A stretch of DNA of 28,527 bases, taken from the IMG/VR virus record IMGVR_UViG_3300027747_001410, positions 1 to 28,527 of that record. One strand, given 5' to 3'. Position 1 is the first letter of the stretch, and every line of letters starts with the position of its first letter. The stretch is from a virus. The translations under genes were made by a program, and so were the position numbers. Under the pieces are notes generated by a model. That model was not told the DNA's origin, did not search any database, and saw only the letters and a program-made list of their open reading frames with translations. This document shows positions 1-28,527 of this stretch, one piece after another.

Positions 1-228
1 GATCCGTGTCTCGCGTGACACCTTCGGAAAATCGGCGATGACTGCGGATTGCCATTCCATGCCCCAGTTCTCAAGGTTGAATCGGTCTTTCATATCGTGA
101 CATGACACGCAGCATGGCACGGTTTCCGTTCCACCGCAATTCTTGGGAATGGGGAAATGATCCCCTACGCCGTTGCCTGACACAAGCGCGTCACAATAGA
201 AACAGACCTGATGTTTTCGGTCACTCAC
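1..228 (-). CDS. HNH endonuclease-like protein, cut by window edge
   Basis: Read on the minus strand from a GTG at 228, this frame stays open for 76 codons to base 1, so the C-terminus is missing. It carries the layout of a phage HNH nuclease: a zinc knuckle C9-x2-C12, then D23-H24 followed by a Gly-Gly turn (32-33), then C40-x2-C43-H44-x2-K47. In the family the DH pair and the later His/Asn-type residues form the beta-beta-alpha metal site that nicks or cuts DNA. The GTG overlaps the TGA of the preceding gene (GTGA), as in the rest of this operon, which supports the start. Phage HNH proteins often act beside terminase in packaging or as free-standing homing nucleases; the setting here, among small accessory genes, does not decide between these. 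Confidence 0.75.
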   Translation of the reverse strand, partial: MSDRKHQVCFYCDALVSGNGVGDHFPIPKNCGGTETVPCCVSCHDMKDRFNLENWGMEWQSAVIADFPKVSRETRI

Positions 229-566
229 TTGCCGTGCTCCTTGAAGCAGTCCCAGCCGAGATATTTCGCAAAGTCGCTTGGTGCAATACCGCCATTCACG
301 AATATCTCATTGCAATACTTCCGCCTTGCATCGTCTCGCTCCCGCCTCGCCTCGTCGCGCTCGGCGCGGAGGCGTTCAATCTCTTGAGCGGCTTCGCGCA
401 ATATCTTCGGCTGCAAGATTGTCAAATAACCGTCCAAATCCGCGTCCGGTTGGCTGCATCCGCATGAGCAGCGAAAGTATGAACCTTTGTCGCGGAGCGG
501 TTCGCCGCATTGCCATCCAAATCCTGGGATTTCACGCAGACGAGTCACGATATTGTGGTCATGCAT
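225..566 (-). CDS. Small coiled-coil protein, paralogue of the gene at 878-1144
   Basis: 113 residues. I chose the ATG at 566 because AAGGAAAG lies just upstream and the start overlaps the end of the preceding gene. A longer frame to 611 would run deep into that gene. Residues 33-37 contain a Cys cluster (CSCGC). Residues 56-84 are an Arg/Glu-rich coiled coil, and the end has the motif WDCF-KEHGK. The coiled coil (ERDEARR-YC) and the WDCF tail recur in the protein at 878-1144, so the two are probably diverged copies. No function is recognised. Such short charged proteins are typical phage accessory or host-takeover genes. Confidence 0.8.
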   Translation of the reverse strand: MHDHNIVTRLREIPGFGWQCGEPLRDKGSYFRCSCGCSQPDADLDGYLTILQPKILREAAQEIERLRAERDEARRERDDARRKYCNEIFVNGGIAPSDFAKYLGWDCFKEHGK

Positions 567-735
567 TCGACTTTCCTTGATGAAATGATTGCTTGGCAGC
601 GGCACGTTCAAAGTCCCAATACAGTTCGGCGTTGCATCGGTCGCATTCCTCGGGCTTGCCGTGGGAATGCGGAGGAAGCTCCTTCAGGGTTGATTTCACC
701 CACTTGCCGTTGCGCCACAGCATGATGTCCTTCAC
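559..735 (-). CDS. Small protein with possible zinc site (HSH...CDRC)
   Basis: 58 residues from a GTG at 735 that overlaps the upstream TGA (GTGA). This start replaces a longer open frame to 915 whose N-terminal part reads like noise. It begins MKDI, as does the paralogue at 878-1144. H23 and H25 followed by C31-x2-C34 could bind one zinc ion. The C-terminal half (DFERAAAKQ) is helical. The function is unknown. Its coupling to both neighbours by overlap implies co-translation with them. Confidence 0.7.
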   Translation of the reverse strand: MKDIMLWRNGKWVKSTLKELPPHSHGKPEECDRCNAELYWDFERAAAKQSFHQGKSNA

Positions 736-881
736 TTGCCGTCCTTTTTGTCTTTCTGCGCAAGTCTTTGTGCCAGTTCTCGTTGTTGGCTTTCGGTCAT
801 GGCCGTGATGGCCGCAACGATCAACGCAACCATCGGGTCGGCACGTTCCGGCGCGGGTTGATCGAGGTAGAAGCGGCTCAT
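732..881 (-). CDS. Hypothetical 49-residue protein
   Basis: A short frame: ATG at 881 overlaps the stop of the upstream gene by ATGA, and its TGA at 732-734 overlaps the next GTG. The product starts MSRFYLDQPAP, has a hydrophobic stretch around residues 17-28 (VALIVAAITAM) that could be a short helix, and ends in a basic Lys-rich tail (KDKKDGK). The two exact overlaps and the sensible composition are the case for it being real. No family is recognised. The hydrophobic stretch is too short to claim a membrane segment. Confidence 0.65.
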   Translation of the reverse strand: MSRFYLDQPAPERADPMVALIVAAITAMTESQQRELAQRLAQKDKKDGK

Positions 882-1144
882 TTCCCTTGCTCCCTGTCAA
901 AGCAGTCCCATTCAAATTCCTTTGCCACTAGCATTGCCGCCTCTTCAAGCGATAATTCATCATGCTTCGGATTCGGACAAAAGTCGGTGAATCCACGGCA
1001 ATACTGTCGCCTTGCCTCGTCGCGCTCCTTCAGCGCGGTTGCCACGCCGATACGGAGCAGCTCGATCTCGTCTGCCGCCTGCTGCATGAGTTGCGGCGCG
1101 TAGGCTTCGGGGTTGGAACGGATCACGGTCACGATGTCTTTCAC
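878..1144 (-). CDS. Small coiled-coil protein, paralogue of 225-566
   Basis: 88 residues from a GTG at 1144 preceded by GGAGAAA at a good distance. The middle is a charged helix (AADEIELLR, then ERDEARRQYC), followed by an acidic helical part and the ending WDCFDREQGK. The pairs EIE-LR, ERDEARR-YC and WDCF recur in the same order in the protein encoded at 225-566, pointing to duplication within the operon. The function is unknown. Its stop overlaps the next start (ATGA). Confidence 0.8.
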   Translation of the reverse strand: MKDIVTVIRSNPEAYAPQLMQQAADEIELLRIGVATALKERDEARRQYCRGFTDFCPNPKHDELSLEEAAMLVAKEFEWDCFDREQGK

Positions 1145-1161
1145 TTGGATTTCTCCTGCAA

Positions 1162-1728
1162 TTAGGTGCGTTCATCCCATCCATCGGAACACGCTTGATC
1201 GTATTCCAGGTGGTGAATTCTCTCTAGCATTGCTTCGGCGTGGTTCTGACTGTGGCGCGTGTGTCCCGTTTGTTTGAGTGCTTTTACACATGATGGTCCA
1301 AATGCTGCAAGCATCACCGCAAATCCGATCAGCCGTTTCTTGTTGTCCTTAAGAAAGTGGCACGGATCGCCCGTGATGTTGAAAGCGGATGGCACGCAAA
1401 CGGCATCAGCTGCATTCCACAATTCGATAAAAGCCCGTGATCGACACATCGGAATCAAGATGATCCCGTTTCGATGTTCTATAAACTTGCGAATCCACGG
1501 CGTGGCGTTTGAGTACGGGGGATTGCACCAAACGCGACCATCCCACGGCTGCTCCAATCCGTTCTCCACAATCGAAAAATGACGAGTTGCCGGTATCCAC
1601 GGAAGACCGCCAGCTGGCGCGCAAACATCAATATCGAATGTCAGTCCCAGACGCTCAAACAAACACGGCGGTGTGTAGACCTCATCGCTACCGTTGATTT
1701 CCATTTCCGGAATTGAATACAGATTCAT
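1162..1728 (-). CDS. dam: Phage N6-adenine DNA methyltransferase (Dam-type)
   Basis: 188 residues. It transfers a methyl group from S-adenosylmethionine to adenine N6 in DNA, which in phages commonly protects against host restriction. The N-terminus has the family signature S-DEVYTPP followed by FDIDVCAP (residues 14-37), and WCNPPYSN at 67-74 contains the NPPY catalytic motif of amino-methyltransferases. The ATG at 1728 has GGAGG eight bases upstream. An upstream ATG at 1767 overlapping the previous stop (ATGA) would add 13 residues of low-quality sequence, so I preferred 1728. The specificity cannot be read from the sequence. No partner restriction enzyme is visible, so it is an orphan methyltransferase. 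Confidence 0.9.
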   Translation of the reverse strand: MNLYSIPEMEINGSDEVYTPPCLFERLGLTFDIDVCAPAGGLPWIPATRHFSIVENGLEQPWDGRVWCNPPYSNATPWIRKFIEHRNGIILIPMCRSRAFIELWNAADAVCVPSAFNITGDPCHFLKDNKKRLIGFAVMLAAFGPSCVKALKQTGHTRHSQNHAEAMLERIHHLEYDQACSDGWDERT

Positions 1729-1763
1729 TTGTGTTCCTCCATGTTGACTTGCACCGCGATCTT

Positions 1764-2039
1764 TCATCTCTGCCACCTTTCAAGTGCGGCCACGTTGAGT
1801 ACGCCGGGGTCCACGAGGACGTACCCACGTGCGTGGTTAATGTCTGCGATCACTACCACCCCGTACACGGCCCTTGCGTGCGTCACCACGTAGGACACGG
1901 CACGCGGGGTCATCTTCCACCGCAGGGCAAGGTTCTGCCTGGTGGGGAATTCTCGTCGGTCGGTGATGAGGACAAGTTCCGACACGCGCGCAAACAGGTC
2001 GGCGGCGGTGTTGCGGGTTTTAGTGCGCTTGCGCCTCAT
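1764..2039 (-). CDS. Putative winged-helix DNA-binding protein
   Basis: 91 residues from the ATG at 2039, which overlaps the upstream stop (ATGA). A longer frame to 2222 is only the shadow of the gene before it. After a basic N-terminus (MRRKRTKTRN), residues 18-58 look like a helix-turn-helix (TRQNLALRWKMTPRAVSYVV). Two strands separated by a short loop follow (VYGVVVIAD, then GYVLVDPG), as in a wing. This suggests a small transcription regulator. The target is unknown; it is one of three candidate regulators for the promoters in this window. Confidence 0.6.
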   Translation of the reverse strand: MRRKRTKTRNTAADLFARVSELVLITDRREFPTRQNLALRWKMTPRAVSYVVTHARAVYGVVVIADINHARGYVLVDPGVLNVAALERWQR

Positions 2040-2293
2040 GGGTTGGCCTCCCGTGCTTGCCTGTCCACGCAGCGCGGGCAGCGATCCCCGAGGGCGGTGC
2101 GGTCCCAGTTGCCCCGGTTGGGAGCGAATTCCTCGCAGATGACGCAATGCGCGATGCCGTACTGCTTCATCACCTTTGCGAGCAGGGCATCGAAACTTGC
2201 GACTTCTTTTGCCGACACCCACGGCCGGCTATGCGCTTTCCAATCGTGAAGGGCTTCGCAGACCTGGGCGGCTTCGTGGTTGGTAAGGATCAT
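2036..2293 (-). CDS. Small zinc-ribbon-like protein
   Basis: 85 residues, with an N-terminal helical part and a C-terminal pair of knuckles C50-x2-C53 and C72-x2-C75 that should bind one zinc ion. The order resembles small phage zinc-ribbon proteins, some of which are HNH-related, but no HNH catalytic residues are seen. There is no clear Shine-Dalgarno before the ATG at 2293, so it may depend on translation of the gene ending 36 bases upstream. The function is unknown. Confidence 0.7.
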   Translation of the reverse strand: MILTNHEAAQVCEALHDWKAHSRPWVSAKEVASFDALLAKVMKQYGIAHCVICEEFAPNRGNWDRTALGDRCPRCVDRQAREANP

Positions 2294-2329
2294 GGGTAGG
2301 AAAGGGGCGGTCGCATCGCCCCGGTTGTT

Positions 2330-2512
2330 TCAGGCGTTGTCCTGCTCGTTCTTCCAAATCTTGCCGCCATACTTGGCGTGCATGGTGGCGGCACGCTGTT
2401 CGGTGATGCCATACTCACCCCACATCGGGCCGCTCCAATTCCAATCTCGCGCCTCCGGGCCAAGCATGATGTTGGCGATCTGGCGGAAGGCGGTGAGTTG
2501 TGCATCGTTCAT
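2330..2512 (-). CDS. Hypothetical 60-residue protein, first gene of the left operon
   Basis: The ATG at 2512 has GAGGAGA eight bases upstream, within a leader that starts at the promoter 2571-2598. A much longer open frame to 2851 is rejected because it would run through that promoter. The product has many Trp/Gly residues (DWNWSGPMWGEYG) and a basic helix near the end. No family is recognised. Its leader ends almost exactly like that of the RecT-like gene (GAGAGGAGACA, then ATGAACGA), so the two units were probably built from one regulatory cassette. Confidence 0.8.
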   Translation of the reverse strand: MNDAQLTAFRQIANIMLGPEARDWNWSGPMWGEYGITEQRAATMHAKYGGKIWKNEQDNA

Positions 2513-2543
2513 GGCTGTCTCCTCTCGTGTTTGTCTTGGCTTC

Positions 2544-2557
2544 GCAACGTGCGTTGC
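2544..2557 (-). promoter_or_regulatory. Inverted repeat in leader, candidate operator
   Basis: GCAACG and CGTTGC are arms around a 2-bp centre, 13 to 26 bases after the predicted start point of the promoter at 2571-2598. On the minus strand it contains GCACGTTGC, which is also found just downstream of the promoters at 7853 and 10497. It is either a shared repressor site or a shared RNA leader element. Confidence 0.5.
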
Positions 2558-2570
2558 CTTGACATCACGA

Positions 2571-2598
2571 AAGATACCACCCCGTATATCACCGTCAA
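2571..2598 (-). promoter_or_regulatory. Sigma70-like promoter of the left operon
   Basis: TTGACG, a 16-bp spacer and TATCTT, reading leftward, with a start point expected near 2564 and a leader of about 52 nt to the ATG at 2512. The spacer contains ATACGGGG six bases before the -10 end of the spacer, as in the promoter at 10497-10524. The intergenic stretch 2513-2736 otherwise holds only an AT-rich symmetrical patch around 2629-2646 (GGAA/TTCC arms) and no gene. Confidence 0.75.
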
Positions 2599-2736
2599 GG
2601 GGCTGTAGCAAGTATTTCCCCGGAATGTGGAATATTTCCATATTGGCCGCAGCGGGCCGCATTTGCCCTATACGCGGTCGGCGGGTTGGAATGGGCGCGG
2701 ACCCGTCCGAACGGTCCGGACGCGACTGGGGGCAAT

Positions 2737-3051
2737 CTAGGCGGCTTGCGGAGGCTCCCGGCCCGCCGGCGGCTCGGGAGGATCGGCTCGGACCCCGAAA
2801 TCGACCGCCGTTGCCGCCCACACGACACGCGGCGTTCCCGGCCCAAGCCATTCCTGTTCGATCTGATCGGCCACGAAGCTGCGCGCATCGCGCGGGGCCA
2901 TGCCGTCATTGTCGCGCAGCCTGGCGGCGATCATGTCGGCCGAATACACGGCGACCGGGATGCCGCGCTCCCCGCTACGCGGGTAGCATACGCCGAGCAG
3001 GCAGTCATCGAACCCGGCGAGGAGGATGGCCTGAGCGCGCCGCTTACCCAT
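2737..3051 (-). CDS. Hypothetical phage protein in the replication unit
   Basis: 104 residues. The first 80 look like a folded small phage protein (AGFDDCLLGVCYP, VAVYSADMIAARL, FVADQIEQEWLGP). The last 20 are a Pro/Arg-rich tail. It follows the gene at 3061-3516 with a 9-base gap, so it is probably the last cistron of the leftward replication unit. The start ATG at 3051 has no clear Shine-Dalgarno. Similar small proteins accompany phage replication genes, but I do not recognise a function. Confidence 0.7.
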   Translation of the reverse strand: MGKRRAQAILLAGFDDCLLGVCYPRSGERGIPVAVYSADMIAARLRDNDGMAPRDARSFVADQIEQEWLGPGTPRVVWAATAVDFGVRADPPEPPAGREPPQAA

Positions 3052-3060
3052 GATCGCAGT

Positions 3061-3516
3061 CTACCGAACGGGGTTTGCGCGGCAGTAATCGACCGCGACC
3101 GCTAGTACGCGCCGCGTCTCGCATCCCACGCCGATGCGTTGCTTCACGGCCTCGAGCTCGGCCGGCGTGGCGGTGGACAGCACCTCCTCCGCCCACCGTT
3201 CCCAATCCGCGATCTCATCCGGCGGGATCGGTTGGCAAGATTGCAGGGCTTCGCGGGTGCGGATTGTTTCCGTGCGGGCGTTGTCCTGCACTCGAGCGGC
3301 CCCGGTGATGCGGCCGTAGGCGCGGTTGATTGCCGGGATGTTCGGCCGGCTGCGTGACTGCATGGCATCTTCGCGGATGCAGTCGCGCAACTTGTCCTGG
3401 TGCAGCGACCCCCACCGCTCGTTGATGAGCGCACCCTGTTCCGGGGTTGGCTTCCATCGCGGCCACAGCGACCCCATCAGCTTCTTGTTGTCGTTCCACG
3501 TGATTGCTTCGTGCAT
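3061..3516 (-). CDS. Replication-module protein, possibly helicase-loader-like
   Basis: 151 residues, ATG at 3516 with AGAGGAG upstream. The N-terminal part (LWPRWKPTPEQGALINERW, then a helix and NIPAINRAYGRI) resembles the region in phage replication-accessory proteins that counts strand-loading or primosome partners. The rest is helical and charged, with no catalytic motif. It sits 23 bases after the DUF1376 gene. In many phages DUF1376-type replication proteins precede a helicase loader. That assignment is inference from context plus weak similarity. Confidence 0.5.
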   Translation of the reverse strand: MHEAITWNDNKKLMGSLWPRWKPTPEQGALINERWGSLHQDKLRDCIREDAMQSRSRPNIPAINRAYGRITGAARVQDNARTETIRTREALQSCQPIPPDEIADWERWAEEVLSTATPAELEAVKQRIGVGCETRRVLAVAVDYCRANPVR

Positions 3517-3539
3517 GGCGTTGCTCCTCTCGTTGCGGT

Positions 3540-4055
3540 TCAGAACGGCACCCAGTTCGGATCATTCCTCTTGTTGAATTTCTCCCGCCGTAGGCGGCTC
3601 CCCCCCTTTGAAGGGGGGGCTATGGGGGGTTGGATATCTGTGGTTGTAGTTGTAGTTGTGATTGCCATTGCGTCCGCATTGGCCACCCCATTGGCGTTGC
3701 CATTGGCCACCCCATTCCTGCTTCCCCAACGGGCCTCCGCTCCGCGCTTTCCGGACTCGGATGCGGTGTTGTGCTTCTCTCGCGCCTTCACGCGCTCACG
3801 TTCCATGCGAGGGTGCGATAGGGTGGCCATTGGCGACCCCATTGGCGTGAAGCGGGAGCGGATGACCGCCCAGTCCGCTTCGGTCAACAGGCATCGGGTC
3901 AGAGCTGCACAGGCAGCATGATCGTCGGGAATGCCGCCGTTCGTCCATGCGTACATGAGGAGTTGCGTGTACGCCCATCCCTGCACCGGGGTCATCGTCG
4001 CCGTGCTGACGAGGAAGTCATTCGGGTACATCGGAAACCATGCGAGGTCTGCCAT
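3540..4055 (-). CDS. DUF1376-type phage replication protein
   Basis: 171 residues. The N-terminus has the DUF1376 pattern AWFPMYPNDFLVSTATMTPVQ followed by GWAYTQLLMYAW, common at the start of phage replication modules and thought to bind origin DNA as a winged helix. About residues 95-171 form a low-complexity tail with NG-repeats, a run of seven Thr and a PPIAPPSKGG segment. The ATG at 4055 was chosen; the longer frame begins at a TTG at 4070. A leader of about 125 nt with interleaved inverted repeats lies between it and its promoter at 4188-4215. It is the first gene of the leftward replication unit. Confidence 0.75.
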   Translation of the reverse strand: MADLAWFPMYPNDFLVSTATMTPVQGWAYTQLLMYAWTNGGIPDDHAACAALTRCLLTEADWAVIRSRFTPMGSPMATLSHPRMERERVKAREKHNTASESGKRGAEARWGSRNGVANGNANGVANADAMAITTTTTTTDIQPPIAPPSKGGSRLRREKFNKRNDPNWVPF

Positions 4056-4078
4056 GTGCTGTCCATGCAATCACCAGG

Positions 4079-4155
4079 GCGGGATGGCGGAGCGGCTTGG
4101 CGGTACTACGCCATCCCGCGCCCGGTTGAGTTGGTGAGCGTGCTGCCAAGCCGCT
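4079..4155. repeat. Two interleaved perfect inverted repeats in the DUF1376 leader
   Basis: Arm A (4079-4089, GCGGGATGGCG) is matched by its reverse complement A' at 4109-4119. Arm B (4091-4101, AGCGGCTTGGC) is matched by B' at 4145-4155. The order A-B-A'-B' means the two hairpins interlock, so in RNA they form a pseudoknot or two mutually exclusive structures. The whole lies in the predicted untranslated leader of the DUF1376 gene. Confidence 0.8.
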
Positions 4156-4187
4156 CTTCGCCGCCCACAATGGGCCGCGCTGCCGAC

Positions 4188-4215
4188 ATGATACACACCG
4201 CGCCGCTTGACGCAA
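4188..4215 (-). promoter_or_regulatory. Promoter for the leftward replication unit
   Basis: TTGCGT at 4210-4215, a 16-bp spacer and TATCAT at 4188-4193, reading leftward. The start point is expected near 4181. Its -35 box overlaps the -35 box of the rightward promoter at 4207-4234, so RNA polymerase could hardly occupy both at once. Confidence 0.65.
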
Positions 4216-4234
4216 CCCCCCAAGTGGGTATACT
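4207..4234 (+). promoter_or_regulatory. Promoter for the small RNA
   Basis: TTGACG, a 16-bp spacer and the consensus-like TATACT, reading rightward. The start point is predicted at 4241, exactly where the first stem of the small RNA begins. Confidence 0.75.
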
Positions 4235-4240
4235 GCTCGC

Positions 4241-4350
4241 GTCCGGCATTTCCATTTGCGTGGCGGCTTCGGGTGTCCCTGGCCGGCCGGACTCTTTAAC
4301 CCCCGGAAAGCACGGCGCGTTGATCGCAAGATCCGCGCCGTGTTTGTTTG
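4241..4350 (+). ncRNA. Small structured RNA, C4/CI antisense-like candidate
   Basis: A promoter at the 5' end and an intrinsic terminator at the 3' end delimit a transcript of about 110 nt with no convincing reading frame. GUCCGGC at its predicted first bases pairs with GCCGGAC at 4286-4292. The intervening loop carries GUGGCGGCUUCGGGUGUCC. A terminator hairpin follows. The size, architecture and position before an Icd-like remnant fit the C4 RNA of phages P1/P7 and the CI RNA of P4, which silence downstream lytic-growth genes by antisense pairing. The C4 assignment rests on recall of those loci. That this is a short promoter-to-terminator RNA is read directly from the sequence. Confidence 0.6.
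4308..4350 (+). terminator. Intrinsic terminator of the small RNA
   Basis: CACGGCGCG (4311-4319) pairs with CGCGCCGTG (4334-4342). After a two-base bulge the stem continues as GATC/GATC closed by a GCAA tetraloop, and TTTGTTTG follows. The stem can extend outward by a few A-T pairs. Confidence 0.8.
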
Positions 4351-4385
4351 TGGAGCGATTCCGCCACACATTGAAACAAGTATGG

Positions 4386-4425
4386 CGGGAACGATCCCGT
4401 AAGAAATGCTGACGGGTTTTTCTTT
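4386..4425 (+). terminator. Second weak terminator with an alternative hairpin
   Basis: CCCGT (4396-4400) pairs with ACGGG (4412-4416), followed by TTTTTCTTT. The same TCCCG also pairs with CGGGA at 4386-4390, so the two hairpins exclude each other as in an attenuator. The stems are only 5 bp, hence the modest confidence. Confidence 0.5.
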
Positions 4426-4469
4426 CCGCTGACAACGCGGCCGCAGCTCACCGAAACGCTTACGGCGTG

Positions 4470-4630
4470 ATGAAACATTACAAGTGGGCAGCAGCGCGCT
4501 CGTTCCGCGCGCGCCCTGCCCCGGCGAGAGGCTGACAATTCGTTACCCCATCGGTGATATCAACGCGCGGCGTACCTTGCGGCCTTCTGGCGCGTCCCGA
4601 GCGAGAATAGGCCGTTGGCTTCCTTACGGC
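4470..4630 (+). pseudogene. Frame-broken remnant, possibly Icd-like
   Basis: An ATG at 4470 opens MKHYKWAAARSFRARPAPA and meets a TGA at 4533. The frame beginning 4484 then continues ERLTIRYPIGDINARRTLRP over the next bases. Put together, they resemble the small Icd-like proteins found behind C4-type RNAs (a MKHY-W-ARS start and an ARRTL-P core). No Shine-Dalgarno precedes the ATG. I infer a decayed or frameshifted gene; it may equally be chance. The remainder of 4431-4650 shows nothing else that I can support. Confidence 0.3.
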
Positions 4631-4650
4631 TGGCACTCGCACCTTCGCGG

Positions 4651-4678
4651 TTGCAGTATACGCGGGCGCGGTTATACT
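4651..4678 (+). promoter_or_regulatory. Promoter of the PP-loop gene, predicts a leaderless mRNA
   Basis: TTGCAG, a 16-bp spacer containing ATACG, and TATACT. The expected start point at about 4685 coincides with the ATG at 4686, and no Shine-Dalgarno exists between the -10 box and that ATG. Confidence 0.75.
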
Positions 4679-4685
4679 GATGCGT

Positions 4686-5486
4686 ATGAACCCATACAAA
4701 ATTGATCCACCGTTCTACATCTCGTTTAGTGGCGGCAGGACCAGCGGCTACTTGCTTCGTCAAGTGCTTGACGCTTGGGGCGGAACGCTTCCCGATGGAA
4801 GCCATGTTCTATTTGCAAACACGGGACGAGAACACGAAGCGACTTTGAAGTTTGTGCATGAGGTCGAAACGCGATGGTGTCCCGTGACATGGATTGAATA
4901 TCGCCGAGAATCCCCAAAGTGGGCAAAGGTTGATTTTCAATCAGCAGATCGAACCGGGACACATTTCAAGGATCTCATCGTCAGCAAAAAGAGACTGCCA
5001 ACACCGCCCGCACGATTCTGTACAAGCGATTTGAAAGTGAAGCCAATGGAAAAATATCTTCAATCTCTTGGGCTAAAAGAATTTGTGGCCGTGCTTGGAA
5101 TTCGCGCCGATGAGCCACGACGAGTCAGCAGACTTCGCGGAATTACCGAGCGAGATATTTGCATTCCGCTTGCCGATGCCGGGGCAATCGAATCTGACGT
5201 ATTGAAATTTTGGTCCGAATGCGATTTCGATTTGCCGTGGCCGCACGATCAAAAGTATTTCGGAAACTGCGATTTGTGCTTTCTGAAATCCATGCCACGG
5301 CTGCAAGGAGTTTTGGAGTCTCGCCCCGATCTTGCCGATTGGTGGATTGAAATGGAAGAAATGACCGGACAACGATTTCGATTTGATCGTCCGACCATTC
5401 GACAAATGCGAACGCAACTAACAATTCAGGGAAAGTTGTTTGGTTGCATGGTTGAAGATTCCATGCCTTGCGACTGTACCGAATGA
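4686..5486 (+). CDS. PP-loop ATP pyrophosphatase, PAPS-reductase-like
   Basis: 266 residues. The N-terminus has the PP-loop SFSGGRTSG (13-21), which in this superfamily binds ATP or an adenylyl group. It is followed by family landmarks FCTSDLKVKP (111-120), GIRADEPRR (138-146) and GNCDLCFLK (193-201). Cys112, Cys195, Cys198, Cys254, Cys262 and Cys264 could hold an Fe-S cluster or do thiol chemistry. Phage members have no settled substrate; sulphur transfer or nucleotide/DNA modification are possibilities. The gene is visibly more A+T-rich than its neighbours and stands alone between convergent genes, like a moron gene. The ATG at 4686 was chosen over 4680 because it matches the predicted transcription start. 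Confidence 0.8.
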   Translation: MNPYKIDPPFYISFSGGRTSGYLLRQVLDAWGGTLPDGSHVLFANTGREHEATLKFVHEVETRWCPVTWIEYRRESPKWAKVDFQSADRTGTHFKDLIVSKKRLPTPPARFCTSDLKVKPMEKYLQSLGLKEFVAVLGIRADEPRRVSRLRGITERDICIPLADAGAIESDVLKFWSECDFDLPWPHDQKYFGNCDLCFLKSMPRLQGVLESRPDLADWWIEMEEMTGQRFRFDRPTIRQMRTQLTIQGKLFGCMVEDSMPCDCTE

Positions 5487-5490
5487 CGGA

Positions 5491-5772
5491 TTACTCCTGA
5501 ATCTTTCCATCCTGCACCCGGCGATACCCAAGCCGCCACAGCAGCCTAGAGATGTCGCGCGCGGTCGCGTCCACGGCCGTTTCGTCTAGCTCCGGTCGGA
5601 TGGCGTGCAGGGCTTCGTGCAGCACGGTGTCCAGGCGGTCGGCCTCGCCTTGCCATGTGCCGATGCGGATGAGGCGACCGGAAGCCTTACCAGGGTCAAC
5701 CATGTCGCCATAGTCGCGCATATTGGCGGCGAAGCGCAGCCGCCAGTATTTCCCACCGAGCCGGATACGCAT
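5491..5772 (-). CDS. Small zincin-like metalloprotease domain protein
   Basis: 93 residues. The motif HEALH at 52-56 is a zinc-binding HExxH, with Glu61 or Glu64 shortly after as possible further ligand. The N-terminal part (MRIRLGGKYWRLRF) looks like a beta-hairpin before the active helix, as in compact SprT- or ImmA-like zincins. The ATG at 5772 has a perfect AGGAGG. Phages carry such mini-zincins with unknown substrates, so cleavage of a host or phage protein is only inferred. It converges with the PP-loop gene, separated by four bases. Confidence 0.65.
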   Translation of the reverse strand: MRIRLGGKYWRLRFAANMRDYGDMVDPGKASGRLIRIGTWQGEADRLDTVLHEALHAIRPELDETAVDATARDISRLLWRLGYRRVQDGKIQE

Positions 5773-5816
5773 CTGTCCTCCTAACACGGCTAGTTCCGCC
5801 AGTTTACGCCAATTTC

Positions 5817-5852
5817 CGTTCGGTTACTCGTTCGGTTACTCGTTCGGTTACT
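5817..5852. repeat. Three tandem copies of a 12-bp unit
   Basis: CGTTCGGTTACT occurs three times head to tail with no mismatch, directly after the phosphoesterase stop codon (5855-5857) and before the zincin gene. No pairing structure or promoter is evident in it. Confidence 0.95.
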
Positions 5853-5854
5853 CG

Positions 5855-7777
5855 TCATTGCGCGTCCATCACATCCCACGCCATGCGCGGGTGACCGCGT
5901 GCCTTGCCGCCGTCCTTCGACGGTTCGACTTCCCATCGGATGAACAGGCGCACCCATTTGGCACGCAGCGGCGTTGGGCCTGGACCCTTCTCAACGATCC
6001 ACCCGCCGGAACCGTCACCCCAGTCTTGCTTGTACGTGCCGCACCGCACGAAATCGCAATGGCGGTGCCGCACCTCGTACACGCCGTTGCGAGTCTCGAG
6101 GTACTCGCGGGCAATGCCCACAATGTTGGAATGATGATTGTGGCCGACCGCGATGCAGTCAACGCCCTCGAGCCACGAAAGCATTCGTCGGCTGTCTAGC
6201 ACGCCCATCGACATGGGCGCGCCGCCGCCGGAGCCGTGGTGATATCGCATCGTCCATGTCAGCTTGCAATTGTTGACGGCCACGCGCACCTTTAGCCATC
6301 CGCCGTAGCCGCCTGCGCCCATCTGCGATTTCTGATTCATCGACTTAATCGCGCGAACGAGGTTCGTAGTCGGGCAGGTTTCGTGGTGCTTGAGCCACGC
6401 GCTATTCCCGGTGACGTACGCGATTCCGTCACGGCGAACAAAAAAGTTACCCGCGTGAGTCGTCAGGCAGTAGACAAACCCATCGTGCCGAGTGCGCGTG
6501 AATGACTTGCGCTGCGCGGTCATTACTGGTCGGCGCGTGACGTTCAGACGGTAGTAGCCGTCTTGTTCTTCGCCGCGTGGCTGCCAGGACAGCGATGCCC
6601 TGAACCCGTGCGTGACGCACGCAGCCTGGAGTTGCGACAGCATTTTGTGCGTGCCGTAGATCACCCTTGCCCATGATCCTTCTCGAGCGGGTCGACGCGA
6701 ACCATCGCCGTCAATGTACGACTCAAGGAACACAGCGAACTGCTCGTCCGTGCATTCATGCACCCAATCCGGAATCGACTTATCGTGCTGACCGACGAGT
6801 TCGGCAAGCCATGGAGTCCTGCTGATTCGGAACACATGCTGCGGAAGCGCGCTCTTGATGATTACTCCGTCGAATCGGCCAGGGCGAACCTTTTCATCCC
6901 ATTCGATGTTGAGCCGTCCGAGGATCGCTTTGATTTCATCGATGCCCTTCTGCTTGGATTGATACACGTACACAGAGGCTGTATCGCTTTTGATATGTCC
7001 GTCCGTCAATACCCATGCAGCCAAGCGAATCTGGTCATCCGACCACTTGCAGCCAGTTGCGCCAGACCGAGCCATCGCAGGTACGTGGACGACCGACATT
7101 CGTTCCGCGTCCTCTGCCAGCACATATGCGAGCTTTGCTCGTCGGCCATCACCGAATGCTCGATCCCAAAGGAAGTACGCCATTCGATGGTTTGGAGTAA
7201 CCCGCATTGACATCCCACGCTGACGAACCTCAACCATTTCTCCCGAATACTCGTACCGATGCACCTTGATCGGCTTTGCCCATGTGGTCGTAAGTTCATG
7301 CGGGTGCATTGATGCCACTTCATCCTCGAGCGTGACATCCGCAATCGGAATCCATCCGCGACGAGTCAGCACCTCTGACGAATCATCAAGGCACTCATGG
7401 TTCCCCTGGCCAAGCACCGCCCACCATGGCGCGTACGGTGCGTAGCGTTCGGCTGCTTCGTCAATCACGCTGTCGAAGTACGCCGCCGCCAGTTGCGACG
7501 AACGGAGCTGCGACTTGCATTGCCGGCGGTCACTTGCGCCCTGCATCAAATCCAGGCAGTCCCCGAGGTCGCAGATGATCGCGTTGCGTTCGACCGCTTC
7601 GCGCAGGTGCTTCTCCTCGAGCGCGCGGTCGCATTTCTTGTTGTCGGAATGTGCATCGGAGCGCAGCAGCAGCCATTGCTCCCACTCCCGGAACGAAGCC
7701 CCCGCGCAGTCCACGATGTGGATGTTCTTCCCATGATGCGTGACTTGAAACGGCGGCGCGGCGGGTTTCTTTGCCAT
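5855..7777 (-). CDS. Calcineurin-like metallophosphoesterase precursor with intein
   Basis: 640-residue precursor; after splicing the mature enzyme would have 310 residues. The phosphoesterase motifs are in order: DAH (41-43), GDCLD (72-76), GNHE (125-128), YHHG (512-515) and GHNH (545-548). These are the metal ligands of a two-metal phosphodiesterase that could act on nucleic acid, nucleotides or phosphoprotein. The intein occupies 129-458, immediately after GNHE, so the unspliced protein must lack a normal active site. The ATG at 7777 has GGGAAGG upstream; the open frame continues to 7924 without a good start. The gene is read leftward, divergently from the operon at 7936. Confidence 0.9.
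   Translation of the reverse strand: MAKKPAAPPFQVTHHGKNIHIVDCAGASFREWEQWLLLRSDAHSDNKKCDRALEEKHLREAVERNAIICDLGDCLDLMQGASDRRQCKSQLRSSQLAAAYFDSVIDEAAERYAPYAPWWAVLGQGNHECLDDSSEVLTRRGWIPIADVTLEDEVASMHPHELTTTWAKPIKVHRYEYSGEMVEVRQRGMSMRVTPNHRMAYFLWDRAFGDGRRAKLAYVLAEDAERMSVVHVPAMARSGATGCKWSDDQIRLAAWVLTDGHIKSDTASVYVYQSKQKGIDEIKAILGRLNIEWDEKVRPGRFDGVIIKSALPQHVFRISRTPWLAELVGQHDKSIPDWVHECTDEQFAVFLESYIDGDGSRRPAREGSWARVIYGTHKMLSQLQAACVTHGFRASLSWQPRGEEQDGYYRLNVTRRPVMTAQRKSFTRTRHDGFVYCLTTHAGNFFVRRDGIAYVTGNSAWLKHHETCPTTNLVRAIKSMNQKSQMGAGGYGGWLKVRVAVNNCKLTWTMRYHHGSGGGAPMSMGVLDSRRMLSWLEGVDCIAVGHNHHSNIVGIAREYLETRNGVYEVRHRHCDFVRCGTYKQDWGDGSGGWIVEKGPGPTPLRAKWVRLFIRWEVEPSKDGGKARGHPRMAWDVMDAQ
6404..7393 (-). mobile_element. 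Intein with LAGLIDADG homing endonuclease (330 residues)
   Basis: Splice junctions are GNHE/C129 at the N side and TGN458/S at the C side. Block A is C-LDDSSEVLTRRGW, block B has the TxxH motif (T194-PN-H197), block F is VYCLTTHAGNFF and block G is AYVTGN. The inserted endonuclease has both LAGLIDADG helices, LAAWVLTDG (252-260) and LESYIDGDG (351-359), each keeping the acidic residue D259 or D358. The residue before the terminal Asn is Gly instead of the usual His, a known but uncommon variant. With all other residues present, splicing and homing are probably active. Confidence 0.93.
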
Positions 7778-7852
7778 GCCTTCCCACCGTAGCGGTTCAG
7801 GGTGCAAAACCATCAAAGTGAAAAAAAGTGGAATTTCCGTGCAGGTACCTAC

Positions 7853-7881
7853 TTGCGACAGCCGATACGCATCGGTATAAC
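7853..7881 (+). promoter_or_regulatory. Promoter of the rightward early operon
   Basis: TTGCGA, a 17-bp spacer and TATAAC. The spacer holds the inverted repeat CCGAT-ACGC-ATCGG (7862-7875), which would place a bound repressor between -35 and -10. It also includes ATACG six bases before the -10 box, as at 2571-2598 and 10497-10524. The start point is expected near 7888. The divergent intergenic region 7778-7935 shows no clear promoter for the leftward gene. Confidence 0.7.
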
Positions 7882-7897
7882 ACCCTGCGCCGAGGAA

Positions 7898-7907
7898 GCA
7901 CGTTGCG
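7898..7907 (+). promoter_or_regulatory. Leader element GCACGTTGCG
   Basis: The nonamer GCACGTTGC lies 16 bases after the -10 box. The same nonamer is in the leaders of the promoters at 2571-2598 and 10497-10524. It may be an operator half-site or an RNA signal. Confidence 0.5.
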
Positions 7908-7935
7908 ACCGAAGCACAGTCCATGAGGAGAGAAC

Positions 7936-8190
7936 ATGAAGATTCACCGCGACACCATCGAGAACCTGCTCAATCACTACCCCAGTCTCCGCAGCCGGCA
8001 CGATGACGTTCTGCTCGCCTGCGCTCGGGAATTGAGCGACGAGGTGAGCCGCCGCGTCCTTTGCGCTCACGAAGCCCTCGGGAAGATCGACCCGGACAAC
8101 GAACCCGCCTGGGAGGCAGCGCGCGAGGAACTGGACAACGCGGAAGCCGCGTTCCTCGAGCAGCACAGCGGCACGGAGATTTCCCTGTGA
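7936..8190 (+). CDS. Hypothetical acidic helical protein
   Basis: 84 residues, first gene of the rightward operon, ATG preceded by GAGGAGAGAAC. The sequence is mostly predicted helix (LLNHYPSLRSRHDDVLLACARELSD in pieces, then an acidic AREELDNAEAAFLEQ). No motif or family is recognised. Its TGA overlaps the GTG of the next gene (GTGA). Position one in an early operon suggests a regulator or host-takeover protein, but this is only context. Confidence 0.8.
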   Translation: MKIHRDTIENLLNHYPSLRSRHDDVLLACARELSDEVSRRVLCAHEALGKIDPDNEPAWEAAREELDNAEAAFLEQHSGTEISL

Positions 8191-8498
8191 ACGCGCGCCG
8201 TACCGACCCGTGGACGAGCCACGAAGCGGCGCGCGCATCACGGCCGACCGCGCAGACGCAGCGCGAAACCCTGCTGCGTGTCTACGAGCTGCACCCCGAT
8301 GGCCTGACCGACGAGGAAGCCGCTGCGCTCGCCGGGGTAACGAACGGGGGATGGAAGCGGTGCAGCGAGTTGCGATCACTTGGATTGATTCAAGACACGG
8401 GCCGCGCTCGTGTCGGATCAAGCGGCCGCGCGTGCATCGTGTGCGCGATCCCGACCGCAACCACCCTCTTCCCGATCAAGGAGCGCATCCAATGGTGA
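8187..8498 (+). CDS. Winged-helix DNA-binding protein
   Basis: 103 residues from a GTG at 8187 that overlaps the upstream stop. The pattern is RRTDPWTSHEAA, then TQRETLLRVYELHPDGLTDEE with the recognition-helix region AGVTNGGWKRCSELRSLGLI and a short wing-like segment with TGRAR. This is a common small winged-helix family in phage early regions. The DNA target is unknown. An earlier open frame to 8061 is rejected because it lies inside the previous gene. Confidence 0.75.
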   Translation: MNARRTDPWTSHEAARASRPTAQTQRETLLRVYELHPDGLTDEEAAALAGVTNGGWKRCSELRSLGLIQDTGRARVGSSGRACIVCAIPTATTLFPIKERIQW

Positions 8499-8815
8499 AC
8501 GATCACGCAAAGGGCATTTTTGTGGTGATGCACCGTCTGCGGCTTGAACCGCAAATGATGATCGACCCCGCCGCCGAATACGTTGCCGTTCACAAGGTGG
8601 AGGCGGTCATGCGCGCTCGATGGCAGCGCAGCACCGTTGAGCCACGCCTGTTGGACTGGACGCTTTCGCAGTTGTGGGTCGAAGGCAAACTGTGCGGCGT
8701 GCCTGAATCCGACTTCCCCGAGAACTTCCCATTTCAGGGCATCGTGAACGCCTGCACGATTAGCAGCCTCATGCGCCGCAAGCTTGAGGCAATGGGGCCG
8801 GGGGTGATGGCATGA
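8492..8815 (+). CDS. Hypothetical protein
   Basis: 107 residues. The ATG at 8492 has AAGGAG eight bases upstream and overlaps the end of the winged-helix gene. The sequence has a Met/Arg-rich helical middle (VHKVEAVMRARWQRS) and a compact C-terminal half (FPENFPFQGIVNACTISSLMRRKLE). No family is recognised. It is coupled to the next gene through ATGA. Confidence 0.8.
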   Translation: MVNDHAKGIFVVMHRLRLEPQMMIDPAAEYVAVHKVEAVMRARWQRSTVEPRLLDWTLSQLWVEGKLCGVPESDFPENFPFQGIVNACTISSLMRRKLEAMGPGVMA

Positions 8816-9213
8816 CACTCGAAAACCGTTGGAGCGAACCCGCCATTTCGGACGTTGAATGGCGCGCCGAATCCGCGCCGGCGTATGTCGATCTTGACAT
8901 GGTGCAAAAGGCGTTGGCGTTGCCCGAGGACGCGAATGGACGGCCGGGTGTTGCGCTGCTTTGCTGCGATCCGGAAGCACGCGAGGACTTGCACCCAGGC
9001 CCGCCGTACCGCTACTGGGTGACGCGCGTCATTGCCCTTGACATTGACGAATCCAAGAGCCGCAACAACATCTTCTGCACCGTGCTGACATCGCACGGCG
9101 TTCGGCGTGACGATGACACCGCCGACCTAGTGCGGCTCGAATATCTCGCGGTGGTCGGTCGCTTCCTTTCGCGGGTACTGAAGGAGAGCGACAATGCCAA
9201 TACCGCACATTGA
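8812..9213 (+). CDS. Hypothetical protein
   Basis: 133 residues, starting by ATGA overlap. It looks like a small alpha-beta fold with strands such as GVALLCC and WVTRVIALDI and a C-terminal helix (LEYLAVVGRFLSRVL). No catalytic motif or family is recognised. It overlaps the next gene by 20 bases, and the next gene's ribosome-binding site lies inside its coding sequence. Confidence 0.8.
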   Translation: MTLENRWSEPAISDVEWRAESAPAYVDLDMVQKALALPEDANGRPGVALLCCDPEAREDLHPGPPYRYWVTRVIALDIDESKSRNNIFCTVLTSHGVRRDDDTADLVRLEYLAVVGRFLSRVLKESDNANTAH

Positions 9214-9403
9214 TACCGGAAAGAACATTTCCATCACGGTTGAGCCGTGGTCGGTGGTGACGCTGCGCGATGCCGAAGGACGCGACATCGCCAACATCTT
9301 CATCAACGACAAGCATCCGAGGCGGTCGCGCATGGTGTTTCAGGTGGCCGAAGCCATCAACGTCCGACGAGAAATGAAAGGCAACACCCATGAGGAAGAT
9401 TGA
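9194..9403 (+). CDS. Hypothetical small beta-rich protein
   Basis: 69 residues, ATG with GAAGGAGAGCG upstream. Alternating strands (ISITVEPWSVVTLRD, IANIFIND, RMVFQVAEAINVRRE) suggest a compact beta structure. The ending INVRRE faintly recalls CsrA-type RNA-binding proteins, but the family's N-terminal signature is missing, so I do not assign it. Overlaps both neighbours. Confidence 0.75.
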   Translation: MPIPHIDTGKNISITVEPWSVVTLRDAEGRDIANIFINDKHPRRSRMVFQVAEAINVRREMKGNTHEED

Positions 9404-9689
9404 CGAAGCAGTCCGCCTTGCCATTATGCAAGACGCGCAATCAGGCATGAGGCAGAAGGACCTAGCAGCCAAGCATGGCGTTTCGCAAGGGTTTGTGAGC
9501 GGGTTGATTGGAACCCGGAAGCGCGTGTCGTTTGAGGTGGCGCGTCATATCATCGCATCGGTGGACAATGGAGCAACGATGGTCGATATGTCTGCGCTGT
9601 ATCAATTAGACTATTCCACGGTGCAGAGCATTGTTCGGCGCAGGACAAAGATCGCCAAGAAGGCTTCGGAGTCAATCTATGGTGGCTGA
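9390..9689 (+). CDS. Helix-turn-helix regulator candidate
   Basis: 99 residues, AAAGG in the ribosome-binding position. Residues 20-42 (MRQKDLAAKHGVSQGFVSGLI) form a clear helix-turn-helix. A second, weaker one lies at about 64-85 (MVDMSALYQLDYSTVQSIV), with a basic tail following. Two tandem helix-turn-helices fit a sigma-region-4-like or homeodomain-like regulator. It is the best candidate in the window for a protein that reads the shared promoter elements. This is inference. Confidence 0.7.
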   Translation: MRKIDEAVRLAIMQDAQSGMRQKDLAAKHGVSQGFVSGLIGTRKRVSFEVARHIIASVDNGATMVDMSALYQLDYSTVQSIVRRRTKIAKKASESIYGG

Positions 9690-9900
9690 CGCAATCACCG
9701 ACTGGCGCGCTCGAGCAATCGCGGCGGAAGCCTGTTGCGCGCGCATGGAGCTGCTCGTGTATGCGGAGCGGCCAAGCGTGGCAAACCCGAACGGCGTGAC
9801 ATGGCGCGACCGAGCCGCAAAGGCCGAGGAGGACGCGCGACTGTGCCGCAATGCATTGCCCGCGCACATTGCGCGGCTCCTCTACGAAGGCGAAGGGTGA
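9679..9900 (+). CDS. Hypothetical helical protein
   Basis: 73 residues. The ATG at 9679 overlaps the end of the helix-turn-helix gene. An earlier open frame to 9631 has no better start. The sequence is almost entirely helical with alternating charge (WRARAIAAEACCARMELL, RDRAAKAEEDARLCRNAL), consistent with a short coiled coil. Similar small helical proteins are common near phage recombination genes. The function is unknown. Confidence 0.7.
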   Translation: MVADAITDWRARAIAAEACCARMELLVYAERPSVANPNGVTWRDRAAKAEEDARLCRNALPAHIARLLYEGEG

Positions 9901-9904
9901 CACC

Positions 9905-10096
9905 ATGCCGCGCCAGGAGGAGGACGAGGACATCGTGGACAGGATCAAGTGCAGCGCGACCACCGACCCGCTGACGATTGAGGCGATGCAGGAAGTCATC
10001 CGAATCCGGCGCGAGATGGCGCGGATCATCCGCACCACAAACGAAACGCAGCGGGAGCTTGATCTATGTCGAAGCCAACACGCGCAGCGGCGGTGA
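9905..10096 (+). CDS. Hypothetical small helical protein
   Basis: 63 residues, from the ATG at 9905, four bases after the previous stop. The N-terminus is very acidic (PRQEEDEDIVDRI) and the remainder is a charged amphipathic helix (MQEVIRIRREMARIIRTTNETQREL). No family is recognised. It overlaps the rusA-like gene by 31 bases, so the two may be coupled. Confidence 0.65.
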   Translation: MPRQEEDEDIVDRIKCSATTDPLTIEAMQEVIRIRREMARIIRTTNETQRELDLCRSQHAQRR

Positions 10097-10500
10097 TGTT
10101 CAGCGTGGCCGGCGAGGCCGCACCGCAGGGATCAAAGCGGGCATTCCGTACGCGCGGCGGTCGCATCGCGTTGGTTGAATCAAGCGCGAAGCTGAAGCCG
10201 TGGAGGATTACCGTGGCGAGTTCGGCGGTCGCCGCCGGCGCGACTGTCATGGATTGCTCGGTGGAGATGTTGGTGCAGTTCAGGTTCGTTCGGCCCCGCA
10301 GCCATTACACAAGCAAGGGCGCGCTGCGAACGGGTGCGCCGAGCCACCCCGGCAAGCCCGACCTGGACAAACTGGTTCGGGCCGTGGGGGATGCCTTGAC
10401 CGGGATTTGTTACCGGGACGATGCTCAAATCGTGCGGTGGGATGCATCGAAGGTCTACGGGGAACAGGCAGGCGCAACCATCGCGCTTTACCCCGCTTGA
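10066..10500 (+). CDS. rusA: RusA-type Holliday junction resolvase
   Basis: 144 residues. RusA is a homodimeric, metal-dependent endonuclease that cuts four-way DNA junctions symmetrically during phage recombination or replication. The motif SHPGKPDLDKLVRAVGDAL (93-111) gives Asp99 and Asp101, and CYRDDAQIV (115-123) gives Asp118/119; together these match the acidic cluster of the RusA active site. The N-terminal GEAAPQGSKRAF is also typical. It is the last gene of the first rightward unit. The promoter for the RecT unit overlaps its final codons. Confidence 0.88.
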   Translation: MSKPTRAAAVMFSVAGEAAPQGSKRAFRTRGGRIALVESSAKLKPWRITVASSAVAAGATVMDCSVEMLVQFRFVRPRSHYTSKGALRTGAPSHPGKPDLDKLVRAVGDALTGICYRDDAQIVRWDASKVYGEQAGATIALYPA

Positions 10501-10524
10501 CTTTCCCATACGGGGCTGTATACT
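10497..10524 (+). promoter_or_regulatory. Promoter of the RecT unit
   Basis: TTGACT, a 16-bp spacer and TATACT, overlapping the rusA stop codon. The spacer includes ATACGGGG at the same distance from the -10 as in the promoter at 2571-2598. The predicted start point is 10531. Confidence 0.8.
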
Positions 10525-10529
10525 GTTCT

Positions 10530-10550
10530 GTCCCTGCACGTTGCAGGGAC
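10530..10550 (+). promoter_or_regulatory. Perfect 9-bp inverted repeat at the transcription start
   Basis: GTCCCTGCA and TGCAGGGAC face each other around CGT. Its centre contains GCACGTTGC, shared with two other leaders in this window. It can be read as a repressor operator at +1 or as a 5' stabilising hairpin of the mRNA. A second short hairpin (GCGCGG/CCGCGC) follows at 10554-10569. Confidence 0.6.
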
Positions 10551-10587
10551 CGTGCGCGGCGTACCGCGCGTCTTGAGAGGAGACAAA

Positions 10588-11532
10588 ATGAACGAACTGG
10601 CAAAGATGTCCCCTGCGGCTACGCAGCTCGACCCGATGACGGTCGCGCAGGTGTTCAAGGACTCGGGGATGTTCCCCGACATTCAGACGGTTGCCGCCGC
10701 GTGCGCGAAGATCATCATCGGTCGCGGCATGGGCCTGACCGACTTCGACGCGATGACTGGGTTGCACATCATCAAGGGAAAGGCCGTGTTGGCTTCCAAC
10801 CTTATGGCTGCGGCGATCAAGCGCGCGGGCAAGTATGACTACCGTGCGACCGTCACCGACACGCTGTGCGAAATCACGTTCTTTGAGCGCAACGATGCGC
10901 GCGCCTGGGAGGAGATTGGGAGCAGTACCTTCACGATGGAGGATGCGCGCCGCGCGCAGCTCAACGGCGACAACTGGAGGAAATACCCGCGCAATATGCT
11001 CTTCGCGCGTTGCATCTCCAACGGCTACAAGGCCTTTTGCCCGGACGCGCTTGGCGCGGCCCCGGTCTACGTTGAGGCGCATGGCGAAATGGAAATCACG
11101 GAGGACGCACCCGCCGCGCCGGCGGCTGTCGCCGCCCTGCCCGCTCCGGCCCCGGAGAAGCCCCAGGACGCGCCTGCGAAGCGCAAGGCGGTCAAGACCG
11201 CCCCTGTCGTTGTGGACGCGCCTAAAGCCATTCCTGCCCCCGTGGAATCGAAGCCAGCCGCAACGGATGCCTATCCGGAGGAATACACAGGTGAATTCAC
11301 GATTTTGCGCGTGGTGTGCCGGGATGGCAAGCCCTGCGCGGTGCAGGTGGACGGCGAACACGGCAAGGCGTGGATTGCCTTCCCCATCGCGGAATATGTG
11401 GAAATGGCCCGCAAAAAGGTGGATGAGAAGGTCCGCATGGAACTGATGCGCGTTGGTAACACTCTCACGATCATGCGGTGGATCGGCCCGATGGTTCCCG
11501 CCGTGGTTGAGTCGCAGCACATCCCATTCTGA
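10588..11532 (+). CDS. RecT-like single-strand annealing protein with C-terminal extension
   Basis: 314 residues, ATG with GAGAGGAG. Residues 35-162 match the phage RecT-like family: ACAKIIIGRGMGLTDFDAM, HIIKGKAVLASNLMAA, TFTMEDARRAQL, WRKYPRNMLFARCISNGYK and CPDALG. Such proteins anneal complementary single strands for phage recombination. A Pro/Ala-rich linker (172-228) joins a C-terminal domain (233-302) of apparent beta strands, which could be an OB fold, and the protein ends HIPF. That end resembles the DDIPF tip by which SSB recruits partners, though with little acid before it. No exonuclease partner is visible in the window. Confidence 0.78.
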   Translation: MNELAKMSPAATQLDPMTVAQVFKDSGMFPDIQTVAAACAKIIIGRGMGLTDFDAMTGLHIIKGKAVLASNLMAAAIKRAGKYDYRATVTDTLCEITFFERNDARAWEEIGSSTFTMEDARRAQLNGDNWRKYPRNMLFARCISNGYKAFCPDALGAAPVYVEAHGEMEITEDAPAAPAAVAALPAPAPEKPQDAPAKRKAVKTAPVVVDAPKAIPAPVESKPAATDAYPEEYTGEFTILRVVCRDGKPCAVQVDGEHGKAWIAFPIAEYVEMARKKVDEKVRMELMRVGNTLTIMRWIGPMVPAVVESQHIPF

Positions 11533-11542
11533 AAGGAACCCC

Positions 11543-12052
11543 ATGAGCCTGTACGCAATCAACGCAGAAATCGCATCCGTGTTGGATGCCATGCTCGAGG
11601 GCGGCGCAGACAGCCCCGAAGCGATGGAAGCCCTGAACCTGCACTTGGCCGGCCTGGACACGGCCCTTGAATCGAAGGCCGAGGATTACGCGGGACTCAT
11701 CCGCGAACTGGAGCTGCGCGCCGAGGTCCGCAAGGCCGAAGCCATCCGCATCCGGCTGCTGTCCACGGTCGATGCCACGCTTGCCGAACGCCTGAAGGAA
11801 CGCCTCAAGGCAGCGATGGAAAGCAGCGGCAAGATGAAGATTGAAACCGCCCGCTTCCGGCTGACGGTCGCCAACAACGGCGGCAAGCAGCCGCTTGAGG
11901 TGGACGAGGCGCAGATGGCTGCATGGGAACCGCCGTTCCGCAGGGTCATCACCGAGCCCAACCGCGAGGCCATCCGCATCGCGCTTGAGAACGGTGCGAC
12001 CATCCCCGGCTGCACGCTCATGCCGCGAGGCACGAGCCTGCGGATCAAGTAG
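11543..12052 (+). CDS. Gp157 family protein
   Basis: 169 residues. It begins MSLYAINAEIASVLDAML and has a long charged coiled coil (about 40-98), followed by SSGKMKIETARFRLTVANNG, the hallmark of the siphophage Gp157 family. These proteins accompany recombination/annealing genes; one was linked to phage resistance in Streptococcus thermophilus. The exact role is unsettled. The ATG at 11543 has GAAAGGAACCC. It ends converging with the gene at 12045-12326, overlapping by 8 bases, and is followed by the terminator. Confidence 0.88.
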   Translation: MSLYAINAEIASVLDAMLEGGADSPEAMEALNLHLAGLDTALESKAEDYAGLIRELELRAEVRKAEAIRIRLLSTVDATLAERLKERLKAAMESSGKMKIETARFRLTVANNGGKQPLEVDEAQMAAWEPPFRRVITEPNREAIRIALENGATIPGCTLMPRGTSLRIK

Positions 12053-12326
12053 TACGCTCTTCGCTCTTCTCGCCCCCGTCTGCGACCGCAGGAAGTTGGT
12101 CAGCGGACGGGGGCTTTTCATTGCTACCAAACGGCACGAGGCGATTCAACGCCTCCTGTCGCTTGCGACACGGTTCGCAGGGCTTGATCCCGACCGCCTT
12201 CGTCGCGGCGGCAATGACATCGCCCAGTCCGCGCAGCTTTGCCGGCGCATCCTTCTTGCCACGCACGTTCAAATAGTCTTGCGTTGATCCAACCCGGATC
12301 ATGTCGCTGTCACCGTTAGATCCCAT
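12045..12326 (-). CDS. Small conserved phage protein (KPCEPCRKRQ type)
   Basis: 93 residues, ATG at 12326 with GAGGAGCGC. The core GLGDVIAAATKAVGIKPCEPC and RKRQEALNRLVPF is a motif repeatedly found in small phage proteins near tail or lysis genes, with a CxxC that could bind metal. The function is not known. It is the last gene of the leftward structural unit and its 3' end contains, on the opposite strand, the terminator of the rightward unit. Confidence 0.75.
   Translation of the reverse strand: MGSNGDSDMIRVGSTQDYLNVRGKKDAPAKLRGLGDVIAAATKAVGIKPCEPCRKRQEALNRLVPFGSNEKPPSADQLPAVADGGEKSEERTT
12072..12118 (+). terminator. Intrinsic terminator after the RecT-Gp157 unit
   Basis: GCCCCCGTCTGC (12072-12083) pairs with GCGGACGGGGGC (12103-12114), 12 pairs with one G-U, followed by TTTT. 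It stops rightward transcription before it can oppose the structural genes. It lies inside the coding end of the convergent gene. Confidence 0.9.
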
Positions 12327-13267
12327 CCTGCGCTCCTCAGACTTGTGATGTCATCGCAGTTGAATGACTGCGAATAGACAATCGGATCGTTTCCTGGATG
12401 ACAGGGCAAATACCCATCGTAAGGTCCAAACCAATCGTAAGCCACCCCAAAGTCGTTGGCGGATTGACCGCTCATTACCGTATACGCGCCGGGTGACAGT
12501 TCGTAGTACGGAAGCTGCGTGGTAAAAATGTTCCGCTCAAGCGTGATGTTGATTTGCTGCGTGTGACTGTAGGTAATCGGAAGAATGTAACTTTTCAATG
12601 AAACGTCATACGGGTTGCTTGGATCGTCACCGCATCCTTGATCGTATCGAAGATAGACGTTTCCGGGTAGGGTGACGTTTGGAATGTACTCCGCAAAAAT
12701 TTCCACCTTGCTACAAACGTACGCTGAACTGTCGCAATCGCATGTATCGCAACATCTCCATGTCACGGTAAAGGTGAGGTCGCCATCAACATAAACGTAT
12801 GGGTACGTTCCTGCCCCACCGCATGGGTGCGTGATGGTGAACGATCCCGTGAGCGTGGCCCCGAAAGTCTGAAGCGTGGTGCTTTGCGCCACGGTGCGAT
12901 AGTTGGACAGGTTGCATTGAGTGCATCCAGTCGCATCCAAGAAACTGGTTCTGCCAAGATTGACCGCTGTTGGAGCTCCCCAATCATTGCTCCAAACAGG
13001 TTCGGCCTTGCGCGAGAGTCCACCAACAATGGGACCGTAAGGGGTGCAGCCCGGAGGGTTGTAGCAAATCATCCGAGCTTGCGTTGTGTCATAGCAAAGC
13101 AACCACGGAACATCGGTGTATGAGATGACCGGACATCGCGCTCGAGGCGTGACGGTGTATGTGATTGTGAGGGTCTGTGCGGGTCTATCCGTCACAAACC
13201 CGCTGCACGAAGTTGCCTTCGTCGGTGCTGACGGGCAACAACACGCAATGGCCGTGATGCCGCTCAT
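12299..13267 (-). CDS. Cys-rich protein downstream of the tail genes
   Basis: 322 residues with 19 cysteines, several in clusters (ACCCPSA near the start, TGCTQCNL, RCCDTCDCD in the middle). The rest is rich in Tyr, Thr, Ser and Gly with many short predicted strands, like an extended virion surface or fibre-tip protein. No signal peptide is seen. Start ATG at 13267 overlaps the preceding stop (ATGA). The Cys pairs could bind metal in the cytoplasm or form disulfides once outside. The family is not recognised. Neighbouring lysis-like genes leave open a non-virion role. Confidence 0.55.
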   Translation of the reverse strand: MSGITAIACCCPSAPTKATSCSGFVTDRPAQTLTITYTVTPRARCPVISYTDVPWLLCYDTTQARMICYNPPGCTPYGPIVGGLSRKAEPVWSNDWGAPTAVNLGRTSFLDATGCTQCNLSNYRTVAQSTTLQTFGATLTGSFTITHPCGGAGTYPYVYVDGDLTFTVTWRCCDTCDCDSSAYVCSKVEIFAEYIPNVTLPGNVYLRYDQGCGDDPSNPYDVSLKSYILPITYSHTQQINITLERNIFTTQLPYYELSPGAYTVMSGQSANDFGVAYDWFGPYDGYLPCHPGNDPIVYSQSFNCDDITSLRSAGWDLTVTAT

Positions 13268-13311
13268 GCCACAATGATGATGGCAGCGATGAAGAACAGC
13301 AGGCGGCTCAC
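13264..13311 (-). CDS. Possible 15-residue hydrophobic peptide
   Basis: A GTG at 13311 overlaps the TGA of the 37-residue gene, and the stop overlaps the ATG of the Cys-rich gene. The peptide MSRLLFFIAAIIIVA is wholly hydrophobic after its third residue. The two exact overlaps suggest it is translated, either as a membrane peptide or merely to couple translation. It is too short to judge on composition. Confidence 0.4.
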   Translation of the reverse strand: MSRLLFFIAAIIIVA

Positions 13312-13421
13312 TTGACGTACCCGCGCTTGGAAATGTAGACGCCGCAGCCCACGCCAACACAGAAGCAAACCGCCGCGAAGAACACCGAGCCGAGCCAAGA
13401 GCTGAAGTCTGCGATGATCAT
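13308..13421 (-). CDS. 37-residue single-span membrane peptide
   Basis: ATG at 13421 overlaps the stop of the lipoprotein gene (ATGA), with AAAGG upstream. Residues 9-30 (WLGSVFFAAVCFCVGVGCGVYI) form one membrane segment with four small or Cys residues, and a basic end (SKRGYVK) predicts a cytoplasmic C-terminus. Its place in a cluster of membrane proteins after the fibre gene suggests a holin-like or lysis-accessory role, which is inference. Confidence 0.6.
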   Translation of the reverse strand: MIIADFSSWLGSVFFAAVCFCVGVGCGVYISKRGYVK

Positions 13422-13921
13422 GTCTTTGCCTTTCGTCGTTCCTGGGCCGCGCGGAAAGCCGCGTCAAATTCCTTGTCCGAAGCACGCAACGCCGCCACCA
13501 TTTCCCGTTCCCCTTCGGGACGGGTGGTATCTAGCATATCGACCGCCAGTTCGGCTTGGCTGACTTTCCGACGAGGAAGCCACCCAAGCAGGATTCGCAA
13601 GCTTGACAGCAACCCCGACTGCCACAGGATTAGCAGGACGGCCACCGCCACGGCGGCGATTGCCGCCCATGTGACCATCCCCACCCATGCCGGCGTTCGG
13701 TCCTGCGTCCCCGCCAAGTCCGTGTGAATTGTCGCGGCCATCGCGTCGATGTGTTCGGCACGCGAAACCACTTCCGGATCGTTGATGGCGTTTCCATGCT
13801 TGATAAGCACCTGGGCATCCGTGCGAATGGAATTGGCCGATTCAGCAATATGCTCGGTCGCGCTGCACCCGGCGATGGCAAGCAGCATCCCGACAAGCAA
13901 CCACCACCACGCGCGCGTCAT
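13418..13921 (-). CDS. Lipoprotein with an added membrane span, spanin-like candidate
   Basis: 167 residues. MTRAWWWLLVGMLLAIAGC is a lipoprotein signal with the lipobox IAGC (Cys19). A Ser/Asp-containing helical stretch follows, then a strong membrane span at about 83-105 (MVTWAAIAAVAVAVLLILWQ) and a charged tail of about 60 residues. A lipid anchor plus C-terminal span is the layout of unimolecular spanins, which fuse inner and outer membranes in the last step of lysis. The long cytoplasmic tail is unusual for that family. With the upstream gene it might instead form a two-part system. Confidence 0.5.
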   Translation of the reverse strand: MTRAWWWLLVGMLLAIAGCSATEHIAESANSIRTDAQVLIKHGNAINDPEVVSRAEHIDAMAATIHTDLAGTQDRTPAWVGMVTWAAIAAVAVAVLLILWQSGLLSSLRILLGWLPRRKVSQAELAVDMLDTTRPEGEREMVAALRASDKEFDAAFRAAQERRKAKT

Positions 13922-14181
13922 CGCTTTTCCATCTTCCCCACGCGATCCTCGAGCGCGCCCACGCGCACATTGATGACGCGGATTTCGGCATTCCCCTGAT
14001 TTGCCGCTTCCTGCATCTTCTGCATTTCCGTAGCCATGCGTTCGATGGCACGGGTCTGCGCTTCGTCGCGTTCGCTGCGCTGCCCCGCATAAGAAACAGC
14101 AGTCAGCAACGCCCCGGCCATCATCACAAGTTGACCGAACTTGTACACCTTGTCGATGACTCGCGCGAGCTCGTGCGTCAT
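13918..14181 (-). CDS. Membrane protein with coiled coil, holin or inner-spanin candidate
   Basis: 87 residues. One membrane segment at about 15-33 (FGQLVMMAGALLTAVSYAG) is followed by a long coiled coil (QTRAIERMATEMQKMQEAA, then a basic end). This is the layout of inner-membrane spanins of the Rz type. Small XhlA-like proteins have the coiled coil first, which does not fit. Its stop overlaps the lipoprotein gene's start by ATGA, a typical spanin gene pairing. The start ATG at 14181 follows the fibre gene by three bases with GGTGAA upstream. Confidence 0.5.
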   Translation of the reverse strand: MTHELARVIDKVYKFGQLVMMAGALLTAVSYAGQRSERDEAQTRAIERMATEMQKMQEAANQGNAEIRVINVRVGALEDRVGKMEKR

Positions 14182-14184
14182 TGT

Positions 14185-15837
14185 TCACCAGTAGGAAATG
14201 ATGCAAGCGATGCCGCCGCCACCTGCGCCACCCGCGCCGCTCGCGGTGGAAGATGCGCCCGAACCGCCGCCACCTGCCCCATAGCCGCCTGCGCCGCCCG
14301 CTTGGGTTGTTGCTCCCGATACCGAAGGGCTTCCGCCGCCGCCCGTCCCGTATAGGCCGTAGTTAGCTCCGGCACCGCCAGTCCCATTTCCCGGTGTTCC
14401 GATTCCCAAATGCGTTCCCCCCGAACCGCCGTTGTACGGGGTAGTTCCGCTTGGCAATCCGCCGCCACCACCGCCGCCAGGCGCGCCCTTTGCATTTGCC
14501 GCCGTCACTCCGGTAGTTGATCCTCCCGCGCCGCCCGCGCCGCCGTCAAACGATGCTTGCCCAGCGTTGGTTCCGCTGCCAGCCGTGCCGGGAGAATTGC
14601 TGCCGCCGCCACCGCCGCCGCCACCTGCTGCGGAGCAATACGTGATCCCCGAATTGGTGACGGACGTTGTTCCGCCCGTCGATCCTGCATTGCCGTTATT
14701 AATCGCCGACACCCCTGCGCCGCCGGCACCGCTCGCGCCAATGGTGACCGTCAGCGTCGATGGCAGAGCTACATAGCGATAGCGCACCTCGCTAATTCCG
14801 CCGCCACCGCCGCCGCCGCCGCCTCCACGGTTTGCGCTTGAATGTGCATGGCCACTTCCGCCGCCACCACCCGCACCGATGCAGATGATCTCCACCCACT
14901 TGCAGCCGGCAGGTTTCGTCCACGTGCCGCTTGTGGTGAACAATTGGACATCCGTAGCGGGCTGCGATTGCCATTGCCCAACGCTTGACACGTAGATAAG
15001 CGCATCGCCGCCGTTCGGCGTTCCTGACTCAATTGCGATCCCGCGCAGTGCAATCACGCTTGGGCTTGGATACGTGCCGAAAAGGTCGCCACTTGCTGCG
15101 CCGCTCGGAGATCGAGAGTCAGACAGTCGCGTGTCGTTGCCAACACAAGCGGTAGAAGACGAGCTTCCAAAAGACACCGCTAGGGTGCGATCTGCGGACA
15201 GGTCGCCGCCGCCCGTCAGGCCAGTCCCGGCCGTGATATTGCGCGTAGTTGGTGCCTTGCCGTTGAGGGCAGTCTGCAATCCAGAGGTCTGTGAAATCGC
15301 AAGGCCCGCATCCGGAATTGCATCCGCACCGCCGTAGGAATGTGTGGACGCATGGGCGGTTGGCGTGCGCGCATTCGTCAAACGGCTATCGGTTGCCCCA
15401 ACGAGCTGCGAGGCCGATCCACCGCCGGAGGTCGCAATGTCGGCGGTAATCGTGACATCCGCCGACAGGTTGCCGCCGCCAGTCAATCCCGTTCCGGCCA
15501 ACACGCTGCGGCTCGTTCCAACCTTCCCGGCAATGTCGCTCGTCAAGTTCAGGATTTGCGACTGCGCTAGGCCGCCGGCGGGGATCGGGTCGCTGCCCGC
15601 CGTGCCGTGGGTACTGGCGTGCGTGGTCGGGGTACGGGCATTTGACAGGCGACTATCCGTGGCCTGGGTGATCTTGCCCGCCGTTGCCACGCCATCGGCC
15701 GCGAAATCGGCAGCGATGGTTCCTGAGGAAGTGATCGTCCCGCCCGTCAGTCCCGTGCCAGCCGTGATGCTCACGACCGCGCCGGCGGAAACAGTCACGC
15801 CGGAATCAACCACCGAGATGGATACTTGGTCGGCCAT
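14185..15837 (-). CDS. Glycine-rich tail fibre / receptor-binding protein
   Basis: 550 residues. Residues 24-260 hold three copies of a unit of about 88 residues: AGTGLTGG recurs at 26, 114 and 202, with DSRLSNARTPT-HASTH type segments between. Then comes TTSGTWTKPAGCKWVEIICIGAGGGG (300-326, in pieces), the start of the glycine-rich fibre-tip domain of phage adhesins. The tip runs in long Gly stretches to the end IACIISYW. Such domains form polyglycine layers that present receptor-binding loops. It is placed last among the tail genes, as expected for a host-recognition protein. Confidence 0.88.
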   Translation of the reverse strand: MADQVSISVVDSGVTVSAGAVVSITAGTGLTGGTITSSGTIAADFAADGVATAGKITQATDSRLSNARTPTTHASTHGTAGSDPIPAGGLAQSQILNLTSDIAGKVGTSRSVLAGTGLTGGGNLSADVTITADIATSGGGSASQLVGATDSRLTNARTPTAHASTHSYGGADAIPDAGLAISQTSGLQTALNGKAPTTRNITAGTGLTGGGDLSADRTLAVSFGSSSSTACVGNDTRLSDSRSPSGAASGDLFGTYPSPSVIALRGIAIESGTPNGGDALIYVSSVGQWQSQPATDVQLFTTSGTWTKPAGCKWVEIICIGAGGGGGSGHAHSSANRGGGGGGGGGGISEVRYRYVALPSTLTVTIGASGAGGAGVSAINNGNAGSTGGTTSVTNSGITYCSAAGGGGGGGGSNSPGTAGSGTNAGQASFDGGAGGAGGSTTGVTAANAKGAPGGGGGGGLPSGTTPYNGGSGGTHLGIGTPGNGTGGAGANYGLYGTGGGGSPSVSGATTQAGGAGGYGAGGGGSGASSTASGAGGAGGGGIACIISYW

Positions 15838-16190
15838 TAGACGGACCCCGCGTAGATGTTGACCTGTGCCGAACCAAGTGAAATCAATCGCTTGACCACG
15901 CTGCTGGGGAACAGGATGTCAAGGTCATACAGCGCGTTGCCGCACGGGAACGCGTTGGTGATGGTTGAAGGAATCTTGATAGTTGCAACGGTTTTTGCGC
16001 CGTTCAGCGTGATGTAGTTGGACGTATTGGCGGTCAAAAAGGCCGTTTCGCCCGCTCGAGCCACGCGGAGCCGCCAATCGCTCGCCGTTGATAGCGCGGG
16101 ATAGGTCGCAGGCCAATCGCTGACCGTTACCACCGCCTGAAATTCCGCGCCCTGCTCAAAGATGATGTTCCAAACCGTGCTGCTGGCCAT
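15837..16190 (-). CDS. Small beta-rich tail protein (BppU-like N-terminal type)
   Basis: 117 residues, ATG preceded by GGAGCAAC; its TAA overlaps the fibre ATG (TAATG). The pattern EQGAEFQAVVTVSDWPA, WRLRVARAG, ITLNGAKTVATIKI and ALYDLDILFPS matches a common small phage beta-sandwich protein that joins tail tip and receptor-binding parts, as in the lactococcal baseplate protein BppU. The precise partner is inferred from position next to the fibre. Confidence 0.65.
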   Translation of the reverse strand: MASSTVWNIIFEQGAEFQAVVTVSDWPATYPALSTASDWRLRVARAGETAFLTANTSNYITLNGAKTVATIKIPSTITNAFPCGNALYDLDILFPSSVVKRLISLGSAQVNIYAGSV

Positions 16191-16202
16191 TGTTGCTCCA
16201 GT

Positions 16203-17975
16203 TTACCCGCCCGAACACGTAACCTTGACTGCATTCGGCATCGAGAACCAGTATCGCGGCACCGAAGGCAGACCGCTTGATTGCGAAGTATTGAACTGCT
16301 CCACCATTTCCACGATGGTGTCATTGCGAATCGGCTGCGCCGTAATGACTTGCCCGCCCGTATAGTCGGACTGATAGATGCCGGGTGCAACGATGTTGCC
16401 GCTGTTGCCCGAGGACACGAACACGTTCCCGTTCTCGGCCATGTTGCGCGCGTTCGTTGTTCCCGTCCGCGCATATGCACCGATGGTCACGGCAGGGGCG
16501 GCGGTTCCGGGCGCGCCAGGCTCAACCTCCACCCACGAATACATCCACTTCCAATTGGAAATCAATTCGCTTGCCGTGATCTTTGCCGGGAACACACGGG
16601 TATTTGGCGGCGGAACGTCGATGACGGTCGCGCCTACGCAGTTTCGATATGCCTGCGCCTTGCCCTTTGCCGTGACGAGCTGACCGGGATCGGTTTCGGC
16701 GCAGCCCTGCAATCCGAAGATCCAATCGTCCTCCCGCGCTTCGCTGATAGTGAACGGGGCCATGTCGCCGTCCACTTCCGCAAGTCGATACGACACGTTC
16801 CCAATCTGCCCGATGTTGCTCGAGAGGTCCGACAACCACGGAATCCATCCGGCCCAAACAGTTCGTCCAAAGGGGATATTGCTGTACCGCGATGCGTAAT
16901 CGTTGCGGATGACCGTGGACATCGCCGTGGGGTTCCACCCTGGCGATGCCGTCAGCACCGCTCCAGAGGCATCCACAGTCACCACCGAGGAGTCCGTGAT
17001 GTATCCGGCACCAATGTCGTTGGGGGCGCGCACCCACGTAGGCGACGATCCCGCCGCGTAAATTTGCTTCTGCGTGAAATTCTGCTGCGTGGAAGGCGTG
17101 TTTGCCGTGTTGCAGTTGTCGTAGACCGTCAGCCCCTCAACCGACCGTTGCGGCATGATGACGGAGCAGGACTGGGGCGCACGCGCCTGATATCCGCTTG
17201 CGTTCCACAAATTGACTAGCGTATCCGTTGAGGATGCCGCGCCGTTGACGGGCTGCATACCGCCGCGATAGGCGGTCTTATACAGCACCATCTTGGCGTT
17301 GTACTGCGCCTTGAGCGTGCTACGCGAAATGAATCCCGTTCCGTTGCCCGTGGTCACGATGATTTGCGTGTTCGCCACGGCAATGGCATCGAGTAGCAAG
17401 GCTAGGCTGACGTTCGGGCTTCCAACGAGATCCGAAAGCCGGCGCAGGTATTCGGGTGATTGCGTGGTGAAGTTGCTCGGCGCGGTCAGATTGTCGCCGC
17501 TCGCCGCTGTCGAAATCAACGACAGGAGCTGCGAATAGGTAGTCATGTCGGCGGCATTCACCTGCCACCGTCCGTCCGATGACCACAGCGGCGTGAGGGC
17601 TTGATTGAGCTGCGCGGCGCTGCTGAACTTCCAGTACCAACGCTCATCTACCAATTCCACCAACGCCACGCCACCCTGATCGCCCCAAAAGAACGGCTGC
17701 GGCGGACGCGCATACAACGTTGCAAACGACACCGAGAGGCCGCTTGAATCCTCAAGCGTCAGGCTGACCGTGGTTGATCCGTAGAGTGTCGATATCGATG
17801 TCGATGGAATCAATACCGATGCGCTCGTGTGCCGCGTCATGCCGCACGGAACATCAATGCGGAACAGGTCCGATTCCGGAATGCCGATCTGCCGAGCCGT
17901 ATCACGCATGGGCTGCGTGGGCAGCAAAACGGGAATGACCGTTGCGCCGGCGGTGATATATGCCTGAACGCTCAT
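16203..17975 (-). CDS. Large tail protein, hub or tip component
   Basis: 590 residues from the ATG at 17975, which overlaps the preceding stop (ATGA). A longer frame to 18116 reads into that gene. It is rich in Ser, Thr, Gly and aromatic residues, with segments such as PFFWGDQGGVALVELVDERWYW, and has no signal peptide or long helices. The second half contains many predicted strands. Its length and location between a tape-measure-like gene and the fibre fit a tail-tip or baseplate protein. No family or enzymatic motif is recognised. Confidence 0.65.
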   Translation of the reverse strand: MSVQAYITAGATVIPVLLPTQPMRDTARQIGIPESDLFRIDVPCGMTRHTSASVLIPSTSISTLYGSTTVSLTLEDSSGLSVSFATLYARPPQPFFWGDQGGVALVELVDERWYWKFSSAAQLNQALTPLWSSDGRWQVNAADMTTYSQLLSLISTAASGDNLTAPSNFTTQSPEYLRRLSDLVGSPNVSLALLLDAIAVANTQIIVTTGNGTGFISRSTLKAQYNAKMVLYKTAYRGGMQPVNGAASSTDTLVNLWNASGYQARAPQSCSVIMPQRSVEGLTVYDNCNTANTPSTQQNFTQKQIYAAGSSPTWVRAPNDIGAGYITDSSVVTVDASGAVLTASPGWNPTAMSTVIRNDYASRYSNIPFGRTVWAGWIPWLSDLSSNIGQIGNVSYRLAEVDGDMAPFTISEAREDDWIFGLQGCAETDPGQLVTAKGKAQAYRNCVGATVIDVPPPNTRVFPAKITASELISNWKWMYSWVEVEPGAPGTAAPAVTIGAYARTGTTNARNMAENGNVFVSSGNSGNIVAPGIYQSDYTGGQVITAQPIRNDTIVEMVEQFNTSQSSGLPSVPRYWFSMPNAVKVTCSGG

Positions 17976-19804
17976 GCGTAATCCTGCGGCGTGCCGAGGT
18001 TGTAGGCCTGCGTACCCGTCGAATTGAGGACGGACACGGCAATGTTCTGCCCATCCGAGTCGCTGCGGAAGCCAAGCGCGGCTGGGGAAGTGACGTAGCC
18101 GCTCGAGGGCCACCATTGCCGGCGACCGCTGACGGTGGAGTAGCCGTTGCTCGTGGAGCTTCCGCCGTCGATAGACTTCAGCGTTCGCGTGTACACGCCG
18201 ATGAACGTGCGCTGTCCGCCTGGGTCAATCTCGCCAAAGTTCACCTTCCAATCATCCTTCACGACAACAAACCCGGCCGGGATGGGACGGAAAATTCGCT
18301 GCGGCGGCGTGTTCACGCCCTTCACCGTGCTGACTTCCTCAAGCGTGACACTTGCCTTGCCCGCCTGGAATACGAAATCCGCGCCTTCGGTGTAGAGGGT
18401 CTGCAACCGATGCATCTTGGTATCGGTGTAGACGCTCGTAACGGTCTGCGCTTTCTCAACACCTGCGGGCTGACTGTTCGCGTTGTTGGTCGCCTGAAGA
18501 ATGCCCTGAAACGGTCCCTGCGTCAGCGCATTGTTCGCCGAATCCATCGACGAGTCACCGCCTGTCATCACGATGGTCGGCGTGCCTGGTGAGCAGTAAT
18601 CCGAGATAGCCGAGATTACGCGCGCCACGGGCAGCGTGTCAGCCACACCGGGGGTCTTTGCGGAAAGCTCGTTGTTGTACCAATGCGGAACGCCGGCAAT
18701 GCCATTCGTGCTTGCGCCGCCGTATGCATCCGGGAACACGGGGCAAGATCGCGTAACCGTGAAATACTTGCCGATTAGGTTTGCAAGCGGGACGGGCGCA
18801 TACGTTGCTCCCGCAGGCGGATCGCCCTGCCATGCGTAGCATCTCGCGGTGATTTCCATGCGGATCTTGGCGCGCGTCATCATCTCCTGTTCGGTGATGA
18901 GGATGCGGTCAAGCTGCGCGGATCGGAAAGGAATGCGGCTCTGCGCCAGTACCACCGCAGCCCAAATCATGTTTCGCGGGTCGGCGTTCCATGCTCCTTC
19001 AAGGTCGCAGTTAAATCGCAGCACGGCAAAGGACAGGTCGGAACGGCTGCGCTCGTACGTGAATTCGCAATTGCCCGTCAGCGCAGAGTCCGGAAGATTC
19101 ATGCGTGCCTGGGTATCTACCACGGTGTAGATGAGCGAATTCCCGGTTTCGTTGTAGGCGAACGTCTGCGACTCGCGCCGCCACGACGAATCATCCGGCG
19201 GACGAACGGGCAGCAACGCCTTTCGGAACAGGTCGGCCCATGCGGACTTACCGTTGAGCTGGGTAGGCGATCCGTTCTGTGCATACGCAACATCGCTGTT
19301 CGCGCTTGACAGATCGACCACAATGCTGCCCGTCACCGAGCGCGTAATGTGTCCCACCGCATCAAGGGAAAACGTCTGCACCCAACGATGCGACACAATC
19401 GGGCAGGGATCGTAGACCGTCTGATTTCCAACGATGGTAAAGGTCACCATCGCCGCCTGCCGACCCGTGATTTCCGACACCGTGAACGACATCAACGGCC
19501 CGCGCAACGCGTCCGGTCCAGTCTGCTCATACAGCACTTCAGAACCACCACCGGACGTGACGCTGATGCTCACGCCATCGACTCGACCAGGTTCCTTTAA
19601 AGCAAGCGTATTGAGGGTCGAATATGTCGAAGTGCCGTAGGAAACCAATGCCGTCCCCGAAATGGTGGTTTCAAAACGGATGACCGTAAAACCGTCCTCC
19701 GCGTAGATCGGCTTTTGATCCCACGAAGTGACGTTGGCGTATGGCAGGGTATAGAAATCCTCCCCTACCGTGAACTGGACATAGGTGTTGCCGTTCGTTG
19801 ACAT
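17972..19804 (-). CDS. Large tail protein
   Basis: 610 residues, starting at an ATG that overlaps the upstream stop (TAATG). Composition is that of a virion protein: Ser/Thr/Gly-rich, few Lys, many predicted strands. FETTISGTALVSYGTS and QTLYTEGADFVFQAGKASVTLEEV are examples. It follows the tape-measure-like gene, the place of distal-tail or hub proteins in siphophages. The assignment is by position. Together with the 590-residue protein it probably forms the tail tip. Confidence 0.65.
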   Translation of the reverse strand: MSTNGNTYVQFTVGEDFYTLPYANVTSWDQKPIYAEDGFTVIRFETTISGTALVSYGTSTYSTLNTLALKEPGRVDGVSISVTSGGGSEVLYEQTGPDALRGPLMSFTVSEITGRQAAMVTFTIVGNQTVYDPCPIVSHRWVQTFSLDAVGHITRSVTGSIVVDLSSANSDVAYAQNGSPTQLNGKSAWADLFRKALLPVRPPDDSSWRRESQTFAYNETGNSLIYTVVDTQARMNLPDSALTGNCEFTYERSRSDLSFAVLRFNCDLEGAWNADPRNMIWAAVVLAQSRIPFRSAQLDRILITEQEMMTRAKIRMEITARCYAWQGDPPAGATYAPVPLANLIGKYFTVTRSCPVFPDAYGGASTNGIAGVPHWYNNELSAKTPGVADTLPVARVISAISDYCSPGTPTIVMTGGDSSMDSANNALTQGPFQGILQATNNANSQPAGVEKAQTVTSVYTDTKMHRLQTLYTEGADFVFQAGKASVTLEEVSTVKGVNTPPQRIFRPIPAGFVVVKDDWKVNFGEIDPGGQRTFIGVYTRTLKSIDGGSSTSNGYSTVSGRRQWWPSSGYVTSPAALGFRSDSDGQNIAVSVLNSTGTQAYNLGTPQDYA

Positions 19805-20574
19805 TAGATGCCCTTCACGCCCATGAGGCGAAGATCCTGGAGGAACGGCTCATTGAGCGCGCCGTAGTCAATCTTCGGATCGGTGTTGCGCTTGATGGCA
19901 CGAAGATCCTGACCAATCTGATAGAAGGTCTTGGATAGCGACATGGCCGACGATGAAAGCCACGCGGGAAGCCCAAGTTTGGATGATCCGTTGCTAATCA
20001 TCTCAAAGAACTTGCCAAGACCGTCCGCATAGGTTGCCAGGTATTCAATCACCTTCGGAACGAAGCCCTTCACATATTCCAAGATGTCCGCGACAAACTT
20101 GGTGATGGGCTTGAGGAACACCGCGCCGATACCACCTGCTGCGGACTTCAGCTCCAACAACGAGCGATCAATTCGGCCGACTTCAAGCATCTGCCCGCCG
20201 ATGGCACCGCCATACTGCATACCCAGTCGGAATTTCGTGTTAACCATCGCAATCTGATTCTGCATCTCAGCAAGCTGAATACCGGGGCTGAAGTCATGCA
20301 GATCGTTGGCGACTTCCATAACGAAGCGATTCAACGCCATCAACGCTTCGCCCACCTTGCCGACCACCTTCGCAAGCGCGGCAAACGCGCCGACCACCGC
20401 CGTGAAGGCCACCGCTGCCGTTGACGCGACTTCAGCAAGCGCGCCTACTTCCGCAATTGCTTCGGTTGCGCCGCCGCCTTCGCCTTCGGCCATGTTGGCA
20501 ATGCCGCTAATGCCTTCAGCCTTTGCGCTTCCCTTCTCGTTGATGTCGATGACGATGCGGCCGAGGTCTTGCAT
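19804..20574 (-). CDS. Short tape-measure-like protein
   Basis: 256 residues. After a start MQDLGRIVIDINEKGSAKA comes an Ala-rich hydrophobic helix (about 38-77), then amphipathic helices with hydrophobic stretches (IGAVFLKPITKFVADIL). Gene order (tube, chaperones, this gene, then tip proteins) and the alternating helical and hydrophobic character fit a tape-measure protein, which sets tail length and enters the host envelope. It is far shorter than the usual 600-2000 residues, so either the tail is very short or this is only part of the function. Confidence 0.6.
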   Translation of the reverse strand: MQDLGRIVIDINEKGSAKAEGISGIANMAEGEGGGATEAIAEVGALAEVASTAAVAFTAVVGAFAALAKVVGKVGEALMALNRFVMEVANDLHDFSPGIQLAEMQNQIAMVNTKFRLGMQYGGAIGGQMLEVGRIDRSLLELKSAAGGIGAVFLKPITKFVADILEYVKGFVPKVIEYLATYADGLGKFFEMISNGSSKLGLPAWLSSSAMSLSKTFYQIGQDLRAIKRNTDPKIDYGALNEPFLQDLRLMGVKGI

Positions 20575-20577
20575 GGC

Positions 20578-21030
20578 TTATCCGTTCTCAAAGGCGCAGA
20601 CGAAGGTTTCCGTACCGCGCATCCATCCGACCAAATCTTCCGCCGGCTCAACCTGACCGCCATTGCGCCAGGTCAGCGGGATCGTCAGGATGCCGCCAAG
20701 ATCGTTCCCGGTCAGCAGCGTGCGCAGACCGTCGATGAACGGCTCAATGCCGTTCTCTCCGGCGATGCGCTGCGTGGCGCGGTTGGTGGGATCGAGCAGC
20801 CCACGCCACCATACGATGATGTCGATCTTCGCTTCCTGAAGGGCCACACCGCTCCTCCAATGCAGCGCGGTATCGCCTCCTGGGATGATCTGTACCGCGT
20901 ACTGGCTGATCGTTTCGTCGTTCGGACGCTCCGACAGGTACACGGCGTTGCCGTATCCGGAGTCATACATCCACGCCTGCACCTGCCCAATCAGCACGTT
21001 CCATACCGTAGCGTTTCCGGGATGCGCCAT
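20578..21030 (-). CDS. Tail protein, terminator-like
   Basis: 150 residues, starting by TAATG overlap with the chaperone stop. The sequence (LQEAKIDIIVWWRGLLDPTNRAT, RIAGENGIEPFIDGLRTLL, LTIPLTWRNGG) resembles the small alpha-beta fold of tail terminator and tail-completion proteins, which cap the tube. In most phages the terminator gene lies before the tube gene, so the position here is unusual. Alternative: a minor tail-tip protein. Confidence 0.5.
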   Translation of the reverse strand: MAHPGNATVWNVLIGQVQAWMYDSGYGNAVYLSERPNDETISQYAVQIIPGGDTALHWRSGVALQEAKIDIIVWWRGLLDPTNRATQRIAGENGIEPFIDGLRTLLTGNDLGGILTIPLTWRNGGQVEPAEDLVGWMRGTETFVCAFENG

Positions 21031-21544
21031 TAGCCCACCGCCTTTTGATGCTCGAGGTTCATGCGAATTCGGAATGCAAGGTCGGCATCACCCGTGGCAA
21101 GGCCGATGGCGTGTTGCGCCACTTCGCCCGCGCCGAACGCCATAGCAATGGCTCGAGCCTGCACGAGGCTCTGCCGCGCTTCGATCACGGGGATGTTCTG
21201 CGCTAGTCCCATTGCCGTTTCCGGGTCGAAATCGGTGGGAGGACGGCCGTACGTGGCAAGGAATACCGCCGCCTCCCGTGTCAGTTTCCCGCGTTCGTGA
21301 CCGCCTTGCCGAGCCGCGCGAACACGGCAAACAGCACTTCGTCGGCGGCGTTTGCGGCCACTTCCGGCGTGCGCGACACGGCGCGGATGGACTCCGCGAT
21401 GTCGGCCACAGTCGGCTGATTCTGCCCGGACTGGTTGCGCTTCTGAACCGCCGCGACGAGCTCGTTCCATTGAACGATCAGGCTTCCGCTCGGGACGGCA
21501 ATGCGGAACAGCATCGGGTCATTATCTTCGGTCAGGTCAATCAC
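21030..21544 (-). CDS. Tail assembly chaperone fusion (GT type) by -1 frameshift
   Basis: Translation of the first chaperone frame from 21544 reaches GGGAAAC (21284-21290) one codon before its TGA. If ribosomes slip back one base there, they enter the second frame at CTG 21284 and read LTREAAVFLATYGRPP onward for 84 residues to the TAA at 21030. The fusion has 171 residues. In lambda the equivalent G-GT proteins hold the tape measure ready for tube polymerisation. The second frame lacks its own credible start and ribosome-binding site, which supports production only by frameshift. Confidence 0.82.
21281..21544 (-). CDS. Tail assembly chaperone (G type)
   Basis: 87 residues from the GTG at 21544, which overlaps the tube gene's stop (GTGA). 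The sequence is MIDLTEDNDPMLFRIAVPSG, then VQWNELVAAVQKRNQ and a helical acidic/Ala end stopping at AGN. Tail-chaperone genes sit between tube and tape measure, as here. This is the product when no frameshift occurs and should be far more abundant than the fusion. Confidence 0.8.
   Translation of the reverse strand: MIDLTEDNDPMLFRIAVPSGSLIVQWNELVAAVQKRNQSGQNQPTVADIAESIRAVSRTPEVAANAADEVLFAVFARLGKAVTNAGN
21284..21290 (-). other. Slippery heptamer GGGAAAC
   Basis: In phase as G-GGA-AAC (X-XXY-YYZ) and followed at once by the TGA of the first frame. The -1 frame then reads straight into the downstream chaperone frame. Lambda uses the close relative GGGAAAG. Confidence 0.88.
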
Positions 21545-22032
21545 GTGCTGCCCTTCGTGTACAGGAGGTTCGTGGTCGGGGTCGGGATGGCACGGAACGT
21601 CACGCCCAGGCGGCGTTCCACGTTGCCAAAGTTGCTTTGGTTGACGGCATCCCCGGTCAGATAGCAAGTACCAAACACAAATGAAGTCTTGCCCGCCACG
21701 GTCGGAACGATGCTCACGCCGAACGAGCCGCTGCCGTTGATGAGCAGCCGGCCAACCGTAGCAGTACCTTCTGCGCCGCGCTGACGAGCGAGGAGCGAAG
21801 TCCACACCGTTTCATCCCACTTGACCAGCGTTGCACTAATGACGGCCGTAGTGTTCGTGACCACCATTTCCTCGGGAGCAGCGCCCGAAGCAACGGTCTT
21901 GATCTCGTGGATGTTGTCCGTGAACGTCATCTGCGGCAGGTTGTCGTTGTCGGTATAACCGAGGATCGACGTAGTGCCGCCAATGTTGACGGAAATCGTG
22001 GTTGGGCCGGAAACGTAGATTGAGGTCGCCAT
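21541..22032 (-). CDS. Major tail tube protein candidate
   Basis: 163 residues, ATG overlapping the previous stop (TGATG), with GGAAAGAGC upstream. The sequence is beta-rich (ISVNIGGTTSILGYT, MTFTDNIHEIKTVASG, GRLLINGSGSFGVSIVP, RLGVTFRAIPT) and acid/amide-rich, the usual look of tube proteins that stack as hexamers. The gene order places it immediately before the chaperone frames and after connector genes. The tube function is inferred from order and composition. Confidence 0.75.
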   Translation of the reverse strand: MATSIYVSGPTTISVNIGGTTSILGYTDNDNLPQMTFTDNIHEIKTVASGAAPEEMVVTNTTAVISATLVKWDETVWTSLLARQRGAEGTATVGRLLINGSGSFGVSIVPTVAGKTSFVFGTCYLTGDAVNQSNFGNVERRLGVTFRAIPTPTTNLLYTKGST

Positions 22033-22721
22033 CAGCTCTTTCCTTTCAGGATACGGGCAAGGCCTAGTCTAATCGACTTACCGATTTCGCCCCATTCATC
22101 GTTGGTTGGAATCATAAACGGCCGCTTTGGCACGGTCACGCCGCGCCACGCCATCGTGAAATCCTTGGCGCGCACAAGCCCTTCCTCGGTTGGGTTGCGG
22201 CCAGTCGCGTGCGTTCGCTTGCCCTTCTTGGTCAGCGGGATGAAATTCGGCCCTTGCGTTTCAAATCCGAGCTCGTGGAAGATCGCGTGCAGCGGGCCGT
22301 ACATGATGATGGAAACGCCGTTGCCGCTCGTCTGTCCTTTCGCGTTCACCTCCCGCATCATCTGCCCCGTATCCCGCAAGGGCTTGCCCCCGGTGCGGTA
22401 GGACTCGCCCTGCACGAGATATTCCCGCTTCTTGGTCGGCTTCGAAACCGTCTTGCCATTGGCCAGTTTCCGATGCGTGATGACCACCACCTCGCGCGTG
22501 GCCTTGACGGTCGCCCCTTCGCGTGGCTTTGTCGTGGTCCAGTATTCGCCCTTGATTGCCGCAAGCGGCTCTAAAGCCGTTTCCCGGCCGTCCTCGCCCC
22601 GTCCCTTGCTAGCGGCAATGTGGGCCTTCGCGTACCGCCCAACGAGCTTGGCGATGCCGTCCACCACCGCCGGGTCACGCAGGGCCTTTGCGACTCGCTT
22701 GCCCCAGTCGCTTGCCATCAT
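22032..22721 (-). CDS. Virion morphogenesis / tail completion protein
   Basis: 229 residues. GGKPLRDTGQMMREVNAKG, then YGPLHAIFHELGFETQG and KRPFMIPTNDEWGEIGKSI match the family of Mu gpG / P2 gpS-type virion morphogenesis proteins, which act at the head-tail joint. The N-terminal half is basic and could contact DNA or the portal. ATG at 22721 overlaps the adaptor stop (ATGATG), so 22718 could also be the start. Confidence 0.75.
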   Translation of the reverse strand: MMASDWGKRVAKALRDPAVVDGIAKLVGRYAKAHIAASKGRGEDGRETALEPLAAIKGEYWTTTKPREGATVKATREVVVITHRKLANGKTVSKPTKKREYLVQGESYRTGGKPLRDTGQMMREVNAKGQTSGNGVSIIMYGPLHAIFHELGFETQGPNFIPLTKKGKRTHATGRNPTEEGLVRAKDFTMAWRGVTVPKRPFMIPTNDEWGEIGKSIRLGLARILKGKS

Positions 22722-23212
22722 CCACCCCGGTAGATGTTGTTGGCGCGCGGCCTGAAGAACGCGCTGCTGCTCATGTTGTTGTACCAGGCGAGGTTGTTGA
22801 TCGGCACCACGGCCACCTCAGCCACGCCGGCATCCGCCGCCTTTGAAACCGCCCCGAAGATCATCTTGCCGTCCCGCAAGGCCTCGAGCATGGCACGCGC
22901 CTGGGTCACGCGCGCCTCCACCGCCGGCGTGATCTTCATGGCGCGCCGCTGAAACAGCATTTCCGTGGCGATATCCACGGTCAGCATAATCAGAAGCCCA
23001 TCGTTGTTCGTCGCAAGCGTGTTCAGGTCAGCATCGTTGTAGATGTTGCCGACACGCGCATAGGCCTGCACCACGCTGCTCGCGCGCTGAAGGATCGTGT
23101 CCGCAAGGCAATTCGCGCCGGGGTTGTTCGCACCCGTGTCGCTCGTCAGCTGCGCGATGATGTTGGCATCAAGCGCGGCCTGCATTTCGGAGAAGCTTGC
23201 ATACTGCGGCAT
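22718..23212 (-). CDS. Head-tail adaptor-like connector protein
   Basis: 164 residues, ATG preceded by AGGAGG. The pattern CLADTILQRASSVVQAYAR, LLIMLTVDIATEMLFQRR and PAVEARVTQARAMLEAL fits the small helical adaptor proteins (gp6/DUF1320-like) that form the ring below the portal. The C-terminal third is a loop-rich extension ending NNIYRGG. It directly follows the major capsid gene, as in many siphophages and Mu-like phages. Confidence 0.75.
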   Translation of the reverse strand: MPQYASFSEMQAALDANIIAQLTSDTGANNPGANCLADTILQRASSVVQAYARVGNIYNDADLNTLATNNDGLLIMLTVDIATEMLFQRRAMKITPAVEARVTQARAMLEALRDGKMIFGAVSKAADAGVAEVAVVPINNLAWYNNMSSSAFFRPRANNIYRGG

Positions 23213-23228
23213 TCAGGCCTCCTAGCAA

Positions 23229-23265
23229 CATGGGGGGCAGGGGCCGAAGCCGCCCGCCCCCCATG
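23229..23265 (-). other. Strong hairpin after the major capsid gene
   Basis: CATGGGGGGC (23229-23238) pairs with GCCCCCCATG (23256-23265). Inside, three more pairs, a bulged base and a TTCG tetraloop complete the stem. No U-run follows, so it is probably a stabilising or attenuating intercistronic hairpin that keeps capsid mRNA abundant relative to connector mRNA, rather than a full terminator. Confidence 0.7.
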
Positions 23266-23282
23266 CCTTGAGGGAGTTGCGA

Positions 23283-24353
23283 TTACACGCCAACGTTGTT
23301 GCAGTAAACGCCCGCCATCGGAGCGACAACGGCTGCAACGCTGTTGTCGATCACGCGGCCTTCGATGCGGCGGTTGTGCGGATCGTCCCAGTTCTCCACG
23401 GTCATGTCCTCGAAAGCGAAGATTTGAACCGTGCTGAACGAGGTCGCGCCTTCAACGCCGACCAGGCCACCCGGACGCGACAGGAAGGCAACCTTGCCAT
23501 CGCCCCAGATGTAGGAGCGAGTTTCCGAACGGCTCGAGTTGTTCGCGCCGGACGGAATCACCTTCTGCGTGGTCACCTGCACCGAATCATCGACCACCAC
23601 TCGCGCGCCGAACAGGTACGGAGGCAGGCCGTACTTGCTGAACACGTCCGAACCCTGAAGGAACGGAAGCGCGGCGGGGTAGTTCTTGACGTAATCACGA
23701 ACTTCGCCGGACGAAGAAATCTGATTTGCAGTCGCGGGAGACATAACCATGCAAACGTCTTCCGGACGAACTGCACCTGCGGTCGCAAGCGCAATGATGC
23801 GGAAAGATTCCTGCACGGCCTTCTGAATGTAGTTCTGACTGGTGCTCGAGTACCAATTACCGCCACCCGTGAACGCGCTGCCGTTCGACTTGTAGCCACC
23901 GTACGAATAGAACGGGCTACTCGAGGTTTGCTGCGTCAGCAGCGCAGCAGCGCGCGCCGTGCGAGCCGTCATGGCGAGCTGAGCCTTGCTGCGCGCGTGA
24001 GCCGCAACAACGTCCCAAGCAGCCTGCTTCACCGTCTCGTTCGGGATGTAGAACGGGAAGGCGTACCGCTGCGTCTGATACGCGATGAAATCGGACTCAT
24101 TCTCCTTGCCGAGAGGACGGCTGTTGCCAAGCGGCCAGTTGAATTCATTGCCCGACACGTATCGAACATTGTCATCCGGGTTCAGACGAAGGTAGTAACC
24201 CGTCATCTGATTGACGGGGACGATCTGCGCATACTGCGTGATCGCAAAAGTGTTGATCGCGCGGGTGAATTCAACCTGAAGCGCACCCGTAGCGATGGAA
24301 TTGGTCGAGGGGACGTAGGTATTGAGTCCGCCTCCAGTTGCCGTAAATGCCAT
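23283..24353 (-). CDS. Major capsid protein
   Basis: 356 residues, ATG preceded by AAGGAGA. It carries no signal or membrane segment. Features such as EFTRAINTFAITQYAQIV, YAFPFYIPNETVKQAAWDVV, VCMVMSPATANQI and KYGLPPYLFGARVVVDDSV look like an HK97-fold shell protein with an N-arm, long helix and A-domain. It lies between decoration and adaptor genes. Residues 6-15 (TGGGLNTYVP) are identical to residues 287-296 of the protease-scaffold, so a short N-terminal arm shares a sequence with the scaffold. Confidence 0.88.
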   Translation of the reverse strand: MAFTATGGGLNTYVPSTNSIATGALQVEFTRAINTFAITQYAQIVPVNQMTGYYLRLNPDDNVRYVSGNEFNWPLGNSRPLGKENESDFIAYQTQRYAFPFYIPNETVKQAAWDVVAAHARSKAQLAMTARTARAAALLTQQTSSSPFYSYGGYKSNGSAFTGGGNWYSSTSQNYIQKAVQESFRIIALATAGAVRPEDVCMVMSPATANQISSSGEVRDYVKNYPAALPFLQGSDVFSKYGLPPYLFGARVVVDDSVQVTTQKVIPSGANNSSRSETRSYIWGDGKVAFLSRPGGLVGVEGATSFSTVQIFAFEDMTVENWDDPHNRRIEGRVIDNSVAAVVAPMAGVYCNNVGV

Positions 24354-24382
24354 GATTCAGTCTCCTTGTGTTGGATGGCGGA

Positions 24383-24805
24383 TTAGGACGCGGTTCCCTT
24401 GACGGAACCAAGACGGTAGGCCCAAAAGACCTGTCCCTGTGCCGTAGCGGGCTCAAGAGCAACGAACATCGGAATGGTTCCGGCTCCCGCGCCGACAGCC
24501 TTCGACACCGCGCCATTGACATCGGTGGTGTCCACAATCAGACCATCGCCGGCTGCAACGTTGGTACTACCAACGGCTGCGGCCGCGACAACCTGAACGG
24601 TCGGGGACGGCTGAAGGCTGATGGGATCGCCCGAGATGGCGTGATACGCCGAATCAAAGCGACGAGTCGAACCATCGGTAACGCCAACAACGAAATCGGC
24701 GTTGGCACTAGAGGCGGCACCAGTCCAGGCGGTGGTGCTCATCTTGACCACGCTGTACGGGTTAATGTTGCCGCCTGCAACGAGCTGGGGGGTGTAGTTA
24801 AACAC
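24383..24805 (-). CDS. Capsid decoration protein
   Basis: 140 residues from a GTG at 24805 with AAGGAGACAC. The composition is strand-rich with many Val, Ala and Gly (VVGVTDGSTRRFDSAY, VQVVAAAAVGSTNVAAGDG, GAGTIPMFVALEPA). The pattern matches DUF2190-like head decoration proteins, which cap the shell's surface. The location between scaffold and major capsid genes, as with lambda D, supports this. Confidence 0.78.
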   Translation of the reverse strand: MFNYTPQLVAGGNINPYSVVKMSTTAWTGAASSANADFVVGVTDGSTRRFDSAYHAISGDPISLQPSPTVQVVAAAAVGSTNVAAGDGLIVDTTDVNGAVSKAVGAGAGTIPMFVALEPATAQGQVFWAYRLGSVKGTAS

Positions 24806-24817
24806 TTGAGTGTCTCC

Positions 24818-25546
24818 TTACTTCTTGATGCGAGAGTTGATCGCGCGGGCAAATTCTTCGGGCTTGCCGGCGAACTGCTTGACGAGGGAACCGATGTCAG
24901 AGACATCGACGTTGCGCGGAAGAGCCGCGCGGCTCATGTCGATCTTGGTGCCGATGGGGTCACGAGCGAACAGGTCGCGCCAGGACTCCAACAGGCCAAC
25001 GGCATCGCGGGAAGCCATGAGCGAAGCAACGAGGTTGTCGCGCTGCGCTTCGGGGATGCGGTAGCCCTCCTGCTCCATGATCTCGATTTCGCGCGCGAAC
25101 TTCTCGCGCTTCATCTCGGCCTCGAGCCGGGACATACGCGCCTTGAGGCGGGCATTCTCGGAACGGATGGCGTAGGTCGAACGCTTGGAAGCAAGGATTT
25201 CTTCCTCCTCCTCGTCCTCGTCGCCGTCCATGTCGATGCTGTCCGGTGCGCCCTCGTGGCTGCCGATGTCGATGTGAACGCCATCTTCGGCCGCGTGCAG
25301 CTTGTGAACGCGCGCGCCGCCGGCATCCTCGTTCGTGCCTTCGTATTCGGCCTCGTAGGACGAACCCTTCTTGCCGGACTTCGCCTTCGCTTCTCCTTCG
25401 GCTTCCGCCTCGGCATCCGCCTCGTACTTGCCCTTCCAGTCATCGACGGGGGTAGCGTCGAACTTGGTCTTGATCGCCTCGCACATAGCCTCAAAGGAGC
25501 TCTTCATGGCCTCCATGTGCTTCGCAATCTCTTCGTGAGTAGCCAT
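24818..25546 (-). CDS. Nested scaffold protein (internal in-frame start)
   Basis: An internal ATG at 25546 (residue 305 of the 546-residue frame) has AAAGGAG 10 bases upstream. From it a 242-residue acidic, helical protein would be made. It has EDGDEDEEEEE-like acidic segments and a long coiled coil at precursor residues 425-470, the properties of a scaffold. Lambda makes Nu3 in just this way from the end of the C protease gene. Whether the internal start is used cannot be told by eye. Confidence 0.5.
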   Translation of the reverse strand: MATHEEIAKHMEAMKSSFEAMCEAIKTKFDATPVDDWKGKYEADAEAEAEGEAKAKSGKKGSSYEAEYEGTNEDAGGARVHKLHAAEDGVHIDIGSHEGAPDSIDMDGDEDEEEEEILASKRSTYAIRSENARLKARMSRLEAEMKREKFAREIEIMEQEGYRIPEAQRDNLVASLMASRDAVGLLESWRDLFARDPIGTKIDMSRAALPRNVDVSDIGSLVKQFAGKPEEFARAINSRIKK

Positions 25547-26458
25547 TTCGGCTTTCTCCTTTGTGGCGGTCGGCACATAAGTATTCAGTCCACCTCCGGT
25601 ACCGACCATATCGAAGTTGGACTTTGAACAAGTGATCTTCTTGCCCTGGCGCGCGAAATGCGTATCAGGCAGGGGCCGGCGCGGCGTTTCGCGGCCAAGC
25701 AGGGCGACTTCGGACAGGTGATTGCTCTCCGACCAAATCTCCGCGCTGCGGCGCGGGAAAGCATTGGTCGCAATCAACTTGTCGAAAATCGGCTTGTTGA
25801 TTTCCATGTCTCCCACAATGTACCCAACGCCATTGCGTTCTTCGTAATTGATTGCGGGAATTCGTCCTACCGCGCTCTTCGGCTCGTCACCCTTCTTCTC
25901 GTGCAGGATGACCACCTGCGGATACGAACCACGCGCCATATGCGCGCGCGTAGTGCGAACGATGTTCTTTAGCCGCTCGTTGTCGAACCGCTTCAGCTCG
26001 GGATCGTTCTCGCCGTCATCAATGGCTGGGTCGAACGCCATGAACAGTTCCACGCGGTGCAGCGTGGCCTTGTCCTCGGCTTCGGTCACCTCGTGGGATG
26101 GGTTGTCGGTTCGTTCGTTCATGGTCTTTGTCTCCTTGCGATCAAGCGCATTCACCTTTGAATCCGCCCAGGCCTTGCCGCTGTCGCCGCCCCACAGGAG
26201 CCACGCAACATGGCCGGCGGACGGGTATCCCTCCGATCCGGCCTCCCATCCCTTGCCCTTCTTGTCCACCTCGTGACGGGCAAAGAACGAATGCATCCGG
26301 CGCACGGTGTCCGGGGACAGGTTCTTGCGGTTCTTGATGTCCCGCGCTCGAGCAACGCCGACTTCCGTGCCGCCGCGTCCGTGCTTTTCGCGCAGCTCCA
26401 GGCCACGCGCAGCGTTGTGCGCCATCGCTTCGGTTGGCTTTAGGTCAATGTCATTCAT
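24818..26458 (-). CDS. Prohead protease-scaffold fusion
   Basis: 546 residues in three parts. Part 1 (1-112) has the small domain EKHGRGGTEVGVARARDIKN, SPDTVRRMHSFFARHEV and PSAGHVAWLLWGGDSG, seen also as a separate phage gene. Part 2 (113-304) resembles capsid-maturation proteases: GRIPAINYEERNGVGYIVGDMEI, NAFPRRSAEI and HLSEVALLGRE. His247 and the Ser239/249 region are candidate catalytic residues. Part 3 (305-546) is acidic and helical, like a scaffold. Strong Shine-Dalgarno sequences precede in-frame ATGs at the part boundaries (26122 and 25546). The start ATG overlaps the SGNH gene stop (ATGA). Confidence 0.78.
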   Translation of the reverse strand: MNDIDLKPTEAMAHNAARGLELREKHGRGGTEVGVARARDIKNRKNLSPDTVRRMHSFFARHEVDKKGKGWEAGSEGYPSAGHVAWLLWGGDSGKAWADSKVNALDRKETKTMNERTDNPSHEVTEAEDKATLHRVELFMAFDPAIDDGENDPELKRFDNERLKNIVRTTRAHMARGSYPQVVILHEKKGDEPKSAVGRIPAINYEERNGVGYIVGDMEINKPIFDKLIATNAFPRRSAEIWSESNHLSEVALLGRETPRRPLPDTHFARQGKKITCSKSNFDMVGTGGGLNTYVPTATKEKAEMATHEEIAKHMEAMKSSFEAMCEAIKTKFDATPVDDWKGKYEADAEAEAEGEAKAKSGKKGSSYEAEYEGTNEDAGGARVHKLHAAEDGVHIDIGSHEGAPDSIDMDGDEDEEEEEILASKRSTYAIRSENARLKARMSRLEAEMKREKFAREIEIMEQEGYRIPEAQRDNLVASLMASRDAVGLLESWRDLFARDPIGTKIDMSRAALPRNVDVSDIGSLVKQFAGKPEEFARAINSRIKK

Positions 26459-27927
26459 GCAGACAACAATGCTCCAATGATGTTATTGCACATCAATGTA
26501 TATCCATCGGTTGGATGCCACGATCCTGAGGATATAAGACCACCGGACAGATGCTGATAGAAGTCGCTACCAGTATTAGGCCAATTGCTAATACGCTGAT
26601 AGTAAGGTTTTCCGACAGTTGAAAGTGAGCCAACGCCAGTCGCGCCAATTTCACCAGTTCCCATCAGCAGCTGGTTGTAATTGAGCAGCTTTTTGATGTC
26701 CACAATCGTCATGCTCGGATTTGCCAAAGCAAGTTGATTTGCCGCAGCGCGAACCGCAATCATGTTTCCGCTTGATCCGAGGGAACTGTTGTCCGCCGCG
26801 TCGATTTGATGACTTACCCACCCAACGCACGCCAAATCAGATGCCGGATATCCAAGTCCAATCCACGCTGCCGAATAGGTGTTCCAAATGTCTAATGCGG
26901 CCTGTGTCCATTTCGATGGAGTTTCCGGTTGGTTTGATGTAGTCGCATTGACGCCAAACTCAAACATAATCAAAACGCGTCCGGTTCCTCCAGCCACAAT
27001 TTGACGTTCACGCATTTCTTGCAAATATGTCTGTAGAAGCGTTGTCGGAACATTGTTCTTGATTACAGACGCAATGGCATCGCTGCTGAATCCGCCAAGA
27101 TATGCGTGCGAATGCACCGACCATCCCTTGGTTTTTCGGTAAAACGAACTGCTGTGCATTGCCAGCGGACCCTTGCACACATTACTTCCCGTGCCAACAA
27201 AAGACCACGTGCTCCGATATGATGTAGTTCCGCTGGTCGTGAAGGGAAGTTCCCACGCGGTGAATGAATATGCGGAACCCTGGCTGCTCTGAAATTGACG
27301 AGTGCCAAACATTTCCGTGCCGCTTCCATTAAACACCATTGGGCAAAAACCACCGCCGGATGCGGTGAATGTGCCATATCGCATTCGCAAATAAACCGTT
27401 TGGCCCGTAGCAGCAAGAGGATTGTTTGAATCCAGATACAGCCCGTAGGTTTGGTAATACTGCGCCGAACTTGATGCCAAATACGCCCAATTTTCTCGCG
27501 AGTCCGGCGATGATGAGCTGCTTCCGTATCTTGTCCAATTACCAGTCGGACTCCATACGCTGTATGAAGTCGATCCTCCCGATGTGTTTCCAGACTGAAG
27601 CGCACCCGTTGGCGCAAACAGATTGATCCCGCCCCTCCACATATCGGGAGCGTTGTCCGTGTTTCGGTTGGTCATTGCCCCTGCAATGGGGCTTCCATAC
27701 ATGGTATATCCACGGTCATTGAGCGTTTGAGACAAGCCGTTGTGATATCCCCACATACCATACAGGGAACTTCCGGTATTGCTGTCGCCAATGACAACGA
27801 TGTCAAGCGAATTGTTTCCATTCGCCAAATCGCGCAACATCGCGGATGCGTTTCCGCTTCCATAGACAGCCGTGGACGATTTTACATCGGCAACATTGAA
27901 CAGCGGCCTGGTTCTAATCGTCCGCAT
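26455..27927 (-). CDS. SGNH/GDSL-type hydrolase, virion-associated candidate
   Basis: 490 residues. IVVIGDSNTG (43-52) is the GDS block with nucleophile Ser49, FEFGVNATT (322-330) contains the GxN oxyanion block (Asn327), and SGSWHPTDGY (467-476) gives His471. The family cleaves esters, and phage members de-O-acetylate capsule or O-antigen. A region of about 200 residues between blocks I and III is Ser/Gly/aromatic-rich and strand-like, probably a carbohydrate-binding insert. The gene is visibly more A+T-rich than its neighbours and sits oddly between head genes, so it may have been acquired by transfer. Confidence 0.78.
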   Translation of the reverse strand: MRTIRTRPLFNVADVKSSTAVYGSGNASAMLRDLANGNNSLDIVVIGDSNTGSSLYGMWGYHNGLSQTLNDRGYTMYGSPIAGAMTNRNTDNAPDMWRGGINLFAPTGALQSGNTSGGSTSYSVWSPTGNWTRYGSSSSSPDSRENWAYLASSSAQYYQTYGLYLDSNNPLAATGQTVYLRMRYGTFTASGGGFCPMVFNGSGTEMFGTRQFQSSQGSAYSFTAWELPFTTSGTTSYRSTWSFVGTGSNVCKGPLAMHSSSFYRKTKGWSVHSHAYLGGFSSDAIASVIKNNVPTTLLQTYLQEMRERQIVAGGTGRVLIMFEFGVNATTSNQPETPSKWTQAALDIWNTYSAAWIGLGYPASDLACVGWVSHQIDAADNSSLGSSGNMIAVRAAANQLALANPSMTIVDIKKLLNYNQLLMGTGEIGATGVGSLSTVGKPYYQRISNWPNTGSDFYQHLSGGLISSGSWHPTDGYTLMCNNIIGALLSA

Positions 27928-27939
27928 AATTGCCTTTCA

Positions 27940-28467
27940 TCAAAGAATCGCCCACAGAATGCCCATTGTCACTCCGCTGCCCGTGGAAACCTTGAAATCC
28001 ACGGTGACAAGCTGCGACCCGATTGCATCCACCACCACGGAAGCAAGTTCAGTCGAAGATATAGACAACGAAGCCGGCGAGAACACCAAAGCAGTTGGCT
28101 GTCCCGCATTTTGCGTCACGCCGCTGAAGAAGTTGCGCGAAGTGCCGTCAACTGTCCCGGTCGGGACCGTTCCCGTTGTAAAGGTCGGGCTGAAGTCGGC
28201 AAGCACGGTCGGCACGTACAGGAAGTTCGACGTGGCCGTCTGCCAATACTTGCGCCAGCCGACAAGCCGGAATCCAGGCGTACCGCTTGACTGCGAGGTG
28301 TACGGGGTGATATGGATGAGATTCGGATTGTCGGCCACGTTGTCCTGATAGACCAGGTTCGTGGTCGGCGCGGTCGTAGTCGGTGCCACGGCCGTGTAGG
28401 TCGTGTTCGACAAGCTGCCGATTTCCACCTTACCGTATCCGTCCTGCGTTGTGTTGATGACTGGCAT
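27940..28467 (-). CDS. Small virion-like protein upstream of the SGNH hydrolase
   Basis: 175 residues, Thr/Ser/Val-rich, with predicted strands throughout (YGKVEIGSLSNTTYTAV, FRLVGWRKYWQTAT, SQLVTVDFKVSTGSGV) and no membrane segment or signal. The composition resembles decoration or fibre-linker proteins. It has the ATG at 28467 overlapping the previous stop (TAAATG), with GGGAGA upstream. The function is not recognised. It is 12 bases before the hydrolase gene and may provide its virion attachment. Confidence 0.65.
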   Translation of the reverse strand: MPVINTTQDGYGKVEIGSLSNTTYTAVAPTTTAPTTNLVYQDNVADNPNLIHITPYTSQSSGTPGFRLVGWRKYWQTATSNFLYVPTVLADFSPTFTTGTVPTGTVDGTSRNFFSGVTQNAGQPTALVFSPASLSISSTELASVVVDAIGSQLVTVDFKVSTGSGVTMGILWAIL

Positions 28468-28527
28468 TTAGATTTCTCCCTTGCGCTTCATCTCGAGCGC
28501 GATGGCGATGGCCTGGTTCTGCGGGTA
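28468..28527 (-). CDS. C-terminal end of a gene cut by the right edge
   Basis: The last 19 codons of a leftward gene are visible: YPQNQAIAIALEMKRKGEI and a TAA. The QAIAIAL-(K/R) ending is common in small basic phage head-module proteins. Nothing more can be said about it. Confidence 0.7.
   Translation of the reverse strand, partial: YPQNQAIAIALEMKRKGEI

Follow-up and report, generated by a model that had tools for sequence, protein, structure and literature searches.

Why should the capsid protein of a virus and the protein encoded upstream of it carry the same ten residues? This question is raised by the window analyzed here, the whole 28.5 kb record of an uncultured virus (IMG/VR IMGVR_UViG_3300027747_001410, 28,527 nucleotides). 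The protease-scaffold gene lies upstream of the major capsid protein (MCP) module, with one small gene between them. The relevant features are the following:

23283-24353, minus strand: MCP, 356 aa, predicted HK97 fold (Foldseek against the PDB; phrog_1005 and phrog_29 in relatives)
24309-24338, minus strand: copy 1 of TGGGLNTYVP, MCP residues 6-15, DNA ACTGGAGGCGGACTCAATACCTACGTCCCC
24383-24805, minus strand: small decoration-like protein between the protease-scaffold and MCP genes (function suggested by position)
24818-26458, minus strand: putative protease-scaffold fusion, 546 aa (gene order, invariant H186 and S238, BFVD Foldseek matches)
24818-25546, minus strand: scaffold part, predicted separate product from an internal ATG (M305, 25544-25546; M305 conservation, coiled-coil/acidic region and conserved C-terminus)
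25556-25561, minus strand: AAGGAG, internal Shine-Dalgarno-like site for the scaffold (sequence)
25571-25600, minus strand: copy 2 of TGGGLNTYVP, protease-scaffold residues 287-296, interdomain linker, DNA ACCGGAGGTGGACTGAATACTTATGTGCCG
25655-26098, minus strand: putative maturation-protease domain, residues about 121-268 (conserved block)
26129-26458, minus strand: N-terminal accessory domain of the protease-scaffold, phrog_2859, optional in relatives

The initial annotation had described TGGGLNTYVP in both proteins, and both copies are indeed found at MCP residues 6-15 and protease-scaffold residues 287-296. Seven of the ten codons differ between the copies, each at the third base only, as described. 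There is no further such 9-mer in the six frames of the window, the small protein between the two genes lacks the motif, and within the head region it is limited to the MCP and the protease-scaffold. In 2000 shuffles the longest word shared by the two proteins was usually 4 residues and at most 6. The motif stands out in both proteins, with a mean conservation of 3.8 bits for MCP residues 7-15 compared to 2.6 for residues 1-6, and of 3.6 bits for protease residues 288-296 compared to 2.6 and 1.9 in the flanks. The protease copy appears as a conserved island within a linker that is predicted to be disordered. In the AlphaFold2 models, pLDDT is below 50 for residues 1-32 of the MCP and over residues 273-310 of the protease-scaffold, a stretch that spans the motif. 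Judged from these models, both copies are probably disordered and hence accessible.

Which proteins carry the peptide? The MCP model (pTM 0.77) gave 353 PDB matches at E <= 0.001 in Foldseek. The best was 3bjq (E 9e-12), followed by PhiM1, T5, HK97 and lambda, and the HK97, T5 and lambda capsids are among the matches listed. The MCP has no Pfam match, and its relatives match phrog_1005 and phrog_29 ('major head protein'). The model thus predicts an HK97 fold. The upstream protein consists of an optional N-terminal domain, a conserved block, a disordered linker, a coiled-coil/acidic region and a conserved C-terminus. Among 55 relatives H186, S238, H247 and E250 are invariant in the conserved block. 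No Pfam or PDB family match was obtained and no sequence library calls the protein a protease. Foldseek against BFVD returned several 'Prohead protease' matches, all with low TM-score and some of them via other domains. The PDB fold search gave no match, probably because the model is mostly of low confidence (pTM 0.34), and the hhalign probability for homology to Mu I was below 1%. We take the upstream protein to resemble prohead-protease signatures. Because of this presumed resemblance and the place of the gene, which in relatives sits between a head morphogenesis gene and the MCP gene, the protein is best read as a maturation protease fused to a scaffold.

The N-terminal ~110 residues of this protein form a mobile domain, phrog_2859, that many relatives of the window lack. 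The same domain is N-terminal in proteins annotated as major capsid protein from Roseobacter CRP phages and Synechococcus S-CBS1/3, and Vibrio and jumbo phages have it as well. A single ORF of ~820 residues with this annotation in Roseobacter CRP-811 and Synechococcus S-CBS1/3 (L084 4559-7009; L086 4251-6761; L087 4444-6954) seems to combine an accessory domain, a protease, a linker and a capsid protein in one chain.

Is the pair a peculiarity of one genome? A search of related phages for paired conservation had been suggested earlier. Relatives were gathered by the MCP, a protease pattern, an MCP C-terminal pattern and the motif itself, so that the scans were mostly not keyed to the motif. 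After removal of duplicates, IMG/VR yielded 196 distinct MCP/protease pairs, and in 190 of these the MCP and the protease both contain the core G(x)1-3[NSD]xx[VI]P. The remaining six carry recognizable variants: in three the protease copy reads PGSGNTYVT, and in three from a remote lineage the MCP has PGNSN[TV]YIK and the other protein PGGSNTHVP or PGGSNTN[IV]D. The core pattern occurred in only 1 of 980 control windows from the MCP body and 2 of 452 from the protease. In this large group of uncultured tailed phages, essentially every locus that holds both regions retains the pair, and it persists at MCP identities down to about 35-40%. A search for isolate relatives of the MCP found none, and among isolates only the N-terminal accessory domain of the protease-scaffold was matched. 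In GTDB genomes a first profile detected no relatives, and a wider profile detected two MAG contigs.

Two groups are worth recording here. One protease lineage (L289, L302, L385) has a linker without a recognizable motif, on contigs that stop before the MCP. The most divergent lineage (L351, L366, L372, L373) has a different-looking protease-scaffold that was missed by the profile, with PGGSNT in its linker; here a subtilisin-like protease ORF lies a few kb upstream.

The copies do not merely persist; they change together. Close relatives have GGGLNT[YF][VI]P in both copies, and lineage D as a rule GGGLST[YF][VI]P in both. In L228 an S replaces the L in both copies. Lineage E has AEVAPGGGNTFVP in the MCP and SEVAPGGSNTFVP in the protease, L291 has DPGPTNVQIP and DPGPTNTSIP, and L319 has FAYTGVGGGQNVFVP and FSYTGAGGGGNTFVP, respectively. 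Residues upstream of GGG also co-vary (EVAP/EVAP, FAYTG/FSYTG, EYGI/EIGV). Own pairs outscore permuted pairs with p = 3e-5 over nine deep lineages, an inexact value to which ancestry shared among the lineages contributes, and for 14 of 15 representatives the real pair scored above all or almost all shuffles. A chance likeness of two glycine-rich linkers might be imagined, since both copies lie in flexible segments. Such a coincidence is refuted by the shuffles, which fall short of the observed match, by the permuted pairings and by the rarity of the core in control windows against its presence in 190 of 196 pairs; we give it practically no weight.

The pair could also be a relic of duplication or of repeated gene conversion that serves no shared function. 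The second copy could have arisen by duplication, and the match spans almost the whole MCP N-terminus. However, at residues identical in both copies the codons agree in 39% of cases compared to 43.8% expected from codon usage, the motif is kept amid protease flanks of much lower conservation, and the pair has outlasted MCP divergence to the identities given above. A relic is therefore very improbable, and gene conversion or recent DNA exchange is rejected as a general cause because codon identity at matched residues is not above chance. Some positions are altered in one copy only, so the copies have not simply been copied. The earlier claim that the protein sequence was kept while the DNA drifted silently thus extends from the window to the whole group. 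Relatives in which one copy varies freely had been named as evidence against a shared element, and this is partly what we see in lineage C: the MCP keeps GGGL[NS]TF[VI]P, while the protease copy has diverged to G[VA]GNVF[VI]P, e.g. (P)GVGNVFVP. Taken together, the paired conservation, the lineage-specific co-variation and the lack of any sign of DNA copying strongly support, at the level of sequence comparison, a common constraint acting on both proteins, as the initial annotation had supposed.

What lies next to the protease copy? The motif had been placed between the protease and scaffold parts. This placement is right and can be sharpened, since the motif directly precedes a conserved internal scaffold start. 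In the window it is followed by AAGGAG and then by the ATG at 25544-25546, and M305 is kept in at least 90% of 55 relatives. A Shine-Dalgarno-like site and a start closely follow the motif in 314 of 340 loci, compared to 17.6% of control in-frame ATGs; among the examples listed, 5-12 codons separate motif and start. Thus, a candidate in-frame start with a ribosome-binding site is located after the putative protease domain, in a layout like that of Mu I/Z. Because both signals are conserved after the motif, the scaffold is probably also translated alone from this start, and the motif would then be confined to the full-length fusion. The motif appears to separate the protease from a scaffold that can be translated separately.

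Given their joint change, the two copies probably have a common reader, for which the phage's maturation protease is the most likely candidate. Our main reading, with a probability of roughly one half (about 0.52), is that the motif is a shared recognition or cleavage site of this putative protease. The same motif is indeed found at the protease boundary and at the MCP N-terminus. The cut would be made during prohead maturation, at the motif or next to it. A cut in cis would part the protease from its own scaffold, and a cut in trans would trim about 15 residues off the MCP N-arm. Since the scaffold is probably also made from the start just downstream, the cut product and the internally started product would be nearly the same protein. 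Both copies would have to fit one protease pocket, and this is why they would drift jointly between lineages. A site used in cis and in trans would explain where the motif lies, why it would be missing from the scaffold made alone, why both copies are exposed and why they change in step. If this is correct, the finding predicts the mature MCP N-terminus and the scaffold release point in a group that has no cultured member.

Several observations argue against this reading, at least in its simple form. Some copies have lost the final P (L331 NTYVT, L373 NTNID, MCP of L351 NTYIK) and others the aromatic residue (L291). A proline as invariant P1 was rejected, since a few lineages have K, D or T in place of the P after [VI]. 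The N/S alone is near-constant, and no other residue seems constant enough to serve as P1 in all lineages. The protease copy of lineage C has drifted while the MCP copy has not. The MCPs of the similarly organized Mu and JBD30 keep their N-termini. The proposed protease domain has no sequence family match and no detectable relation to Mu I. Finally, a match of 9-15 residues would exceed what cleavage needs: the known P2 sites, GDVSKKF|TVEP and TEYLEF|CRTA, have only the F before the cut in common, so a protease should require no such extended match.

The length of the match might be better explained by a docking peptide. Here the MCP N-terminal peptide would bind a groove in the procapsid, on a neighboring MCP or on the scaffold C-terminal domain, and the mimic in the protease would bind the same groove and place the enzyme on the shell without any cleavage at the motif. 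We regard this as a serious rival, although a distinctly less probable one. Both the 9-15 residue match and the co-variation, which includes residues upstream of GGG, exceed a short protease site, and the final P tolerates change. Residues 1-14 of gpN dock under the P-domain of the neighbor in P4 procapsids (PMC7552001), and T4 internal proteins have N-terminal capsid-targeting sequences of 10-20 residues (PMC7411985). On the other hand, the fusion already has a scaffold domain for recruitment and the separately started scaffold would lack the motif. The AlphaFold2 monomer of the MCP shows no docking of the N-arm, although a monomer could not show a groove between subunits. The predicted disorder of both copies, as far as these models go, does not decide between cleavage and docking, and docking followed by cleavage is possible. 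Cleavage site and docking element were the two guesses of the initial annotation, and the sequence is compatible with either. A more elaborate version, which we hold only tentatively, is that a co-evolving mimic of the MCP N-terminus docks the protease-scaffold in the inner-shell groove of the N-arm. Maturation would then be triggered where shell and enzyme are rivals for this groove or pass it on. Cleavage may follow in this case, but would not be the reason for the long match.

The partner might also come from outside the pair, as a host or phage chaperone or a host protease that handles both proteins. There is a precedent in phage 80alpha, where the host protease Prp reads a motif of CP, SP and ribosomal protein L27, and where a shared chaperone was among the possibilities put forward (PMC5744158). 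Strong co-variation between lineages, however, fits a partner encoded by the phage better than it fits a conserved factor of the host, the protease copy is internal rather than N-terminal, and the same chain already includes a candidate phage protease. We therefore consider an outside partner unlikely.

Two further similarities were noted. Besides the MCP and the protease-scaffold, the scan for other carriers of the motif turned up only one unrelated family, of surface proteins with GGG[FL]DTY[VI]P (L143, L177 (927 aa ORF), L114, L125, L161, L147, L151, L189). In these secreted or surface proteins, which have a Thr-rich stalk, [FY]GGG[FL]DTY[VI]P immediately precedes a hydrophobic segment at the C-terminus and may be a juxtamembrane signal of their own. 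In the window, EFTRAIN of the MCP (residues 28-34; 24249-24272) resembles EFARAIN at the scaffold C-terminus (residues 535-541; 24833-24856). Only lineages A and D have kept this likeness; B and C have lost it, and it is thus probably incidental.

The shared decapeptide is therefore real. It is constrained as protein sequence, is more general than a single stretch of DNA could show, and points to a recognition shared by capsid and scaffold/protease in head maturation. How does this compare with known phages? A close parallel is SPN3US, whose protease gp245 cuts off both its own C-terminal propeptide and the propeptide at the MCP N-terminus, using one common motif, the AXE sites (PMC7411985). 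In gp245, as in T4 gp21, one motif marks both the boundary of the protease propeptide and the MCP propeptide. However, the SPN3US site is about two residues long and many head proteins have it, while here 9-15 residues are shared by two proteins only and cleavage is predicted. In P2, gpO cuts itself and gpN; gpN is cut after residue 31, and gpO 1-141 defines the protease boundary (PMC7552001). This resembles our prediction of a scaffold-fused protease that cuts itself and the MCP N-arm. The two P2 sites, unlike the extended peptide here, share a single residue, and the authors of the P4 procapsid structure reported no motif like the gpN N-arm in gpO (PMC7552001). CP and SP of 80alpha have a common conserved sequence, and Prp removes 13-14 N-terminal residues (PMC5744158). 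A short conserved sequence common to MCP and scaffold near an N-terminus is thus found in both systems, but in 80alpha the enzyme is from the host, the motif is N-terminal in both proteins and also present on ribosomal protein L27, and its sequence is different.

In Mu, too, the protease gene precedes the MCP gene and contains an in-frame internal start for the scaffold (I/Z and T), but no sequence relation was found and I and T have no shared peptide. The Mu T start was confirmed by amino-acid sequencing (note in the Mu record), and in JBD30 MCP residues 2-14 are described in the structure, with the N-terminus kept. Comparison of N-arm and protease in P2, Mu and JBD30 gave nothing significant. 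In HK97 (L445) gp5 has DGKQGTF (residues 90-96), in the delta domain of the MCP just before the maturation cut, and gp4 has DGKQGIF (residues 20-26), with p about 0.04 by shuffling and possibly by chance. The literature that we searched held no paper on such a shared extended peptide, which does not prove that none exists. Shared maturation sites are already known, and the phage-protease ones compared here are motifs of one to three residues. The present loci differ in that a peptide of 9-15 residues has been kept in two different proteins and has changed jointly in both across deeply diverged uncultured phages, a natural record of the co-evolution of a capsid shell with its maturation enzyme.
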